Position numbers and translations under genes: made by a program. Below the pieces are notes generated by a model. It saw nothing but the letters and a program-made list of their open reading frames with translations. It had not been told where the DNA came from and did no database searches. Of a stretch of 64,000 nt of DNA, positions 1 to 64,000 are shown piece after piece. How positions within the stretch are numbered: the stretch's first letter is position 1; the number at the start of each line of letters is the position of its first letter. This DNA is from Ruegeria atlantica (GTDB lineage: Bacteria > Pseudomonadota > Alphaproteobacteria > Rhodobacterales > Rhodobacteraceae), in contig NZ_CYPU01000074.1 of NCBI RefSeq assembly GCF_001458195.1, forward strand, positions 1 to 64,000. The letters run 5' to 3'.

Positions 1-1026
1 CAGGTTGTGCCGGTGCAAGCCGATGACAAGGGCAACATCGACCTGAATGACTTCCGCGCCAAGGCGGAAAGGCATTCGGACCATCTGGCCGCCTGCATGA
101 TCACCTACCCCTCGACCCATGGCGTGTTCGAGACCACCGTTCAGGAGGTCTGCCAGATCACCCATGACCACGGCGGTCAGGTCTATATCGACGGCGCCAA
201 CATGAACGCTATGGTCGGCCTGTCGCGTCCGGGTGACATTGGCGGTGACGTCAGCCACCTGAACCTGCACAAGACCTTCTGCATCCCGCATGGCGGCGGC
301 GGCCCCGGCATGGGCCCGATCGGCGTCAAGGCGCATCTAGAGGAACACCTGCCCGGTCACCCGGAATACGGCACCGCCGTGGGCCCGGTCTCGGCCGCGC
401 CATTTGGCTCTCCGTCCATTCTGCCGGTCAGCTGGGCCTATGTGCTGCTGATGGGCGGCGCCGGTCTGACGCAGGCCACGAAAGTGGCAATCCTGAACGC
501 CAACTACATCGCGGCACGCCTGCAGGATGCCTATCCGATCCTCTACACCTCGGACACGGGCCGTGTGGCGCATGAATGCATCCTCGACACCCGACCCTTG
601 GACGAGGCGGCACAGGTCAGCGTCGACGACATCGCCAAGCGTCTGGTCGATTCCGGCTTCCACGCGCCCACCATGTCCTGGCCGGTGGCCGGTACCCTGA
701 TGGTCGAGCCCACGGAATCTGAACCCAAGGACGAGCTGGACCGCTTCTGCGACGCCATGCTGTCCATCCGGGCCGAAGCGCAGGACATCATCGACGGCAA
801 GATCGACGCGGAGAACAACCCGCTGAAAAACGCCCCCCACACGGTGCGCGATCTGGTCGGCGACTGGGACAGGCCCTACAGCCGCGAACAGGCCTGCTTC
901 CCCCCAGGCTCCATGGGCGTCGACAAATACTGGTCCCCCGTAAACCGCGTCGACAACGCATATGGCGACAGAAACCTAATCTGCACATGCCCCCCAATGG
1001 ACGCTTACGAAGAAGCCGCAGAGTAA
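1..1026 (+). CDS. gcvP: glycine dehydrogenase (decarboxylating), P-protein, C-terminal part
   Basis: This is the 3' part of the PLP-dependent P-protein of the glycine cleavage system, which decarboxylates glycine and passes the aminomethyl group to the lipoyl H-protein. The reading frame is open at base 1, so the gene starts upstream; 341 residues are present of a family length near 950. The motif [19 protein letters not shown] carries the PLP lysine at about fragment residue 91, and the C-terminal [13 protein letters not shown] block is typical of the family. A strong hairpin with a T run follows the stop, so this looks like the last gene of a gcv operon. The identification is secure; only the N-terminus is missing. 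Confidence 0.97.
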
Positions 1027-1030
1027 AATC

Positions 1031-1060
1031 AAAGCCCCCGTTGAAAAGCGGGGGTTTTTC
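1031..1060 (+). terminator. intrinsic terminator of gcvP
   Basis: A perfect 6-bp GC stem (CCCCCG/CGGGGG) with an 8-base loop is followed by TTTTTC, and flanking A and T residues extend the stem. It begins 5 bases after the gcvP stop codon and ends just before the convergent peroxidase gene. Confidence 0.9.
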
Positions 1061-2344
1061 TTAGGGTGCGAAGTCAACGGGTACGCCAAAGGGTGGCGTG
1101 TCCACGCTGGCCCCGGTCAGGGCGTGCAGAAACGAGACAAGGCTGCTGATTTCCGTTTGTGATAGTTTCACCGGAGCGATGTCGATCTTACTGCGCACGC
1201 GCTGCATCTCAAACTGGTCTTGCCAAACAACAAAATCTGCCTTTTGCAGCCATGGTACACTGGGTAATTGCGCCATTTCGGGTGCCCAGTTTGCGAAACT
1301 GGCCAAAGGGTCCAGGTGATGGCGGATCATGCTTTCAAGGTCAGGAAAGGCGCCGTTATGGCCGTAGGGTGCGGTCAAGGCAACGTTGCGCAGCATCGGA
1401 GTACGGAAGCGATAGGCATCCTCAAGCCGGTCACTTTCGCCCATCCGGCCCACGTCGCGAACATGGGGATCCCACTGCCGGGTACGGCCGGGACCAAATG
1501 GGGGTAGGGCCAAAGCGTGGAATTTCTGATCGGACATAAGCGGGCCAGAATGGCAGTCAGAGCATTGTGCTTTTTCGTAGAACAGGTTCATTCCGTTCTG
1601 TTGAGCCGGCGACAGGGCATTTGTGTCCCCGGCCAGATACCGATCAAATGAGCTGTCGGTGCTGCGCCATTCGGTGGCCATGAACGCTGCCAGCGCGTTG
1701 ACGATTTGTGTGATCGAGATGTCTTCGGTCGTCTCGACCTCTTCAAACGCGGCGACCATTGCCGGGCCATAGCGCGGATCGGTGCGGACGCGTTTTGCCA
1801 AAATCGGCCAACCCTTGTCGATGCGATCATGGACCGCGCCCGTGACCTGGTTTTCGGCGACATTCCCGGCCATTTCGAATTGCGAGGTCAGTGGAAACAG
1901 CGCTTGCGCGGCCAGCAGCGAATTCAGACCGTCAGGCAACCATTCCTGCGCGGGTGAGTTGAACCCGTTGCCATACACGTCTGAAATACTCAGGCGGCCA
2001 TCGTGGAATACCGTATGAATGTCTTTTGCCCCAAGGTTCCATAGACCCGGCGAATTGCGCGGAATACGTTTGCGGATTTTTTCCGCTCCGGTTCCAGGGG
2101 TTCGGTCTGGGCCGAGCCCATGACCACCCTCGCCAATACCCAGCGATAACCCGTCGGACGTGCCGAAATCCGGGTGATGGCAATGGGCGCAGGTGATGTT
2201 CTGATTGCCGGACAGGATCGGATCGTAAAACAGTTGATGACCGATGGCGGCCTGTTCCATATCAAAGGCGATGAAGTCATTATCCGTCAGCGGGCGCGGC
2301 AATTCCTGCGCCGCCGCCGCACCGACGAAAAGGAAAACAGCCCC
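1061..2344 (-). CDS. di-haem cytochrome c peroxidase / MauG-family protein (start unresolved)
   Basis: Periplasmic di-haem protein. Two c-type haem motifs, CAHCH and CSDCH, lie in the N- and C-terminal halves, the arrangement of bacterial cytochrome c peroxidases and MauG-like enzymes that reduce H2O2 or use it to modify substrates. A short hydrophobic stretch ending GAAAAQE looks like the end of a signal peptide. The start is a problem: the only well-placed ATG (2346-2344) is one base out of frame, and inserting one G in the following G run would give a start and a signal peptide. The frame stays open upstream to 2845, but that part is antisense to the Sel1 gene and reads as non-coding. Either an unusual start, a frameshift in the signal sequence or a sequencing error is possible. 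The substrate is unknown. Confidence 0.8.
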   Translation of the reverse strand, partial: GAVFLFVGAAAAQELPRPLTDNDFIAFDMEQAAIGHQLFYDPILSGNQNITCAHCHHPDFGTSDGLSLGIGEGGHGLGPDRTPGTGAEKIRKRIPRNSPGLWNLGAKDIHTVFHDGRLSISDVYGNGFNSPAQEWLPDGLNSLLAAQALFPLTSQFEMAGNVAENQVTGAVHDRIDKGWPILAKRVRTDPRYGPAMVAAFEEVETTEDISITQIVNALAAFMATEWRSTDSSFDRYLAGDTNALSPAQQNGMNLFYEKAQCSDCHSGPLMSDQKFHALALPPFGPGRTRQWDPHVRDVGRMGESDRLEDAYRFRTPMLRNVALTAPYGHNGAFPDLESMIRHHLDPLASFANWAPEMAQLPSVPWLQKADFVVWQDQFEMQRVRSKIDIAPVKLSQTEISSLVSFLHALTGASVDTPPFGVPVDFAP

Positions 2345-2815
2345 ATGCGCCAGTTTGTATTTGCCCTTTGCTGTCTTGCGACCCCGGCGCTGGCCGAACT
2401 GGAGCAGGCCCGCGATATGATGGAGGCAGGAGAATTCGAGGCCGCGCGCGAGGAGCTTTGGCCTGCCGCACGTTCTGGCAACGCCGAGGCCGAGGAGCTC
2501 ATCGGTGTTATGTACGGCCTTGGATTGGGTGTCGAACAGGACTATGAGCGGGCTTTTGAATGGTATCTGCGCGCCTCGATGAAGGGGCATCCGGGGGCCC
2601 AATCCGGCGTTGGCTGGTACTATGAGTTGGGCCTTGGCATGCCCGCGCCTGATTTGGTGCGGGCTTACATGTGGTACACGCTCAGCGCCATTGGCGGCGA
2701 TCCCGACGCGGCGATCAGCCTTGAGGAAGTGGTCAAGAAAATGTCGCCGGAGCAGATCGAAAAAGCGCATGTTCTGGTCAACGACTACAAAGGGTGGATG
2801 TACCCGTTTCGGTGA
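2345..2815 (+). CDS. secreted Sel1-like repeat protein
   Basis: A 156-residue protein with a signal peptide (MRQFVFALCCLATPALAE) followed by about three Sel1-like repeats, seen as A..L.G.MY..GLGV..D...A..WY..A and repeated variants. Such repeats form helical solenoids that usually mediate protein contacts in the periplasm. ATG 2345 was chosen because AAAAGGAAA lies just upstream and the signal peptide begins there. The ATG sits in a CATG that also gives an ATG on the other strand, so this gene and the peroxidase are divergent with abutting or overlapping 5' ends. No specific function can be assigned. Confidence 0.8.
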   Translation: MRQFVFALCCLATPALAELEQARDMMEAGEFEAAREELWPAARSGNAEAEELIGVMYGLGLGVEQDYERAFEWYLRASMKGHPGAQSGVGWYYELGLGMPAPDLVRAYMWYTLSAIGGDPDAAISLEEVVKKMSPEQIEKAHVLVNDYKGWMYPFR

Positions 2816-2817
2816 AA

Positions 2818-2841
2818 GGGCCGGGCCATAAGGCCCGACCC
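2818..2841. terminator. hairpin between convergent Sel1 and dctP genes
   Basis: Two 10-base GC-rich arms (GGGCCGGGCC and GGCCCGACCC) around an ATAA loop pair with a single weak position. There is no long T run on either strand, so termination is plausible but not certain. It lies 2 bases after the Sel1 stop and 8 bases from the dctP stop. Confidence 0.6.
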
Positions 2842-2849
2842 ACAATCGA

Positions 2850-3911
2850 TTAATTCAGGTCTGCATCGCGCGACGCATTGATCTCGCCTTCGGCGATGGA
2901 CACGGCCTCGGTCAGCGCGGCAAAGATCTCATCCCCACGGGCCACGTTGGACTGGAACCACTCGTAAACCGGTGTTGCTGCGTCTTTGAACGCGGCTTTC
3001 TGTTCAGGTGTAGGAACGTACAGATCACCACCACCTGCGACGAAATCTTCATAGGCCTGGATCGATTTGCGTTTGGGCGATGCAAAAGTCGCTTGCTGCA
3101 GGGCATAGAACCCATCGACCACAACACGGCGCAGTTCTTCGGGCATCTCCTGGAACTTGGCGTTATTCATCCACCACAGTGCACCCATGTAGGCGTGGCC
3201 GTCCAGCGTGACGTATTGCAGACCGGCATCCGGGAACTTCATACCCATGATGTCGGTGATGCCGTTCTTGGAGCCTTCGACTACACCAGTCTGGAAGCTG
3301 GTGAACAGTTCCGGCCACGGGATCGGAGTAGGTGACGCGCCCAGAGCCTTGACGAGCTCCTGTGGCAGGTCGGCGACCACGGTGCGGATTTTCAGGCCTT
3401 CCATGTCGGCAGGTTCTGCGATCCGGCGTTGCGTGTTCGCGAAGTTCCGCCAGCCACCGGTATTGCCGATGGTCATCAGGCGGATCGCACCACCGGAATC
3501 CTCCAGCGCCATCTCGCGCATCGTGCGGGTGAAGTCACCGGACAGAACACGCTCGGCTACGCGATCATCCGCCATCAGGTAGGGCAGGTCGAGAACCTGC
3601 ACATATGGGAAGATGCCCGACGCGCCACCAGAGGTGGAGATGTAGATGTCGATTGTGCCATCAGCCACACCCTGCAAGCATTCGGCGCCATTCGAACAGA
3701 GTTGCGTACCAATGAACAGCTCCACCTCGATCGCGCCGTTTGAGGCCGCTTCGACATAGTTCTTGAAGACGATCAGACCGTCATAGTCCTCGTCGTTTTC
3801 GTTTGAGTTTGCTGTCGCGCGAAGCGTGTAATCTGCTGCCGTGGCCGCGATGGCCGATGCGGCAACCAGCGACGTCGCTAAGGCTGCTGTTTTGATAAAT
3901 CTTCCGAGCAT
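2850..3911 (-). CDS. dctP: TRAP transporter substrate-binding protein (DctP family)
   Basis: Periplasmic solute receptor of a TRAP uptake system, 353 residues, with a clear signal peptide ending ATAAD. The central GLKIRTV motif carries the arginine that in DctP proteins usually binds the acidic group of the ligand. The segment PWPELFTSFQTGVVEG is the family hallmark. GGGAGG sits just upstream of the ATG. It is the last gene of a six-gene minus-strand run that starts at 8425. TRAP receptors normally bind carboxylates. Because the co-transcribed enzymes look like a sulfonate monooxygenase system, the ligand here is inferred to be an organosulfonate such as sulfoquinovose. Family assignment is firm; the ligand is not. 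Confidence 0.93.
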   Translation of the reverse strand: MLGRFIKTAALATSLVAASAIAATAADYTLRATANSNENDEDYDGLIVFKNYVEAASNGAIEVELFIGTQLCSNGAECLQGVADGTIDIYISTSGGASGIFPYVQVLDLPYLMADDRVAERVLSGDFTRTMREMALEDSGGAIRLMTIGNTGGWRNFANTQRRIAEPADMEGLKIRTVVADLPQELVKALGASPTPIPWPELFTSFQTGVVEGSKNGITDIMGMKFPDAGLQYVTLDGHAYMGALWWMNNAKFQEMPEELRRVVVDGFYALQQATFASPKRKSIQAYEDFVAGGGDLYVPTPEQKAAFKDAATPVYEWFQSNVARGDEIFAALTEAVSIAEGEINASRDADLN

Positions 3912-3935
3912 GCGTTTCCTCCCTGTGATACTCAG

Positions 3936-5225
3936 TCAGTTTGCAAATCCCGTTATGCGCGGGATCGTCATGGATAGTGCGGGGATATAGGTGATCAAAA
4001 AGATCACTATGATTTCGACAGCCAGAAACGGCAGGATCGCCTTGGCGATTGTCTCGACCTTTTCGCGCGACACGGCGGCGGCCACGAACAGGACCAGCCC
4101 CATGGGCGGCGTGGCCAGACCAACGGTCAGGTTGACGCTCATGATGATGGCAAAGTGGATTGGATCGACGCCCAGGCTGGTGAAGATCGGCGCAAGGATC
4201 GGGCCAAGGATGATGATCGCGGGACCTGCGTCCAGGAACATGCCAACGACAAACAGCAGCAGGTTAATCAGGAACAGCAGGATCAGCGGGTTTTCTGACA
4301 GGCTGAGGATCAACTCGGCCAGTTGTTCGGGCGCATGGCTGAGACTGACCACGGTTTTGAAGGCCATCGCCGCGCCGACCAGCAACAAAACGACGGCCGA
4401 GGTCAGACCCGCATTGCTGAGAATTTCAGGCACCTCTTTCAGCGTCAGCGTGCGCAGGACAAAAAAGCCGATGAGGAACGCATAGCCGACGGCGACCGCC
4501 GCGGCCTCGGTTGGCGTGAAGATACCACCCAGAATACCGCCCAGAATGATGACAGGCGTCAGCAGTGGGAAGAACGCTTTGAGGCTGGCCTGTCGGCGCT
4601 CGCCCCACGTGTATTTCCGGCTGGCGACGGGAAAGTCGTACTTGTCAGCCATAACCTTGATCATCAGCATCAGGCCGACGCCGACCATCACGCCGGGCAC
4701 GATGCCGGCCAGAAACAGAGCGGCAACGCTTTCACCCATGACATAGGCATAGATGATCATAATACCCGAGGGCGGGATGATCGGGCCGATCACCGAACTG
4801 GCCGCCGTGATCGCGGCGGCGAACTTGCGGGTATAGCCCTGTTTTTCCATCGCTGGGATCAGCATTGAACCCAGCGCCGACGTATCGGCCACGGCTGAGC
4901 CTGACAGCCCGGCAAACAGGATCGAACTCAGCACATTTACATGCGCCAGACCGCCCCGAAAATGGCCCATCAGGGCTTGGCTGAACTCAACCAGACGGAT
5001 TGTGATGCCGCCGCGGTTCATCAACTCTCCGGCCAGCATGAAGAAGGGGATGGCCATCAGCGGAAAGCTGTCCATGCCGTTATAGACATTGCGATACAGC
5101 AGCGTGATGTCGGCCGTCTGACCGTTCAACCACAGAAGAATGCCTGGTGCAGCCAGCAATGCGAAAAAGACCGGCAGGCCGATCAGCAGAAACACCAGAA
5201 ATGTGGGCAGGAACCATATCAGCAT
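3936..5225 (-). CDS. dctM: TRAP transporter large permease (DctM)
   Basis: The 429-residue inner-membrane protein has about a dozen hydrophobic segments and the DctM signatures GLSGSAVADTSALGSMLIPAM and SSVIGPIIPPSG. It forms the Na+-driven translocation channel of the TRAP transporter. Its ATG follows directly on the dctQ TAG stop with no gap, indicating translational coupling, and dctP follows 24 bases downstream. The length is normal for the family. Confidence 0.96.
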   Translation of the reverse strand: MLIWFLPTFLVFLLIGLPVFFALLAAPGILLWLNGQTADITLLYRNVYNGMDSFPLMAIPFFMLAGELMNRGGITIRLVEFSQALMGHFRGGLAHVNVLSSILFAGLSGSAVADTSALGSMLIPAMEKQGYTRKFAAAITAASSVIGPIIPPSGIMIIYAYVMGESVAALFLAGIVPGVMVGVGLMLMIKVMADKYDFPVASRKYTWGERRQASLKAFFPLLTPVIILGGILGGIFTPTEAAAVAVGYAFLIGFFVLRTLTLKEVPEILSNAGLTSAVVLLLVGAAMAFKTVVSLSHAPEQLAELILSLSENPLILLFLINLLLFVVGMFLDAGPAIIILGPILAPIFTSLGVDPIHFAIIMSVNLTVGLATPPMGLVLFVAAAVSREKVETIAKAILPFLAVEIIVIFLITYIPALSMTIPRITGFAN

Positions 5226-5813
5226 CTATTCGGCCCCCACAGGTGCATCGGCAATGTCTGGCAGCAGATGACCGCCGCCCAACAGGGTCACGACGGCGCG
5301 CAAGATCAGCTCGATATTGACTGAAATCAGCAGGATGACCCCAACCAACAGTGAGGCCATCATCCAGCTGCGCGGAATGCGGTACCACTCGTCAAACCCA
5401 AAGGATGTTGGCAGATACAGCGCCGCTGTCGCGAATTTGCCGCCAAACCCGGTCACCTCGGACCAACCGATTTTGACGGCCACCAGCAAAACGGCCAGCG
5501 AAACCAGCAGCAGCAGGATGTTCAGGGTTTGCCCAATCCCACGCGGCAGCATCAGGGGCACCATGTCGATGGCGACAAACCCGCCGCGCCGAAATGCCGT
5601 GGGGGCCATCAGGCCGGTCATCCACAGCATGCAGAACCGAGCGGCCTCATCCGGCCAGGGCAGCGCGTTGCCCAAAACGTATCTGAAGAACACCTGTATC
5701 AGGATTGCGATTACCATCAGTGCAATCGCAACGACACCAACCGCGCGGCCCAATCGCAGCACGGCTTCATTTACAAACGCGATCGGCGCAAGCACCGACG
5801 TCAATCCGCCCAT
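5226..5813 (-). CDS. dctQ: TRAP transporter small permease (DctQ)
   Basis: The 195-residue membrane protein has four predicted membrane segments and the DctQ pattern QVFFRYVLGNALPWPDEAAR followed by RRGGFVAIDM. It pairs with the large permease DctM. GGGAGG lies 6 bases upstream of the ATG. The gap to the flavin reductase upstream is 52 bases, short enough for one transcript. DctQ and DctM are separate proteins here, not fused as in some TRAP systems. Confidence 0.94.
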   Translation of the reverse strand: MGGLTSVLAPIAFVNEAVLRLGRAVGVVAIALMVIAILIQVFFRYVLGNALPWPDEAARFCMLWMTGLMAPTAFRRGGFVAIDMVPLMLPRGIGQTLNILLLLVSLAVLLVAVKIGWSEVTGFGGKFATAALYLPTSFGFDEWYRIPRSWMMASLLVGVILLISVNIELILRAVVTLLGGGHLLPDIADAPVGAE

Positions 5814-5865
5814 GCGGATCCTCCCTTTTCAGCCGCGGGCTTTCACCGCGACAGTTATTCCGCGC

Positions 5866-6384
5866 TTACTGGTGCGCGAATTGGCCGAGCTTTCCGGCGT
5901 AGAAGGTCAATGCGTCTCCGTCCGCCATACTGGCACGCAGGACCTTTCCAATAACAATAACGTGGTCGCCGGCGTCGTGATAAGCGTGTTGCTCACATTC
6001 GAAACGGGCCAGACAATCGGGCAGCAGCGGGGTTCCGTTTTCACAGCGCTCGTGGTCGATGTCCTGAAGCGCAAACGCGTCTTTCGAGCATCCAAAGCAA
6101 AGCTCGGCCTGTTCTGCTGAAAGGACGTGAACACTGAAATGCCGTGCTTCTTGGAAATAACGGAACCGGCGCGAGTTGCGATCGCCTGCCCACATGACAA
6201 GTGGTGGGTCCAGCGAAAGGGACGAAAAACTGTTGGCGGTGATGCAGACCGGCCCGTCTGTGCTGTCGCAGGTGACAACAGTGACACCGGTGGCAAAACG
6301 ACCAAAAGCGTCGCGCAAGGTTCGGGTATCGTCCCTGTGGGGAACGAATGTGCGGGTCATGTCCTTTGAGATTGCATTCATCAT
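5866..6384 (-). CDS. smoA: flavin reductase domain protein, probable SmoA-type FMN reductase
   Basis: The 172-residue protein belongs to the flavin reductase-like family with an FMN-binding split barrel; RDAFGRFATGVTVVTC and ITANSFSSLSLDPPLV are diagnostic. It would supply reduced FMN to the co-transcribed SsuD-like monooxygenase. Its ATG overlaps the stop of the aldo/keto reductase in an ATGA, and GAGG is placed as the ribosome binding site. The symbol smoA is inferred from gene company (aldo/keto reductase plus SsuD-like enzyme), not from unique residues. It could serve another two-component monooxygenase with a different substrate. Confidence 0.75.
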   Translation of the reverse strand: MMNAISKDMTRTFVPHRDDTRTLRDAFGRFATGVTVVTCDSTDGPVCITANSFSSLSLDPPLVMWAGDRNSRRFRYFQEARHFSVHVLSAEQAELCFGCSKDAFALQDIDHERCENGTPLLPDCLARFECEQHAYHDAGDHVIVIGKVLRASMADGDALTFYAGKLGQFAHQ

Positions 6385-7271
6385 GGTACCTCATGCCCCA
6401 GTGCCGCCTCATACAGGCGGTACCAGCTTTCGCGATCCAAATTGACTTTCAGCGCGTCAGAGATGCGCTTGATCCGGTCCAGATTGTTGGTGCCCAAGAC
6501 CGGAAGAATGCCTGCAGGGTGGGCCAGCAAAAACGCCACCGCCACGGCGGCGCGATCCACGCTGAATTCCTCAGCGATTTCGTCCGCTACAACCCCGACC
6601 GGAGGGTTTCCAGCCATCAGCAACCCGCCACCCAAGGGTGACCACGCCATCACCGGCTGGCCATGCTGCTGATGAAACGCCAGATCACCGTTGGTGAAGG
6701 GGCCGATTTCGCCCAGAGAAATCTCGATCTGGTTGGTCACCAATTGGGTTTTCATCGCCGATTGGAGCAGGCTCCAGTCCCAAGGGCGGAAATTGGACAC
6801 GCCAACCGCGCCGACCTTGCCGCTGGCGACAACTTCGTCCAGCGCAGCACCGGTTTCGTGGTGGTCCATAAATGGATCCGGGCGGTGAATCAGCAGCAGG
6901 TCGATATGATCGATGGCCATTTCGGACAGCGATGTGTCAACCGATTTAAGTATATGCGCGCGCGACGTGTCATAGTATTTGCAGTTGGCGTCCGCATACC
7001 GACCCATCGGCGCGACGATGTCACATTTGGTGACGATTTCCATCTGCTGACGCAGGCCCGGTTTTGCGCGCAAGGCGTTGCCGAGGACAGCCTCGGCCGC
7101 GTAGCCGCCATAGATATCGGCCTGATCGAAGGTGGTGATGCCCTGATCCAGACACGCCTGTATCTTGGCTTCGACATGACCCGTCGAAGTGTCGTCGTCG
7201 TCGCCCAGCCGCCACATGCCGTACACAATGCGGCTCATGTCCAGCGAGTCAGATAGTTTCACACGTTGCAT
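6381..7271 (-). CDS. smoB: aldo/keto reductase, probable 6-oxo-glucose reductase (SmoB type)
   Basis: The 296-residue NAD(P)H-dependent TIM-barrel reductase has a complete catalytic tetrad: Asp49 and Tyr54 (FDQADIYGGY), Lys82 (TKCD) and His129 (LLIHRPDP). By overall sequence it is of the YdhF type. Its ATG shares one base with the stop of the upstream monooxygenase (TAATG), and its stop overlaps the flavin reductase start, so the three are tightly coupled. In the sulfo-SMO pathway SmoB reduces the 6-oxo-glucose left after sulfite release to glucose. That role is inferred from context; the enzyme class is certain. Confidence 0.75.
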   Translation of the reverse strand: MQRVKLSDSLDMSRIVYGMWRLGDDDDTSTGHVEAKIQACLDQGITTFDQADIYGGYAAEAVLGNALRAKPGLRQQMEIVTKCDIVAPMGRYADANCKYYDTSRAHILKSVDTSLSEMAIDHIDLLLIHRPDPFMDHHETGAALDEVVASGKVGAVGVSNFRPWDWSLLQSAMKTQLVTNQIEISLGEIGPFTNGDLAFHQQHGQPVMAWSPLGGGLLMAGNPPVGVVADEIAEEFSVDRAAVAVAFLLAHPAGILPVLGTNNLDRIKRISDALKVNLDRESWYRLYEAALGHEVP

Positions 7272-8425
7272 TAGCGACGAACTCCGTTGCCCAGCGGTGT
7301 GGCCGGGGTATTTGCAGGGACCCTTCCGTAGGCTTCGGGAAGGGAACAGGTTTTCAGATTAGGCATAACACGGCTGCCAAAATGGCGAGCTTCGTCCATG
7401 TGCGGGTATCCCGAGAAGATGAAGGCGCGGATGCCCATCTTTTGATATTCCTCGATCTTGGACATGACCTGATCGGTCGACCCGACCAGTGCTGCACCGC
7501 ACCCAGACCGCGCGCGGCCAACGCCGGTCCAAAGGCCGGGTTCGACATAGCCATACTCATCAGCCAGATCGCGGTTCTTGGCCTGATGCGCGACGCCCAG
7601 TGATGTCGAATCCAAAGCACGCTCACGGATGGCGCGACCGTATTCGTCATCTAGTTTCGAGACGATGTAGTCGGCGTATTCCTGCGCTTCGGCCTCAGTA
7701 TCGCGGACGATCATGTGGACACGCAGGCCGTAATCCAGTGTGCGGTTGTAGTTCTCGGCAACCGCATGGACGGCTTTCATCCGTTCGGCCAGTTGATCCT
7801 TGGTCTCGGGCCACATCAGGTAGACGTCGCAATGCTCGCCACACAGATCCAGAGCGGATGGGGAATAACCACCAAAATACAGCAGTGGGCCGCCGGTCTG
7901 ATATGGCTTCGCCGGATCGGTCGTCAGCCCTGAGAAGTTATACACTTCGCCCGCATGATTGATCTCATCCTGCGTCCATGCCTGTTTCAGTATCTCCACC
8001 ACTTCGCGCGAGCGCTGATAGCGATAGGCGCTGTCGGCTTTCTCACCCGGGAAATCGGATGAGATTATGTTGACAGTCAAACGCCCCTGCAGCATGTGAT
8101 CCAGTGTTGCGATGGTGCGGGCCAGCATGATGGGCTGCATCTCGCCGCAGCGCACAGCGGCCAGCAAGTTGATCTTTTCGGTGATCGGCGCGCAGCCTGC
8201 CACAAAGCTAAGCGTGTCTTGCCCCACCTGATAAGATGACGGGCACAGGATGTTTCTAAACCCTTGCGCCTCGGCCTCTTTCACGATGCCTGAACAGTGA
8301 TCCCAGCTGGATCGCAGGTCACCATCGGGAATTCCAAGAAACTGGTAATCGTCCGAACACAGCGCCGCGAACCATGAAACCTCGGCCGCATCCAGATTGG
8401 GTGAGGTGATGGGGACGATGGTCAT
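7271..8425 (-). CDS. smoC: SsuD-like FMNH2-dependent monooxygenase, probable sulfoquinovose monooxygenase
   Basis: A 384-residue bacterial luciferase-like monooxygenase close to alkanesulfonate monooxygenase SsuD; RLHVIVRDTEAEA-like, LWTGVGRARSG and FIFSGYPHMDEA-like segments near the C-terminus support this. SsuD-type enzymes use reduced flavin and O2 to split the C-S bond and release sulfite. ATG 8425 was chosen over an upstream in-frame start because GGAG precedes it and the homologous region starts there. It is the first gene of the minus-strand operon and faces the GntR regulator across a 106-base intergenic region. Together with the aldo/keto reductase and flavin reductase it matches the SmoC-SmoB-SmoA set for sulfoquinovose. 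Another alkanesulfonate remains possible. Confidence 0.75.
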   Translation of the reverse strand: MTIVPITSPNLDAAEVSWFAALCSDDYQFLGIPDGDLRSSWDHCSGIVKEAEAQGFRNILCPSSYQVGQDTLSFVAGCAPITEKINLLAAVRCGEMQPIMLARTIATLDHMLQGRLTVNIISSDFPGEKADSAYRYQRSREVVEILKQAWTQDEINHAGEVYNFSGLTTDPAKPYQTGGPLLYFGGYSPSALDLCGEHCDVYLMWPETKDQLAERMKAVHAVAENYNRTLDYGLRVHMIVRDTEAEAQEYADYIVSKLDDEYGRAIRERALDSTSLGVAHQAKNRDLADEYGYVEPGLWTGVGRARSGCGAALVGSTDQVMSKIEEYQKMGIRAFIFSGYPHMDEARHFGSRVMPNLKTCSLPEAYGRVPANTPATPLGNGVRR

Positions 8426-8465
8426 CTGATTCGTTCTCCGCAGGACTGTGACTTTCCTCTTGCGT

Positions 8466-8501
8466 ATCAATCACATTGATGTAGATCAATGGTGTATCAA
8501 T
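8466..8501. promoter_or_regulatory. four-half-site operator between smoC-like gene and gntR
   Basis: Four copies of a six-base element lie at 8466 (ATCAAT), 8475 (ATTGAT), 8485 (ATCAAT) and 8496 (ATCAAT). Neighbouring copies form perfect inverted repeats with 3- and 4-base spacers (8466-8480 and 8475-8490). The site lies upstream of both the divergent operon (start 8425) and the GntR gene (start 8532), which is where an autoregulatory GntR operator is expected. Confidence 0.6.
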
Positions 8502-8531
8502 TTTTCCTGCGACCGAGTGAAGCGCCAAAAG

Positions 8532-9242
8532 ATGTCTTCTGCCAACCGAAACCCGAACGCCCTGCCGGTTTATGTTCAGATTGCCGAGCTTTTGATCCGC
8601 GACATCGCTGCCGGTCGCCTGATTGATGGAGAGCGTTTGCCGCCCGAACGGGACCTTGCCGCGGAACTGAAGGTATCGGTAGGGACCCTGCGAAAATCGC
8701 TGGCTGAGCTAAAGAAAAAAGGGATGCTGGAGCGTATTCAGGGTTCGGGCAATTATGTACGTGAGACTGGAACGCAAAACAGCGTCTATGCAATGTTCCG
8801 ACTGGAGCTGCCTGAAGGCGGTGGGTTGCCGCGGGCGGATATCCTGTCAGTTGACCATCTGAAAAAGCCCGCAGATTTGCCGCGATTTGGTTCGTCGGAC
8901 ATGGGCTCGCGGGTGCGCCGAATGCGCTACCTGAATGATACAATTATCGCGGTCGAAGAAATCTGGCTGGATGAGTCTGCTGGTTTGATTGATCGACAGC
9001 TGCTGTCCGACTCGCTTTATCGGTACTACCAGCACCAGTTGGGATTCTGGATCACGCGTGCTGAAGACAGAGTTTCCCTCAGGATGTTGCCGGATTGGAC
9101 GCCCCCTGATTTCACTAGGTCAGCCGGAGAAACGGTTGGCTACATCGAACGGTTCAGCTGGTCGGAAAAAACCGAACCGGTTGAGTTTTCAAAAACATGG
9201 TTCGACCCGGATCGGGCCACCTATGTCCAACGACTGAAGTAA
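8532..9242 (+). CDS. GntR-family regulator with UTRA effector domain
   Basis: A 236-residue regulator. Residues about 10-75 form the GntR winged helix (LPPERDLAAELKVSVGTLRKSLAELKKKGMLERIQGSG in pieces), and the C-terminal part is a UTRA small-molecule domain of the HutC subfamily. ATG 8532 is preferred over an in-frame start at 8448 because the latter would put the operator repeats inside the gene. It stands divergent from the TRAP/monooxygenase operon and 12 bases before the Gfo/Idh gene, so it probably represses the cluster until a sugar-sulfonate or its metabolite binds. The effector identity is inferred. Confidence 0.85.
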   Translation: MSSANRNPNALPVYVQIAELLIRDIAAGRLIDGERLPPERDLAAELKVSVGTLRKSLAELKKKGMLERIQGSGNYVRETGTQNSVYAMFRLELPEGGGLPRADILSVDHLKKPADLPRFGSSDMGSRVRRMRYLNDTIIAVEEIWLDESAGLIDRQLLSDSLYRYYQHQLGFWITRAEDRVSLRMLPDWTPPDFTRSAGETVGYIERFSWSEKTEPVEFSKTWFDPDRATYVQRLK

Positions 9243-9254
9243 AAGGAACTGCGT

Positions 9255-10352
9255 ATGACCCGGACCATTCACTACGGGCTGATCGGATGCGGTATGATGG
9301 GGCAGGAACACCTGCACAATATTGCCCTGCTGGACGACACGCGCGTTTCAGCGATTTTTGAGCCTGACGCCGAGATGGCGAAGGCAGCGCAGGCGATTGC
9401 GCCTGATGCGGTGATGGTGTCTTCGGTCAAGGACTTGCTGGCGGTCAAAGATCTGGACTGCGTTGTCATCGTCAGCCCCAATCATGTGCACGTGGATCAG
9501 ATCGAAGAAATCGCCCGGACGCGTCCCTTGCCGTTGCTGGTCGAAAAACCACTGTTCACCGATCCTGCAGATGTCGTGCGGCTAGAAGTGATCCTGCGCG
9601 ACTATCCCCACCCGATCTGGGTTGCGATGGAATACCGCTATATGCCGCCCATTGCTGCGCTGATTGCTGAGGCTGAGGCCACGGGCGGCGTTAAGATGCT
9701 GTCGATCCGCGAGCATCGGTTTCCGTTTCTGGAAAAGGTCGGGAATTGGAACCGGTTCACCCGGAATACCGGCGGAACATTTGTCGAGAAGTGCTGCCAT
9801 TTCTTCGACCTGATGCGTTTGATCCTGCAATCCGATCCGGTTCGCGTCACAGCCAGCGGCGGGCAGGCGGTCAACCATCTGGATGAGGACTATGAGGGCG
9901 AAACGCCCGATATCCTTGACCATGGCTATGTCATTGTGGACTTCGCCTCGGGCGCGCGTGCGATGCTAGAGCTGTGCATGTTTGCCGAGGGATCACGGTA
10001 TCAAGAGGAAATCTCGGCCGTTGGGCCAGACGCTAAGATCGAAGCGTTGGTGCCAGGGCCGGGGCGGTTCTGGCCGGAACATCTTGGCACACCGCCGGTC
10101 CCGCAGATCATTGTCAGCCCACGCGCCCCAAAAGGTCCGGTCACCAAAGAGATCCCCGTCGATCCGCGCCTTTTGGCCGCCGGGGACCACAATGGTTCAA
10201 CTTTCTACCAACATCAGGGTTTCTTAGCTGTGCTACGAGGCGAAAAGGCACAACCTGACGTCACCCTGAACGATGGCCTTTGGGCCGTGCGCATCGGTTT
10301 GGCGGCGCAACAGGCATTGGAAACCGGAGAGACTGTGCGCCTCTCGTCTTGA
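9255..10352 (+). CDS. Gfo/Idh/MocA family protein, candidate NAD-dependent sulfoquinovosidase
   Basis: The 365-residue protein has an N-terminal Rossmann fold (GLIGCGMMGQEHLHNI), the family EKP motif (VEKPLFT) and a C-terminal Gfo/Idh domain with GGTFVEKCCHFFDLMRL carrying the usual active-site histidine. AAGGAA precedes the ATG, and it is co-directional with gntR 12 bases upstream. Most relatives are NAD-dependent sugar dehydrogenases, but some use NAD for glycoside hydrolysis. One such family (GH188, SqgA) was reported as sulfoquinovosidases in clusters without a classical GH31 enzyme, including Roseobacter clusters. No GH31 gene is present here, so this gene is the natural candidate. A plain sugar or inositol dehydrogenase is the alternative. 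Confidence 0.7.
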   Translation: MTRTIHYGLIGCGMMGQEHLHNIALLDDTRVSAIFEPDAEMAKAAQAIAPDAVMVSSVKDLLAVKDLDCVVIVSPNHVHVDQIEEIARTRPLPLLVEKPLFTDPADVVRLEVILRDYPHPIWVAMEYRYMPPIAALIAEAEATGGVKMLSIREHRFPFLEKVGNWNRFTRNTGGTFVEKCCHFFDLMRLILQSDPVRVTASGGQAVNHLDEDYEGETPDILDHGYVIVDFASGARAMLELCMFAEGSRYQEEISAVGPDAKIEALVPGPGRFWPEHLGTPPVPQIIVSPRAPKGPVTKEIPVDPRLLAAGDHNGSTFYQHQGFLAVLRGEKAQPDVTLNDGLWAVRIGLAAQQALETGETVRLSS

Positions 10353-10388
10353 TGCCGATAGGAAACCCGCGTTCCAGATACGCACATA

Positions 10389-10424
10389 ATCGGGTGTCGT
10401 TTTTGGCACCCGATGCGTCTTTTC
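10389..10424 (+). terminator. hairpin after the Gfo/Idh gene
   Basis: A 10-bp stem (ATCGGGTGTC with GGCACCCGAT, one G-T pair) and a GTTTTT loop are followed by GCGTCTTTT. It begins 37 bases after the Gfo/Idh stop. It probably terminates that transcript, but it could also be the first element of the serC leader. Confidence 0.6.
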
Positions 10425-10466
10425 CGCTTGCTGGGCGTCGTTCGAGGCAATAGCTCTGTTCGTGGG

Positions 10467-10511
10467 ACACCCCTCCCCAACGAGGGGCGTGTATCTGTAA
10501 GGGTAATACAC
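10467..10511 (+). promoter_or_regulatory. serC leader RNA with mutually exclusive hairpins
   Basis: Hairpin A pairs ACAC+CCCTC (10467-10475) with GAGGG...GTGT (10482-10492). Hairpin B pairs GTGTAT (10489-10494) with ATACAC (10506-10511) immediately before the ATG, leaving the AAGGG ribosome site in its loop. The two share bases 10489-10492, so only one can form. A structured serC leader upstream of serC-serA is a described motif in alphaproteobacteria; the assignment here rests on position and pairing only. Confidence 0.6.
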
Positions 10512-11666
10512 ATGAGCATTAAAAAACCGGCAACGCGGCCGGCAAATCCGCGTTTCTCCTCAGGCCCCTGCGCCAAACCCCCCACATTTGATCTGACCAA
10601 ACTGGCCGATGCCGCGCTGGGCCGGTCGCACCGTGCTGCGGTCGGCAAGGACAAGCTGAAGGCCGCGATCGAAGGCACGCGCGAAGTGCTGGGCATTCCG
10701 GCGGATTACAAAATCGGCATTGTTCCCGCCTCGGACACGGGCGCGGTCGAGATGGCCCTGTGGTCGCTGTTGGGCGAACGGAAGGTCGAGATGCTGGCCT
10801 GGGAGAGCTTTGGTGCCGGTTGGGTGACCGACGTTGTCAAACAACTGAAGATCGACGCCGAGGTGAAGACAGCGGATTACGGTCAGATTGTCGATCTGGC
10901 CTCGGTCGATTTCGCCAATGACGTGGTGTTTACGTGGAATGGCACGACCTCGGGCGTGCGGGTTCCGAACGGCGACTGGATCGCCGATGGTCGTCAGGGT
11001 CTGACGATCTGCGATGCGACCTCGGCGGCCTTTGCGATGGACCTGCCCTGGGACAAGCTGGATGTGACCACGTTCAGCTGGCAGAAGGTTCTGGGTGGTG
11101 AGGCCGCGCATGGGATGCTGATCCTGTCGCCCCACGCGGTTGAACGGTTGGAAAGCTACACCCCTGCTTGGCCATTGCCCAAGATTTTCCGCCTGACCAA
11201 AGGCGGCAAGCTGATCGACGGTATCTTTACCGGGGCCACGATCAACACGCCTTCCATGCTGGCGGTTGAGGATTACCTATTCGCCTTGGACTGGGCGCGC
11301 TCGGTCGGAGGGCTTGAGGGCCTGATCGCCCGTGCTGATGCCAATGCCGGTGCTGTGCACGCGTTCTGCGACCAGAATGACTGGATTGCCAACCTGGCCG
11401 AGGATGCAGCAACGCAGTCGAACACGTCCGTGTGCCTGAAATTCACTGACGCACGCATTCAGAACGGTGCAACATTCGCCAAAGCTGTGGCCAAGCGGCT
11501 TGAGGCTGAGAATATCGCATTGGATATCGGCGCCTATCGAGACGCACCCGCAGGCCTGCGCATCTGGTGCGGTGGCACGGTTGAAACCTCGGATATCGAG
11601 GCGATGTTGCCCTGGCTGGCATGGGTCTTTGAGGCCGAGATCGTGGCGCAGACAGAAGCTGCCTGA
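10512..11666 (+). CDS. serC: phosphoserine aminotransferase
   Basis: PLP enzyme converting 3-phosphohydroxypyruvate and glutamate to phosphoserine, the second step of serine synthesis; it also acts in pyridoxal phosphate synthesis. At 384 residues it is the long alphaproteobacterial type. [11 protein letters not shown] marks the N-terminus, and the PLP lysine lies in [15 protein letters not shown]. The ATG at 10512 fits an AAGGG site and the family start; an in-frame start at 10413 would run through the leader RNA. serA follows 58 bases downstream across a hairpin. Confidence 0.95.
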
Positions 11667-11676
11667 CCCTTTTTAC

Positions 11677-11701
11677 CGGGCCGTCTCAGGCCCGCATTTT
11701 T
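11677..11701 (+). terminator. terminator-like hairpin between serC and serA
   Basis: A perfect 6-bp GC stem (CGGGCC/GGCCCG) with a six-base loop is followed by CATTTTT. It lies 10 bases after the serC stop and 23 bases before serA. It would terminate some transcripts and set a serC:serA ratio, or mark serA as separately promoted. Confidence 0.7.
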
Positions 11702-11724
11702 CATGACATTCAAGGACCACAAAC

Positions 11725-13320
11725 ATGGCCCCCAAAGTACTCGTATCCGACAAACTCAGCGAAACCGCCGTGCAGATCTTCCGCGACCGCGGCATCGACG
11801 TGGATTTCATGCCCGATCTGGGCAAGGACAAGGACAAGCTGGCCGAGCTGATTGGCCAGTATGATGGTCTCGCCATCCGTTCGGCCACCAAGGTTACGCC
11901 GACCTTGCTGGAAAAAGCCCACAATCTAAAAGTGATCGGTCGCGCTGGTATCGGCACCGACAATGTCGACAAGGATGCCGCGTCGAAAAAGGGTGTGATC
12001 GTCATGAACACGCCGTTTGGCAACATGATCACCACGGCCGAACACGCTATCGCGATGATGTTCGCCGTTGCGCGGCAAATCCCCGAGGCCAGCACTTCGA
12101 CCCATGCGGGCAAGTGGGAAAAGTCCAAGTTCATGGGGATCGAGCTGACCAACAAGACTCTTGGCGTCATTGGCGCGGGCAACATTGGCGGTATTGTCTG
12201 TGAACGCGCGCTGGGCCTGAAAATGAAGGTCGTCGCCTACGATCCCTTTCTTGGCGAAGAGAAAGCCGCCAAGATGGGTGTCGAAAAGGTCGAGCTGGAC
12301 GAATTGCTGGCCCGCGCCGATTTCATCACACTGCACGTACCACTGACCGACCAGACGCGCAATATCCTGAGCCGTGAAAACCTGGATAAGACCAAGCCGG
12401 GTGTACGCATCGTCAACTGCGCCCGTGGCGGTCTGGTCGACGAAGAGGCGCTGGCCGAGATGCTGCAATCCGGCCATGTTGCAGGGGCCGCGTTTGATGT
12501 GTTCAAAGAAGAACCGGCAAATGACAATCCGCTGTTCAACTTGCCGAACGTCGTGTGCACGCCGCACCTTGGTGCTGCAACGACCGAAGCGCAGGAAAAT
12601 GTTGCCCTGCAGGTGGCTGAACAGATCTCGAACTATCTGCTGACTGGCGCGGTGGAAAACGCGCTGAACATGCCCAGCGTCACCGCCGAAGAAGCCAAGG
12701 TCATGGGCCCTTGGATCAAGCTGGCCGGTCATCTGGGTAGTTTTATTGGTCAGATGACCGATGAACCGGTTAAGGCAATCAACATCCTGTATGACGGTGT
12801 CGCGGCTGAGATGAACCTGGCTGCCCTGAACTGCGCCGTGGTTGCCGGGATCATGAAAAAGTTCAACCCGGAAGTGAACATGGTGTCAGCCCCGGTTGTA
12901 GCGAAAGAGCGCGGGATTCAGCTATCGACCACCAATCAGGACAAGACCGGTGTCTTTGACGGCTACATCAAGGTGACTGTAGTAACCGATAAGCGCGAAC
13001 GCTCGATCGGGGGTACGGTTTTCAGCGATGGCAAACCACGCTTTATCCAGATCAAAGGCATCAATATCGACGCCGAAGTCGGTGCCCATATGCTCTATAC
13101 CACCAACGAAGACGTTCCGGGCATCATCGGCGCGCTGGGTCAGACCATGGGCGAGAACGACGTGAACATCGCTAACTTTACGCTAGGCCGTGCCGAAGCG
13201 GGCGGAGAAGCGATTGCTTTGCTGTACGTGGACGAACCTGTTCCGGCCGAAGCGCGGGCGAAACTGGCGGAAACGGGGCTATTCACTCAGATCAAACCGC
13301 TGGAATTTGACGTAGCATAA
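11725..13320 (+). CDS. serA: D-3-phosphoglycerate dehydrogenase
   Basis: The 531-residue enzyme oxidises 3-phosphoglycerate to 3-phosphohydroxypyruvate with NAD, the first step of serine synthesis. The NAD-binding GVIGAGNIGG lies at residues 147-156, the catalytic Arg and Glu fall in NCARGGLVDE and FDVFKEEP, and the His in TPHLGA. A long C-terminal extension holds the intervening domain and an ACT domain (HMLYTTNEDVPGIIGALG), so this is the long form and probably serine-responsive. AAGGA precedes the ATG. It follows serC in the same direction. Confidence 0.97.
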   Translation: MAPKVLVSDKLSETAVQIFRDRGIDVDFMPDLGKDKDKLAELIGQYDGLAIRSATKVTPTLLEKAHNLKVIGRAGIGTDNVDKDAASKKGVIVMNTPFGNMITTAEHAIAMMFAVARQIPEASTSTHAGKWEKSKFMGIELTNKTLGVIGAGNIGGIVCERALGLKMKVVAYDPFLGEEKAAKMGVEKVELDELLARADFITLHVPLTDQTRNILSRENLDKTKPGVRIVNCARGGLVDEEALAEMLQSGHVAGAAFDVFKEEPANDNPLFNLPNVVCTPHLGAATTEAQENVALQVAEQISNYLLTGAVENALNMPSVTAEEAKVMGPWIKLAGHLGSFIGQMTDEPVKAINILYDGVAAEMNLAALNCAVVAGIMKKFNPEVNMVSAPVVAKERGIQLSTTNQDKTGVFDGYIKVTVVTDKRERSIGGTVFSDGKPRFIQIKGINIDAEVGAHMLYTTNEDVPGIIGALGQTMGENDVNIANFTLGRAEAGGEAIALLYVDEPVPAEARAKLAETGLFTQIKPLEFDVA

Positions 13321-13349
13321 GATTCTGTCCGAAAATTGTGACCTTGGCG

Positions 13350-13386
13350 ATGCCCGTGCAAAAAATGTGCGGGCATTGTCTTTTTT
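13350..13386 (+). terminator. intrinsic terminator of serA
   Basis: The stem ATGCCCG/CGGGCAT (inner pairs extend it to about ten) is followed by TGTC and a TTTTTT run, 29 bases after the serA stop. Confidence 0.9.
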
Positions 13387-13438
13387 CTGCAACCGAGTTG
13401 TTGCACAAAGTGACTGACATATTCCAAGAGGTAGCGTT

Positions 13439-14176
13439 TTGAGCATCCCAATTTACGCGGTCGGCGATATCCATGGGCAAATGGGCATGCTGCAAAACGC
13501 GCTATCCCGGATCGAGGCGGATGGCGGGCCGGATGCGCGTGTTGTCTTTCTTGGGGACTATGTGGATCGTGGCCCGAACAGCCGGGAGGTTCTGGATCTG
13601 CTGATCGAAGGGCGCAAGGCGGGGCGGAACTGGGTCATGGCCAAAGGCAACCATGACAGGATGATGGTCCGTTTCGTGCAGGATTGCGAGATCGCAGACA
13701 AGCAGTTGCCGATCACTTTGAACTGGCTGAATCCCCGGCTTGGGGGCCAAGAGACGCTGGCATCCTACGGTGTCGAGGTCACGGACAATGACCGGATCTT
13801 TCAGGTTCACGAACGGGCCTGCGCCGCTGTGCCGCCGGAACATTTGGATTTTATCAATGCTCTGCCTGCCTATCATCAAGAGGGTGAGCTTTTGTTCGTT
13901 CACGCGGGCATCCGACCTGGTATCCCCTTGGCGCAGCAATCCGAGGATGATCTGGTTTGGATACGACAAGAGTTCTTAATCGAATCCAGCCCGTACCCTT
14001 GGCTGATCGTGCATGGGCACACACCCGTGGATACGGCGGAGCATTGCGGCAATCGTGTCAATCTGGACGCAGGGGCAGGTTATGGTCGACCACTGGCCAC
14101 AGCAGTGTTCGAAGGGCGTCAGTGCTGGTTGCTGACGGAGGCCGGCCGGGTCCCGTTAGAGCCTAATCCGCGGTAA
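13439..14176 (+). CDS. serine/threonine-type metallophosphatase (calcineurin-like)
   Basis: A 245-residue phosphoesterase with all metal-ligand motifs in order: GDIHG (residues 9-13), GDYVDRGPNS, GNHDRM, VHAG and HGHTP. This matches the bacterial PPP family, which dephosphorylates proteins or small phosphoesters such as diadenosine tetraphosphate. The start is TTG 13439, with AGAGG about eight bases upstream, because the next homologous residues (SIPIYAVGD) follow at once. It stands alone between the serA terminator and the convergent matB gene. The substrate cannot be read from the sequence. Confidence 0.88.
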   Translation: MSIPIYAVGDIHGQMGMLQNALSRIEADGGPDARVVFLGDYVDRGPNSREVLDLLIEGRKAGRNWVMAKGNHDRMMVRFVQDCEIADKQLPITLNWLNPRLGGQETLASYGVEVTDNDRIFQVHERACAAVPPEHLDFINALPAYHQEGELLFVHAGIRPGIPLAQQSEDDLVWIRQEFLIESSPYPWLIVHGHTPVDTAEHCGNRVNLDAGAGYGRPLATAVFEGRQCWLLTEAGRVPLEPNPR

Positions 14177-15680
14177 ACATATCTTTGTAAAGCTCGCGCA
14201 AGGCGTTCTTTTGCACTTTCCCCATGGTGTTTCGGGGCAGTTCATTCAGCACGATCAGTTGGCTGGGGTGTTTGAACCGCGCCAGTTGGTTCTGAACGCG
14301 GGCCATAATGGCATCAAGGTCAGGCGCTCGGCCCGGTTCTGCAACCAGAATACCCAGAACGGTTTCGCCGAAATCAGCGTGTGGCACGCCAATTACGGCG
14401 CTTTCCAGCACACCGGGCTGGTCGTCCAGCACCAGTTCGACCTCCTTGGGGTAGATGTTGAACCCGCCCGAAATGATCAGGTCCTTGCCGCGACCCACGA
14501 TGTGTACGTAACCATCCACGTCCACGCGCCCGAGATCACCGGTGATAAAGAACCCGTCTTCGCGCAATTCCGCGGCGGTTTTTTCGGGCATTTGCCAATA
14601 ACCTTCGAAGACGTTTGGTCCGCGCACTTCGATCATTCCTATCTCGCCTTGCGGTAATGCCTCGCCGGTTTCAGGGTTGGTTACCTTTAGTTCGACACCC
14701 GGCAGCGGGAACCCGACAGTTCCTGCGCGACGTTCACCGTCATAGGGGTTCGAGGTGTTCATATTGGTTTCTGTCATCCCATAGCGTTCCAGGATGCGGT
14801 GTCCGGTCCGGTCCTCGAACCGTTCATGCGTCTCGGCCAGCAGGGGGGCCGAACCCGAGATGAACAGCCGCATGTGCCCGGCCAGATCACCGGTGAACCG
14901 ATCATCCGCCAGCAATCGGGTATAGAAGGTCGGCACGCCCATCATCGAGGTCGCATTGGGCATCAGGCGCAGGACATCATCCAGATCAAACTTCGGCAGA
15001 AAGATCATCGAACCGCCCGAAGCCAGAATAACGTTCGTCGCTACAAACAGCCCGTGGGTATGAAAGATCGGCAAGGGGTGCAGCAGCACATCATCCAGCG
15101 TAAACCGCCATTCGTCCACCAGCGTCTCGGCATTGGACAGCAGGTTGGCTTGCGTCAGCATCGCGCCTTTGGAGCGCCCGGTCGTGCCAGAGGTGTAGAG
15201 GAATGCGGCAAGATCACCTTCGGTTCGCTTGACTGGTTCGAAGGCAGGAAGCATACCCAATGCCCGCCGCATCAAGCTGCCCGACCCATCTGCGTTGAGC
15301 GTCTCTAACCTTGCGTTTTGCGCCTCGGCGATAGGCGTCAGTTCCGCTTGTTTGGCGGCATCGCAAACCACCAGCGCAGCCCCACTGTTTTTGATGAAAT
15401 AGCTGAGCTCGCCGGATGTATAGGCGGTATTCAGCGGCAAAAAAATCAATCCGGTTTGGGCGCAAGCCGCGTAGAGCGCCAGCGCTTCTGGTGACTTTTC
15501 CACCTGAACAGCAACTCGGTCTCCGGGCTCAAGCTCGTACCCGTTCAACGCGTTAGCGATTCGGGCTGCCGTGTCCAGAAAAGCCGCGTGGGTAATGGTC
15601 TGGCCGTCGGGCAGAAGAAGGAAAGGCGTATCCTTGCCTGCATGGATGCCAAACAACCGATCATAGAGTGGGTTACCCAT
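14163..15680 (-). CDS. matB: malonyl-CoA synthetase
   Basis: The 505-residue adenylate-forming enzyme joins malonate to CoA with ATP. It has the AMP-binding motif LYTSGTTGRSKGAM, the GYWQMPEKT and FFITGDLGRVD motifs, and the C-terminal catalytic lysine in LPRNTMGKVQKN. The stretch HTHGLFVATNVIL and the ERYGMTETNMNTSNPYDG block match characterised MatB proteins closely. AAGGAA lies upstream of the ATG. Its 3' end overlaps the convergent phosphatase by 14 bases. No malonate transporter or decarboxylase is beside it. Confidence 0.9.
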   Translation of the reverse strand: MGNPLYDRLFGIHAGKDTPFLLLPDGQTITHAAFLDTAARIANALNGYELEPGDRVAVQVEKSPEALALYAACAQTGLIFLPLNTAYTSGELSYFIKNSGAALVVCDAAKQAELTPIAEAQNARLETLNADGSGSLMRRALGMLPAFEPVKRTEGDLAAFLYTSGTTGRSKGAMLTQANLLSNAETLVDEWRFTLDDVLLHPLPIFHTHGLFVATNVILASGGSMIFLPKFDLDDVLRLMPNATSMMGVPTFYTRLLADDRFTGDLAGHMRLFISGSAPLLAETHERFEDRTGHRILERYGMTETNMNTSNPYDGERRAGTVGFPLPGVELKVTNPETGEALPQGEIGMIEVRGPNVFEGYWQMPEKTAAELREDGFFITGDLGRVDVDGYVHIVGRGKDLIISGGFNIYPKEVELVLDDQPGVLESAVIGVPHADFGETVLGILVAEPGRAPDLDAIMARVQNQLARFKHPSQLIVLNELPRNTMGKVQKNALRELYKDMFTAD

Positions 15681-15762
15681 CCCATATTTCCTTCGCGCAG
15701 GATCAGAATACGCTGAATCTGGCGTGGATTAGGGACACGGTAAAGCAGAAATCGCGGTCAGC

Positions 15763-16467
15763 TCAGAACTGAGTGGTCATCCGGTACCCTGCGGCGAAGT
15801 ACATCTTTGCAAAGGTGACAGGCTCGCCCTCAAGCCATGTGATCCGTTCGCCCGTGAACACCGGCTCGCCGATGGGCAGATCCAGGAATGCGGCCACCGA
15901 GTCATCGGCGCGACTGGCCAGGAAACTCAGCTCGACATTGGTGAAGGGAACGGTCTGTATAAGCCATTCATTCGGGCCTATTGAGGCGAAGTCCGCATTC
16001 ACCACCTGCGGAACCGAGTCTATAACGATCCACCGGTCTTCGTATTGAAACGGAGTATTGCCGTTAAAATGCATGCAGCGAACATGCATCACGCGTTGGT
16101 CCGGTTTCAGCGCCAGTCTTGCGCAAAGCCATTCGGGCGCTCGCTCGGCAACAGACGAGACCAGCGCATAGCGATAGATTCCGCCCAACGCCTCAACCTC
16201 GTCCCGCACCTTGGGTATCGTGAAACGGGCCTGCCTTTGCGGCGCGCTTAGAACCCGTGTACCGGCTTTGCGACGACGTTCCAGAAATCCTTCGTCCGCC
16301 AGCTCTCGCATTGCGCGGTTCACGGTCGTTCTGGTGCACGAGAATTCGACGGCCAGGTCCTGCTCGTTGGGCAGCAGCGAATCCGGCTGCCACTCACCCG
16401 ACCGAATGCGCGCCAGCACGGTTTCCTTAATGTCCCTGTAGCTGGTGGTTTCGTTAGATTGGGTCAT
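15763..16467 (-). CDS. hutC: histidine utilisation repressor
   Basis: The 234-residue GntR/UTRA regulator has an N-terminal winged helix (LLPNEQDLAVEFSCTRTTVNRAMREL in pieces) and a C-terminal UTRA domain that in HutC binds urocanate. ATG 16467 is chosen because AGAGG lies upstream and homology begins there; an in-frame start at 16638 would overlap hutF. It is transcribed after hutF, 29 bases downstream, and both diverge from hutI-H-G-U. It is expected to repress both arms until urocanate accumulates. Confidence 0.92.
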   Translation of the reverse strand: MTQSNETTSYRDIKETVLARIRSGEWQPDSLLPNEQDLAVEFSCTRTTVNRAMRELADEGFLERRRKAGTRVLSAPQRQARFTIPKVRDEVEALGGIYRYALVSSVAERAPEWLCARLALKPDQRVMHVRCMHFNGNTPFQYEDRWIVIDSVPQVVNADFASIGPNEWLIQTVPFTNVELSFLASRADDSVAAFLDLPIGEPVFTGERITWLEGEPVTFAKMYFAAGYRMTTQF

Positions 16468-16496
16468 GGTGCCTCTGGTTACCTGAGTAGGTGCGT

Positions 16497-17852
16497 TTAG
16501 ACGTCTGCCAAAAGATCGGCAATCGCCGACCGGTACGCGGGAATTATCCGATCTCGTTCGATGTGGCGGCCTTGCTGCACCATGTGGCGCCCTGCTGACC
16601 AAAGATCGGTCACCAATCCATCGGGTGCAGCAAAGCACAGACCGTCCAGCACCTGTTCGTCAGTTAGTGCGCAGATCGTGGGATGAGATCGGTCGATCGC
16701 CACAAGGTCGGCCAGCTTGCCGACAGTGATTTCCCCGGCATTTCGTCCCAATGCCTGTGCGCCGCCTTGTACGGCCCCTGTATATAACGCCTGGCCGACA
16801 GAGCCTTCGTTTTTGACCAAAACCGTCCGCGCATGGTCCCGCAGGCGTTGGGAATATTCCAAAGTCCGCAGTTCTTCAGGCAGAGAAATTCTGACGTTAG
16901 AGTCTGATCCCACGCCAAAGCGACCACCTTCTTCGACATAAACTGCACCGTTGAAAATACCGTCGCCCAAATTCGCCTCGGTAATCGGGCACAACCCGGC
17001 AACGGCGCCCGAACGCGCAACGGCGCGTGTTTCGGCATCTGTCATATGAGTTGCGTGGATAAGGCACCACCGGTTATCGACGTCGACATTGTCCAGCAGC
17101 CACTCGACCGGCCGCTGTCCAAGCGCGGCCTCTACATCGGCCACTTCCTTTAGCTGTTCGGCGATGTGGATGTGGACGGGACCATCAGGAGTGGCATTCA
17201 GAACCTTGCGCAAATTCGAAGGCGATGTTGCCCGCAGAGAATGCGGGGCGATACCGATCACAGAATCCGCATGCGGTGGGGCCAAGCGGCATTCGTCAAC
17301 CAAATTCAGAAACTGATCCACAGAATTGCCAAAGCGTAGCTGACCGCCCGCCAAGGGTTGTTGTTCGACACCGCCGTAGGTGTAGAGAACCGGAAGGTGC
17401 GTCAGCCCGATTCCAGTTTGGGTGGCCGCGGCAAATATGCGCTGGCTCAGTTCCGATACGCGGTCGTAGCGTCCGCCGCCCGGCTGGTGATGGACATAGT
17501 GAAACTCACCGACCGAGGCATATCCGGCCTCTTGCATCTCCAGATAGACCAAAGCGGCAATGGCTTCGACGTGGCCTGGGGTCAATCTGTCCAGGAACCG
17601 GTACATCAAGGTGCGCCAGGTCCAAAAGCTTTCGCGCCCGGCGGCGCGCACTTCGGTCATACCGGCCATCGCGCGCTGAAAGGCGTGGCTGTGCAGGTTT
17701 CCCATGGCTGGCAGCAAGACATCAACCTGTGTGTCTCCGGATCGCGCGGTCGCTTGTGATTCCAGGCTTTGGATCTGACCGCGCGCGATTTCTACCCGCA
17801 AGTTACTGACCCAATCAGAGCCTAATAAAGCCGTTTTTGCATGGATGGTCAT
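16497..17852 (-). CDS. hutF: N-formimidoyl-L-glutamate deiminase
   Basis: The 451-residue amidohydrolase converts formimidoylglutamate to formylglutamate and ammonia, the branch of histidine breakdown that feeds HutG. Metal-binding residues are visible in GNLHSHAFQRAMAG, HIHIAEQ and GVGSDSNVRISL. Homology begins at the ATG at 17852; the reading frame continues upstream across the operator, where it is not coding. It diverges from hutI across an 81-base region and is followed by hutC. Confidence 0.95.
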   Translation of the reverse strand: MTIHAKTALLGSDWVSNLRVEIARGQIQSLESQATARSGDTQVDVLLPAMGNLHSHAFQRAMAGMTEVRAAGRESFWTWRTLMYRFLDRLTPGHVEAIAALVYLEMQEAGYASVGEFHYVHHQPGGGRYDRVSELSQRIFAAATQTGIGLTHLPVLYTYGGVEQQPLAGGQLRFGNSVDQFLNLVDECRLAPPHADSVIGIAPHSLRATSPSNLRKVLNATPDGPVHIHIAEQLKEVADVEAALGQRPVEWLLDNVDVDNRWCLIHATHMTDAETRAVARSGAVAGLCPITEANLGDGIFNGAVYVEEGGRFGVGSDSNVRISLPEELRTLEYSQRLRDHARTVLVKNEGSVGQALYTGAVQGGAQALGRNAGEITVGKLADLVAIDRSHPTICALTDEQVLDGLCFAAPDGLVTDLWSAGRHMVQQGRHIERDRIIPAYRSAIADLLADV

Positions 17853-17884
17853 TGCATTTCCATTTTGTGTAGACTTTAAACTTT

Positions 17885-17896
17885 TATACGTATACG
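17885..17896. promoter_or_regulatory. candidate HutC operator
   Basis: The sequence TATACGTATACG contains two overlapping perfect palindromes, TATACGTATA (17885-17894) and CGTATACG (17889-17896), centred between the divergent hutF and hutI starts. TA-rich palindromes of this kind are bound by HutC-type GntR repressors. Confidence 0.55.
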
Positions 17897-17933
17897 AAAA
17901 ATCTAACGCCAAAGGGAGCCCAAAAGAATCGAT

Positions 17934-19139
17934 ATGGTCAAAAAATCTGTCCTTTTGAGCACGCGGGTGGCGACCATGGACGATGGCGTCGAACCTTATG
18001 GGATGGTTCAGGACGCAGCACTTGCTGTTGATGGTGAGAAAATTACCTGGATCGGACCACGGAATGCGCTGCCTGCTGACTATTCTGACTGGCCGACCGT
18101 GGACTATGGCGACCGGCTGATAACGCCGGCGCCAATCGACGCCCACACACATGTCGTCTTTGGTGGCAACAGGGCGGTCGAGTTCGAAATGCGTCTGAAT
18201 GGTGCCTCGTATGAAGAGATCGCGCGCGCAGGTGGTGGAATTCTGTCGACTGTCACAGCGACCCGTTCGGCCAGCGAAGAGGCCCTGTTAGAGGATGCCT
18301 TGACGCGAGTGGACGCCCTGATGGCCGAGGGCGTGTCGTGCATTGAGGTCAAATCGGGCTATGGTCTGGACACCGACACAGAGCTCAAGATGCTGCGCGT
18401 CGTGCGCCGGATCGGCCAAGTGCGCCCGGTGCGAGTGAAAACAAGTTTTCTAGGAGCACATGCGGTGCCGCCTGAGTTTCAGGCGCGCGCCGATGCCTAC
18501 ATTCGCGATGTTTGCATCCCGACTCTGCGTTTGGCGCATGAAGAGGGGCTGGTGGATGCCGTTGATGGCTTTTGCGAGGGGATCGCCTTTGATCCGTCTC
18601 AGATCGCTAAGGTCTTCGATGTGGCGAAAGAATTGAACCTTCCCGTCAAGTTGCATGCAGAGCAGCTTTCGAACCTCGGAGGGGCAGCCCTGGCGGCTTC
18701 GTACGGGGCGTTGTCGGCAGATCATATCGAATATCTGGACCAGGCTGGCGTGGCCGCCATGGCACAGGCCGGAACCGTGGGTGTGCTGCTGCCGGGGGCG
18801 TTCTATACGCTGCACGAAACGCAGGCGCCGCCGGTTGAACTGCTGCGCCAGTATGGGGTGCCGATTGCGCTGGCGACGGATTGCAACCCTGGCTCGTCCC
18901 CTCTGACGTCGCTTCTGCTGACCATGAATATGGCTTGCACCTTGTTCCGTCTGACGCCGGAAGAGGCATTGGCTGGCGTGACCCGCAATGCGGCGCAAGC
19001 CTTGGGCCTGACCGACACTGGCACAATAACTGAAGGCAAACGCGCGGACCTGACGGTATGGGACATCACGCACCCAGCCGAGCTGTCCTATCGGATTGGC
19101 TTCAACCCGCTGCACGCCCGCATTTTCGGGGGTTTGTAA
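17934..19139 (+). CDS. hutI: imidazolonepropionase
   Basis: The 401-residue metal-dependent amidohydrolase opens imidazolone propionate to formimidoylglutamate, the third step of histidine degradation. The metal site is in [18 protein letters not shown], with LHAEQLS and [10 protein letters not shown] further on. AAAGGGAG lies upstream. The stop shares a base with the hutH start (TAATG), so the two are coupled. It is the first gene of the hutIHGU operon. Confidence 0.97.
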
Positions 19140-20674
19140 TGAAGACCCTGTCGCTTGTGCCCGGTCAGGTCACGCTGTCGGATCTGTCCGAAGTGTATTG
19201 GTCGCAGCCCGCAGTATCGCTGGATGATGGGTGCAAACCCAAGGTGGAAGCTGCAGCCAAACGCATTCTCGAAGCGGCGGCCGGGGAAGACCCGGTTTAT
19301 GGCGTTAACACCGGGTTCGGAAAGTTGGCCAGCCACAAGATCGCGGCCAAGGATACTTCGACCCTTCAGCGCAACCTGATCCTTAGCCATTGCTGCGGCG
19401 TTGGTTCTACCGTGCCTCGGCGTGTTACCCGGTTGATGATGACGCTAAAGCTGTTGTCTTTCGGACGCGGAGCATCGGGCGTGCGTTGGGAGCTGATCGA
19501 CCTGTTGCAGCAGATGCTGGCCAAGGGCGTGACCCCGGTTATTCCCGCGCAGGGGTCGGTCGGGGCCTCGGGCGATCTTGCGCCCCTGGCGCATATGACA
19601 GCCGTAGTCATCGGTGAAGGTGAAGCCGAGGTTGACGGAACCATCCTGCCCGGGGGGGAAGCGCTAAAATCAGTTGGATTAGAGCCTATTCAACTCGGTC
19701 CGAAGGAAGGGCTTGCCTTTATCAACGGCACGCAATTCTCGACTGCTTTTGCGCTGGCCGGTCTGTTCGAAGCCTGGCGTGCAGCGCAAAGCGCGCTGGT
19801 CATCTCGGCCCTGTCGACGGATGCGATCATGGGGTCGACCGCGCCCTTGCAGCCCGAAATCCATACCCTGCGTGGGCACCGCGGCCAGACCGAAGCCGCC
19901 AGCGCCATGCGTGCCACATTGGCTGGGTCCGAGATCCGCGAAAGCCACCGGGATGGCGACACGCGCGTTCAGGACCCTTATTGCATCCGCTGTCAGCCGC
20001 AGGTCACCGGCGCGGCCATGGACGTCATGCGCCAAGCGGCCACCACGCTTGAGATCGAGGCGAACGCGGCCACCGACAACCCGCTGGTTCTGACTGAGGC
20101 GGGTGCCATCGTTTCAGGTGGAAACTTTCATGCCGAACCGGTCGGCTTTGCCGCAGACATGATTGCGCTGGCAGTGTCCGAGGTTGGCGCGATTGCGCAG
20201 AGGCGCATTGCCTTGATGGTCGACCCGACGCTCAGCTTTGATCTGCCGCCGTTCCTGACGCCTGATCCCGGGCTGAACTCGGGCCTGATGATTGCCGAAG
20301 TTACGACCGCCGCCTTGATGAGCGAGAACAAGCACCTTGCCAACCCTTGCGTGACTGACAGCACACCGACCTCGGCAAACCAGGAGGATCACGTGTCGAT
20401 GGCTGCACATGGCGCGCGGCGTCTGACGCGGATGGTCGAGAACCTGAACTACATTCTGGGTGTTGAGTTGCTTTGTGCAGCTCAGGGGGTGGAGTTCCGC
20501 GAACCGCTGGCAACCAGCGAACCGTTGCAACGGGTCATAGATAGGTTACGGGCAGAGATCCCAACACTGAACGAAGACCGCTATTTGGCACCCGATCTAG
20601 AAACATCCAAGTGCTTGGTGGCTGAGGGTGACATCCTTGGGGCAGTGGGTGCCCAGATGCCGGGGCTGTTCTGA
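19139..20674 (+). CDS. hutH: histidine ammonia-lyase
   Basis: A 511-residue lyase that deaminates histidine to urocanate, the first pathway step. The self-forming MIO cofactor triad Ala-Ser-Gly lies at residues 143-145 in [14 protein letters not shown], the usual place. The start at 19139 (TAATG with hutI) matches the family N-terminus. The hutG ATG overlaps its stop in TGATG. Confidence 0.98.
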
Positions 20675-21492
20675 TGCAGGTGTTCAGTGTTCAGCGCGGG
20701 GACGGTCCCATTGTGCTGGGCCAGCCTCATGGCGGAACTTATGTGCCAGACGAAACAGCGGTCCGTCTGAATGACAACGGGCGCGGTTTGGCCGATACGG
20801 ATTGGCACATAAATAGGCTCTATAAAGCGATATTGGATGATGTCACTGTCGTGCAGTCGCATGTTCATCGCTACGTCATCGACGCCAATCGTGATCCGTT
20901 AGGCGCCTCGCTATATCCGGGCCAGAATACCACCACCCTTGTGCCTCTGACCGATTTCGACGGGCAGCAGATCTGGAATGACGGGCAATCACCATCCGAG
21001 GATGAAGTCGAAGATCGACGGCGCAAATACCACGCACCTTATCACGCTGCCCTTCTGGATGAACTGAACCGTGTGCGGGACCAGCACGGAGTGGCGATCC
21101 TGTTTGATTGCCACTCGATCCGATCGCTCATCCCGTTTCTGTTCGAAGGCGAATTGCCGGTGTTCAACACTGGAACCAATGATGGGCTGACGTGTGACAC
21201 GGCCATTGAGCAAGCGGTGCACGACGTGGCGAGCAAGGCCCAAGGGTTCACTTCGGTACTGAATGGCCGGTTTCGCGGGGGATGGACCACTCGCCACTAT
21301 GGTCGCCCTTCTGATGGCATACACGCTATCCAGATGGAGATCGCGCAGCGGGCTTACATGGACGAGACATCCCCGTGGACATGGCGCGAGGACCGCGCTG
21401 CGAAACTGCGCCCCCATTTGATAACCATGCTGACCCGCCTCAACGATCTTGCCCTCTCGGGCGCATTGACCAGACAAGGAGCCCAGAAATGA
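20674..21492 (+). CDS. hutG: N-formylglutamate amidohydrolase
   Basis: The 272-residue hydrolase releases formate from N-formylglutamate to give glutamate, the last step after Hut[20 protein letters not shown] and LFDCHSIRS are family motifs with probable metal ligands. It overlaps hutH (TGATG) and hutU (ATGA), so the operon is read in a coupled way. Confidence 0.95.
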
Positions 21493-23171
21493 GCGATCCG
21501 CGCAAAAACACCCGCGATATCTATCCACCGACCGGCCCGGAGTTGAACGCCAAAAGCTGGGTGACCGAGGCCCCGCTGCGGATGCTGATGAACAACCTGC
21601 ACCCGGATGTGGCCGAGAACCCGCATGAGTTGGTGGTCTATGGCGGCATCGGTCGCGCGGCCCGCACGTGGGAGGATTTCGACACTATTGTTGCCGGTTT
21701 GAAGGATTTGGAGGAAGACGAAACGCTGATCGTCCAGTCCGGCAAGCCGGTCGCGATCATCCGCACGCACAAGGATGCGCCGCGGGTGCTGATCGCCAAT
21801 TCCAACCTCGTGCCCCATTGGGCGACTTGGGATCACTTCAACGAGCTCGATAAGAAGGGCCTGATGATGTACGGCCAGATGACCGCTGGTTCGTGGATCT
21901 ATATTGGGACGCAGGGTATCGTTCAGGGCACCTATGAGACCTTTGCCGAGGCAGGGCGTCAGCACTACGACGGTGACCTGACAGGCAAGTGGATTCTGAC
22001 CGGAGGTCTGGGTGGAATGGGCGGCGCGCAACCGCTGGCGGCCGTGTTCGCAGGCGCCTCATGTCTGGCTGTTGAGTGTAACCCGGACAGCATCGATTTC
22101 CGCCTACGGACCAAATACCTCGACGAAAAGGCCGAAACGCTGGACGAAGCGCTGGAGATGATGGACCGCTGGACCAAGGCTGGCGAAGCGAAGTCGGTTG
22201 GTCTGCTAGGCAATGCGGCAGAGGTTTTCCCCGAGATCTATGCTCGGATGCAGGCGGGCGGGATGCGTCCCGATATCGTCACCGACCAAACCAGCGCGCA
22301 TGATCCGATTAACGGTTATCTGCCATTGGGCTGGACTATGGGAGAGTGGCGCGAGAAGCGTGAAACAGATCCTAAATCGGTGAAAAAAGCCGCTCGCGCT
22401 TCGATGAAGCAGCATGTCGCGGCGATGGTGGATTTCTGGAACGCGGACGTTCCTACGCTGGATTACGGCAACAACATCCGGCAGGTCGCTCAGGATGAGG
22501 GGCTGGAGAACGCCTTTGCCTTCCCCGGCTTTGTACCCGCCTATATCCGCCCGCTGTTTTGCAAAGGCATCGGCCCGTTCCGCTGGTGTGCTCTGTCGGG
22601 CGACCCCGAGGACATCTACAAAACCGATGCCAAGATGAAGGAACTGTTCCCCGAGAATGAGCACCTGCATCGCTGGATCGACATGGCGCAAGAGCGGATC
22701 GCGTTTCAGGGTCTACCTGCGCGTATCTGCTGGATTGGATTGGGTGACCGACACCGGGCTGGGCTGGCGTTCAATGAGATGGTCGCCAATGGCGAGCTAA
22801 AGGCGCCGGTGGTGATCGGACGCGACCATTTGGACTCGGGGTCTGTGGCCAGCCCCAACCGCGAGACTGAGGCGATGCTGGATGGCTCGGATGCGGTCAG
22901 CGATTGGCCGTTGCTGAATGCGCTGATCAACACAGCGAGCGGGGCGACATGGGTGTCTCTGCATCACGGTGGTGGCGTCGGAATGGGCTTCAGCCAGCAC
23001 GCGGGCGTCGTGATCTGTGCCGATGGCACCGAAGATGCCGCGCGTCGGTTGGAAAGGGTTCTCTGGAATGACCCGGCCTCGGGCGTTTGGCGCCATGCGG
23101 ATGCTGGGTATGACGTCGCGAAGGATTGTGCGCGGGCCCACGGGCTGCGTCTGCCGGGTATTTTGGGCTAG
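21489..23171 (+). CDS. hutU: urocanate hydratase
   Basis: The 560-residue NAD-dependent enzyme turns urocanate into imidazolone propionate, the second pathway step. [11 protein letters not shown], the glycine-rich [13 protein letters not shown], and [15 protein letters not shown] near the C-terminus are diagnostic. ATG 21489 overlaps the hutG stop (ATGA) and follows AAGGAG. The length is normal. It ends the hut operon. Confidence 0.98.
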
Positions 23172-23199
23172 TTCGAAACAGACTCTGGCGAAAATGCTG

Positions 23200-23220
23200 C
23201 ACCTGCGATATGCGCAGGTG
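23200..23220 (+). terminator. hairpin between hutU and serB
   Basis: A perfect 8-bp stem (CACCTGCG/CGCAGGTG) has a five-base loop and no T run. It lies 28 bases after hutU and 19 before serB. It may be a Rho-assisted terminator, an mRNA-stabilising element or part of the serB 5' end. Confidence 0.45.
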
Positions 23221-23239
23221 AGCTTGCCGGAGATCGAAT

Positions 23240-24118
23240 ATGTACGTTGCCACCCTGTTGACCAACCCCGATGTGTCTAATCTGGATTTGGCGTTGGTCA
23301 ATTCCTTGCGGAACGCATGGGGCGGTGGTGAGATCGTTTGGCTCAGCCCGGATGAAACTGCAGAGTTTTCCCTGGCCGAAATGCCGGGCAACCGGTGGGA
23401 TGTCTGGGCGGACCTGCAGCAAATGGGCGTGGATCTGGTTGTCCAACAGTCTGAGGGTCGCCGTAGCAAGATGCTGTTGGCCGATATGGACAGCACCATG
23501 ATCCAACAGGAATGTATCGACGAACTTGCGGATGCGGCCGGCGTCGGCGAACGCGTCAAGGACATTACCGCACGTGCGATGAATGGCGAGTTGGACTTTG
23601 AGGGCGCGCTGACCGAGCGGGTCGGCCTGCTGAAAGGTCTGGATGAGGCGGTGATCGGCAAAGTACTGGACGAACGCATCACTCTGATGCCGGGCGGCAA
23701 GGAACTGGTCGCGACGATGCGCCAGAACGGAGGCTATGCCGCCTTGGTCTCGGGCGGTTTCACGGCGTTTACCGCAAAAGTGGCCGAGGTGCTGGGCTTT
23801 GACGAGAACCGTGCCAACACCCTGCTGGCCCAAAACGGAAAACTGACCGGGGATGTACTGCGGCCCATTTTGGGGCGTCAAGCCAAGGTGGATGCCTTGG
23901 AACAGATCACCGCGCGACTGGGCTTGCGTGAAGAAGACGTTATTGCCGTAGGCGACGGGGCCAACGATCTGGGGATGCTGCACCGCGCGGGAACAGGGGT
24001 GGCCCTGCATGCCAAGCCCACGGTTGCCGAGCAATGCGAGGTTCGGATCAACCATGGCGATCTGACGGCATTGCTGTACGTTCAGGGCTATAGCCGCTCG
24101 GAATTTGTGTCCGCTTAA
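23240..24118 (+). CDS. serB: phosphoserine phosphatase
   Basis: The 292-residue HAD-superfamily enzyme hydrolyses phosphoserine to serine. The HAD motifs are LLADMDSTMI (nucleophile Asp), VSGGFTAF and VGDGANDLGML; the N-terminal ~75 residues are the ACT-like part of the family. CGGAG precedes the ATG. Some bacteria keep serB beside serC-serA; here they are separated by matB and the hut genes. Confidence 0.97.
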   Translation: MYVATLLTNPDVSNLDLALVNSLRNAWGGGEIVWLSPDETAEFSLAEMPGNRWDVWADLQQMGVDLVVQQSEGRRSKMLLADMDSTMIQQECIDELADAAGVGERVKDITARAMNGELDFEGALTERVGLLKGLDEAVIGKVLDERITLMPGGKELVATMRQNGGYAALVSGGFTAFTAKVAEVLGFDENRANTLLAQNGKLTGDVLRPILGRQAKVDALEQITARLGLREEDVIAVGDGANDLGMLHRAGTGVALHAKPTVAEQCEVRINHGDLTALLYVQGYSRSEFVSA

Positions 24119-24128
24119 AGGTCTTCCC

Positions 24129-24154
24129 TTTATTTAACTTACGTGTTAAATAAA
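24129..24154. promoter_or_regulatory. 26-bp inverted repeat, probable ArsR-family operator
   Basis: Perfect 10-base arms (TTTATTTAAC and GTTAAATAAA) flank a six-base centre and end 4 bases before the regulator ATG. The AT-rich symmetric form and the position fit autorepression by the ArsR-type protein. It is AT-rich without a T run, so termination of serB is less likely. Confidence 0.75.
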
Positions 24155-24158
24155 GACT

Positions 24159-24488
24159 ATGAACACTCTGATAAATGCTTTTTCTGCTTTGTCCGATTCC
24201 ACTCGGTTCTCGATCGTTGAGCAACTGATGCAGGACGGAGAGCTGCCTGCCGGTGACCTGATCCAAGGGCGCGGTATGTCGGGCGCAGCGATTTCGCGTC
24301 ATCTGAAAGTGCTGCGCGAGGCCGGATTGGTGCAACAGCGCGCCCACGGCACCCAGCGGATGTATTCTATCCAGCCTGACGGGCTGCGGGCGATTGCGGA
24401 ATGGACGATCTCGAAACGTCAGTTCTGGGAAAACAGCCTCGATCGTCTGGGCGACCTGATTGAAAGGGAAAACTCATGGCCGACCTGA
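24159..24488 (+). CDS. ArsR-family winged-helix repressor
   Basis: The 109-residue regulator has the pattern LSDSTRFSIVEQL, then GMSGAAISRHLKVLREAGLV as the recognition helix and wing QQRAHGTQRMYSI. No cysteine metal site is seen, so it belongs to the non-metal ArsR group often paired with AHSA1 proteins. It overlaps the next gene by 13 bases. The adjacent perfect inverted repeat is its likely operator. Confidence 0.9.
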   Translation: MNTLINAFSALSDSTRFSIVEQLMQDGELPAGDLIQGRGMSGAAISRHLKVLREAGLVQQRAHGTQRMYSIQPDGLRAIAEWTISKRQFWENSLDRLGDLIERENSWPT

Positions 24489-24904
24489 AACTGGAACGCG
24501 AGTTCCCGACCACCCCCGAAAACCTGTTTGCCTGGATAAGTGACGGGGCGAAGCTGTTGCAGTGGTGGGGGCCCGAAGGGGTGCATGTGCCCGAGCATGA
24601 CCTGAATTTCTCACGTACGGGGCCTTGGTATTCGATAATGAAGAATGCAGAAGGCCAGACTTTCAAAGTGTCCGGTTATGTCACCCATGTTGATCCGCCC
24701 AATTCGGTTGGGTTCACTTGGGCCTGGCATGACAATCAGGATCAGCGCGGGGCGGAAAGCCACGTGACGTTTTCGGTCGTTGCGACCGAAAACGGCGCGC
24801 GGTTGGTTCTGGACCACCGCGAACTGGCAGATGCCGAGGCTGCAGCGAACCACAACATGGGCTGGACATTGTCGCTGGCCAAGCTTGAGGCGCAGTTTCG
24901 ATAA
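24476..24904 (+). CDS. AHSA1/SRPBCC-domain protein
   Basis: The 142-residue START-like fold protein has LEREFPTTPENLFAWISDG at the N-terminus and WWGPEGV, the usual AHSA1 signature. Such proteins bind hydrophobic ligands, and in ArsR-AHSA1 pairs the role is usually unknown. It overlaps arsR by 13 bases and so is translated with it. GGGAAA precedes the ATG. Confidence 0.88.
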   Translation: MADLKLEREFPTTPENLFAWISDGAKLLQWWGPEGVHVPEHDLNFSRTGPWYSIMKNAEGQTFKVSGYVTHVDPPNSVGFTWAWHDNQDQRGAESHVTFSVVATENGARLVLDHRELADAEAAANHNMGWTLSLAKLEAQFR

Positions 24905-24927
24905 GTTTTCATTAGGGAGGAAATAAA

Positions 24928-25248
24928 ATGCCACAATATTTGTTTGTCTATCACGGCGGAACCACACCAACCGACCCCGCTGAAGTAGAAGCAACTATGG
25001 CTGCCTGGGGTGCATGGTTTCAAGGCATGGGTGAGGCGCTGGACATACCCGGCAATCCGGTTGGTCAATCCTATACGGTCAGCAACGGAAGCGTTGTTGA
25101 CAATGGCGGTGCAAATCCGGCGTCCGGTTTTACCGTCATTAAGGCCGACAGCATTGATGCCGCGACCGAAATGGCCGAGGGCTGTCCCATGGTGGTCAAC
25201 GGTTCAGGCTCGGTCGAGGTGGCCGAGGTGCATGAAATCGAAATGTAA
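24928..25248 (+). CDS. YCII-related domain protein
   Basis: A 106-residue protein of the YCII/DGPF family, seen from MPQYLFVYHGG at the start and the A..MAEGCPMV....SVEV.E end. Relatives are small dimeric ferredoxin-like proteins, often next to SRPBCC or sigma-factor genes, with no fixed reaction known. GGGAGGA is well placed 7 bases from the ATG. It follows the AHSA1 gene by 23 bases and completes an arsR operon. Confidence 0.85.
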   Translation: MPQYLFVYHGGTTPTDPAEVEATMAAWGAWFQGMGEALDIPGNPVGQSYTVSNGSVVDNGGANPASGFTVIKADSIDAATEMAEGCPMVVNGSGSVEVAEVHEIEM

Positions 25249-25251
25249 CCT

Positions 25252-26250
25252 TTAGCCGGGGAACCCCGGCGCAGGTCTGATCTCGCCACATTCCAGCCCG
25301 CGACGGCTGTATTGCATGGCATTCATGAATTTGCGGGTGGCCGGGTGATCGGCCTCCAGCACACCAAGGCTTACCAGAATCGCGGCGATTGCGCATTCGC
25401 TGGCGCGGGTGGTGCCATCAGTGATTTTCAGCGCAACACCCATTCGTTTCTCCGGGATGATGGCAATGAACACCGCCTCAGCCCCGGTTTTGATTGCGGC
25501 GCGACCGTCCATAGCGCGCATCAGTTCTGTACAGGCGCGGCTTTCGCCCGCCACAAGTTCGGGGTGCTTGATCATAGCCGCCGAAAGCTGTTGCGCTGCG
25601 TCGCTGGCACGGTCCGACCGATCTGCGGCCGAGGCAAACCACGCCATCGAACGCGCCAGTCCGACCAGTGACGTCGCAAAGTTCGGGGCCGAACATCCGT
25701 CGATTCCAAAGGCAGGGCTGGTTTCCCCAGTGGTTTCTTCCAGCGCGGACAGGCAGGCTTGCTGTACGGGGTGGTCGATCTCAAGGTATTCCGGTCCCGC
25801 ACCCATGTGCTGCGCGACCGTCAGAAACCCGCAATGTTTGCCCGAGCAATTGTTGTGGATCTGGCAGGGCGTGTCATCGGCAAGTATCAGCCCGTCGCGC
25901 GCGGCCATGTCCTGCGGTTCTTGCGGGCCGCAGCGCAGATCGTGTTCGGTCAAGCCCAAGTGATCCAGCCAGGCAGTAACCCTGTCGGTATGGATATGTG
26001 CGCCGCTATGCGAGGCACAGGCGAGGGCCAGATGCTCGGAGTTCAGGCCATATTTGGCGGCTGCACCCGATGTGATCAGCGGCAGCCCCTGGATCATTTT
26101 TGCAGACGACCGAGGGTAAATCACCGCGTCCGGATCGCCCCAACTGCGTACAATTTGACCGCTGTCGTCGCAGATCACTGCATGGCCAAGATGCAGGCTT
26201 TCCAGTAAGGGGCCTCGCCATAGTTCTGTCATTGGTACCGGCTGCGTCAT
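25252..26250 (-). CDS. ansA: L-asparaginase (Rhizobium etli type II family)
   Basis: The 332-residue enzyme is from the asparaginase family typified by the thermolabile R. etli enzyme, unrelated to the E. coli type. Ser48 and Lys51 (RSSAKMIQG), Ser80 (CASHSG), Cys135 and Lys138 (NCSGKHCGF) sit at the positions reported for the Rhizobium enzyme, and a later Cys (GIDGCSAPN) completes the likely metal site. GGAGG precedes ATG 26250. It is a single gene convergent with the YCII gene, with 3 bases between the stops. Confidence 0.85.
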   Translation of the reverse strand: MTQPVPMTELWRGPLLESLHLGHAVICDDSGQIVRSWGDPDAVIYPRSSAKMIQGLPLITSGAAAKYGLNSEHLALACASHSGAHIHTDRVTAWLDHLGLTEHDLRCGPQEPQDMAARDGLILADDTPCQIHNNCSGKHCGFLTVAQHMGAGPEYLEIDHPVQQACLSALEETTGETSPAFGIDGCSAPNFATSLVGLARSMAWFASAADRSDRASDAAQQLSAAMIKHPELVAGESRACTELMRAMDGRAAIKTGAEAVFIAIIPEKRMGVALKITDGTTRASECAIAAILVSLGVLEADHPATRKFMNAMQYSRRGLECGEIRPAPGFPG

Positions 26251-26291
26251 CTGGCCCCTCCATTATATGCGCAAAAATCTGCCAATCGCCC

Positions 26292-26308
26292 TTTCGCCTG
26301 TGGCGAAA
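26292..26308. promoter_or_regulatory. short inverted repeat upstream of ansA and ialB
   Basis: TTTCGCC and GGCGAAA flank a three-base centre in the 178-base region between divergent ansA and the IalB-like gene. It could be an operator for either gene; nothing else in that region is recognisable apart from the AGGAGG site of the IalB-like gene. Confidence 0.35.
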
Positions 26309-26428
26309 CCTGCGTTAGTGTGTGTATGTCGACAATCATCGGAATACGCAACTTACAGACGAACCGACAGAGTTCGTATGCGGTCTCGATGGGTATGAGG
26401 TATTAGGTCGAGCTAGGAGGCTGGACAG

Positions 26429-26962
26429 ATGGGATTAAAACTCGTCCGCACAATTGCGGGTCTGTGCGTGGCAGGAATGGCCACAACCGCAATCGCTCAG
26501 CAGGCGACCAGCACCAATCGGGTTGCTGCGAAGACCGACTGGAGCGTTTTTGTGGAGAAAGATCCCACAGAGTGCTGGAGCGTATCCGCGCCCAAAGAGA
26601 CTGTGAACACCAAAGGCGGACGCGTGGTTTCGGTGCGCCGCAGCGACATCCTGTTGTTCGTGTTCTACCGCCCGAATGCCGAAGTCAAAGGTCAGGTGAC
26701 CTTTACCGGCGGCTATCCTTTCGCGGCAGGATCGACGGTCACCCTTGAGATTGACGGCACCGAGTTCGCTTTGATCACCGAAGGTGAATGGGCCTGGCCG
26801 GCAACCGAAGGCGAAGACCTGAAGGTCGTCGCAGCGATGAAGCGCGGCACCGAGGCCGTTCTGACCGCCCGGTCCGAGCGCGGAACCCAGACCAAAGACA
26901 CATTCTCGCTGTTGGGTTTCAGTGCTGCGATCGAAGACGCCGAAAAGCGCTGCACCCAATAA
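26429..26962 (+). CDS. IalB-like (invasion-associated locus B) periplasmic protein
   Basis: A 177-residue protein with a signal peptide ending AIAQQ and the IalB-family body: W.V......CW..SAPKE, FTGGYPFAAGSTVTLEID and two cysteines. In Bartonella, IalB affects erythrocyte entry; in free-living alphaproteobacteria the role is not known. AGGAGG lies 8 bases upstream. A strong terminator follows, so it is monocistronic. Confidence 0.85.
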   Translation: MGLKLVRTIAGLCVAGMATTAIAQQATSTNRVAAKTDWSVFVEKDPTECWSVSAPKETVNTKGGRVVSVRRSDILLFVFYRPNAEVKGQVTFTGGYPFAAGSTVTLEIDGTEFALITEGEWAWPATEGEDLKVVAAMKRGTEAVLTARSERGTQTKDTFSLLGFSAAIEDAEKRCTQ

Positions 26963-26983
26963 GCCAGGACAATAGGTTTACGC

Positions 26984-27009
26984 AGCCCCGTCATTTGGCG
27001 GGGCTTTTT
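26984..27009 (+). terminator. intrinsic terminator of the IalB-like gene
   Basis: A perfect 7-bp stem (AGCCCCG/CGGGGCT) with an eight-base loop is followed by a TTTTT run. Confidence 0.9.
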
Positions 27010-27133
27010 CGTGGGCGACCATACGTGTCATCCGATCTTTACGCCACGTCCACCACCCCAAATTGATCCGCATCAAGGCAAGCGATCCATCTTTCTGAAC
27101 CAATCAGTTCAAATTTATGGAAGGAGCTTATCC

Positions 27134-27301
27134 ATGCTGAACAAACCTCTTGCTGTCGTGTTGGTAGTCGCCGCCGTGTTTTTGAGTGCATGTGAAAAAA
27201 ACAACGAAACATATCCGGTTTCTGGCGAGCAATGCGGCCCGAAAGACCCCGTGCAAACTTTGGACGCGGATGATTGCGACATCCTACCTGCAGGTATCTG
27301 A
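27134..27301 (+). CDS. small lipoprotein of unknown function
   Basis: A 55-residue protein with a lipoprotein signal: two basic-to-hydrophobic N-terminal segments and the lipobox FLSAC, followed by a short acidic tail with two further cysteines. GGAAGGAG lies 7 bases before the chosen ATG 27134, which starts the signal exactly; the frame is open upstream to 27011 but that part looks non-coding. Acidic, cysteine-containing tail suggests a periplasm-facing tether or a small disulfide-bonded domain. No family is recognised. Confidence 0.7.
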   Translation: MLNKPLAVVLVVAAVFLSACEKNNETYPVSGEQCGPKDPVQTLDADDCDILPAGI

Positions 27302-27433
27302 CATGTTCACCTGACCTGATTCCTCGCAATCGTAATGCAGATAGTTCGGTCGCATCGGTTTGGCCTTTGCGGCCGACTTGCAATTGGGACTACGGCGCAA
27401 CGCGTGCTACGGTGGCCACATACAAGGGTTCAT

Positions 27434-27826
27434 ATGTGGAAACGGATAATGCGTTACGTCTTGATTGCAGTGCTTTTCTCTTCGGCCGCGTGGGCAGATC
27501 CCAGTCTGGAATGTTTCGACGCAGGTTCGCAGGTCGAAATCGGAGCCTGCGTTGGGGAGATGGAGAAACGCGTGAATATGGCTGTTGAGACAAGCTATGG
27601 CTTCGCCATGCAGTCCGCAGTTGAGTTGGACGAGGTCACAGACCGTGTGGTCGCACAACCGGCACTTGAGGCTGCACAAGAGGCATGGAGAGGATATCGC
27701 GATGCGCAATGTGAAGCAGTGGGGGCCTCATACGGTGGCGGCTCTGGTACCGGTATTGCCATTGCGTCCTGCCGCGTTGATCTGGGCCGGGCGCGTGCGG
27801 ACGAATTGCTGCGCATGGCAAATTAA
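27434..27826 (+). CDS. LprI-like (DUF1311) periplasmic protein
   Basis: The 130-residue secreted protein has a signal peptide ending AAWADP and a DUF1311 body with the conserved spacing C....EI..C...M, AWRGYRDAQC and a final cysteine in IASCRVDL. The mycobacterial relative LprI is a lysozyme inhibitor; that function cannot be assumed here. AAGGG lies upstream of ATG 27434, and an in-frame upstream extension has no signal sequence. Confidence 0.82.
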   Translation: MWKRIMRYVLIAVLFSSAAWADPSLECFDAGSQVEIGACVGEMEKRVNMAVETSYGFAMQSAVELDEVTDRVVAQPALEAAQEAWRGYRDAQCEAVGASYGGGSGTGIAIASCRVDLGRARADELLRMAN

Positions 27827-27905
27827 ATGATACGAATTCTTTTGATCTTTGCACGCGATCCTATATAGAGGCGCATCCCAAGCCCGAATTCGTTGAGATA
27901 GCAAC

Positions 27906-29093
27906 ATGTCGCCCAAAGCGCCGATCACTCAAGATGTCATGACCATCCCCCGCAAATTGCCCGAGGGGAAGATCAACCTTGTCGGGTTAACCCGTGATCA
28001 GTTGCGTGACGCTCTGATCGAACATGGCACGCCGGAAAAGCAGGCCAAGATGCGGACCGGGCAGATCTGGCAGTGGATCTATCAATGGGGCGTGCGCGAT
28101 TTTACCGAGATGACCAACCTCGCCAAAGCGTATCGTGCGCAACTGGCTGAGAATTTCGTTGTGGAAATCCCCGAAGTCGTGACACGGCAGGTGTCCGAAG
28201 ACGGCACTCGCAAGTACCTGTGCCGTATCGCGGGTGGCCATGAGGTTGAGGTTGTCTACATCCCCGAAGAGGATCGCGGGACGCTGTGTATCTCGTCTCA
28301 GGTGGGCTGCACGCTGAACTGTTCCTTCTGCCATACGGGCACGCAAAAACTGGTGCGCAACCTGACGGCTGCAGAAATCGTCGGTCAGGTGATGATGGCC
28401 CGCGACGATCTGGACGAATGGCCGACCCCTGGTGCGCCAAAGGACGAAACACGCCTGTTGTCGAACATCGTTCTGATGGGCATGGGTGAGCCGCTTTACA
28501 ACTTCGAAAACGTGCGCGACGCGATGAAGATCGCCATGGACCCCGAAGGCATTTCTCTGTCACGCCGTCGGATCACCCTGTCGACGTCCGGCGTGGTGCC
28601 GGAAATTGCGCGCACAGCTGACGAGATCGGCTGCTTGCTGGCGATCTCGTTCCACGCGACAACGGATGAAACCCGCGATTTTCTGGTGCCCATCAACAAG
28701 CGCTGGAACATCCAAGAGCTGCTGCAGGCGCTGGCAAGCTATCCCAAGGTGTCCAATTCCGAGCGGATTACTTTCGAGTACGTGATGCTGGATGGTGTGA
28801 ATGATAGCGACGAAGATGCGCATCGCTTGATCGACCACATCAAAAGCCACAACATTCCCGCCAAGATCAACCTGATTCCGTTCAACGAATGGCCCGGCGC
28901 GCCTTACAAGCGCAGCTCGAACAACCGCATCCGCGCGTTTGCGAACATCATTTATCAGGCAGGATATGCCTCTCCCATTCGCAAGACGCGTGGCGAGGAC
29001 ATCATGGCAGCTTGTGGTCAGTTGAAATCGGCCACAGAGCGCGCCCGCAAGTCGCGCAAGCAGATCGAAGCCGAAGCGGGATTGCAGAGCTGA
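27906..29093 (+). CDS. rlmN: 23S rRNA / tRNA adenine-C2 methyltransferase
   Basis: The 395-residue radical SAM enzyme methylates A2503 of 23S rRNA and A37 of some tRNAs. The cluster motif [21 protein letters not shown] and [12 protein letters not shown] are diagnostic, and the catalytic C-terminal cysteine is in MAACGQL. Two in-frame starts are possible (27906 or 27939); neither has a strong ribosome site. The length is normal. Confidence 0.97.
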
Positions 29094-29325
29094 CAAGCCC
29101 AAATTTCGTGCAAACTACGCCAAGAAATTAATTTTCTGGCCGCTGTTATTTGTATGCACAATTTGATATGTTTTGGGGGCTGAAACCGGCTGCCTAGGCC
29201 TCACGCTTGCGCACAAAGCAGTGAGAGTCGCATTCCGGTCGTGGCGCGTTTGTTCATGGTCGCTATCATTTTACACGTAACTTGCGGCGTTCAGGCGAAC
29301 CTTTTGAAGCAGGTGGGCCAAATAC

Positions 29326-29952
29326 ATGTTTGTACGATTTATAAGACTGTTTCCGACATCTCTTGCGGCTTTGTTTGTGGTGGGGCTTGCTGCGCATCAG
29401 GCTGGCGCTCAATCCAGTGGTGAGGATGCTCACCTTGCCATTGAAAATCCTGCCGAGCTGTCCAAAGAAGAAGCCTTAAGCATCTACAAGTCTCTGCAGC
29501 GACGGATGGAGCGTGGCTATGCCGCCGCGCAGTTGGATTTGCTGATGAACTATCAGGCATGGCCGCTGTTCAACGACGCGCCTTACATCTCGGCAACCCA
29601 TGGGCAGCGCTATGTGAACAGCTATGCCAACCGTATGGCGCACAACTATGGCACTTTGGCCGAGGGTGAAAAGCTGCCGATGGGGTCAGTGCTGGCCAAG
29701 GACAGCGTCACGGTAACCGACGAGGGCAACGTCCATCCCGGTGCCCTGTTCGTGATGGAAAAACTGGCCCAAGGTACGAGCCCGGAAACAGCGGACTGGC
29801 GTTACATCATGGTGATGCCGGATGGGTCCCTGTTTGGTGACACGATGGGCGCGCGTTCGGACGCTGTCGTCTATTGCCATGATTGTCACGAAGCGGTGGC
29901 TGATCGGGACTACACGTTCTTTGTTCCCGAAGAGTATGTTGTCGGCAACTAA
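29326..29952 (+). CDS. cytochrome P460 family protein
   Basis: The 208-residue secreted protein has a signal peptide ending AGAQS and one c-type haem motif CHDCH near the C-terminus, preceded by the P460 pattern RYIMVMPDG and LFVMEKLA. In nitrifiers P460 oxidises hydroxylamine; in other bacteria the role is unclear and some relatives are electron carriers. AGGTGG lies before the ATG. The 232-base region upstream holds no recognisable gene and presumably its promoter. Whether the P460 lysine crosslink is present cannot be judged by eye. Confidence 0.82.
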   Translation: MFVRFIRLFPTSLAALFVVGLAAHQAGAQSSGEDAHLAIENPAELSKEEALSIYKSLQRRMERGYAAAQLDLLMNYQAWPLFNDAPYISATHGQRYVNSYANRMAHNYGTLAEGEKLPMGSVLAKDSVTVTDEGNVHPGALFVMEKLAQGTSPETADWRYIMVMPDGSLFGDTMGARSDAVVYCHDCHEAVADRDYTFFVPEEYVVGN

Positions 29953-29959
29953 GCGCAGG

Positions 29960-30304
29960 TTACTTGCGACCGAACCGGGCCGTTCCAATTACCTCGATCA
30001 ATGTCTGACGCACCGGCTCCGGTTGCGTTTCTACCGCATTCAGTACCTCTCGTAACTCGGCCCGAAGGCCGTGCATCTGGTCGATCAGTGAGATCATCAT
30101 CGACAGCGCATCAGGCTCCATCTCGTATTGGTCGTGCAGCTCGCACGCCAGCTCCAACCGCGCCACGTCGAGGGTGTGATACACCAGCCCCTGCTCGGTT
30201 TGCTCGGGAATGACGATTTCGGCAGCCAGGTATTCGGTCAGGCGGGTCGAGGTCAGGCGGGTGACGGTTGCGATCAGCTGCTCTTCGGTCAGGGTGCGGG
30301 TCAT
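29960..30304 (-). CDS. cbpM: chaperone modulator CbpM-like protein
   Basis: The 114-residue MerR-like helical protein begins MTRTLTEEQLIATVTRL and contains HTLDVARLELACELHDQYEM, the typical CbpM core. CbpM binds the J domain of CbpA and limits its activity. It overlaps the cbpA stop by an ATGA, the usual order. Confidence 0.85.
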   Translation of the reverse strand: MTRTLTEEQLIATVTRLTSTRLTEYLAAEIVIPEQTEQGLVYHTLDVARLELACELHDQYEMEPDALSMMISLIDQMHGLRAELREVLNAVETQPEPVRQTLIEVIGTARFGRK

Positions 30305-31218
30305 GACGGCATTCCTTTCCGCGGATCATAGCTGTGGGTTTCGCGCCATGTCTCCATGAATTGCTTCAGATCATCATCAATCTGGTCCGGCATGGACACG
30401 GTCAGTTCGATCAACTGATCGCCGCGATCGGACGAGCCGCGCTTCCTGACTCCCTTACCACGCAAACGCAGGGTTTTACCGCTGCTGGTGCCTGCGGGGA
30501 CACTGACATTGACGCCACCGTCAATGGTGGGCGCGGGCACCTTGCCACCCAGAATGGCCTCATCAATCGTGATCGGTAGGGTGATATGAATGTCATCGCC
30601 CTGACGATCAAAGACCGGGTGTTTAGCCACTGACACAGTGACCAAAGCATCGCCGGGCGGGCCTTCGCCAAAACCCGGATCGCCTTTGCCACGCAGGCGG
30701 ATGGTTTGTCCATCGGTGATGCCCGCAGGAATCTTCACTTCGATCCGGTCACCATCTGGCAGCGTCAGCTTTTGGCTGGCGCCGAACACCGCATCCAGGA
30801 AACTGATCTGCAGGTTGTAAGCGCGATTGTGGCCCGGCGCGTGAAATTCGTGCGTGCGCTGCTGGTATCCTCCGCGGCCACGCATGAATTCGGCAAAGAT
30901 GTCTGACATGTCATCCGGGTCTGCTGCGCGCCCACGATAAGGGTTCCCGGCGGCCTCGGCATATTCGCGATAATACTGCTGCTGGGGACGTTCCTGACCC
31001 GAGGCATCAATTTCGCCACTATCGTAACGCGCGCGTGTGTCCGCATCTTTCAGCAGGTCATAAGCCGAAGCGGCGGCCTTGAACTTGGCTTCAGCCTCGT
31101 CATCCCCGGGTTTCAGGTCCGGGTGGCACTCTTTGGCGATGCGCCGATAAGCCTTCTTGATCTCGGCGGCGCTGGCGTCTTTGGCGACACCAAGAACGGT
31201 ATAGGGATCGTCGCTCAT
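30301..31218 (-). CDS. cbpA: DnaJ-class co-chaperone CbpA
   Basis: The 305-residue type II J protein has a J domain at residues 4-70 with the HPD motif in AKECHPDLK, a Gly-rich linker (AGNPYRGRAADP, RGRGGYQQR), then two C-terminal substrate-binding domains (VKIPAGITDGQTIRLRGKG and VSVPAGTSSGKTLRLRGKG). It stimulates DnaK. ATG 31218 is chosen over GTG 31221. It is coupled to cbpM, and both diverge from a small membrane protein. Confidence 0.95.
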   Translation of the reverse strand: MSDDPYTVLGVAKDASAAEIKKAYRRIAKECHPDLKPGDDEAEAKFKAAASAYDLLKDADTRARYDSGEIDASGQERPQQQYYREYAEAAGNPYRGRAADPDDMSDIFAEFMRGRGGYQQRTHEFHAPGHNRAYNLQISFLDAVFGASQKLTLPDGDRIEVKIPAGITDGQTIRLRGKGDPGFGEGPPGDALVTVSVAKHPVFDRQGDDIHITLPITIDEAILGGKVPAPTIDGGVNVSVPAGTSSGKTLRLRGKGVRKRGSSDRGDQLIELTVSMPDQIDDDLKQFMETWRETHSYDPRKGMPS

Positions 31219-31376
31219 CACATCTCTCGTCGATGGGGGTGGGTCTGATCTTTATGAATGTGTTTTATCATGCGATTTCAATGACCCAAAAGGAAGTGGC
31301 TTTTGAAACCGCTCGCAAATTCCTTCGAGTCTGTTAACATCTGCATGTTTCTAATTGATCATTCACGGAGAACCCC

Positions 31377-31760
31377 ATGACGCGCAGAATAAAATCCGCA
31401 CTGGCCCTGTTGGCCGGGAATGCCATCGGGTTGTTGCTTTCGACGCTATTGTTGTCGGGGTTTGCGATCAAACCGATATCATTCATCGTCGTGGTGATCG
31501 TGTTCACTCTGGTGCAGGTGGTGGCCGAGCCGCTGATCCTGAAGCTGGGTGAGAAAAAAGCCCCCTCGATCAAAGGTGGGATTGCCTTGATCGTAACGTT
31601 TGTCGGTCTGTTGGTGACGGATCTGATTACGGCAGGGCTGACAGTTGGCGGCGTTGCCAACCTGTTAGCGGCGACCCTGCTCGTTTGGCTGGGCGCGTTG
31701 ATCGCCAGCGTTCTGCTGCCGATCTACGTGTTCACCGAATTGCGCGAGCCAAAGAAGTAA
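31377..31760 (+). CDS. small four-helix membrane protein, holin-IV-like
   Basis: The 127-residue protein has four predicted membrane segments and basic N- and C-termini. The arrangement resembles the family annotated as mycobacterial-type phage holin / DUF360, but no phage genes are near, so the name is only a family label. CACGGAGAA lies 7 bases before the ATG. Its stop codon abuts the stop of the convergent lyase with no gap and no visible terminator. Confidence 0.6.
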   Translation: MTRRIKSALALLAGNAIGLLLSTLLLSGFAIKPISFIVVVIVFTLVQVVAEPLILKLGEKKAPSIKGGIALIVTFVGLLVTDLITAGLTVGGVANLLAATLLVWLGALIASVLLPIYVFTELREPKK

Positions 31761-32861
31761 TCACAGCGCGTTCAGGCTGCTCTCAAACGACTGCCACAAT
31801 TCCTCTATTGGTTCACAGCCGACAGACAATCGGATAAAGGCCGGATCGACGTCATCGCCCCAGCGTACGCGTCTTTCGGCAGAACTGTGAACACCGCCGA
31901 ACGATGTGGCCGGTCGCAGCATCGGGCAGGTGTTGATAAAAGTTTCGGCCTTTTCCTCAGTCTCTAACGTGATCGACAACAAGAACCCAAACCGGGACGT
32001 CTGCGCCTTGGCTAGAGCATAGGAAGGGTCATCCGACAGGCCGGGATAGCGGATCTGTTTCACGGCCTCATGGTCTGCCAACCGTTCCGCGAGCACTTGC
32101 GCCGATGCACACATCCGGTCGAAACGAACGTCCAGCGTTTCCAACCCGCGATGCAGCAGCCATGCCTCATGCGGGCCGGGGATCGCGCCGGAAACGCGCC
32201 GCCATTCTTCGACCCGTTCCATGATCTGCGCGTTGCGGCTGGCGACATGACCCATTAGCAGGTCCGAATGCCCGCCCATTGCCTTGGTATCCGAAGCGAC
32301 CACCATGTCGATGCCCAAATCCAACGGGCGTTGACCTAATGGGGTCATCGTTGTGTTGTCGGCAATCGTGAGACCGCCCGCCGCGCGAACGGCAGTGGCG
32401 ATCGCAAGCAGGTCCATCATATCCAGACCGGGGTTCGAGGGGCTTTCCAAAAAGACCACGTCAAACCCGTCGAACCCGCCTTCTGCGAACGCCGTCGTTG
32501 GACGCTCAGTAACCGAGACGCCCAGATTGGACAGGAACCGATCGGCCAGCAATCGCGTGACATAATACCCGTCCGAGGGGATCAGGATATGGGATCCGGC
32601 TTTGATCGTCGCGAACAAAGCGGCAGAAATCGCCCCCATGCCCGAAGGAAAGGTCAGGCAGGGCGCGTCTTCCAGATGTGTCAGAACATGTTCCAGATGC
32701 ACCCATGTCGGGTTGTCGACCCGGCCATAGGTCGGATGCCCGTCCGGTGCGCCGGGCAGGTGGTACATGCTGCTTTGCGTCAGCGGCAGGGCCACCGGAT
32801 CGCCCTTGTTCAGTGCGTTCCCACGCAGGTGCAGCATCTCACCGGTTTTTGGCGGCTTCAT
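31761..32861 (-). CDS. metC: Cys/Met-metabolism PLP enzyme, cystathionine beta-lyase-like
   Basis: The 366-residue fold type I PLP enzyme of the transsulfuration group has the PLP lysine in SDTKAMGGHSD, and LTFPSGMGAISAAL and YPGLSDDPSY match the family. It probably splits cystathionine to homocysteine, but gamma-lyase or gamma-synthase activity cannot be excluded by sequence alone. It starts 3 bases after the stop of the LOG-family gene, so the two are co-transcribed. Confidence 0.8.
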   Translation of the reverse strand: MKPPKTGEMLHLRGNALNKGDPVALPLTQSSMYHLPGAPDGHPTYGRVDNPTWVHLEHVLTHLEDAPCLTFPSGMGAISAALFATIKAGSHILIPSDGYYVTRLLADRFLSNLGVSVTERPTTAFAEGGFDGFDVVFLESPSNPGLDMMDLLAIATAVRAAGGLTIADNTTMTPLGQRPLDLGIDMVVASDTKAMGGHSDLLMGHVASRNAQIMERVEEWRRVSGAIPGPHEAWLLHRGLETLDVRFDRMCASAQVLAERLADHEAVKQIRYPGLSDDPSYALAKAQTSRFGFLLSITLETEEKAETFINTCPMLRPATSFGGVHSSAERRVRWGDDVDPAFIRLSVGCEPIEELWQSFESSLNAL

Positions 32862-32864
32862 GTT

Positions 32865-33707
32865 TCAGCGCCCCGGTATTTCGTCGCGCGGTGGGGCCGG
32901 TTCCCAGTTATCGATAATGTCGACCGCCTCTTGTGCGGTGTCGACAAAGCGGAACAAATCGAGGTCCTCGTCAGAGATCGTGCCCGCATCAGCCAGCGCC
33001 TCCCAGTTGATCACTTTTTCCCAGAAAACGCGACCGAACAGCAGGAACGGTACACGTTCCATCCGGCCAGTCTGGATCAACGTCAGCGACTCGAACAGCT
33101 CGTCCATCGTGCCGAAGCCGCCGGGGAAGATGGTGATGGCGCGGGCGCGCATCAGGAAATGCATCTTGCGGATGGCGAAATAGTGGAAGTTAAAGCTGAG
33201 ATCGGGCGTTACATACAGGTTCGGCGCCTGCTCGTGCGGCAGCACAATGTTCAGGCCAATCGAACAACCGCCAGCATCCTGGGCACCGCGATTTCCGGCC
33301 TCCATCACGCCCGGGCCACCGCCGGTGACGATCACGTTCTCGCGGCAACCGGTTTCATTGGATTTTTCGGTCATCAGACGGGCGAATTCCCGCGCTTCGT
33401 CGTAATATTGCGACAGGTTGGCCAGCGTCTGGGTTCGCGCGGTGTGTTTCTGCGACGGCTCAGGAATGCGTGCGCCGCCGAACATGACGATGGTCGAGGT
33501 GATCTCACGCTCGGTCATGATCATCTCGGGCTTCAGCAACTCCAGCTGCAAACGCACTGGGCGCAGCTCATCCCGGCACAGGAAATCATCGTCTGCAAAG
33601 GCAAGGCGATAGGCGGGTGAGCGCGTCTGCGGCGTGTCCGGCACCTCGCTCGCGGTCGAGCGGTCAGTCTGGGCGTCGCGGAAAGGGCTGAGGCGGTCTT
33701 CTCTCAT
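32865..33707 (-). CDS. LOG-family (TIGR00730) protein
   Basis: The 280-residue Rossmann-like protein has the lysine-decarboxylase-like signature PGGFGTMDELFE and VTGGGPGVMEAGNRGA. Plant LOG and several bacterial relatives are nucleotide 5'-phosphate ribohydrolases acting on cytokinin nucleotides or AMP; this one is longer at the N-terminus than the ~190-residue LOG type. AGGGAA lies upstream of the ATG. It is coupled to metC downstream with a 3-base gap; the reason is unknown. Confidence 0.85.
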   Translation of the reverse strand: MREDRLSPFRDAQTDRSTASEVPDTPQTRSPAYRLAFADDDFLCRDELRPVRLQLELLKPEMIMTEREITSTIVMFGGARIPEPSQKHTARTQTLANLSQYYDEAREFARLMTEKSNETGCRENVIVTGGGPGVMEAGNRGAQDAGGCSIGLNIVLPHEQAPNLYVTPDLSFNFHYFAIRKMHFLMRARAITIFPGGFGTMDELFESLTLIQTGRMERVPFLLFGRVFWEKVINWEALADAGTISDEDLDLFRFVDTAQEAVDIIDNWEPAPPRDEIPGR

Positions 33708-33786
33708 GGGTGATGGTTCCCTGCTTGCGTGTTCATAAAACAGCTATAGGGTTCGCAGGCAGAGTGCCAGTCACGGAAGAACAAGA

Positions 33787-34704
33787 ATGAATTGGAAGAG
33801 TGAAATTTCGGCCGCCGCCGAACGGATCAATGGGTATGCGCAGGTGACCCCGGTGATTGAAAGCCGCGTGCCCGGATTGGATTATCCGGTCGAAATGAAG
33901 CTGGAGCATATGCAGCACACGGGCAGTTTCAAAGCGCGCGGGGCGTTTAATACGCTGCTCAGCTTGGACGTGCCCGAGGCTGGCGTTGTGGCGGCTTCGG
34001 GCGGCAATCACGGTGCGGCGGCGGCGTATGCGGCACAAACGCTGGGATATCCGGCCAAGATTTTCGTGCCAGACCTTGCCGGACCATCCAAGATCGCCCT
34101 GATTGAACAGACGGGCGCAGATCTGACAGTTGTACAGGGTGAATACGCGAACGCGCTGAGCGAGGCCAAAGCGCATGAGGCAGCAACCGGGGCGATGCAA
34201 ATCCACGCCTATGATGCACCGGCAACCGTAGCAGGGCAGGGCACGTGTTTTGCCGAATGGGAGGCACAGGGGCTGCAGGCTGACACCGTTCTGGTGGCCG
34301 TGGGTGGCGGTGGCCTGATTGGCGGAGCTTTGGGTTGGTTTGATGGGGCACGCAAGATCGTAGCAGTCGAACCGGAAACCTCCTGCGCGCTGAACGCGGC
34401 GCTGCAGGCGGGTGAACCGGTGGATGTCTCGGTCTCGGGGATAGCAGCCAATGCGCTGGGCGCGCGGCGGATCGGAGGGATTTGTTTCGATCTTGCGCAA
34501 GGAATGACATCTGTTCTTGTCTCAGACGAGGCGATTGCAGCCGCGCAAAAGGCGCTGTGGCAGACCCATCGCATATTGGTCGAACCGGCCGGGGCGACCG
34601 CGTTGGCGGCTTTGACCTCAGGTGTATATAAGCCAGAACCAGACGAACGCGTGGCGGTTCTGGTGTGCGGGGGAAATATTGCCCCGGACCCGCTGATGGG
34701 GTGA
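33787..34704 (+). CDS. threonine/serine dehydratase-like PLP enzyme
   Basis: The 305-residue fold type II PLP enzyme carries the PLP lysine in HTGSFKARGA, ASGGNHGAAAAYAA, and the glycine-rich phosphate loop VAVGGGGLIGG. It lacks the C-terminal ACT regulatory part of biosynthetic IlvA, so it looks like a catabolic threonine or serine dehydratase. A GntR regulator follows 44 bases downstream in the same direction. Related racemases of the same fold cannot be ruled out. Confidence 0.85.
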   Translation: MNWKSEISAAAERINGYAQVTPVIESRVPGLDYPVEMKLEHMQHTGSFKARGAFNTLLSLDVPEAGVVAASGGNHGAAAAYAAQTLGYPAKIFVPDLAGPSKIALIEQTGADLTVVQGEYANALSEAKAHEAATGAMQIHAYDAPATVAGQGTCFAEWEAQGLQADTVLVAVGGGGLIGGALGWFDGARKIVAVEPETSCALNAALQAGEPVDVSVSGIAANALGARRIGGICFDLAQGMTSVLVSDEAIAAAQKALWQTHRILVEPAGATALAALTSGVYKPEPDERVAVLVCGGNIAPDPLMG

Positions 34705-34705
34705 A

Positions 34706-34745
34706 TTATCGACTTGTGGAAGGTGGTTAAGGATTTTATCGATAA
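34706..34745. promoter_or_regulatory. palindrome upstream of the FCD regulator
   Basis: The perfect palindrome TTATCGATAA (34736-34745) lies 3 bases before the ATG of the GntR gene, and a half copy TTATCGA lies at 34706. The spacing between the two is 30 bases. This is a likely autoregulatory operator. Confidence 0.5.
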
Positions 34746-34748
34746 TCT

Positions 34749-35348
34749 ATGACCACTACGATCGCCGACACAATTTACCAAAACCTCAGACAGAAGATTA
34801 TCACCGGCGAATTGCTTGCCGGTGAAAAGTTGCGTCAGGATCACATCGCGCGGGCCTTTGAGACCAGCCATGTACCGGTGCGCGAGGCATTGCTGCGTCT
34901 GGAAGCGCACGGGTTGGCCCAAAGTGAGCCGCGCCGCGGTATGCGTGTTTCGGCGCTGGACCCGGCAGAAGTGCGCGAAGTGGTTGAAATGCGTGTCGCG
35001 CTGGAATCCCTGGCCTTGCAGCATTCGGTACAGAATATGACGCCTGGCGCGCTCAAAGAGGCGGATGACGCTCGGATCGCCTGTGATGCTGCGCAAACGA
35101 TGCCCGAGTGGGAAGCGTGCAACCGTACCTTTCATCGCTCGATCCTGACGCCGTGCGGGTTGCCACGCCTGCTGCATGCAATCGATGACCTTCATATCGC
35201 CGGCGCGCGCCACCTGTTTGCCCATTGGCGTCCCAAGTGGGTACACCGTGCGGATGGTGATCACGCAGCCATCGTTCAGGCGCTCAAGCGCAAGGACGCG
35301 GCCACGGCGACGGCCATTCTGACCCGCCATATCCGCCGCGCAAGCTGA
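34749..35348 (+). CDS. GntR-family regulator with FCD domain
   Basis: A 199-residue regulator: winged helix with LLAGEKLRQDHIARAFETSHVPVREALLRLEAHGL in pieces, then a helical FCD domain with the metal-binding pattern H.SIL....H..IV..L...D....A......H. No ribosome site is visible, and the start codon lies 3 bases behind a palindrome, so translation may be leaderless or weak. It is close behind the dehydratase gene, which may be its target. The effector is unknown. Confidence 0.85.
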   Translation: MTTTIADTIYQNLRQKIITGELLAGEKLRQDHIARAFETSHVPVREALLRLEAHGLAQSEPRRGMRVSALDPAEVREVVEMRVALESLALQHSVQNMTPGALKEADDARIACDAAQTMPEWEACNRTFHRSILTPCGLPRLLHAIDDLHIAGARHLFAHWRPKWVHRADGDHAAIVQALKRKDAATATAILTRHIRRAS

Positions 35349-35457
35349 ACACAGGTCAAGCTAGCCGCAAATCGTACCTTCTGCGTCGCATTGCACCGCG
35401 AGATGCAGTTGCGTATAGGCCAAACAAACGTGAACAGATTCTGCAGGGAGCCATCCG

Positions 35458-36285
35458 ATGTCCAACGCGCAACTGGAAACCGCTATCGAAGCCGCCTGGG
35501 AGGCGCGCGACACCATCACGCCCGCCACCACCGGCGAACAACGCGAGGCGATCGAGGATACGCTGGCCGCGCTGGACAGCGGTTCGCTGCGGGTTGCTGA
35601 AAAGCTGGAAAGCGGTGATTGGCATGTGAACCAGTGGGCCAAGAAGGCAGTTCTGCTGGGCTTTCGCATCAAGGATATGGAAATCCAGACCGGCGGTCCG
35701 CAGGACGGCGGCTGGTGGGACAAGGTGGACAGCAAGTTCGCCGGTTGGGGTGAAAACCAGTGGCGTGCCGCTGGCTTCCGCGCGGTTCCGAACTGTGTTG
35801 TGCGCAAATCGGCCTATGTCGCACCCGGCGTGGTTCTGATGCCGTCCTTCGTGAACCTGGGCGCCTATGTCGACGAAGGCACCATGGTCGATACTTGGGC
35901 CACCGTTGGTTCCTGTGCGCAGATTGGTAAAAACGTACACCTGTCAGGCGGTGTTGGCATCGGCGGAGTTTTGGAGCCAATGCAGGCTGGCCCGACCATC
36001 ATCGAAGACAATTGCTTTATCGGCGCGCGCTCCGAAGTGGTCGAAGGCTGTATCGTCCGCGAAGGTTCGGTTCTGGGCATGGGTGTCTTTATTGGCAAGT
36101 CCACCAAGATCGTGGATCGCGAAACCGGCGAAGTCACTTACGGCGAAGTGCCGCCATATTCGGTGGTTGTCGCGGGCTCGATGCCGTCCAAGAACAACGT
36201 CAACCTGTATTGCGCCGTGATCGTAAAGCGTGTGGACGAGAAGACCCGTTCGAAAACGGGGATTAACGAACTGCTGCGCGACTAA
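35458..36285 (+). CDS. dapD: 2,3,4,5-tetrahydropyridine-2,6-dicarboxylate N-succinyltransferase
   Basis: The 275-residue left-handed beta-helix enzyme succinylates tetrahydrodipicolinate in lysine and diaminopimelate synthesis. [32 protein letters not shown] and [14 protein letters not shown] show the hexapeptide repeats. AGGGAG lies upstream. A strong terminator follows, and dapE lies 2.1 kb downstream on the same strand. Confidence 0.98.
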
Positions 36286-36306
36286 ATCAAGTGCGGATTT
36301 GAAACG

Positions 36307-36340
36307 GGGCTGTAGCGTATCTCGCTGCAGCCCTTTTTTT
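36307..36340. terminator. intrinsic terminator of dapD
   Basis: An 11-bp stem (GGGCTGTAGCG/CGCTGCAGCCC with one G-T pair), a five-base loop and a run of seven T. It also sits just downstream of the convergent cupin gene. Confidence 0.93.
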
Positions 36341-36342
36341 GT

Positions 36343-36678
36343 TTATCCTTTGACTGGATAGCGGTCGGGTTCCTCAAACACGTCGATCACGCGGCTTCCG
36401 GCTTTGATTTTCCCGCCGTGTTCAACACCAGACGGGATCGAGTAACTGTCGCCGGGGCGATAGGTCTTAATTTCTCCGCCTATTGTCAGTTCAACCTCGC
36501 CCTCGACCACCGTGCCCCATTGCGCCTTGTGTGAATGCGGTGGCAGTTCGAAATCCTTGAGGAAGGTGAAGAACGCGACCAAACCCGCATCTGACCGGAT
36601 GACGGCGGTTTGCACCACGTCCTCGGGGAATGGGACGTCGAGGCTAGGGAAGTCTGTAATAAAATTTGGGTAGGCCAT
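36343..36678 (-). CDS. cupin-domain protein
   Basis: The 111-residue single-domain cupin has metal ligands seen in PPHSHKAQWGTVVEGEVEL (cupin motif 1) and PSGVEHGGKI (motif 2). Proteins of this type bind small molecules or catalyse isomerisation or oxidation; no substrate can be given. AAGGAT lies upstream of the ATG. It is a single gene, convergent with dapD. Confidence 0.8.
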   Translation of the reverse strand: MAYPNFITDFPSLDVPFPEDVVQTAVIRSDAGLVAFFTFLKDFELPPHSHKAQWGTVVEGEVELTIGGEIKTYRPGDSYSIPSGVEHGGKIKAGSRVIDVFEEPDRYPVKG

Positions 36679-36780
36679 GAAAAATCCTTTGCAGTTTGAA
36701 ATGGGTTTTCGCGGGTACTATGGACGTGCTGGGGGCTTCCCGCAATTCCCGGCTGCTTGACCACGGACAGGCGCGCGGCT

Positions 36781-37137
36781 ATGGCCCCCTGCATGGAAAA
36801 GCAAAAGAAACCGTCCCGTCAGCAAGTTTATACATTGCTCGTTCAGATTGGCCGCAAAGAAGGCGACGGCTTGCCCGAAGGCGCGACCGGAGCAGCGCTG
36901 ATGTGTTTTGCTAGCGGCGTGGATGAGGCTGAAGCGGTGCGTGAAACCGTGGCGATCCTGAAACAGGCCGACACTGCGCCACTGGACGTTACCGGTTATG
37001 GAACTCTGGCCGAGCGTGAGGCGCAGGGGCACGACATCGACCCGGACGAACGCGACTTGATGCAGCGGGCCTTAGACGAAAACGCCGTTATCGTGGCGCA
37101 AATGACGCCGTTTTTCGGGGATGAAGAACCGGCTTAG
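36781..37137 (+). CDS. conserved-looking hypothetical protein
   Basis: A soluble protein of about 118 residues with no recognised domain. The N-terminal third is basic ([23 protein letters not shown]) and the rest acidic and helical, with a run [19 protein letters not shown] 36781 or 36793 could be the start; neither has a clear ribosome site. Its stop overlaps the stop of the convergent receptor-like gene by 4 bases. It sits between dapD and dapE but shows nothing tying it to lysine synthesis. Confidence 0.6.
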
Positions 37138-38192
37138 TTTCGCACCCCGAACCATTTGCGGTAAATTTCATCATAGGTGCCGTCTTCGCGCAGCGCGAGC
37201 AGAGCCTGGTTCACGTCCTCGACCAATGGCGAGCCGGTTGGGAACGCGATCCCGTAATTCTCTCGCAGAAAAACACCGCCAGTCATCGATGCGATCCGAC
37301 GTCCTTCATGCGCCGCGTAATAGGACAGGATCGGCGCGTCAAAGACAACGGCGTCCAACTCCTTATCCTGGAATGCGGTCAGCACATCATCCAGGTTTTC
37401 ATAACCGGAAAATTCAATCTCGCGCCGGTTCAGGAAGTTTGCGGCAGTTGAGTTCGAGATTGTGCCCACCTGCTTGCCGTAAAGATCGTTGACTGAGTTC
37501 ACGTTGCCGCTGATGGCATCCACGGTCATGACCGACGTGATGCGCGCTGTGAAGACCGATACGATGAACAGTGAGGACACCACCAGTACCACGCCCAGCA
37601 ACCGTCCGAACGGAGTGCGCGGCATGCGTTCCTCGAAACCGCCATTGACCACAAGATTCAGCGCCCACCAGAATGACGGGAACCATGCCTCATTCAGCTT
37701 ACGGTCGAAATAGGGCTGGGCTCGACGCTCAAACCCCCACATCAGCATCCCGCCGCCAAGCAGGATCGCAAAGGCCAGTCCGATGGCGATGAACAATTCA
37801 ACGGACAGCAAAGCGTGCAGCAGCGATGGTCTGCGCGCTGCATCCGATGGCACCATGATCTGCAGACCGGCCTCGAATATGGGCTGGCTGAAATCCATCT
37901 GCGTTTCACGCGCAGCCGTGATCGAGATATTGGCCACAGCCAGGTCCGCGGTTCCTTCCTGCACGGCACCCAGCATATCGCTGAAGGCCTCGACCCTTGT
38001 GACCGAGTAGTCCCAATTCAGTGCCTCGGACAGGGCTTGCAGCAGGTCCATTGAAAAACCGGTTTGGGCCCCGTACTCGACATAGGAAAACGGGGGGCGG
38101 GTCACGGTCGTGACCGAAAGCGTCTGCGCCTGGCTTTGCTGTGCAAGAACGGCGAAAGTCAGGCAGATCCAAACGAGAAGCGCACGTATCAT
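37134..38192 (-). CDS. ionotropic glutamate receptor-like channel (SBP_bac_3 split by pore domain)
   Basis: The 352-residue protein has a signal peptide (residues 1-22), lobe 1 of a type 3 solute-binding domain (about 25-115), a membrane helix (130-153), a re-entrant pore-like segment (172-188), a second helix (198-220) and lobe 2 (225-350). [11 protein letters not shown] aligns with the SYTANLAAF gating region of animal glutamate receptors. The pore segment reads VVNGGFE, not the TVGYG potassium filter of cyanobacterial GluR0. AGGTGA precedes ATG 38192; an in-frame start at 38240 would add an unlikely N-terminal extension. Automatic annotation would call it an amino-acid ABC binding protein, but no ABC genes are near. 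Ligand and ion are unknown. Confidence 0.8.
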
Positions 38193-38401
38193 CGTCAATT
38201 CACCTGTTTCGCGGCCCTCTAACGCAGATTTGAAAGGCACGGCAAGGTGGCCGCAAGGTAAACCGCCATGTTTTATTGGGGTGTCATTTCAAGACTCGCG
38301 AAAAAAAGCGCCCGGAATCCGGTGGCGAGGGGTTGGCAATTGGTCCAATTCGTTGAATCTGTGCACGATCCCGCGATTAAACCAACCAAAAGGGCCCAGA
38401 A

Positions 38402-39541
38402 ATGACAGATCCGGTGAAGTTGACGGCGGACCTGATCCGTTGCCCATCAGTCACACCTGAGGAAGGTGGCGCGCTTGTGTTGTTGGAGAAGCTTCTGTCC
38501 GACGCAGGCTTCGACTGCACCCGCGCGGACCGGGGCGATGTCAGCAATTTGTACGCGCGCTGGGGGGCGAAAGCCCATCCGCGCAGCTTTGGGTTTAACG
38601 GGCATACTGACGTTGTCCCAGTGGGAGACGAAGCAGCCTGGACGATGCCCCCCTTTGGTGCAGAAATCCGCGAAGGTGTGATGTATGGGCGCGGGGCCAC
38701 AGACATGAAATCCGGCGTGGCGGCCTTTGCGGCGGCCGCTGTGGATTTCGTGCGCGACACCTCCCCGGACGGGGCGATTATTCTTGCGATCACTGGCGAT
38801 GAAGAAGCGGACGCGGTGGACGGAACCACGGCACTGCTTGATTACATGTCCAAGGCCGGAGAACGCATGTCTGCCTGTTTGGTGGGCGAGCCGACCTGCC
38901 CAAACACAATGGGCGAGATGATGAAAATCGGGCGGCGTGGTTCGATGACCGCCTGGTTCACGGTGACCGGTGAGCAGGGGCATTCGGCCTATCCGCACCG
39001 GGCCAAAAACCCTCTGCCCGCCATGGCGCGTTTGATGCATCAGCTGGCCAGCCACGAACTGGACCAGGGATCGGACCATTTCGATGCCTCAACCCTGGCC
39101 GTTGTGAGTATTGACACGGGCAACGCAGCTACCAATGTGATCCCGGCGCAATGTACCGGGGCGGTGAACATTCGCTTTAACGATCTGCATTCGGGTGCCA
39201 GCCTCAGCGATTGGCTGAAAGCGGAAGCCCAAGCCGTGGCTGAAACCTACGATGTCGCGATCAACGTTCGGATCAAGATCTCAGGCGAGAGCTTTCTGAC
39301 CCCACCCGGCCCCCTGTCTGATCTGGTCGCGAAAGCGGTCGAGACCGAAACCGGTGTGCGCCCCGAGTTGTCGACAACAGGTGGCACCTCGGATGCGCGG
39401 TTTGTCAAAGACCATTGCCCAGTGGTTGAGTTCGGCCTTGTCGGCCGAACGATGCATCAGGTCGATGAGTGCGTCGCGGTGGCGCAGATCGAACAGCTCA
39501 AGGCGATCTACACGCGCATCCTTCGGGACTATTTCGCCTGA
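38402..39541 (+). CDS. dapE: succinyl-diaminopimelate desuccinylase
   Basis: The 379-residue di-zinc M20 peptidase-like enzyme removes succinate from succinyl-diaminopimelate. [20 protein letters not shown] and ITGDEEADA hold the metal ligands and the catalytic Glu. AGGG lies before the ATG. The length fits the family. A DUF2064 gene follows after 3 bases. Confidence 0.97.
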
Positions 39542-39544
39542 ACC

Positions 39545-40120
39545 ATGCAGCGCACATTGGTCATCATGGTGAAAGAACCTCGCCCGGGTCGGGTCAAGAC
39601 GCGGCTGGGGCGCGACATCGGCATGGTTGGCGCGGCGTGGTGGTTCCGTCACCAGACGCGTGTGCTGATCCGGCGATTGCGGGACCCACGCTGGCAGATT
39701 GTGCTTGCCGTCGCCCCGGATCGGGAAGGTCTGACCAGCCGCATCTGGCCCGTTGATCTGCCCCGCGCGGCGCAAGGGCGCGGTGATCTGGGCGACCGCA
39801 TGGGACGCATGTTGCGCGGCATGCCGCAGGGACCGGTTTGTCTGATCGGCGCGGACATTCCCGGGATCACATCCCAGCATATCGCACGAGCCTTCAAGGA
39901 ATTGGGACAGTCGGAATTTGTATTTGGCCCTGCGCCGGACGGTGGCTATTGGTTGGTAGGGGCTCAGCGGTACAAGGCGTTGCCGACAAGCCTGTTCCGT
40001 AATGTACGCTGGTCTACTGAAACTGCGCTGGCTGACACTCTGGCCTCAGTTCCGGGGTGCCGCGTAGGATTGCTGGACCATCTGCGCGACGTTGATACGG
40101 TGGCTGACTTGACGCCCTGA
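39545..40120 (+). CDS. DUF2064 (TIGR04282) glycosyltransferase-like protein
   Basis: A 191-residue GT-A-like nucleotide-binding protein: MVKEPRPGRVKTRLGRDIG at the N-terminus resembles a nucleotidyltransferase entry motif, and CLIGADIPGIT and GPAPDGGYWLVG are typical of DUF2064. The reaction is unknown. It starts 3 bases after dapE and is co-transcribed with it; RNase R follows 46 bases later. Confidence 0.85.
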   Translation: MQRTLVIMVKEPRPGRVKTRLGRDIGMVGAAWWFRHQTRVLIRRLRDPRWQIVLAVAPDREGLTSRIWPVDLPRAAQGRGDLGDRMGRMLRGMPQGPVCLIGADIPGITSQHIARAFKELGQSEFVFGPAPDGGYWLVGAQRYKALPTSLFRNVRWSTETALADTLASVPGCRVGLLDHLRDVDTVADLTP

Positions 40121-40166
40121 ACTTTTTGGTCATGACGCGGTCGCATACCCGTGATAGGCCGGAGAT

Positions 40167-42428
40167 ATGACTCGCATACCTACCAAGCAGGAGGTCCTCG
40201 ATTGGATCTCGGCGAACCCCACCCTGACCTCGAAACGCGATATCGCCAAAGCCTTTGGTATCAAGGGCGCGGACCGGATCGATCTGAAGCGCATCCTGAA
40301 AGAGCTAGAGGCCGAGGGGCATCTGGAAAAGCGCAAGCGCAGCTATCGCGATCCGGACCGCCTGCCACCGGTCAGCGTGCTGCAGGTGAAGGCTCCGAAT
40401 GCGGATGGCGACCTGTTCGTGCGGCCCTTGGAATGGCATGGCGAAGGGGTCGAGCCGATCATTCTGCTCATCACCCGTGCCAGCGATCCTGCGCTGGGCG
40501 AGGGCGACCGCATTCTGGCCCGCCTCACGGTTGTGCATGAAGAAGACCACAATTACGAAGCACGACTGATCCGACGTGTCGGGACGAACCCGCGCAAGAT
40601 CGTGGGCATCTTTCGCAAAGGGGCGGAAGGCGGACGGATCGTGCCCATCGACAAAGCCGGTCAGACCGAATGGCTGGTTGCTGATGGGGCCGTATTGGGT
40701 GCAAAGGATGGAGAATTGGTCGAGGCTGAACAGGCTGGGCCAAAGAACCGAATGGGCCTGCCGCGCGCGCGCATTGTGGAACGGCTGGGTGATCCATCGG
40801 CGCCCAAGGCTGTGTCACTGATTGCAATTCATCAGCACGGTATTCCGGATGATTTCCCCGACAAGGTGATTGCCGAAGCCGATAAGGCCAAACCGGTTGG
40901 TCTAAAAGGCCGCGAAGACCTGCGGGATATACCTTTGCTGACCATCGATCCATCAGATGCGCGGGATCATGACGATGCCTGTTATGCCCATGCCGACGAT
41001 GACCCCAAGAACCCTGGCGGGCATGTGATCTGGGTCGCCATCGCCGACGTTGCCGCCTATGTGCAGCCCGGTACGGCGCTGGATCGTGAGGCGCGCAAGC
41101 GCGGCAACTCCAGCTACTTCCCGGACCGGGTGGTGCCGATGCTGCCGGATCGCCTCTCTGGAGACCTGTGTTCGCTGCACGAAGGCGTTCCGCGCGCCTG
41201 TATCGCTGTTCGAATGCAGATCGATGCGAATGGAAACAAGATTGGTCATCGCTTTGTACGTGGTCTGATGCGCTCGGCCGCCTCGCTGCACTATGCCGAA
41301 GTTCAAGACGCTATCGACGGCAATCCAAACGACCGCACAGGGCCTTTGTTAGAGCCTGTGTTGAAGCCGCTCTATGATGCCTATGCCGCGCTTAAGAAAG
41401 CGCGGGCGGAACGGCAGCCACTGGAGCTGGACCTGCCCGAACGCAAGATCGTTCTCAGCGACGCGGGTGAGGTCCAAAGCGTGGCCTTCCGCGACCGGCT
41501 GGACGCGCACAAGCTGATCGAGGAGTTCATGATCCTCGCCAATGTCGCCGCCGCCGAGACATTGATCGCCAAGCGACGCCCGTTGCTGTTCCGTGTGCAC
41601 GAGGAACCGGCGCAAGAAAAGCTGGAAAGCCTGCGGGAAACCGCGCAGGCTGCGGGCCTAAATTTGGCCAAGGGTCAGGTGCTGCAGACCCGGCACCTGA
41701 ATGCATTGCTGAACGCTGCCGCCGGGACCGAGGATGCAGAGTTGATCAACCTTTCAACTCTGCGCTCGATGGCACAGGCTTATTACAATCCCGAAAATTT
41801 CGGCCATTTCGGCTTGGCGTTGCGCAACTATGCGCATTTCACCTCGCCCATCCGCCGTTACGCGGACCTGATCGTGCACCGGGCGCTGATCACGGCGCAT
41901 GGCTGGGGTGACGACGGGTTGACCGAGGATGAAATCGCGCGGCTCGATGAAACGGCAACGCATATCTCGGACACCGAGCGCCGCTCGATGATGGCCGAGC
42001 GGGATACGACGGATCGCTATCTGGCCGCTTATCTAAGCGAGCGTGTGGGCAATGAGTTCAGCGGTCGTATCAGCGGCATTGCCCGGTTCGGTGCATTTGT
42101 GAAGATGGACGAAACTGGCGCGGACGGCCTGGTGCCCGTCCGGTCACTGGGGCGCGAGTTTTTCCATTTCGACCGCGAAGCCGGCACGCTGATGGGATCA
42201 GACACCGGTTTGATCATCGCCATCGGTCAGCGTGTCACCGTGCGCCTGACCGAGGCCACGCCCGTTACCGGCGGGCTCGAGCTGGAGCTGCTGTCTATCG
42301 ATGATCAGGCCTTACCGCGGGGGCGGGGCGGACCCGCCAAGCGGGGTACACGGCGCAAGGCGGTCAGTACCAAGCGCAAGAAGGACAAGATCAAGCGCAA
42401 GGTCGAACGCAAACGTCGTCAAAGGTGA
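40167..42428 (+). CDS. rnr: ribonuclease R
   Basis: The 753-residue 3'-5' exoribonuclease degrades structured RNA. Order of domains: N-terminal winged helix, cold-shock domain, RNB catalytic domain with the Asp cluster in DPSDARDHDDACYA, an S1 domain (NEFSGRISGIARFGAFVKMDETGADG in pieces) and a basic C-terminal tail of Lys and Arg. CGGAGA lies upstream of the ATG. Its last 10 bases overlap the convergent DUF1801 gene. Confidence 0.97.
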   Translation: MTRIPTKQEVLDWISANPTLTSKRDIAKAFGIKGADRIDLKRILKELEAEGHLEKRKRSYRDPDRLPPVSVLQVKAPNADGDLFVRPLEWHGEGVEPIILLITRASDPALGEGDRILARLTVVHEEDHNYEARLIRRVGTNPRKIVGIFRKGAEGGRIVPIDKAGQTEWLVADGAVLGAKDGELVEAEQAGPKNRMGLPRARIVERLGDPSAPKAVSLIAIHQHGIPDDFPDKVIAEADKAKPVGLKGREDLRDIPLLTIDPSDARDHDDACYAHADDDPKNPGGHVIWVAIADVAAYVQPGTALDREARKRGNSSYFPDRVVPMLPDRLSGDLCSLHEGVPRACIAVRMQIDANGNKIGHRFVRGLMRSAASLHYAEVQDAIDGNPNDRTGPLLEPVLKPLYDAYAALKKARAERQPLELDLPERKIVLSDAGEVQSVAFRDRLDAHKLIEEFMILANVAAAETLIAKRRPLLFRVHEEPAQEKLESLRETAQAAGLNLAKGQVLQTRHLNALLNAAAGTEDAELINLSTLRSMAQAYYNPENFGHFGLALRNYAHFTSPIRRYADLIVHRALITAHGWGDDGLTEDEIARLDETATHISDTERRSMMAERDTTDRYLAAYLSERVGNEFSGRISGIARFGAFVKMDETGADGLVPVRSLGREFFHFDREAGTLMGSDTGLIIAIGQRVTVRLTEATPVTGGLELELLSIDDQALPRGRGGPAKRGTRRKAVSTKRKKDKIKRKVERKRRQR

Positions 42429-42805
42429 TAGGTCAGCGCCAGTGCGATCAGCCAGCCATGCCGGGTTTCATCAATCTGACCCGGGTTATCAAACAGAATG
42501 GCCCGGTTGCCGTCCAACCTATCCTCGCCCGGAAAGGCAGTGGTGAAATCACCGATTAGTCGGCTCTGACAATGCACGAACAGTGCAAAGGAAGCCGCTT
42601 TGTGCCCGCCCAGCCGGATGGTTGACCCTTTGGGCGCCAGGTAGGCGGGTTGACCCCACCGCAGTGCTTCATTCAATGGCTGGGCATTAGGCAAAGTCCC
42701 GGCTGTTGAAAACACCAGTTCACGCAAAGCAATCACGCCCGAACGCGTATATTCGGGGAATGCTTCAAGGGCGGCCTGAACGGCGGGATCATTAAATGGT
42801 GTCAT
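42419..42805 (-). CDS. DUF1801-domain protein
   Basis: The 128-residue protein of the DUF1801 (YdhG-like) fold has LNEALRWGQPAYLAPKG and FALFVHCQS. Relatives are small single-domain proteins related to the frataxin/YdhG superfamily with unclear function. It overlaps the upstream GST stop by 14 bases, so the two form one minus-strand unit whose repressor is probably the divergent WYL regulator. Confidence 0.8.
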   Translation of the reverse strand: MTPFNDPAVQAALEAFPEYTRSGVIALRELVFSTAGTLPNAQPLNEALRWGQPAYLAPKGSTIRLGGHKAASFALFVHCQSRLIGDFTTAFPGEDRLDGNRAILFDNPGQIDETRHGWLIALALTYHL

Positions 42806-43499
42806 GCAGCGGTATCGCCTGTTCCATTCGGTCGATGTAATCGTTGAGCAGCCTATCCTGTTTGATCCGCCGGGTCAGCGGGGTTTCCGCTGGTGTCGCG
42901 CGCATTGCGGCCAGCATTGGCCCAACGCTCATATCTGCCGAGGTCGGCTTGTCACCCAGAAGGTAGGGTGATTGCCACAGATAGGCGGATACCGCTTCAA
43001 GGTCTTGCTCTAGCCGATCCCGTCGCTCGACAGGTGAGAAACGGGCGACACCCTGGAACCCCAGCCCCTGAACAACCTTTTTCCGGATGGAGTTCGAAAC
43101 AGGTGTGCGGATCAAAGCGGGAATGACCGAAAAGAAATTGTCGCGCAGAATTGGCCAGACCTCGTCATTGGCCCATCTGTCCATCACGACCTGAAAATAG
43201 ATATGTTCCTCTGCCATGCGGATCAGCGTCCGTGCCTGCGCCTTTTGTATGTCGCTTAGCCCAGCGTCGAAGTTTGCGCCCTGCGCCTCAAGCCAATCGC
43301 GAATCAGGTCGCTGTCCGGGACAAGACGCCCTGGTGTGCGCAGAACCGGCAGTTTCTGGTGGGGCATCTTGCGAGGGTCCAACATATCAGACCGCTGCCA
43401 ACGCTGGCCCGCGTGTTCCAGCATGTACGCGGCCTTGACGCAGAAGGGGCTAGCGCTGAACAGGCCAAAGGCCGATGGGTAGATCAGAAGGGTCAGCAT
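42792..43499 (-). CDS. glutathione S-transferase family protein
   Basis: The 235-residue protein has a thioredoxin-like N-terminal domain (SAFGLFSASPFCVKAAYML, then PHQKLPVL with the cis-Pro, then DSDLIRDWL) and a helical C-terminal domain resembling failed-axon-connections/GST_C proteins. ATG 43499 is chosen because GGAG lies upstream and homology begins there. Its divergent neighbour is a WYL regulator with a perfect inverted repeat between them. Confidence 0.85.
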   Translation of the reverse strand: MLTLLIYPSAFGLFSASPFCVKAAYMLEHAGQRWQRSDMLDPRKMPHQKLPVLRTPGRLVPDSDLIRDWLEAQGANFDAGLSDIQKAQARTLIRMAEEHIYFQVVMDRWANDEVWPILRDNFFSVIPALIRTPVSNSIRKKVVQGLGFQGVARFSPVERRDRLEQDLEAVSAYLWQSPYLLGDKPTSADMSVGPMLAAMRATPAETPLTRRIKQDRLLNDYIDRMEQAIPLHDTI

Positions 43500-43539
43500 T
43501 GGGGGCTCCGTATTTGGGACACCCAAAGAATAGCGTTGT

Positions 43540-43562
43540 CTGATGACAGTTTCTGTCATCAG
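43540..43562. promoter_or_regulatory. 23-bp perfect inverted repeat between GST and WYL regulator
   Basis: Ten-base arms CTGATGACAG and CTGTCATCAG flank TTT in the 82-base divergent intergenic region, 40 bases from the GST start and 19 from the regulator start. This is the expected site for autoregulation and control of the GST operon. Confidence 0.75.
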
Positions 43563-43581
43563 GTGTAGTCTAACCTGTATT

Positions 43582-44295
43582 ATGTCCCGTACCGCCCGCC
43601 TGTTCCAATTGATGCAAGCCCTGCGCTCTGGTCCGTCACCCAAGACGTCCCAACACCTGGCGCAGGATCTGGGCGTCTCGCCGCGCACCGTCCATCGCGA
43701 CATTGAGTCGTTACGCGGGCTTGGGGCGGTGATCGACGGTGAGGCCGGTTTTGGCTTTACTCTGATCGAAGACGCAACACTGCCACCGCTTGGATTCAGA
43801 GATGATGAGCTTGAAGCGCTGGTGTTGGGGTTGCGAGAGGTTCAGGCCATTGGCGACTCCGGTTTAGCAGATGCGGCGGGCAATGCGTTACGAAAACTTC
43901 AGGGACGCCTACCCCAGCGCCAGTCGCACCGCCTGACCCATGCCGTGTTGACAGCGACGCGGTTTGATCGCCCAGCCAAGCCCACCATCGCGGTGGCTGA
44001 CCTGCGGCAGGCCACATGGGACGAACGCACGATCGAGTTTGCTTACACCGATGCCAAGGGCGATGACACGCGCCGCAAGGTAAAGCCGCTGAGTATCGTC
44101 TATATGGACCGCGCCAGCGTTTTGATTTCCTGGTGCCATCTGAGACAGGATTTTCGCGTCTTTCGGTTGGACCGAATACACGAAATGTCCGTGACAGGCG
44201 AAAGCTTTAGACCAAACCGCATCCCTTTACTGCGTGAGGCACTTGCCGGAATTCGTGCGGAACACAAAGCAAAAGATCGCGAGGGGTCAAGCTGA
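43582..44295 (+). CDS. YafY-type HTH regulator with WYL domain
   Basis: The 237-residue protein has an N-terminal HTH_11 helix-turn-helix (MSRTARLFQLMQALRSG, LGVSPRTVHRDIESLRGLG) and a WYL domain with IEFAYTDAKGD and the RxxR-type DRASVLISWCHLRQDFRVFRLDRI. WYL domains sense small or nucleic-acid ligands. ATG 43582 is chosen by homology, which leaves the inverted repeat upstream of the gene. Confidence 0.88.
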   Translation: MSRTARLFQLMQALRSGPSPKTSQHLAQDLGVSPRTVHRDIESLRGLGAVIDGEAGFGFTLIEDATLPPLGFRDDELEALVLGLREVQAIGDSGLADAAGNALRKLQGRLPQRQSHRLTHAVLTATRFDRPAKPTIAVADLRQATWDERTIEFAYTDAKGDDTRRKVKPLSIVYMDRASVLISWCHLRQDFRVFRLDRIHEMSVTGESFRPNRIPLLREALAGIRAEHKAKDREGSS

Positions 44296-44358
44296 ACGCT
44301 TTGGAAAACGCGAATTTTGAGGTATTCTGAAGTCGAGCAGTAACCAGGAAAATTCGGA

Positions 44359-45657
44359 ATGCGTAAATGCATAGGTGGCGTTATGACCGCCGCATTATGG
44401 GCATCCATTGTGCAGGCGGAATCTATCAATACTCTGGGCGGATCACAGGCCATACAGCTGGCGTCAGCTGGCGTGGCGATATCGATCCGGCCAGCTTTAC
44501 GACCCTCAGCTAAGGAGTACCGGGTGTCGACGGAAGGAAACGCGCGGTTTCAGGCGTGGCTTGGAGCATTTCGTGAACGGGCGGTAGAGCAGGGCATTTC
44601 CACCGCTACACTGGACAGGTCGCTGGCGGGTTTAACCTACGATAAGGACGTGATCAGGCGCGACCGCAATCAGGCGGAATTTTCGAAACCAATTTGGGAG
44701 TATTTGGATTCTGCCGTCTCAGACACGCGCATCAGGAACGGCCGGGCGGGGTTGGAGCGACATCGTGATACGTTGGCCCGCATCGAAACCAAGTACGGCG
44801 TTGAAAAAGAGGTGGTAACGGCGATTTGGGGGCTTGAGACCTCATTCGGAACATTTCGGGGCAGCGACCACACCATCCGATCTCTGGCAACTTTGGCGTT
44901 TGACGCACGGCGCGCGCAGTTTTTCGAAACCCAGTTGATCGCTGCCTTGCAGATCATTCAGGCAGGCGACGTCAGCCCGCGCAACATGAGGGGCAGCTGG
45001 GCCGGGGCGATGGGGCATACGCAGTTCATGCCAACCTCGTTTCTGGACCATGCGGTTGATTTCGACGGGGACGGGCGGCGCGATATCTGGTCGGACGATC
45101 CAACCGATGCGCTGGCCTCGGCCGCCGCCTATCTGGCGCGGCATGGGTGGACCAAGGGGCAGCCGTGGGGCGTTGAGGTGACCCTGCCCAAAGGGTTCGA
45201 CTATTCTACCGCAAGGCGGGATCACACATTGATGCCCTCACAATGGGTCGCACGTGGCGTGGTGGCGGCGAACAGCGCGCCTGTATCGGATCACGGGCAG
45301 GCGGCGATCCTGTTGCCTGCCGGAGGGCAGGGCGTCGCGCTGATGATCTTCGATAATTTCAAAGTCATCGAGAGATACAATGGTGCCGACGCCTATGTGA
45401 TCGGCATCGGCCATCTGTCCGACCGTCTGGCTGGACGGGGGTCGTTCCAGACCGAATGGCCGTGTGGTGACCGGGTGTTGAGTTACACCGAGAAAAAGGA
45501 ACTGCAATCCCGACTGACAGAGGCTGGATTTGATACCCAAGGCGTCGACGGGCGCACAGGGCCAAACACAGTCAAAGCTGTTCGGGCTTATCAATTGGCG
45601 CAGGGGTTACTGCCAGACGGATATGCCAGTCTGAACCTCTTGGAAGCGTTGCGGTGA
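44359..45657 (+). CDS. lytic murein transglycosylase (MltB type) with peptidoglycan-binding domain
   Basis: The 432-residue periplasmic enzyme has a signal peptide (to about VQAES), an SLT_2 catalytic domain with catalytic Glu160 in AIWGLETSFG and GAMGHTQFMPTSF, and a C-terminal peptidoglycan-binding domain (LTEAGFDTQGVDGRTGPNTVKA). It cleaves glycan strands to anhydromuropeptides. AGGAA precedes the ATG. It is followed by a 390-base gap before a convergent gene. Confidence 0.93.
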   Translation: MRKCIGGVMTAALWASIVQAESINTLGGSQAIQLASAGVAISIRPALRPSAKEYRVSTEGNARFQAWLGAFRERAVEQGISTATLDRSLAGLTYDKDVIRRDRNQAEFSKPIWEYLDSAVSDTRIRNGRAGLERHRDTLARIETKYGVEKEVVTAIWGLETSFGTFRGSDHTIRSLATLAFDARRAQFFETQLIAALQIIQAGDVSPRNMRGSWAGAMGHTQFMPTSFLDHAVDFDGDGRRDIWSDDPTDALASAAAYLARHGWTKGQPWGVEVTLPKGFDYSTARRDHTLMPSQWVARGVVAANSAPVSDHGQAAILLPAGGQGVALMIFDNFKVIERYNGADAYVIGIGHLSDRLAGRGSFQTEWPCGDRVLSYTEKKELQSRLTEAGFDTQGVDGRTGPNTVKAVRAYQLAQGLLPDGYASLNLLEALR

Positions 45658-45682
45658 CAATGGAAAGGCGTTGATCTATTGC

Positions 45683-45800
45683 CTGGGTATGCGCCGCGGA
45701 TACTCTCTCAGTTATTGGCTGTGCAACCTCCCGACTACCGGCACTCACTACGATAGACGGGAGGTGGACCCAGCAGAAGAGCGGGTCGCGACGCCGGTAG
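45683..45800. other. possible structured RNA in a 390-base convergent gap
   Basis: The gap 45658-46047 contains no convincing gene. Part of it has complementary blocks: CTGGGT (45683) with ACCCAG (45768), ACCTCCCG (45726) with CGGGAGGT (45758), and CTACCGGC (45735) with GCCGGTAG (45793). The first two are nested; the third crosses them, as in a pseudoknot. Both 8-base pairs are perfect. I recognise no RNA family and see no clear promoter. Confidence 0.3.
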
Positions 45801-45868
45801 AGGTAATACAAATAACCGACTCGCATTCGCATACTTGAATCTGAGATACATTAAATCAAGATATTTTT

Positions 45869-45899
45869 CGCGCGATAGATTTTTAGTTGCCGCGCGATA
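45869..45899. repeat. direct repeat CGCGCGATA, 22-base period
   Basis: Two identical nine-base copies at 45869 and 45891 are spaced two helical turns apart in an AT-rich stretch of the same gap. The nearby DNA also has several ATCGAT-like words. It could be a regulator site or chance. Confidence 0.3.
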
Positions 45900-45995
45900 C
45901 AAGATTACTTCTTTTTGTCGATCGATTTGATTGGATCTAGCTGTGTTCAGCAATTGAGCTGGATCGATTGACGTGCAAATGCGATTTGGAAAGTG

Positions 45996-46023
45996 AAAAG
46001 GGGCGCATTCTAGTGCGCCCCTT
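45996..46023 (-). terminator. intrinsic terminator of the aminotransferase
   Basis: A perfect 8-bp core stem (GGGGCGCA/TGCGCCCC) extended by flanking A-T pairs has a six-base loop; on the minus strand it is followed by TTTT. It lies 24 bases after the aminotransferase stop. Confidence 0.88.
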
Positions 46024-46047
46024 AAATCCGGAAAGTAGCAATCTGGA

Positions 46048-47445
46048 CTATGACGCTGCTTTCATCAGCCCCTGCGCGATGATCTCGGCCTGCGCCTCGT
46101 CTAGTGACTTGTGAATCCGCACGAACATCTCATCGATTTCCGCAGGAGTCAGGACCAGCGGGGGTGAGATGATCATCCGGTCGCCAACATGGCGCATGAT
46201 CAGGTTGTTGGCAAAGCAGCGGTCGCGGCAGATGTAGCCGACCGTGCCGGGCTCGGAGGCGAATTTGGCGCGGCTGGCCTTGTCCGGCGTCAGCGCGATC
46301 GAGGCCATCATGCCGACGATTTTGGCCTCACCGACCAATGGATGATCGGCCAGGGCCTCCCATTTCTCTTTCAGATAAGGGGCGGCCACGTTGCGGACAT
46401 GGTCGACGATGCCTTCTTCTTCGAGGATGCGCAGGTTCTCCAATGCGACTGCCGCAGCGACCGGGTGGCCGGAATAGGTATAGCCGTGATTGAACTCGGT
46501 GCCGCCGATCACCTCGGCAATCTCGTCATTCACGATGGATCCGCCGATGGGCGCATAACCCGAGCTGAGGCCCTTGGCGATCGTCATGATATGCGGTTTG
46601 ATACCAACAGTTTCGGACCCGAACCAGTTGCCTGTACGCCCAAAGCCGCAGATCACCTCATCGGCGATCAACAGGATATCGTATTTGTCGCAAATGCGCT
46701 GGATCTCGGGCCAGTAGGTATCGGGGGCAACGATCACCCCGCCCGCACCCTGCACGGGTTCGGCAATAAAGGCCGCGACGCGGTCTTCGCCCAGTTCCAG
46801 AATGGTTTCTTCCAGCTCACGCGCGCGGGCCAGGCCAAACTCTTCCGGCGCCATGTCGCCGCCTTCTGCCCACCAGTTCGGCTGGTTTATGTGGTGGATG
46901 TTCGGGATCGGGATGCCGCCCTGCGCATGCATGCCCGCCATACCGCCCAGAGAGGCCGAACCGACGGAGGACCCGTGATAGGCATTGTGGCGGCTGATAA
47001 TGATATTCTTGTCCGGCTGACCCTTCTCAGCCCAATAGGTGCGCACCAGGCGAATGTTGGTGTCATTTGCCTCGGACCCACCGGCCGCGAAGAACACGTG
47101 ATTCAGATCCCCCGGCGCCAGTTCTGCGATCTTGGCAGCCAAAGCGATGGCCGGAATATGGGTCGTTTTGAAGAACGTGTTGTAATACGGCAGTTCACGC
47201 ATCTGACGAGCAGCAACCTCGGCCAGTTCATCGCGACCGTAACCGATATTGACGCACCAAAGACCGGCCATGGCGTCCAGAATCTCTTCGCCTTCGCTAT
47301 CGGTCAGGTACACGCCTTTGGCACGAGTGATGACGCGCGCACCTTCCTCGCCCAATGATCCGTTAGCCGAAAACGGGTGCATATGATGCGCCGCATCCAG
47401 CGCCTGCAATTCGGCGGTCGGCATGTGATTGGTGATGGTCGACAT
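46048..47445 (-). CDS. spuC: class III aminotransferase, probable putrescine:pyruvate type
   Basis: The 465-residue omega-aminotransferase has the PLP lysine in MTIAKGLSSGYAPIGG, and AAGGSEANDTNIRLVR and IADEVICGFGRTG are family marks. It transfers the amino group of a diamine or omega-amino acid to pyruvate. Adjacency to a polyamine ABC transporter and a PuuB-like oxidase suggests putrescine as substrate; other omega-amino acids are possible. AGGAG lies upstream of the ATG. A TGATCAAAT element lies 39 bases upstream of its start. Confidence 0.82.
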   Translation of the reverse strand: MSTITNHMPTAELQALDAAHHMHPFSANGSLGEEGARVITRAKGVYLTDSEGEEILDAMAGLWCVNIGYGRDELAEVAARQMRELPYYNTFFKTTHIPAIALAAKIAELAPGDLNHVFFAAGGSEANDTNIRLVRTYWAEKGQPDKNIIISRHNAYHGSSVGSASLGGMAGMHAQGGIPIPNIHHINQPNWWAEGGDMAPEEFGLARARELEETILELGEDRVAAFIAEPVQGAGGVIVAPDTYWPEIQRICDKYDILLIADEVICGFGRTGNWFGSETVGIKPHIMTIAKGLSSGYAPIGGSIVNDEIAEVIGGTEFNHGYTYSGHPVAAAVALENLRILEEEGIVDHVRNVAAPYLKEKWEALADHPLVGEAKIVGMMASIALTPDKASRAKFASEPGTVGYICRDRCFANNLIMRHVGDRMIISPPLVLTPAEIDEMFVRIHKSLDEAQAEIIAQGLMKAAS

Positions 47446-47483
47446 CAGATAAACTCCTGCATAAGGCGGTCACCTGTCACAAT

Positions 47484-47493
47484 ATGATCAAAT
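47484..47493. promoter_or_regulatory. TGATCAAAT element upstream of the aminotransferase
   Basis: ATGATCAAAT shares TGATCAAAT with two further sites at 48191 and 48291 in the same cluster. It lies between the GntR stop and the aminotransferase start, where a promoter is expected. Confidence 0.4.
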
Positions 47494-47521
47494 TTTTTCG
47501 TGTCAATCGAATCGATCTGAA

Positions 47522-48169
47522 TCAGGCGGAGATCAAAGCGTCCGACATCAATTCCATACCCTGCTCAATGTCCTGAGCGGTTGCTTTCGCGACCTTTTCC
47601 GCATCTTTCGCCCGCAAGCTTGCGATGATGTCTTTGTGCCGATCCGGCAGGCTATGTGTTCCGAACCGTCCGCAGACAACGCGTAGTGAGGGGCCGAACC
47701 GCAGCCAAAGCCGCTCGGCCAGATCGTTGAGAATCGGGGCATCCGCATGCGCATAGAGCGTTTCATGAAACTGGTGGTTCAAGCGCAAATAACCACTGAC
47801 GTCGCCGTCTGTGATGGTCTGATCCAATCGCTGATCAAGCTTTTCGAGCTGATCGATATCAGCAGGTTTTAGATTCGCGGTTGCCCGTCTGGAAAGCTCT
47901 GATTCTATTGATATTCTGGCAAAAATCATCTGCTCGACATCGGTGCCCGACAACAAAGGCACGGAGACGCGCCGATTGCCCTGAAACACCAGCGCGCCGT
48001 CCGAAATCAGTCGCCGGATCGCCTCGCGGACGGGGGTCATTCCAACCCCGAGCGATTCGGTCAAACCCTGTATCGTGACGGGTTGTCCCGGGACCAGATC
48101 ACCGTACATGATCTGCGATCTCAGGGTTTGGTACACCTGTTCATGCGCCGGTCTTTTTCCCTCATTCAT
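47522..48169 (-). CDS. GntR-family regulator with FCD domain (polyamine cluster)
   Basis: A 215-residue regulator with winged helix VPGQPVTIQGLTESLGVGMTPVREAIRRLISDGAL in pieces and an FCD ligand domain with H.FHETLY and the metal-type histidines near the C-terminus. ATG 48169 is chosen rather than TTG 48205 so that the palindrome at 48191 stays outside the gene. It is divergent from potF and upstream of the aminotransferase, and probably controls both arms. Confidence 0.85.
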   Translation of the reverse strand: MNEGKRPAHEQVYQTLRSQIMYGDLVPGQPVTIQGLTESLGVGMTPVREAIRRLISDGALVFQGNRRVSVPLLSGTDVEQMIFARISIESELSRRATANLKPADIDQLEKLDQRLDQTITDGDVSGYLRLNHQFHETLYAHADAPILNDLAERLWLRFGPSLRVVCGRFGTHSLPDRHKDIIASLRAKDAEKVAKATAQDIEQGMELMSDALISA

Positions 48170-48190
48170 CTTCGAGCTGGATGCTTTATT

Positions 48191-48300
48191 TTTGATCAAA
48201 TCCAAGTGGTTTACCCTGTTTCGCGTGGTGTCGACTTGCCAGACGCCTGACCTCGTGAAACCATACGATGGATCGGGGGAAAACGCAAAACTTGATCAAA
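48191..48300. promoter_or_regulatory. paired TTGATCAA palindromes between gntR and potF
   Basis: TTTGATCAAATC begins at 48191 and CTTGATCAAATC at 48291, exactly 100 bases apart; TTTGATCAAA at 48191 is a perfect 10-base palindrome. They lie in the divergent control region, one near each start. Together with the related site at 47484 they suggest a common operator for the FCD regulator. Confidence 0.5.
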
Positions 48301-48345
48301 TCAAAAAAAACGGGAGAATACCCGTACACTTGCAGGGAGAGAAAT

Positions 48346-49431
48346 ATGTCAATCAAAACGCTGACGATGACAGCGATTGTCGCGCTGGGGACTTCGGCGG
48401 CTTTTGCCGAAGAGGTGCGCGTCTACAACTGGTCCGACTATATCGACGAGGATCTACTGAAAAAATTCGAAGAAGAGACAGGGCTGACCCTGATCTACGA
48501 CGTGTTTGACAGCAACGAAGTTCTGGAAACCAAGATGCTGGCCGGTGGATCAGGCTATGACGTGGTTGTGCCGTCGGGCACGTTTCTACAGCGTCAGATT
48601 CAAGCTGGCGCCTTTCAGGAACTGGACGTAGCAAAGCTTTCGAATTCAGGAAACCTATGGGACGTGATTCAGGAACGTACTGCAGGCTATGACCCGAACA
48701 ACGCCTATTCGATCAATTACATGTGGGGGACGACCGGCCTCGGCGTTAACGTTGGTAAGGTTAAGGAAGTGCTGGGCGATGACGTTGCTCTGAACAGCAT
48801 GGACTTGGTTCTGAAGCCGGAGAATATGGAAAAGCTGGCCTCATGCGGCGTCCATTTCCTGGACGCTCCGGCCGAGATTATTCCGATGGTGCTGCAGTAT
48901 ATCGGTGAAGATCCGGACAGCCATGACACCGATGTGATCGGTAAAGCCGAAGAAATCCTGGCTGGCGTTCGCCCGCATATCCAGAAATTCCACAGCTCGG
49001 AATACATCAACGCGCTGGCAAATGGCGATATCTGCATAGCTGTCGGTTGGTCAGGTGACATCCTGCAAGCGCGGGATCGCGCGGCCGAGGCCGAAAATGG
49101 CGTGGAAATTGAATACCACCCCTTCGCTGAAGGTTCGCTGATGTGGTTCGACCAGATGGCCATCCCGGCAGATGCTCCGAACCCGGAAGGCGCACACCAG
49201 TTCTTGAACTTCATTCTGGACGCCAACAACATGGCTGCCGCATCGAACTATGTGTACTATGCCAATGGCAACAAGGCTTCTCAGGAGTTCCTTGAGGAAG
49301 ACGTGATTGGTGATCAGGCAATCTATCCGAGTGATGCCACGATGCAGAATCTCTACATCACGACGCCTTATCCCGTCAAAACGCAGCGGAGCGTGACCCG
49401 CCTGTGGACCAAAATCAAATCGGGCACCTGA
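48346..49431 (+). CDS. potF: polyamine ABC transporter substrate-binding protein
   Basis: The 361-residue periplasmic protein of the PotD/PotF family has a signal peptide ending AAFAEE, then VRVYNWSDYIDEDLLKKFEEETG, and YMWGTTGLGVN and VGWSGDI further on. It captures putrescine or spermidine. AGGGAGAG lies upstream of ATG 48346; an in-frame upstream ATG at 48268 would add residues before the signal peptide. It heads the pot operon and is followed by a hairpin. Confidence 0.94.
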   Translation: MSIKTLTMTAIVALGTSAAFAEEVRVYNWSDYIDEDLLKKFEEETGLTLIYDVFDSNEVLETKMLAGGSGYDVVVPSGTFLQRQIQAGAFQELDVAKLSNSGNLWDVIQERTAGYDPNNAYSINYMWGTTGLGVNVGKVKEVLGDDVALNSMDLVLKPENMEKLASCGVHFLDAPAEIIPMVLQYIGEDPDSHDTDVIGKAEEILAGVRPHIQKFHSSEYINALANGDICIAVGWSGDILQARDRAAEAENGVEIEYHPFAEGSLMWFDQMAIPADAPNPEGAHQFLNFILDANNMAAASNYVYYANGNKASQEFLEEDVIGDQAIYPSDATMQNLYITTPYPVKTQRSVTRLWTKIKSGT

Positions 49432-49445
49432 ACCGAAGTATCTGA

Positions 49446-49468
49446 GCAAGGCGGCCCGACCGCCTTGC
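49446..49468 (+). terminator. hairpin between potF and potA
   Basis: A perfect 9-bp stem (GCAAGGCGG/CCGCCTTGC) with a five-base loop is followed by CCTTTC. It lies 14 bases after potF. Such hairpins usually raise the level of binding-protein mRNA over the permease part, as an attenuator or a 3' stabiliser. Confidence 0.7.
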
Positions 49469-49500
49469 CCTTTCAATCAGACCGTCGAACGGGGGCCGCC

Positions 49501-50628
49501 TTGAACACAAACGTCTTTGCGCCGTGGGAAGATCCACAGGCGAAACCATTGATCCAATTCCAGAATGTGACCAAACGTTTTGGCGGATTCACGGCGATCG
49601 ACAACCTGTCACTGGACATATTCGAACAGGAATTCTTTGCTTTGCTCGGTCCATCCGGCTGCGGTAAGACGACCATGATGAGGATGCTGGCAGGGTTTGA
49701 AAAGCCTACCGAAGGGCACATCATGCTGGGCGGGCAGGACATCGACCCGATCCCGCCAAACAAGCGGGCTGTGAACATGATGTTCCAGTCTTATGCGCTG
49801 TTTCCTCACCTCAGCATCTGGGAGAACATCGCCTTCGGTTTGCGCCGGGACAACATGCCCAAGCGGTATCTTGAAGACCGCGTGGAAGAGATGTTGCGCC
49901 TGACCCGGCTTGAGCAATTCGCCCGCCGTAAACCGCACCAGATTTCGGGTGGCCAACGGCAGAGGGTCGCGTTGGCTCGGTCACTGGCAAAAGCGCCAAA
50001 ACTGCTGTTGCTGGACGAACCCTTGGGTGCGCTGGACAAAAAACTCCGGCAGGACACTCAGTTCGAGCTGATGGACATTCAGGAAAAGACCGGCACCACC
50101 TTTGTGATCGTGACCCACGATCAGGAAGAGGCGATGACTGTCGCCAGCCGCGTCGCCGTGATGGATCAAGGCAAGTTGATGCAGGTATCGACGCCGGACA
50201 GGATCTATGAAAACCCCAACTCAGTCTATGTCGCTGACTTTATCGGGGATGTGAATATCATCGAAGGCCGGGCGACCGCGAATGGCGATGAAGTCTACCA
50301 AATCGACTGGGCCGAGGGGCAATCGCCGCTGACCGCAACCTCGTCGACAGAATTCTCGAACGGGCAAAGCTGCCATCTTGCGATCCGCCCCGAGAAAGTG
50401 ACGATCTCGGCCGATCGCCCGGCGGATGCCATCAACGCGGTTCAGGGCAAGGTGCTTGACATCGCCTATCTGGGCAACCTGTCCACCTACTACGTCGAAT
50501 TGCCGAATGGCACGATTATAAAGGCGCAATCGGCCAACACGCGCCGAATCTCGCGCCGTTCGTTTACATGGGAAGACCCGGTCTGGTTGTCATGGACGGC
50601 AACGGCTGCGGTTTTGTTGGCAAACTGA
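49501..50628 (+). CDS. potA: polyamine ABC transporter ATPase
   Basis: The 375-residue ABC ATPase has Walker A GPSGCGKTT, Q-loop MFQSYALFPH, signature ISGGQRQRVALAR, Walker B LLLLDEPLGALD and the H-loop VTHDQEEA. A C-terminal TOBE-type domain follows. The start is taken as TTG 49501 because an alternative TTG at 49465 lies within the potF-potA hairpin; neither has a strong ribosome site. The stop overlaps potB in TGATG. Confidence 0.94.
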   Translation: MNTNVFAPWEDPQAKPLIQFQNVTKRFGGFTAIDNLSLDIFEQEFFALLGPSGCGKTTMMRMLAGFEKPTEGHIMLGGQDIDPIPPNKRAVNMMFQSYALFPHLSIWENIAFGLRRDNMPKRYLEDRVEEMLRLTRLEQFARRKPHQISGGQRQRVALARSLAKAPKLLLLDEPLGALDKKLRQDTQFELMDIQEKTGTTFVIVTHDQEEAMTVASRVAVMDQGKLMQVSTPDRIYENPNSVYVADFIGDVNIIEGRATANGDEVYQIDWAEGQSPLTATSSTEFSNGQSCHLAIRPEKVTISADRPADAINAVQGKVLDIAYLGNLSTYYVELPNGTIIKAQSANTRRISRRSFTWEDPVWLSWTATAAVLLAN

Positions 50629-51518
50629 TGCGCCGCGCCCTTCTGATCGCTGTTCCTTATGTCTGGCTGCTGGCCCTGTTTCTGATACCGTTTTTCATCG
50701 TTCTGAAGATTTCGCTGTCGGATGTCGAACTGGCGATCCCGCCATATACGCCGACACTGGATCTGTCGCAGGGTTGGTCTGGGATAACCGACTTTTTCAG
50801 CCAGTTGGATTTCGAAAACTTCGTCTGGCTGACCGAAGATGACCTTTACTGGAAAGCCTACCTGTCCAGCGTCAAGATCGCTCTGATCTCGACGGTTCTG
50901 ACGTTGCTGGTGGGTTATCCGATTGCCTATGGAATGGCCCGTGCGCCAGCCGAATGGCGCCCGACGCTGATGATGATGGTGATCCTGCCTTTCTGGACCT
51001 CGTTCCTGATCCGCGTTTACGCGTGGATGGGAATTCTGAGCAATGAAGGCTATCTGAACCAGTTTCTGTTGTGGTTGGGTATCATTTCGACCCCGCTGAC
51101 CATTTTGAACACCAACACTGCCGTCTACATCGGTATCGTCTACACCTATTTGCCCTTCATGATCCTGCCGATTTATTCGTCGTTGGAGCGCATGGATGAA
51201 TCCCTGATCGAAGCAGCCGAAGATCTGGGCTGTTCCCGTCTGAAGGCGTTCTGGCTGGTGACTATACCGCTGTCGCGCCCCGGCATCATTGCCGGCTGTT
51301 TTCTGGTGATGATCCCGGTGATCGGTGAATTCGTGATCCCGTCGCTGTTGGGCGGGTCCAGCACGCTAATGATCGGCAAGGTGCTGTGGGAAGAGTTCTT
51401 CTCAAACCGCGATTGGCCGGTGGCCAGTGCCGTTGCCGTTGTGTTGTTGCTTATCCTCGTGATCCCGATTGTGCTGTTCCAGCGCAACCAGCAGAAACAG
51501 ACGGAGGCCGAGCAATGA
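50628..51518 (+). CDS. potB: polyamine ABC transporter permease (PotB/PotH type)
   Basis: The 296-residue inner-membrane permease has six predicted helices and the EAA loop (EAAEDLGCSRLKAFWLVTIPLS) that docks to PotA. ATG 50628 overlaps the potA stop (TGATG); an in-frame start at 50568 would overlap potA by 60 bases. potC overlaps its stop by ATGA. Confidence 0.93.
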   Translation: MRRALLIAVPYVWLLALFLIPFFIVLKISLSDVELAIPPYTPTLDLSQGWSGITDFFSQLDFENFVWLTEDDLYWKAYLSSVKIALISTVLTLLVGYPIAYGMARAPAEWRPTLMMMVILPFWTSFLIRVYAWMGILSNEGYLNQFLLWLGIISTPLTILNTNTAVYIGIVYTYLPFMILPIYSSLERMDESLIEAAEDLGCSRLKAFWLVTIPLSRPGIIAGCFLVMIPVIGEFVIPSLLGGSSTLMIGKVLWEEFFSNRDWPVASAVAVVLLLILVIPIVLFQRNQQKQTEAEQ

Positions 51519-52333
51519 ACAGGCTGAGTTGGTTCAACGCGGTGTCTCTGACACTGGGCTTTGCGTTCCTCTATATCCCGATGGTCATCCTGATCATATT
51601 CAGCTTTAACGAAAGCAAGCTGGTCACAGTATGGGCAGGGTTCTCGACCAAATGGTACGGTGAGCTTGCCCAGAATGAGGCATTTCTGAACGCGGCCTGG
51701 GTGACAATACGGGTTGCGGTGTTCTCATCCACATTGGCCACGGTTCTTGGCACCGCTGCCGCATATGTTCTGGTCCGAGGCGGGCGGTTTTTTGGCAGGA
51801 CACTGTTTTCCGGAATGATTTACGCGCCTCTGGTAATGCCCGAAGTGATCACCGGCCTGTCGTTGCTGCTGCTGTTTATCGGCATTGGGCTGGACAGGGG
51901 CATTCTGACCATCGTTCTGGCCCACACAACCTTTTCGATGTGCTTTGTGTCGGTCGTCGTGTCCTCGCGTCTTGTGACCTTTGACAAATCGCTGGAAGAG
52001 GCCGCTTTGGATCTGGGATGTTCGCCAGCGCAGGCGTTCCGTCTTGTGACACTGCCGATCATTGCGCCCGCGGTGATTTCAGGATGGCTGCTGGCTTTTA
52101 CCCTATCGCTGGACGATCTGGTTATCGCGTCCTTTACCTCGGGCCCGTCGGCGACAACGCTGCCGATCAAGATATTCTCGGCGGTGCGTCTGGGCGTCAG
52201 CCCCGAGATCAACGCGCTGTCTACCATCATGATTGCAGTCGTCACGGTTGGCGTTATCACCGCCTCGCTGGTGACGAAACGCGCAATGGTTCGGCAAAAG
52301 CAGGATGAACTTGCCGCTGCGCGCACCGAATGA
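51515..52333 (+). CDS. potC: polyamine ABC transporter permease (PotC/PotI type)
   Basis: The 272-residue permease has six predicted helices and EAALDLGCSPAQAFRLVTLP as its EAA loop. GGAGG lies before ATG 51515. It overlaps both neighbours by ATGA. With PotB it forms the membrane channel. Confidence 0.93.
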   Translation: MNRLSWFNAVSLTLGFAFLYIPMVILIIFSFNESKLVTVWAGFSTKWYGELAQNEAFLNAAWVTIRVAVFSSTLATVLGTAAAYVLVRGGRFFGRTLFSGMIYAPLVMPEVITGLSLLLLFIGIGLDRGILTIVLAHTTFSMCFVSVVVSSRLVTFDKSLEEAALDLGCSPAQAFRLVTLPIIAPAVISGWLLAFTLSLDDLVIASFTSGPSATTLPIKIFSAVRLGVSPEINALSTIMIAVVTVGVITASLVTKRAMVRQKQDELAAARTE

Positions 52334-53640
52334 AACGTCTTTGTCCGGACTACACCTATGGGCCTGGACCCCGTCAGAACTGCTGGTGGGATCAGACAAT
52401 TTCGGCACCTGATTGGCCGACCCATAAAGGTGATCTGAACGTTGACGTCGCAATCGTCGGCGGCGGTTTCACGGGGCTTTCGGCAGCCCTGCATCTGGCC
52501 GAGGCAGGTGTGAAAGTTGCGGTTCTTGAGGCCGCAACCCCGGGGTGGGGTGCCTCGGGCCGGAATGGCGGATTTTGCTGTCTCGGAGGGTCCAAGCTAA
52601 GCCATGGGTCTTTGGTCCGTGGGTTTGGCGCTGAGGCTGCGCAGTCCTACGAACAAGCGGAAGAAGATGCAGTTCAGCTTGTCGCGGATTTGCTGGAACA
52701 GCATCAGATCGACGCCGATACCCATTCGAAAGGGGAAACCCAACTGGCCCATTCGGTGCGGGCGATGGAAAAGCTACGTCGTAACGCAGAAGCATCAGGT
52801 GTCTTGCACGGTTCTGATGACCTGCAGCACCTGGGTCTGGGCGGTTCCTTTCATGGTGCCTATACAAATCCGGTTGGTTTCGCTCTTAACCCTCGAAAGT
52901 ATCTGTTTGGTTTGGCAAGTGCCGCCAAGGCGCGGGGCGTACAGGTTTTCCAGAAATCGCCGGTTGAAACCATCAGGAAAACTCAGGCCGGGTTCGATAT
53001 TGAATCCGGATCAGGTCACATCCGCGCCACGAACGTGCTGATTTGCACGAACGGGTACTCCAGCGAGGATATGCCGCCTTGGTTGTCGGGACGCTACATG
53101 CCCACGCAATCCACGGTTCTGGTGACCCGGCCCCTGACAGACGCTGAGTTGCATGCGCAGGGGTGGACCTCGGAGCAGATGTGTTATGACACCCGAAACC
53201 TGCTGCACTATTTCCGCCTGATGCCTGATCGGAGGTTCCTGTTCGGCATGCGCGGAGGGTTACAGTCGTCCCCTCGGGCCGAGGCGGCCATTCGCCGGAC
53301 AATGCGTCGGGACTTTCAGGCCATGTTTCCAGAATGGAAAGATGTGGATGTGACCCATATGTGGTCCGGAATGGTGTGCCTGTCGCGCAAGCTGACGCCT
53401 TATGTCGGGCCGGTTCCCGATCAACCCGGAATGTTTGCCGCCTTTGCCTATCACGGGAACGGCGTTGCCATGGGGACGTATTGCGGGCGCGCCCTTGCCC
53501 GCGTGGTTTTGGATAGACAGACCGAGTTGCCCGCGCCGATTGCACAGCCGCCGGGACGGTTTCCTCTTGGGTTCTGGCGGCGCGCCTTGATGCCGCCCGC
53601 CTATGCTGCGATGGCAATCGCGGATCGGTTATCGCTCTAA
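52330..53640 (+). CDS. puuB: FAD-dependent amine oxidoreductase, PuuB-like
   Basis: The 436-residue DAO-family oxidase has the FAD-binding VAIVGGGFTGLSAALHLAEAG and GWGASGRNGGFC; TPYVGPVPDQPGMFAAFAYHGNGVAMG is the C-terminal FAD motif. By context and sequence type it oxidises gamma-glutamylputrescine or another amine imported by the pot system. It overlaps potC by ATGA, so it belongs to the operon. No glutamylputrescine synthetase (puuA) is in the window, so the true substrate could be a free polyamine. Its stop overlaps the convergent phosphotransferase stop. Confidence 0.85.
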   Translation: MKRLCPDYTYGPGPRQNCWWDQTISAPDWPTHKGDLNVDVAIVGGGFTGLSAALHLAEAGVKVAVLEAATPGWGASGRNGGFCCLGGSKLSHGSLVRGFGAEAAQSYEQAEEDAVQLVADLLEQHQIDADTHSKGETQLAHSVRAMEKLRRNAEASGVLHGSDDLQHLGLGGSFHGAYTNPVGFALNPRKYLFGLASAAKARGVQVFQKSPVETIRKTQAGFDIESGSGHIRATNVLICTNGYSSEDMPPWLSGRYMPTQSTVLVTRPLTDAELHAQGWTSEQMCYDTRNLLHYFRLMPDRRFLFGMRGGLQSSPRAEAAIRRTMRRDFQAMFPEWKDVDVTHMWSGMVCLSRKLTPYVGPVPDQPGMFAAFAYHGNGVAMGTYCGRALARVVLDRQTELPAPIAQPPGRFPLGFWRRALMPPAYAAMAIADRLSL

Positions 53641-54506
53641 AGCGCGGCGACTTCCAGTTCGAGCGTTTGGGCATAATCCGCAGCCCCGTTTTCGATGCGC
53701 CACAAACAGTAGGCAGCCATGCGCCACGCATACCACGGGCGCAAATCCCGGTATCGCGCGATAGTTTCATCGTGACCATATGCAGCCAGAAACCGCTCTT
53801 CCTCGGCGCCGCTTAGGGGTGCGCCCCGGTAAAGCCGTTGCATGGCCGGGGACAGGAACATTGCAATGTCCTCGCACGGATCGCCCCAAGCCGGGCACTG
53901 CCAGTCGATCAGGGTTATGCCAGTCGGCGCGACAAGGATGTTTCCGGCCACGGTATCGCCATGGATCAGGCATGTGTGTGCGGTCGCGGGCACATGGCCT
54001 TTGGGGCGCAACTGCGCGAGCCGTGCGCGTGTATCAGAGGTGCAGACGCTGAGAATACGTTCGGCATGTTCAGCCAGATCCCTGCTGCCATTGCAGCCAT
54101 CCGGCGCTTGGACCGAAACATCAAGCCTATGCAATTCACGCAGCAAACCGGCAACACTCTCAGGCCCTTCTTGCCACGGTGACCCGGGGGCGTGATCGTA
54201 GAACACCCAATGGCCTGTATCATGTGTTCCGGTCGCACGCAGCCGGGGAACAAATCCGGTGGGCTCAAGGGCGCGCAGGCATTGCGCTTCGAGTTCGGGA
54301 TCGTTGCGAAACAGTGGATTGCGCGGTGTAGCGCGATACAGCTTCAGAACCTTGTCACCGCTGCCACCCAGTACTTTCCAGACCTGATTTGTTCGCCCGC
54401 CATACAACGTTTGAAACTCTGCGCCGGGCTGAATAAGGCCACGGGCGCGCAGATCGTCGATCAGATCAGAAGGGGGGTGGTTTGGGGCAGGCAGGAGTTT
54501 CACCAA
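53637..54506 (-). CDS. APH/choline kinase-family phosphotransferase
   Basis: The 289-residue kinase-fold protein has the catalytic loop LIHGDTVAGNIL and the metal-binding LIDWQCPAWGDPCEDIA. The substrate is a small hydroxy or amino compound; choline, an aminoglycoside or a sugar amine are all possible. The start is TTG 54506 or GTG 54503, with no clear ribosome site. It lies between puuB and the flagellar remnant with its stop overlapping puuB. Confidence 0.8.
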   Translation of the reverse strand: MVKLLPAPNHPPSDLIDDLRARGLIQPGAEFQTLYGGRTNQVWKVLGGSGDKVLKLYRATPRNPLFRNDPELEAQCLRALEPTGFVPRLRATGTHDTGHWVFYDHAPGSPWQEGPESVAGLLRELHRLDVSVQAPDGCNGSRDLAEHAERILSVCTSDTRARLAQLRPKGHVPATAHTCLIHGDTVAGNILVAPTGITLIDWQCPAWGDPCEDIAMFLSPAMQRLYRGAPLSGAEEERFLAAYGHDETIARYRDLRPWYAWRMAAYCLWRIENGAADYAQTLELEVAAL

Positions 54507-54557
54507 TGCAGTTAGCGAGTCGAATCTGCCAAGGTGTGAACTGTCCTGCCCGGCAGA

Positions 54558-55228
54558 TCAAGTTCCGGCTCTGACCCCGGTTACCGTCGTTGCAGCGACA
54601 ACCTGCCCGCTTTCGAGGGTCAGCATGACCTGATTGTCCGTAACCTGAGCTTCGCCAACTTCGCCATAGGTCTCTGCCAGCTGTGTCGATAACAGCTCGT
54701 CGCCATCATAACTTTCCAGTGTGGCCGAGTAACTTCCCGCCGCCAGAGGCTGCCCATCGCTTCCCTGACCAGTCCAAACTGTATTATTGTCGGTCGTGGA
54801 AACAGCCACACGATCGACAACGGCTCCGTCACTGTCGCGGATGACCATGACCGCTTGTCAGCATCTGGTGCGGGTGTGGCAAACAGCGTCACAGGCTCGC
54901 CCTCATATTGGAAAGCCGCGGGCGCTCGAACGTCCATCCCGATCCATTTGCCGAGTTTGTCCAGATTTGCACCAACCAGCGCCTGTCCAAGTGTCGTCAA
55001 CAAATCATTTGTCTGAACCTGTTGTTCGACCATCGAGAATTGCGCCAGTTGCGATGCATATTCCGAGGCATCCAACGGTTTCAAAGGATCCTGATTCTGG
55101 GCCTGTACGGTCAGCATTGTAAGGAATGTCTCAAAGTCTGATGCCAGACCTGTTTGCTTTGGCACGTCTTTGTATTGCGCTGTGGCTGACGGTTGGGCGT
55201 TGGGTTGGGTCGGGGTAATCAATTTCAC
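54558..55228 (-). pseudogene. flgD: flgD, hook assembly scaffold, disrupted by a one-base deletion
   Basis: The N-terminal part (SDFETFLTMLTVQAQNQDPL and VEQQVQTNDLL) is typical FlgD, the cap protein needed to build the flagellar hook. The frame breaks at about 54849-54856, and the C-terminal part continues in another frame (VIRDSDGAVVDRVAVS, then GEVGEAQV). Restoring one base in AAGCGGTC rejoins the two halves into a normal-sized protein of about 223 residues. Its GTG start overlaps the fliK stop in GTGA, the old operon junction. A real mutation is favoured because the adjoining flagellar genes are also broken; a base-call error is the alternative. Confidence 0.85.
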
Positions 55229-55713
55229 AACCTCATGTCGATGCGGCCAACGGGGCCGGTTTTGGGAATGGGTGACGCGTTTGAAGAGGAATCGGTGAGT
55301 TGCGCGGTCTCAGCAGGCGATCCATCCTGGTGGCCGGCCTGGTTCTGGTCGGCGTCTTCGGATGTCCCGAGGTCAAATGACAGATCGCCTAAGCCAAAAT
55401 TCTTGAACTCTTCCTCCAGCACCGCCAAATGACGCCGCATCATCTAGAGGGTTTCCGGGCGCTCGGCGGAAATTGTCAGATGCAATCCGTCATCGCGACC
55501 GTTCAACATGATGGACACTCGCCCCAGTTCTTCGGGGTTCAGCGCGATCTCAATTGAACCGGATTTCGGCTGAGTATTGATGACGGCCGCCATTTGCCCG
55601 GCGACGGCGCGCGCTGTCTCGGGCCGGGCAGTCTGTACCATGACTTGCGCAGAAGATGCCGAATCCCGACCCGCCGAAACGGGCGAATCTGCCCTGAGGG
55701 GTGGAAACAGCAC
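55225..55713 (-). pseudogene. fliK: fliK remnant: C-terminal domain with internal amber stop, N-terminus deleted
   Basis: The C-terminal hook-length-control domain is clear: IALNPEELGRVSIMLNGRDDG and ISAERPETL, then an in-frame TAG (55441-55443), then MMRRHLAVLEEEFKNFG and an acidic tail. FliK normally has several hundred residues before this domain; here the match stops near 55700, where the sequence turns into another flagellar gene on the opposite strand. A nonsense change plus a deletion mark it as dead. Confidence 0.85.
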
Positions 55714-55934
55714 TTGGGTTGCCGTCCAGCTTTGGCCAGTTGAACATCGACAGACAGTTGGAAGTGTTCAAAGACAGGTTGTCAGGGCTGACCGGGTCCG
55801 ATGACCTGACCCAGTTTAAGGATGAGGCCGCGGTCGGGCGGCTGACAGATCAGTTCCTTGCCCGCAGTCAGATCGCCCAGCTTGAAAGCATCATTTCCCC
55901 GGCGCAGACCGCGCTGATCCTACTGGGCGGGTAA
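55701..55934 (+). pseudogene. C-terminal fragment of a DUF1217 flagellar-region protein
   Basis: A 77-residue remainder beginning ALGLPSSFGQLNIDRQLEVF and ending AQTALILLGG matches the C-terminal part of DUF1217 proteins, which sit in Rhodobacterales flagellar clusters. About 200 N-terminal residues are missing; an in-frame TGA lies just before the fragment (55695). It abuts the fliK fragment head to head, so a deletion appears to have joined the two. Confidence 0.75.
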
Positions 55935-56021
55935 GGCATGGAAACCATTGGTCACGCACCCGAACCTTGATCAGAAATCCCAACACTCAGCGCTTTGAAA
56001 CATGCAAGCCGATTGCGGACT

Positions 56022-57593
56022 TCAAGCGTTCAGAACGGCATCCGCGGAAGTCCTGAGAGCATATGACTCGACAGGTTGCGACACGTTATGCAGCTTGACG
56101 TCGCCAAGCGGCAAGGCGTTGGCGCAAGCAGGCAGAATATCGGCAGACACGACAATCCTGTGGTTCTTGGTTTTTCCGTATTCACCCAGACGCGCAGCGA
56201 TATTCGCGGCTTGTCCGATCACGGTAAAGTCCAGCCGTTCGCGCGAGCCGACATTGCCGTAGGTCACGCGCCCATAGGCAACGCCGATGGAGCAATCGCA
56301 ATGCACATCGGACCCTGATTGGCGCAGCTCTCCCAGTCTTTCGACGATATCTATGGCGCTGCGTTGGGCATTATCGCGGGCGGCTTTTGCATCCTCGCCT
56401 GCCGGAAACACGGCAAGGACAGCGTCGCCTATGAACTTTAGAACCTCGCCGCCATTTTCATGCACGATGCCAGAAACGGTTTCGAAAAAGTCGTTCAACA
56501 GATTGATATACGCCTCGCGCCCAAGCTGTTCCTCAAGACTGGTCGAATTGCGGAGGTCGCAGAACATGATGGCAGCATCAATTTCATCGCCGTCACCGCG
56601 CCGGATTTCACCCCCAAGTACGCGCGCACCCGATCGTTTTCCGACATAGGTTTCCAGCAGGACCTGCGCGTTTTCGCGCTGCATGAAAACTTCATAGAAC
56701 CGGGCGATGACCAGCGAACATTCGAACACCAGCCCAAGGTTTTCGGTCGTGAAACCGTCCGGGTGATCACAGGTCAGGGTCAGAACGTTGGTCCGCCCAT
56801 CCGAGAACGGCAACGGCATGGCGACATAGTCGGTTGCCCCCTTTTCCCGCAGGTCTTCCATGATCGGAAAGCTGTTGTGGGGGTTTTCGGCGTTCAACCG
56901 CTGACGCACGCCGCCCAGCCCGTTCGACACATGGCGCAAAGGGCTGTTGATGTATGCCGGGTGGTCGTGGATTTCATAGGTCGGAACATTGGTCGAGATC
57001 TCAGCCTCGCCCTTTTCCCAAATATAGTGTTTGCCGGCGATTAAAGGGTGTAGGGACCATGTCAGAATGCTGAGGCGTTGAATGGCAATCCCGTGTTCCA
57101 GCATTTTCTCGGCCAGCGCTTTGGTGAACGCCTCAGGCGTGTTGTTTGCGGACGCCCCACGCATCAGCCAATCGATCAAAGGGCCGCTGATATTGCCGTC
57201 TTGGGGGTCCCGCAGTTGGTTGTCGCCCAAATCGATCCGGGAATAAGCATTGGGTAAAAACCCGATATGCCCCTGAATGGCAGCGCTTTCGGGGAGAGCT
57301 TCTTCGTAGGCCCAAACGGAATTGGCGAGCCGTTCGCCGCCAAGAATGACGTCGTGATAGGTTGCGGTGCCCTTGAAGGGGCAAAAAGTCTGCAGCTCGG
57401 TTTCGTCGCTGAGATCCACCAGCACGTCTTCGCGCGGAATGTAGATCGTCGGCGGCAGCCGTGTTTCGTACATGACTTTGGCGTTGCTGCTTTCGGCTAA
57501 AAGGGTCTGGTCCCGGTAAATCGCAATCTTACCATCTAACCGTTCGATCGAGATTCCATAGCCTTTTGGTCTTGCTGTGGCGTGGACGTTCAT
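56022..57593 (-). CDS. DUF427 domain fused to class III adenylate cyclase
   Basis: A 523-residue protein in three parts. Residues ~5-115: DUF427 fold (YETRLPPTIYIPREDV, then FCPFKGTATYHDV, then VWAYEEALPE). Middle ~150-310: a region like the N-terminal part of several rhizobial cyclases (LTWSLHPLIAGKHYIW). C-terminal ~325-505: cyclase catalytic domain with metal Asp residues in MFCDLRNST and FIGDAVLAVF, the substrate Lys in VLKFIGD, and Asn/Arg in GQAANIAARL. It therefore looks active and makes cAMP. ATG 57593 is chosen: GGGAGG lies 6 bases upstream, while a longer in-frame start at 57677 has no such site. The DUF427 part may be the sensor. Confidence 0.88.
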   Translation of the reverse strand: MNVHATARPKGYGISIERLDGKIAIYRDQTLLAESSNAKVMYETRLPPTIYIPREDVLVDLSDETELQTFCPFKGTATYHDVILGGERLANSVWAYEEALPESAAIQGHIGFLPNAYSRIDLGDNQLRDPQDGNISGPLIDWLMRGASANNTPEAFTKALAEKMLEHGIAIQRLSILTWSLHPLIAGKHYIWEKGEAEISTNVPTYEIHDHPAYINSPLRHVSNGLGGVRQRLNAENPHNSFPIMEDLREKGATDYVAMPLPFSDGRTNVLTLTCDHPDGFTTENLGLVFECSLVIARFYEVFMQRENAQVLLETYVGKRSGARVLGGEIRRGDGDEIDAAIMFCDLRNSTSLEEQLGREAYINLLNDFFETVSGIVHENGGEVLKFIGDAVLAVFPAGEDAKAARDNAQRSAIDIVERLGELRQSGSDVHCDCSIGVAYGRVTYGNVGSRERLDFTVIGQAANIAARLGEYGKTKNHRIVVSADILPACANALPLGDVKLHNVSQPVESYALRTSADAVLNA

Positions 57594-57700
57594 CTTCATC
57601 CTCCCTGGCGCGGGGTCCCTATAGGATGGGCCTTGTGAAGAGGTTTTCCAAGGGGCAGCCTCGGCATTTTTCTGCACGATAGCTGTGCGGTCCTAGTGGA

Positions 57701-58402
57701 TCAGACCATCTGGATCACGTCCTTTTCGATGGACAACATATAACCTTTCTTGGCGATGTTCTTGACCAGCAATTCGCTGACCATCTGATTACCCAAGGCG
57801 TCACGCAGCCGTTTTATCCGCGTAGCGCCAGCGGCTTCGTCACAATCGGCGGCGCTTTTGCCCGAAATCACTGCTTCGATCTGAACGCCGGACAGGACCT
57901 CGTCATCCAGTCGGGATTCGGCAAGGACCGACAGGGTCTCCATCGCAGCTGGGGTTAGTTTGAAGTCCATATTATTCAGATAGACGGTGTTTTCCTCGCG
58001 ACTGATCAGCAGCGAGGTCACCTGAATACCCGTGCGTTCGATCTGTGCCATCCGTCGGTTCAGCATTACCAGCATCACCAGAAAAACCAGCGCCGTCACA
58101 AGCATGGCGCTGGCAAAGACCAGCAATACGAAAATCACCATCCGATAGCTGGACAGGGTATCGGCAAAGGCGGTGCCGGACTGGGCCAGAATCTCAAGCA
58201 GCCGGATTTCCGTCTGCGACGTCAGGTCGCTTTCGACAAACAACCGCTCCACTCGCGCGTTGAAGGCGTTGGCGTCTGGCAGGGTCCAGAACAGGAAGAC
58301 GGCGGCGGTTATCAGGATCAGGACGATTGCCGCTATACCTGCGCCGACCAATCGTGTGCCTGACCGCCTGGCCTCAGTAACGGAGATAGAATTGTCCGGC
58401 AT
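57701..58402 (-). CDS. membrane-anchored protein with C-terminal winged-helix (OmpR/PhoB-like) domain
   Basis: The 233-residue protein has two membrane helices (about 17-40 and 87-114) around a ~45-residue periplasmic loop, a short linker, and a C-terminal domain (about 140-226) with the OmpR-type layout: FKLTPAAMETLSVLAE, DEAAGATRIKRLRDAL as recognition helix, and NIAKKGYML as the wing hairpin. This would be a one-component membrane regulator with the DNA-binding part at the C-terminus, opposite to ToxR or CadC. AAGGAAGG precedes ATG 58402. It overlaps a small secreted protein by 29 bases. Targets are unknown. Confidence 0.72.
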   Translation of the reverse strand: MPDNSISVTEARRSGTRLVGAGIAAIVLILITAAVFLFWTLPDANAFNARVERLFVESDLTSQTEIRLLEILAQSGTAFADTLSSYRMVIFVLLVFASAMLVTALVFLVMLVMLNRRMAQIERTGIQVTSLLISREENTVYLNNMDFKLTPAAMETLSVLAESRLDDEVLSGVQIEAVISGKSAADCDEAAGATRIKRLRDALGNQMVSELLVKNIAKKGYMLSIEKDVIQMV

Positions 58403-58658
58403 TGGCCTTCCTTTTTTCCAATCCTTCCGGCCCAAAGACAGACATGACATTCAACAATGTCCAGCCCGACGCACTGAGGCGTTTTGAGGCCTCTTGCTGG
58501 GCCTGGCTTTTGTCACAGGCCGAAACCTGCATCACGCCGTAATGCAGCCGCAGTGGATTGTCCTGCTTGGCCTTATAATCCGCATAACACTCTGCCGACG
58601 CAGCAGTACCAAGCGATATCAGGGCCGCAACGGCCAAAGAAGAGAGGATCGGTTTCAT
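58374..58658 (-). CDS. small secreted protein of unknown function
   Basis: A 94-residue protein with a signal peptide (MKPILSSLAVAALISLG to AASAE) and a mature part of about 70 residues with two cysteines (ECYADY and SACDKSQ) that may form a disulfide. AGGA lies 8 bases before ATG 58658. It overlaps the membrane winged-helix gene by 29 bases, so the two are coupled, and it may act on the periplasmic loop of that protein. No known family is recognised. Confidence 0.7.
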   Translation of the reverse strand: MKPILSSLAVAALISLGTAASAECYADYKAKQDNPLRLHYGVMQVSACDKSQAQQEASKRLSASGWTLLNVMSVFGPEGLEKRKANAGQFYLRY

Positions 58659-58835
58659 AGGCTGCATCCTGCGCATGGGTTTGCACGATATTCAATAACC
58701 TAAGGGGTTTGAGGGGCGTGATATCGGATAACAACCGCCCGTTATTGCTTGTCTGAAGGGTGCGGACCCAGTGTTGGGGCATCACGTTTGCGGTCTGTGC
58801 CGGATCGCCCCGAAACACCAGGAAGGACACGCACT

Positions 58836-59303
58836 ATGCACCGGAAGTTCATCGCTTTTATCGTTGCCACCGCTATCACCATTACCGGCGTCTCAGCCTC
58901 GCAGGCGCGGGCGGCGGATGCCAAGGACATCCTTGGCGGGCTTGCTGCCATCGCGATCATCGGTGCCGGGGTCCACTACTATAACAAGGAAAAACGCAAG
59001 GACCGGACGACGCGTCATCAGACCTATACGCCTCAGCCTTATGTGGCCCAGCCCAGTTACCCAGTGCGCCCCTTGCCGCAACACGTCGCGCGGTATGATC
59101 TGCCGCAGAAATGCCTGCGCAAGTATAGCGCCTATTCGAACAATCACCCGCTTCTGGCTCCGAAATGCCTCAAGAAGCACTACAAACATGCCAATAGCCT
59201 GCCGCAAGAGTGCAAGGTCGGTTTCTGGAACGGCAATAAGGTGAACCGGGCATATGAACCCGCATGCCTGCGCCAGAAGGGATACCGCGTCGTTTACAAG
59301 TAA
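58836..59303 (+). CDS. secreted cysteine-containing basic protein, unknown function
   Basis: A 155-residue protein with a signal peptide ending ARAAD, a Gly/Ala-rich hydrophobic segment (ILGGLAAIAIIGAGVHYY), a Pro/Tyr/Gln-rich linker, and a basic C-terminal half with four cysteines spaced as C..KYS, C.KKHY, ECKVGFW and ACLRQKGY. This form recurs in Rhodobacterales envelope proteins without a defined function. GGAAGG lies before ATG 58836. A strong terminator follows. Confidence 0.72.
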   Translation: MHRKFIAFIVATAITITGVSASQARAADAKDILGGLAAIAIIGAGVHYYNKEKRKDRTTRHQTYTPQPYVAQPSYPVRPLPQHVARYDLPQKCLRKYSAYSNNHPLLAPKCLKKHYKHANSLPQECKVGFWNGNKVNRAYEPACLRQKGYRVVYK

Positions 59304-59346
59304 TCACTTTCGAGCAGGAGCGGTGCCAAAGAAGCGCCGCGCAGGG

Positions 59347-59375
59347 GAGGGTGGCACAAGCCGCCCTCTCTTTTT
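59347..59375 (+). terminator. intrinsic terminator before rnhB
   Basis: A 9-bp stem (GAGGGTGGC/GCCGCCCTC, one G-T pair), an ACAA loop and then TCTTTTT. It separates the secreted-protein gene from rnhB. Confidence 0.88.
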
Positions 59376-59413
59376 GTCTTGCGGTGGGGCGCGAAACGCG
59401 GTTTTCGGTTGGT

Positions 59414-60031
59414 ATGACAACGCCAGATTATTCGATTGAACAGGCGGCAGTGGCGCAAGGGTATCTGCGCATTGCCGGTGTGGATGAGGTGGGCCGTGGG
59501 CCATTGGCCGGGCCAGTGGTTGCTGCCGCCGTGATCCTGAACCCCGAAGATATTCCCGAGGGGCTGAACGATTCCAAGAAACTGACGGCGAAACGACGGG
59601 CTGTTTTGGATATCGCGGTACGTGACCGGGCTGAATTTGCGATAGCTGAAGCCTCGGTTGCCGAGATTGACGAACACAACATCTTGCGTGCCTCGCATCT
59701 GGCGATGGAACGTGCGGTTGCGGCCCTGGATCCGCCGCCTGACTATCTGCTGATCGACGGAAACATGATCCCTCGCGGTTTGACGATCCCGGCGCAAGCG
59801 GTAGTCAAAGGCGACGCGCATTCCGTGTCGATTGCAGCGGCTTCGATCATAGCCAAAAACTGGCGCGATCAACTGATGGTGGATTTGGCGCAACAGCATC
59901 CTGGCTATGGATGGGAGAAGAACGCAGGCTATCCGTCAAAACAACACAGGGAAGCGCTGCAAAAACTTGGTGTGACCCCACATCATAGGCGTTCGTTCAA
60001 GCCGGTACACAATATCTTGTATCAAGAGTAA
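59414..60031 (+). CDS. rnhB: ribonuclease HII
   Basis: The 205-residue enzyme removes RNA from RNA-DNA hybrids, including single ribonucleotides. The catalytic Asp and Glu lie in GVDEVGRGPLAGPV, with DSKKL, VKGDAHSVSIAAASIIAK and HRRSFKP also present. ATG 59414 fits homology; an in-frame upstream extension runs through the terminator. ccrM follows after 107 bases, a pairing common in alphaproteobacteria. Confidence 0.97.
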   Translation: MTTPDYSIEQAAVAQGYLRIAGVDEVGRGPLAGPVVAAAVILNPEDIPEGLNDSKKLTAKRRAVLDIAVRDRAEFAIAEASVAEIDEHNILRASHLAMERAVAALDPPPDYLLIDGNMIPRGLTIPAQAVVKGDAHSVSIAAASIIAKNWRDQLMVDLAQQHPGYGWEKNAGYPSKQHREALQKLGVTPHHRRSFKPVHNILYQE

Positions 60032-60044
60032 ATCGTAAGCCGCT

Positions 60045-60083
60045 GATTCAAAAAAGAAATTGACGGCGAATCGACTTTGACTC
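60045..60083 (+). promoter_or_regulatory. three GANTC sites upstream of ccrM
   Basis: GATTC (60045), GAATC (60068) and GACTC (60079) lie within 39 bases of the ccrM promoter region. CcrM methylates GANTC, and in Caulobacter methylation of such sites controls ccrM transcription. The cluster is therefore a likely autoregulatory element. Confidence 0.7.
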
Positions 60084-60104
60084 ATCCTTGTCTCAACCAA
60101 ATGA

Positions 60105-61242
<1,138 letters not shown>

Positions 61243-61293
61243 TTTCAAGAATACCGCCGGTGCCTGTGGCCTGACACAAGGCACTACGCCTTG

Positions 61294-61324
61294 CCCCGCC
61301 GATCTCGGCGGGGTCTTTTGTTTT
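61294..61324 (+). terminator. intrinsic terminator of ccrM
   Basis: A perfect 8-bp GC stem (CCCCGCCG/CGGCGGGG) with an ATCT loop is followed by TCTTTTGTTTT. Confidence 0.93.
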
Positions 61325-61386
61325 ATTCTTCATTCAGTTCCGATATGAGATTCCTTGTCCTGCTGCTTACGGAAGGAACCTTGGCA

Positions 61387-62769
61387 ATGTCGGATATAAC
61401 AGCCAGCGAATCCCGATTTGGACGGTTTTTTGTAACACAGCCAGACAAGTATGATCTGGACAACAAGTACACCGAGGCAGCGCTGGAACGGCACAAGCGC
61501 GAAGGGTTGGAACTTGCCGTCCGCGCCCGCTGGGTGGCGATGGGCCTTACCGGCATTTTGTTGATCTACCTGAACCCCCATTGGGACGTTCTGTGGTATC
61601 ATTTCATCCTGTTATTGATTTGCGCCAATGGTTGGTTGATCCGGCAGGCTGGCAGCGTGGGCCAGTCAAGGGTCGAGCTTTTACTGATCTTCGTCGACTT
61701 GCTGATCATGACTTTGGGGATGATTGTGCCGAACCCGTTCAGCGATGATGTTCGACCGCTGGCAATGCAATACCGGTTCGACAACTTCCAGTATTTCTTC
61801 ATCATTCTAGCCGCGGGAACTCTGGCCTATTCATGGCGCACAGTCGTGGCTATCGGCACGTGGACAGCGGCGATGTGGACGGTAGGCTGGATCATCGCCT
61901 GGTGGGTGGCTACGCCAATCCCGGGCATCAGTGAGCGCGTGTACGAGGCATTGGCCGGGTATCCGGATGTTGCGGAGTTGCTGGACCCCAACAGTTTTAT
62001 GGTCCCTCAGCGTATTCAGCAGGTGATCGTATTCCTAATGGTCGCGGTTACGCTTGGTATCTCGATGCGGCGGCTCAATCGATTGTTGATGACAAATGCC
62101 GGTCTTGAGAGGGAGCGTGCAAACCTGTCGCGATATTTCTCTCCGAATGTCGTGGACGAACTCAGCCAGAATGATGAGCCGCTCAAGCAGGTTCGCAAAG
62201 AAGACATCGCAGTTTTGTTCATCGACATCGTGGGGTTTACCAAATTCGCTGCTGGGCGCGACCCGTATGAAGTCATCGAAGTTTTGCGTGGGTTTCACGC
62301 CCGAATGGAAACCGAAGTGTTTCGCCATCATGGCACGTTGGACAAATATCTTGGGGATGGTCTGATGGCCACATTCGGTACGCCGGTGACGACCCCATTG
62401 GATGCCAGTAACGCGGTGGCTTGCGCACGCGATATGGTGGATGTGATTGATCGCTGGAACCTGGAGCGGCGACGGGCAGGTGAGCCGGAAATTCGTGTAG
62501 GAATTGGGGTTCACTATGGCTCGGTGGTTTTGGGAGATATCGGAGCGAACCGACTGGAATTTGCGGTTATCGGGGATGCGGTGAATGTCTCCGCCAAGCT
62601 CGAAGCGATGACGCGTGACCTTGGTGTTCGCGTGGTGCTGAGTGACGCGGTCCGGGCACAGGTGATGCAGGAGGGCAATAACGCCGCCGACCTGACAGCA
62701 GGTTTTGTGAAGCATGAAAACCAGCCGGTTCGCGGGGTGCAGGGCACTATGGATATCTGGGCGCAATAG
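61387..62769 (+). CDS. membrane-anchored class III adenylate/guanylate cyclase
   Basis: The 460-residue protein has an N-terminal membrane region of five to six helices (residues about 45-245), a short coiled linker (LERERANLSRYFSPNVVDEL) and a C-terminal cyclase domain. Catalytic residues are visible: metal Asp in LFIDIVGFT and YLGDGLMA, and Asn with Lys in VIGDAVNVSAKL. It is a probable second-messenger synthase sensing through the membrane domain. AAGGAA lies 9 bases before ATG 61387; an in-frame start at 61291 falls in the ccrM terminator. Confidence 0.9.
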   Translation: MSDITASESRFGRFFVTQPDKYDLDNKYTEAALERHKREGLELAVRARWVAMGLTGILLIYLNPHWDVLWYHFILLLICANGWLIRQAGSVGQSRVELLLIFVDLLIMTLGMIVPNPFSDDVRPLAMQYRFDNFQYFFIILAAGTLAYSWRTVVAIGTWTAAMWTVGWIIAWWVATPIPGISERVYEALAGYPDVAELLDPNSFMVPQRIQQVIVFLMVAVTLGISMRRLNRLLMTNAGLERERANLSRYFSPNVVDELSQNDEPLKQVRKEDIAVLFIDIVGFTKFAAGRDPYEVIEVLRGFHARMETEVFRHHGTLDKYLGDGLMATFGTPVTTPLDASNAVACARDMVDVIDRWNLERRRAGEPEIRVGIGVHYGSVVLGDIGANRLEFAVIGDAVNVSAKLEAMTRDLGVRVVLSDAVRAQVMQEGNNAADLTAGFVKHENQPVRGVQGTMDIWAQ

Positions 62770-62853
62770 GACGGACAGCTCCCGCCGGTCGGCCACGCAT
62801 CAAAGATGCGCGTCATTCCGTTGGGCCGGGCTGCGCGCGGGCGCGCGCTGCGG

Positions 62854-63990
62854 TCACGAACGCGGCAACGGGTTGAGAGATCTGTTGTACGGCTTCCAAT
62901 CAGTGACTTCGGGATAATATTGCCGCCGCCAGGCCCGAACGCGGGGGTTCATGACGCGCCGCCAAAGCGGTGGGACCATCGCAGCGACGGTCATAACCGG
63001 ATAGCCATAGGGCAGTTGCGGGGCCGCATCTTCCGAATGATGCTGCAGCAGCGGAAAGCGCCGGTTGGGTTTGTAGTGATGGTCCGAGTGACGCTGCAGG
63101 TTGATCAGCAGCCAGTTCGACGCTTTTTGCGAGGCGTTCCACGAATGGCGCGGCTGGACATGCTCGTACTTGCCATCGCCAAGATGTTTGCGGGTCAGGC
63201 CGTAATGTTCGACGTAGTTCACCAGTTCCAGCTGCCATATGGCGACGCCCGCTTGCACCAGAAAGAGGGCCACACCTGACCATCCCCCGACCACGAAGGC
63301 CAAAATCAGCATGCCTGCCTGAAGCGCCCAATAGCGCCAGAACGGGTTCGCCGGGTCGGTCCACGGACGTTGCTTGCGCGCCAGCTTGTCCCTTTCTGCG
63401 TGGAAGGCGGATGCAAGGCACTGCCACAGAACGCGCGGATAGAAGCGGTGAAATCCTTCATTGTACCGTGCAGTGACCGGATCGCGTGGTGTTCCGACAT
63501 AGCGATGGTGAACCAGCAGGTGCTCTGACCGGAAGTGAGAATACAGCACCATGGCCAGTAGAATATCACCCAGCCAACGTTCTGACCGCCCTTTCTGGTG
63601 CATCAGTTCATGGCTGTAGTTGATCCCGATGGTGCCCGAGATCACACCCATCCCGAAGAACAATCCAATCTTGCTAAAAACAGACAGGTGATCGGTATGA
63701 GTGGCGTACCAGAGCAACCCAAACAGCGTAAGAAACTGAACCGGGGCCCATGCCTTGGTCAGCAGAATGTACCATTTGAGACCGCCGTCCGGCGTGGCCG
63801 GATCGGCATTTTCAAGGTTCAGCCCCGTTAACCGATCCAGAACTGCAAACGCCCACCAAGTCGAAAGAGGCACAAGCAAGACCCACCAGCCTCCGGCAAC
63901 GGCGGTAAGCCAGATGACGGGGATCAGCAGGAAGGACACCCAGAAGGGCAATGCCGCTTGCCAGCGTGACAGACTGTCTGATGCGATCAT
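62854..63990 (-). CDS. alkB: alkane 1-monooxygenase (AlkB-type membrane di-iron hydroxylase)
   Basis: The 378-residue integral membrane hydroxylase has all histidine motifs of AlkB: HELMH, HLLVHH and LQRHSDHH, plus the family mark NYVEHYGLTRK. Hydrophobic segments before and between the boxes fit six helices. It oxidises medium-chain alkanes or related compounds at the terminal carbon and needs rubredoxin; no rubredoxin gene is visible in the window. The start lies 10 bases from the window end, so an upstream alternative cannot be excluded. The 84 bases between its stop and the cyclase are GC-rich without a clear terminator. Confidence 0.9.
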   Translation of the reverse strand: MIASDSLSRWQAALPFWVSFLLIPVIWLTAVAGGWWVLLVPLSTWWAFAVLDRLTGLNLENADPATPDGGLKWYILLTKAWAPVQFLTLFGLLWYATHTDHLSVFSKIGLFFGMGVISGTIGINYSHELMHQKGRSERWLGDILLAMVLYSHFRSEHLLVHHRYVGTPRDPVTARYNEGFHRFYPRVLWQCLASAFHAERDKLARKQRPWTDPANPFWRYWALQAGMLILAFVVGGWSGVALFLVQAGVAIWQLELVNYVEHYGLTRKHLGDGKYEHVQPRHSWNASQKASNWLLINLQRHSDHHYKPNRRFPLLQHHSEDAAPQLPYGYPVMTVAAMVPPLWRRVMNPRVRAWRRQYYPEVTDWKPYNRSLNPLPRS

Positions 63991-64000
63991 CGCTTTGCTC

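What the first reader, a model, noticed from the sequence alone, without database searches (positions are those of the whole stretch)
37134..38192. Bacterial homologue of ionotropic glutamate receptors with a non-potassium pore sequence
A type 3 solute-binding domain is split by helix-pore-helix, exactly the animal receptor order without the amino-terminal domain. The SYTANLAAF-like segment aligns (FTARITSVM). The pore segment has VVNGGFE, unlike TVGYG of GluR0, so it may pass other ions or serve as a sensor. It sits alone among lysine-synthesis genes.
Basis: partly seen in the sequence, partly recalled or inferred. Interest (0 to 1): 0.65.

Follow-up and report, generated by a model that had tools for sequence, protein, structure and literature searches.

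The report
Bacterial glutamate-receptor-like channel, non-potassium filter
A marine bacterium (Ruegeria) carries a real relative of animal glutamate receptors whose ion filter is not of the potassium type; this kind of gene was predicted in 2010, no test of it was found, and its filter sequence is nearly unchanged among its close relatives.

Summary
Window 38192..37134 (minus strand) encodes a 352-aa protein: signal peptide, type-3 solute-binding lobe S1, helix - re-entrant loop - helix, lobe S2. Pfam, PDB sequence search, an AlphaFold2 model and Foldseek place it with ionotropic glutamate receptors. It lacks the amino-terminal domain and M4, so it is GluR0-like, not exactly the animal order. 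It is under purifying selection (dN/dS 0.03-0.12). The filter NGGFEE aligns gap-free with TVGYGD of a K+ channel; Asn183 falls on the animal Q/R/N site, Glu187 on the acidic +4 site. NGGFEER is in 68 of 76 orthologue-like rows. A tree built without pore columns groups these 76 together with three sisters of another filter (support 0.97; 0.15 for the 76 alone). Best explanation: an amino-acid-gated cation channel that has lost K+ selectivity; conduction, selectivity and ligand are inferred. The kind is known: Ger et al. 2010 defined 'Group 2' prokaryotic iGluRs without a K+ filter. The dap neighbourhood looks like inherited chromosome backbone (the adjacent 126-aa gene is in 178 of 198 genomes, this receptor in 41), no evidence of a lysine role. 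New member of a known kind, useful for asking how glutamate receptors left K+ selectivity.

The parts
37134..38192 (-). whole gene, 352 aa, GluR0-like ionotropic glutamate receptor with NGGFEE filter (includes stop)
38127..38192 (-). signal peptide, about residues 1-22
   Evidence: hydrophobic window 1-19, helix 2-18 in the model; the cleavage site is inferred
37842..38126 (-). S1 lobe, residues about 23-117, with SITAxR motif and Arg95
   Evidence: Arg95 in 76 of 76 orthologue-like rows
37728..37802 (-). M1 helix, residues 131-155
37644..37685 (-). pore helix, residues 170-183 ([14 protein letters not shown])
   Evidence: the most conserved heptamer of the protein is FWWALNL
37626..37646 (-). 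filter NGGFEER, residues 183-189; NGGFEE equals TVGYGD of K+ channels; Asn183 at the Q/R/N site, Glu187 at +4
37509..37613 (-). second pore helix (equivalent of animal M3), residues 194-228, with [11 protein letters not shown] (SYTANLAAF equivalent)
37137..37508 (-). S2 lobe, residues about 229-352, with Ser248-Thr249 and Asp285
   Evidence: Asp285 in 76 of 76

Best explanation
An inner-membrane, GluR0-type ligand-gated cation channel. Four subunits would form one pore, with both lobes of the binding domain in the periplasm and the pore loop entering from the cytoplasm. An alpha-amino acid (glutamate- or glutamine-like) would close the S1-S2 clamshell, held by Arg95, Ser248-Thr249 and Asp285, and pull open the bundle made by the second helix. 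The filter NGGFEE stands in place of TVGYGD, so the open pore should pass cations without preferring K+: Na+, and perhaps Ca2+ because of Asn183 and the double glutamate ring 187/188. The likely use is a quick conversion of periplasmic amino acid into a change of membrane potential or ion content. Shown by computation: domain order, fold of one subunit, filter register, conservation, selection. Inferred: tetramer, orientation, conduction, selectivity, ligand, role.
For: Domain hits. The best PDB sequence match is the Nostoc punctiforme GluR0 ligand core 2PYY, 157.6 bits. AF2 mean pLDDT 83.9, pTM 0.62, with helix - pore helix - loop - helix. The 50 Foldseek matches shown are all AMPA receptors, best E 2.8e-25; VIA aligns several kainate and AMPA chains with membrane domain at Z about 24 over 289-320 residues. 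Residues 95, 248, 249, 285 are conserved in 75 or 76 of 76 orthologue-like rows. Pore helix plus filter has mean entropy 0.52 bits, against 1.56 (S1), 1.59 (M1), 1.01 (second helix) and 1.57 (S2). A tree of the binding domain alone, pore columns left out, groups the 76 orthologue-like rows with three sisters (support 0.97). Purifying selection. GluR0 of Synechocystis was reported to have both termini outside and K+ channel activity (PMC13099474, passages seen).
Against: No electrophysiology, and no oligomer model could be run. pTM is only 0.62, and whole-chain superpositions on iGluRs have rmsd 7.6 to 12.5, so the relative placement of lobes and pore is loose. By VIA the highest Z-scores go to soluble binding proteins. 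Pore-only similarity to GluN1 (24.3 bits) and GluA2 (24.5) is no greater than to a K+ channel (24.7), and three designed armadillo proteins, evidently chance matches, rank above all of these. Eight of 76 orthologue-like rows vary in NGGFEER, among them SGDYKEK and SGGFGQN. The 76 without the three TNASFTI sisters have support of only 0.15. Most sampled genomes of the family lack the gene.
Confidence: 0.58

Rival explanations
1. A receptor that no longer conducts: the pore segment is only a membrane anchor and signal relay, and the protein works as an amino-acid sensor or binding platform.
For: The canonical filter is gone; bacterial relatives show several other non-K+ loop types, some shortened by two or three residues, as might happen when conduction is not kept.
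Against: In this group the pore helix and filter are the most conserved part of the protein and dN/dS is low, hard to explain for a mere anchor. No cytoplasmic domain was found that could receive a signal.
Confidence: 0.22
2. A K+ channel with a divergent filter that still prefers K+.
For: NGGFEE lines up with TVGYGD without gaps and keeps Gly185 and an aromatic residue at 186; relatives at 34-36% identity in the alignment have TVGYGD.
Against: Threonine, valine and the second glycine of TVGYG are all replaced (by Asn, Gly and Glu); Ion_trans_2 falls below its cut-off.
Confidence: 0.12
3. An ordinary amino-acid ABC binding protein tethered to the membrane.
For: NCBIfam binding-protein models such as GlnH hit both lobes; related genes in named plasmid records are called 'transporter substrate-binding domain-containing protein'; binding proteins lead the VIA list.
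Against: All 14 NCBIfam hits lie below their curated cut-offs, and 10 of the 14 are in two separate stretches; no ABC permease or ATPase among the ten neighbours scanned with NCBIfam, nine of them also with Pfam; Foldseek ranks whole-length iGluRs first.
Confidence: 0.04

Closest known systems
Prokaryotic iGluR 'Group 2' of Ger et al. 2010 (PMC2950845)
   Same: S1 - helix - pore loop - helix - S2 order, no K+ filter, conserved Arg in S1 and Asp in S2, members annotated as glutamine-binding or solute-binding proteins. One of the ten, YP_168531.1 'glutamine ABC transporter, periplasmic', is by recall a Silicibacter (Ruegeria) pomeroyi accession; the paper's main text does not name that organism.
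   Different: The parts I read give no filter sequence for Group 2 and no division within it; NGGFEE is one of several non-K+ filter types found here.
GluR0 of Synechocystis PCC 6803
   Same: Same architecture without amino-terminal domain and M4; related binding domain (PDB 1IIT/1II5, 83.6 bits).
   Different: GluR0 carries a K+ filter and conducts K+ (PMC13099474 and PMC6385376, passages seen); here it is NGGFEE.
Nostoc punctiforme GluR0 ligand core (PDB 2PYY)
   Same: Closest solved relative of the binding domain by sequence, 41% identity over 212 residues, solved with L-glutamate according to its title.
   Different: Only the soluble core is solved; its pore was not available here. A K+-filter relative from the same family matches 2PYY better (186.2 bits) than the window protein does (157.6).
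Animal NMDA receptors (GluN1)
   Same: phmmer pairs residues 174-236 with positions 607-669 of GluN1 chains such as 6ira_A, equal lengths, which puts Asn183 on position 616, the N site (numbering recalled; the GluN1 alignment itself was not printed).
   Different: No amino-terminal domain, no M4, no cytoplasmic tail; pore-only similarity no better than to a K+ channel, so the shared Asn may be convergent.

Membership tests
Prokaryotic ionotropic glutamate receptor (GluR0 architecture) | type-3 solute-binding domain split by two membrane helices flanking a re-entrant loop | tested here: met
Prokaryotic ionotropic glutamate receptor (GluR0 architecture) | Arg in S1 and Asp in S2 that hold the amino acid | tested here: met
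   Arg95 and Asp285 in 76 of 76 orthologue-like rows; residue roles from PMC2950845
Prokaryotic ionotropic glutamate receptor (GluR0 architecture) | SYTANLAAF-equivalent segment at the end of the second pore helix | tested here: met
   [11 protein letters not shown] against YTANLAAFLTV of GluA2
Prokaryotic ionotropic glutamate receptor (GluR0 architecture) | ligand-gated ion current | not testable with these tools
   needs electrophysiology or a flux assay
Group 2 of Ger et al. 2010 | the architecture above with a pore loop that is not a K+ filter | tested here: met
   NGGFEE in place of TVGYGD
Group 1 (K+-selective) prokaryotic iGluR | TVGYG-type filter, Ion_trans_2 above cut-off | tested here: not met
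   Ion_trans_2 20.4 bits against cut-off 22.5; filter NGGFEE
NMDA receptor | Asn at the Q/R/N site | tested here: met
   register printed for GluA2 and implied by equal lengths for GluN1; that NMDA receptors have Asn there is from PMC12226733 (passages)
NMDA receptor | amino-terminal domain, M4 and cytoplasmic tail | tested here: not met
   352 aa with two membrane helices after the signal peptide
ABC amino-acid binding protein | unbroken type-3 domain, no membrane pore segment | tested here: not met
   10 of 14 NCBIfam hits in two stretches; two membrane helices inside the domain

The most novel reading that the evidence does not exclude
A bacterial amino-acid-gated, Ca2+- or Na+-permeable channel with an NMDA-like pore (Asn at the Q/R/N site, acidic +4/+5 ring). 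It would have evolved from K+-filter bacterial receptors among the Rhodobacteraceae and their kin, independently of animals: a living replay of the step by which glutamate receptors lost K+ selectivity.
Probability: 0.3. Interest if true: 0.72.

Novelty: new member of a known kind. Interest (0 to 1): 0.45.

Why it matters
The bacterial receptor whose activity I saw described (GluR0) conducts K+, while animal receptors conduct Na+ and Ca2+; how that change came about is open. This protein is small (352 residues, one gene), free of the amino-terminal domain and M4, has K+-filter relatives at 34-38% identity, two of them in genomes that also hold an NGGFEE gene, and comes from a marine genus with many sequenced isolates. 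That makes residue swaps between filters directly testable. If it conducts, it also means that many marine bacteria have an amino-acid-gated depolarising or Ca2+ signal.

Tried and rejected
ABC binding protein reading: rejected, the domain is split by a pore segment and all 14 NCBIfam hits are below cut-off. Functional link with lysine synthesis: not supported. The 126-aa neighbour 36757-37137 is in 178 of 198 family genomes, while receptors at 46% identity or more are in 41 of 198; the neighbourhood is most simply inherited backbone with the receptor kept or lost. dapD and dapE themselves were not counted genome-wide, and the site was not examined in genomes that lack the receptor. Descent of animal NMDA pores from this group: not supported; pore-only scores tie with a K+ channel. 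With pore plus S2 as query, GluN1 (53.5 bits) is the first channel listed but hardly above GLR3.4 (51.1) and GluA2 (51.0). Against a K+-filter relative used as control (L124) the window protein scores moderately higher on GluA2 (88.0 against 66.6 bits) and slightly on plant GLR3.4 (79.0 against 72.8), but lower on 2PYY (157.6 against 186.2). A second control (part of L178) was a shortened query and is not compared.

Weak or partial: rows G047 and G094 proved to be ordinary binding proteins without a pore and were dropped. The class search matched 113 of 385 genomes; 30 loci were fetched and scored, 12 of them read; those not read scored as plain K+ channels without a binding domain, and the unfetched matches were not examined (except the other copies of G331). 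The phylum search matched 78 of 398 genomes; 27 newly fetched loci were read, the rest not. Of the 88 rows at 45% identity or more, I read the pore of 43; the 45 unread are at 59% identity or more. The 80 loci were found partly with the pattern NGGFEERM, so they are left out of the filter count. Four duplicate rows were dropped before the counts. The tree is FastTree, rooted arbitrarily on L246, so the order of filter changes is inferred. No cyanobacterial sample was obtained, only one plasmid (L137). Janovjak et al. 2011, on a receptor with a K+ signature, is not held.

Literature: searches. No title or abstract start listed there concerns a receptor of Ruegeria or roseobacters, and no held paper contains 'NGGFEE'; most listed papers were not opened, and figures and supplements were not searched.

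Full report
What is there. The ORF 38192..37134 on the minus strand is a 352-aa protein with an ATG preceded by AGGTGA. Its stop overlaps by four bases the end of a convergent 126-aa gene of unknown kind. The window most likely belongs to a Ruegeria genome: the nearest named relatives are Ruegeria, at up to 99% identity. Its genome gave one match to Lig_chan and one to this protein.

Identity. Pfam gives SBP_bac_3 (102 bits), Lig_chan-Glu_bd (49 bits) and Lig_chan (45.5 bits), all above cut-off. The best PDB sequence match is the Nostoc GluR0 ligand core; glutamine-binding proteins and animal and plant receptors follow. The AF2 model (36 sequences, mean pLDDT 83.9, pTM 0.62) has the two lobes, helix 131-155, pore helix 170-183, a loop, and helix 194-228. 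The 50 Foldseek matches shown are AMPA receptors over 361-381 columns, with rmsd 7.6-12.5. VIA-align ranks binding proteins first on the lobes alone (Z up to 28.5, 214-223 residues) and kainate and AMPA chains with membrane domain near Z 24 over 289-320 residues. The gene is under purifying selection: dN/dS 0.034-0.118 in 13 comparisons, dS above 1 in 6 of them.

The filter. Against the K+ channel Lmo2059 the pore aligns without gaps, N183-G-G-F-E-E on T-V-G-Y-G-D; against GluA2, Asn183 falls on the first Q of MQQGCD and Glu187 on its D, with one gap after that D. PMC12226733 (passages) calls these the Q/R/N site and the +4 site, says that NMDA receptors have asparagine at the first and that the +4 aspartate is crucial for polyamine regulation. 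phmmer pairs residues 174-236 with positions 607-669 of GluN1, equal lengths, which puts Asn183 on position 616; that this is the N site is recalled, and that alignment was not printed. Pore-only scores do not separate animal receptors from a K+ channel (GluA2 24.5, GluN1 24.3, Lmo2059 24.7 bits; designed armadillo proteins score 26.5 by chance), so the shared asparagine is no evidence of common descent.

How far the filter is kept. I aligned 138 rows; without four duplicates there are 134, of which 76, the window protein included, are orthologue-like (43.5% identity or more). In these 76, position 183 is N in 71 and S in 5; 184 is G in 75; 185 G in 71; 186 F in 72; 187 E in 72; 188 E in 72; 189 R in 69; 191 P in 76. 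NGGFEER entire is in 68 of 76. The pore helix plus filter has mean entropy 0.52 bits, against 1.56 (S1), 1.59 (M1), 1.01 (second helix) and 1.57 (S2); NGGFEER is twelfth of 326 heptamers. Other bacterial receptors in the alignment carry GYG-type K+ filters (23 rows), a TSGK...LFGW type (17 rows) and several more. In a tree of the binding domain alone, all pore columns left out, the 76 stand together with three TNASFTI sisters (support 0.97 for the 79; only 0.15 for the 76 without them). K+-filter rows lie in several places around. Because the pore module is shared with K+ channels, I infer that NGGFEE was derived from a K+ filter; the tree has no outgroup.

Distribution. In the family sample, 52 of 198 genomes match at E 1e-20; two of these proved to be plain binding proteins, and 41 hold a copy at 46% identity or more. 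In the order sample, 106 of 390 match at E 1e-30, 88 at 45% identity or more; among them are 24 same-genus genomes besides the window's own, and no same-genus genome is among the 20 listed non-matches. In samples of 385 class and 398 phylum genomes, the NGGFEER copies read were all in the window's family; a genome of another family of the class has MGGFEKE (L185).

Neighbourhood. dapD and dapE are confirmed by NCBIfam. In the 80 loci, dapE was found in 73, dapD in 66 and the 126-aa gene in 74, some contigs being short. The 126-aa gene is in 178 of 198 family genomes and within 1 kb of the receptor in 35 of 42 receptor copies; four are not adjacent (three of these on other contigs), and for three its place was not listed (by eye). 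So the receptor sits at an old, inherited place and has probably been lost often. The surroundings do not tell its ligand.

Ligand and mechanism. Arg95 and Asp285, counterparts of the residues that hold the alpha-carboxyl and alpha-amino groups (roles in PMC2950845), are in 76 of 76, Ser248 and Thr249 in 75 of 76. An alpha-amino acid is therefore the likely agonist; which one is not predicted. Both termini outside is reported for GluR0 (PMC13099474, passages) and inferred here.

Comparison. Ger et al. 2010 (parts 1-3 of 4 of the main text) found 22 prokaryotic receptors, 12 with a K+ filter and 10 ('Group 2') whose pore they could not assign, proposed as putative glutamate-sensitive ion channels. 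This gene meets the definition of Group 2, and one listed accession is by recall from the same genus. The finding is thus a member of a known kind; no test of that kind was found in the searches. No held paper contains the string NGGFEE.

Noticed in passing
L246:1-6501: Four tandem receptor-like genes in one genome of the same class, with filters LNEAGDV (twice), TSANIDE and TSENVVD.
   Followed up: partly
L128, L138-L144, L188-L191, L195, L196, L238, L239, L243: A second non-K+ filter type (TSGK...RKNLFGWxGRI and the like), 17 rows, among them plasmid-borne copies of Agrobacterium, Paracoccus, Devosia, Roseibium and Chelatococcus; one group with support 0.999 in the binding-domain tree.
   Followed up: partly
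L124 and L125 (genomes G003, G103): TVGYGD-filter receptors in genomes that also hold an NGGFEE receptor (L023, L019): natural pairs for filter swaps.
   Followed up: no
L126, L137, L149, L150, L192, L193: Receptor-like proteins whose filter loop is shortened by two or three residues (for example TIGDEAP, DGGPPRP, SAGEMP, ATQADQMP).
   Followed up: no
36757-37137: 126-aa protein without a Pfam or NCBIfam match, present in 178 of 198 genomes sampled from the family: a conserved unknown.
   Followed up: partly
L122: Receptor copy whose reading frame diverges after about residue 299 of the window protein, perhaps a frameshift or sequencing error.
   Followed up: no
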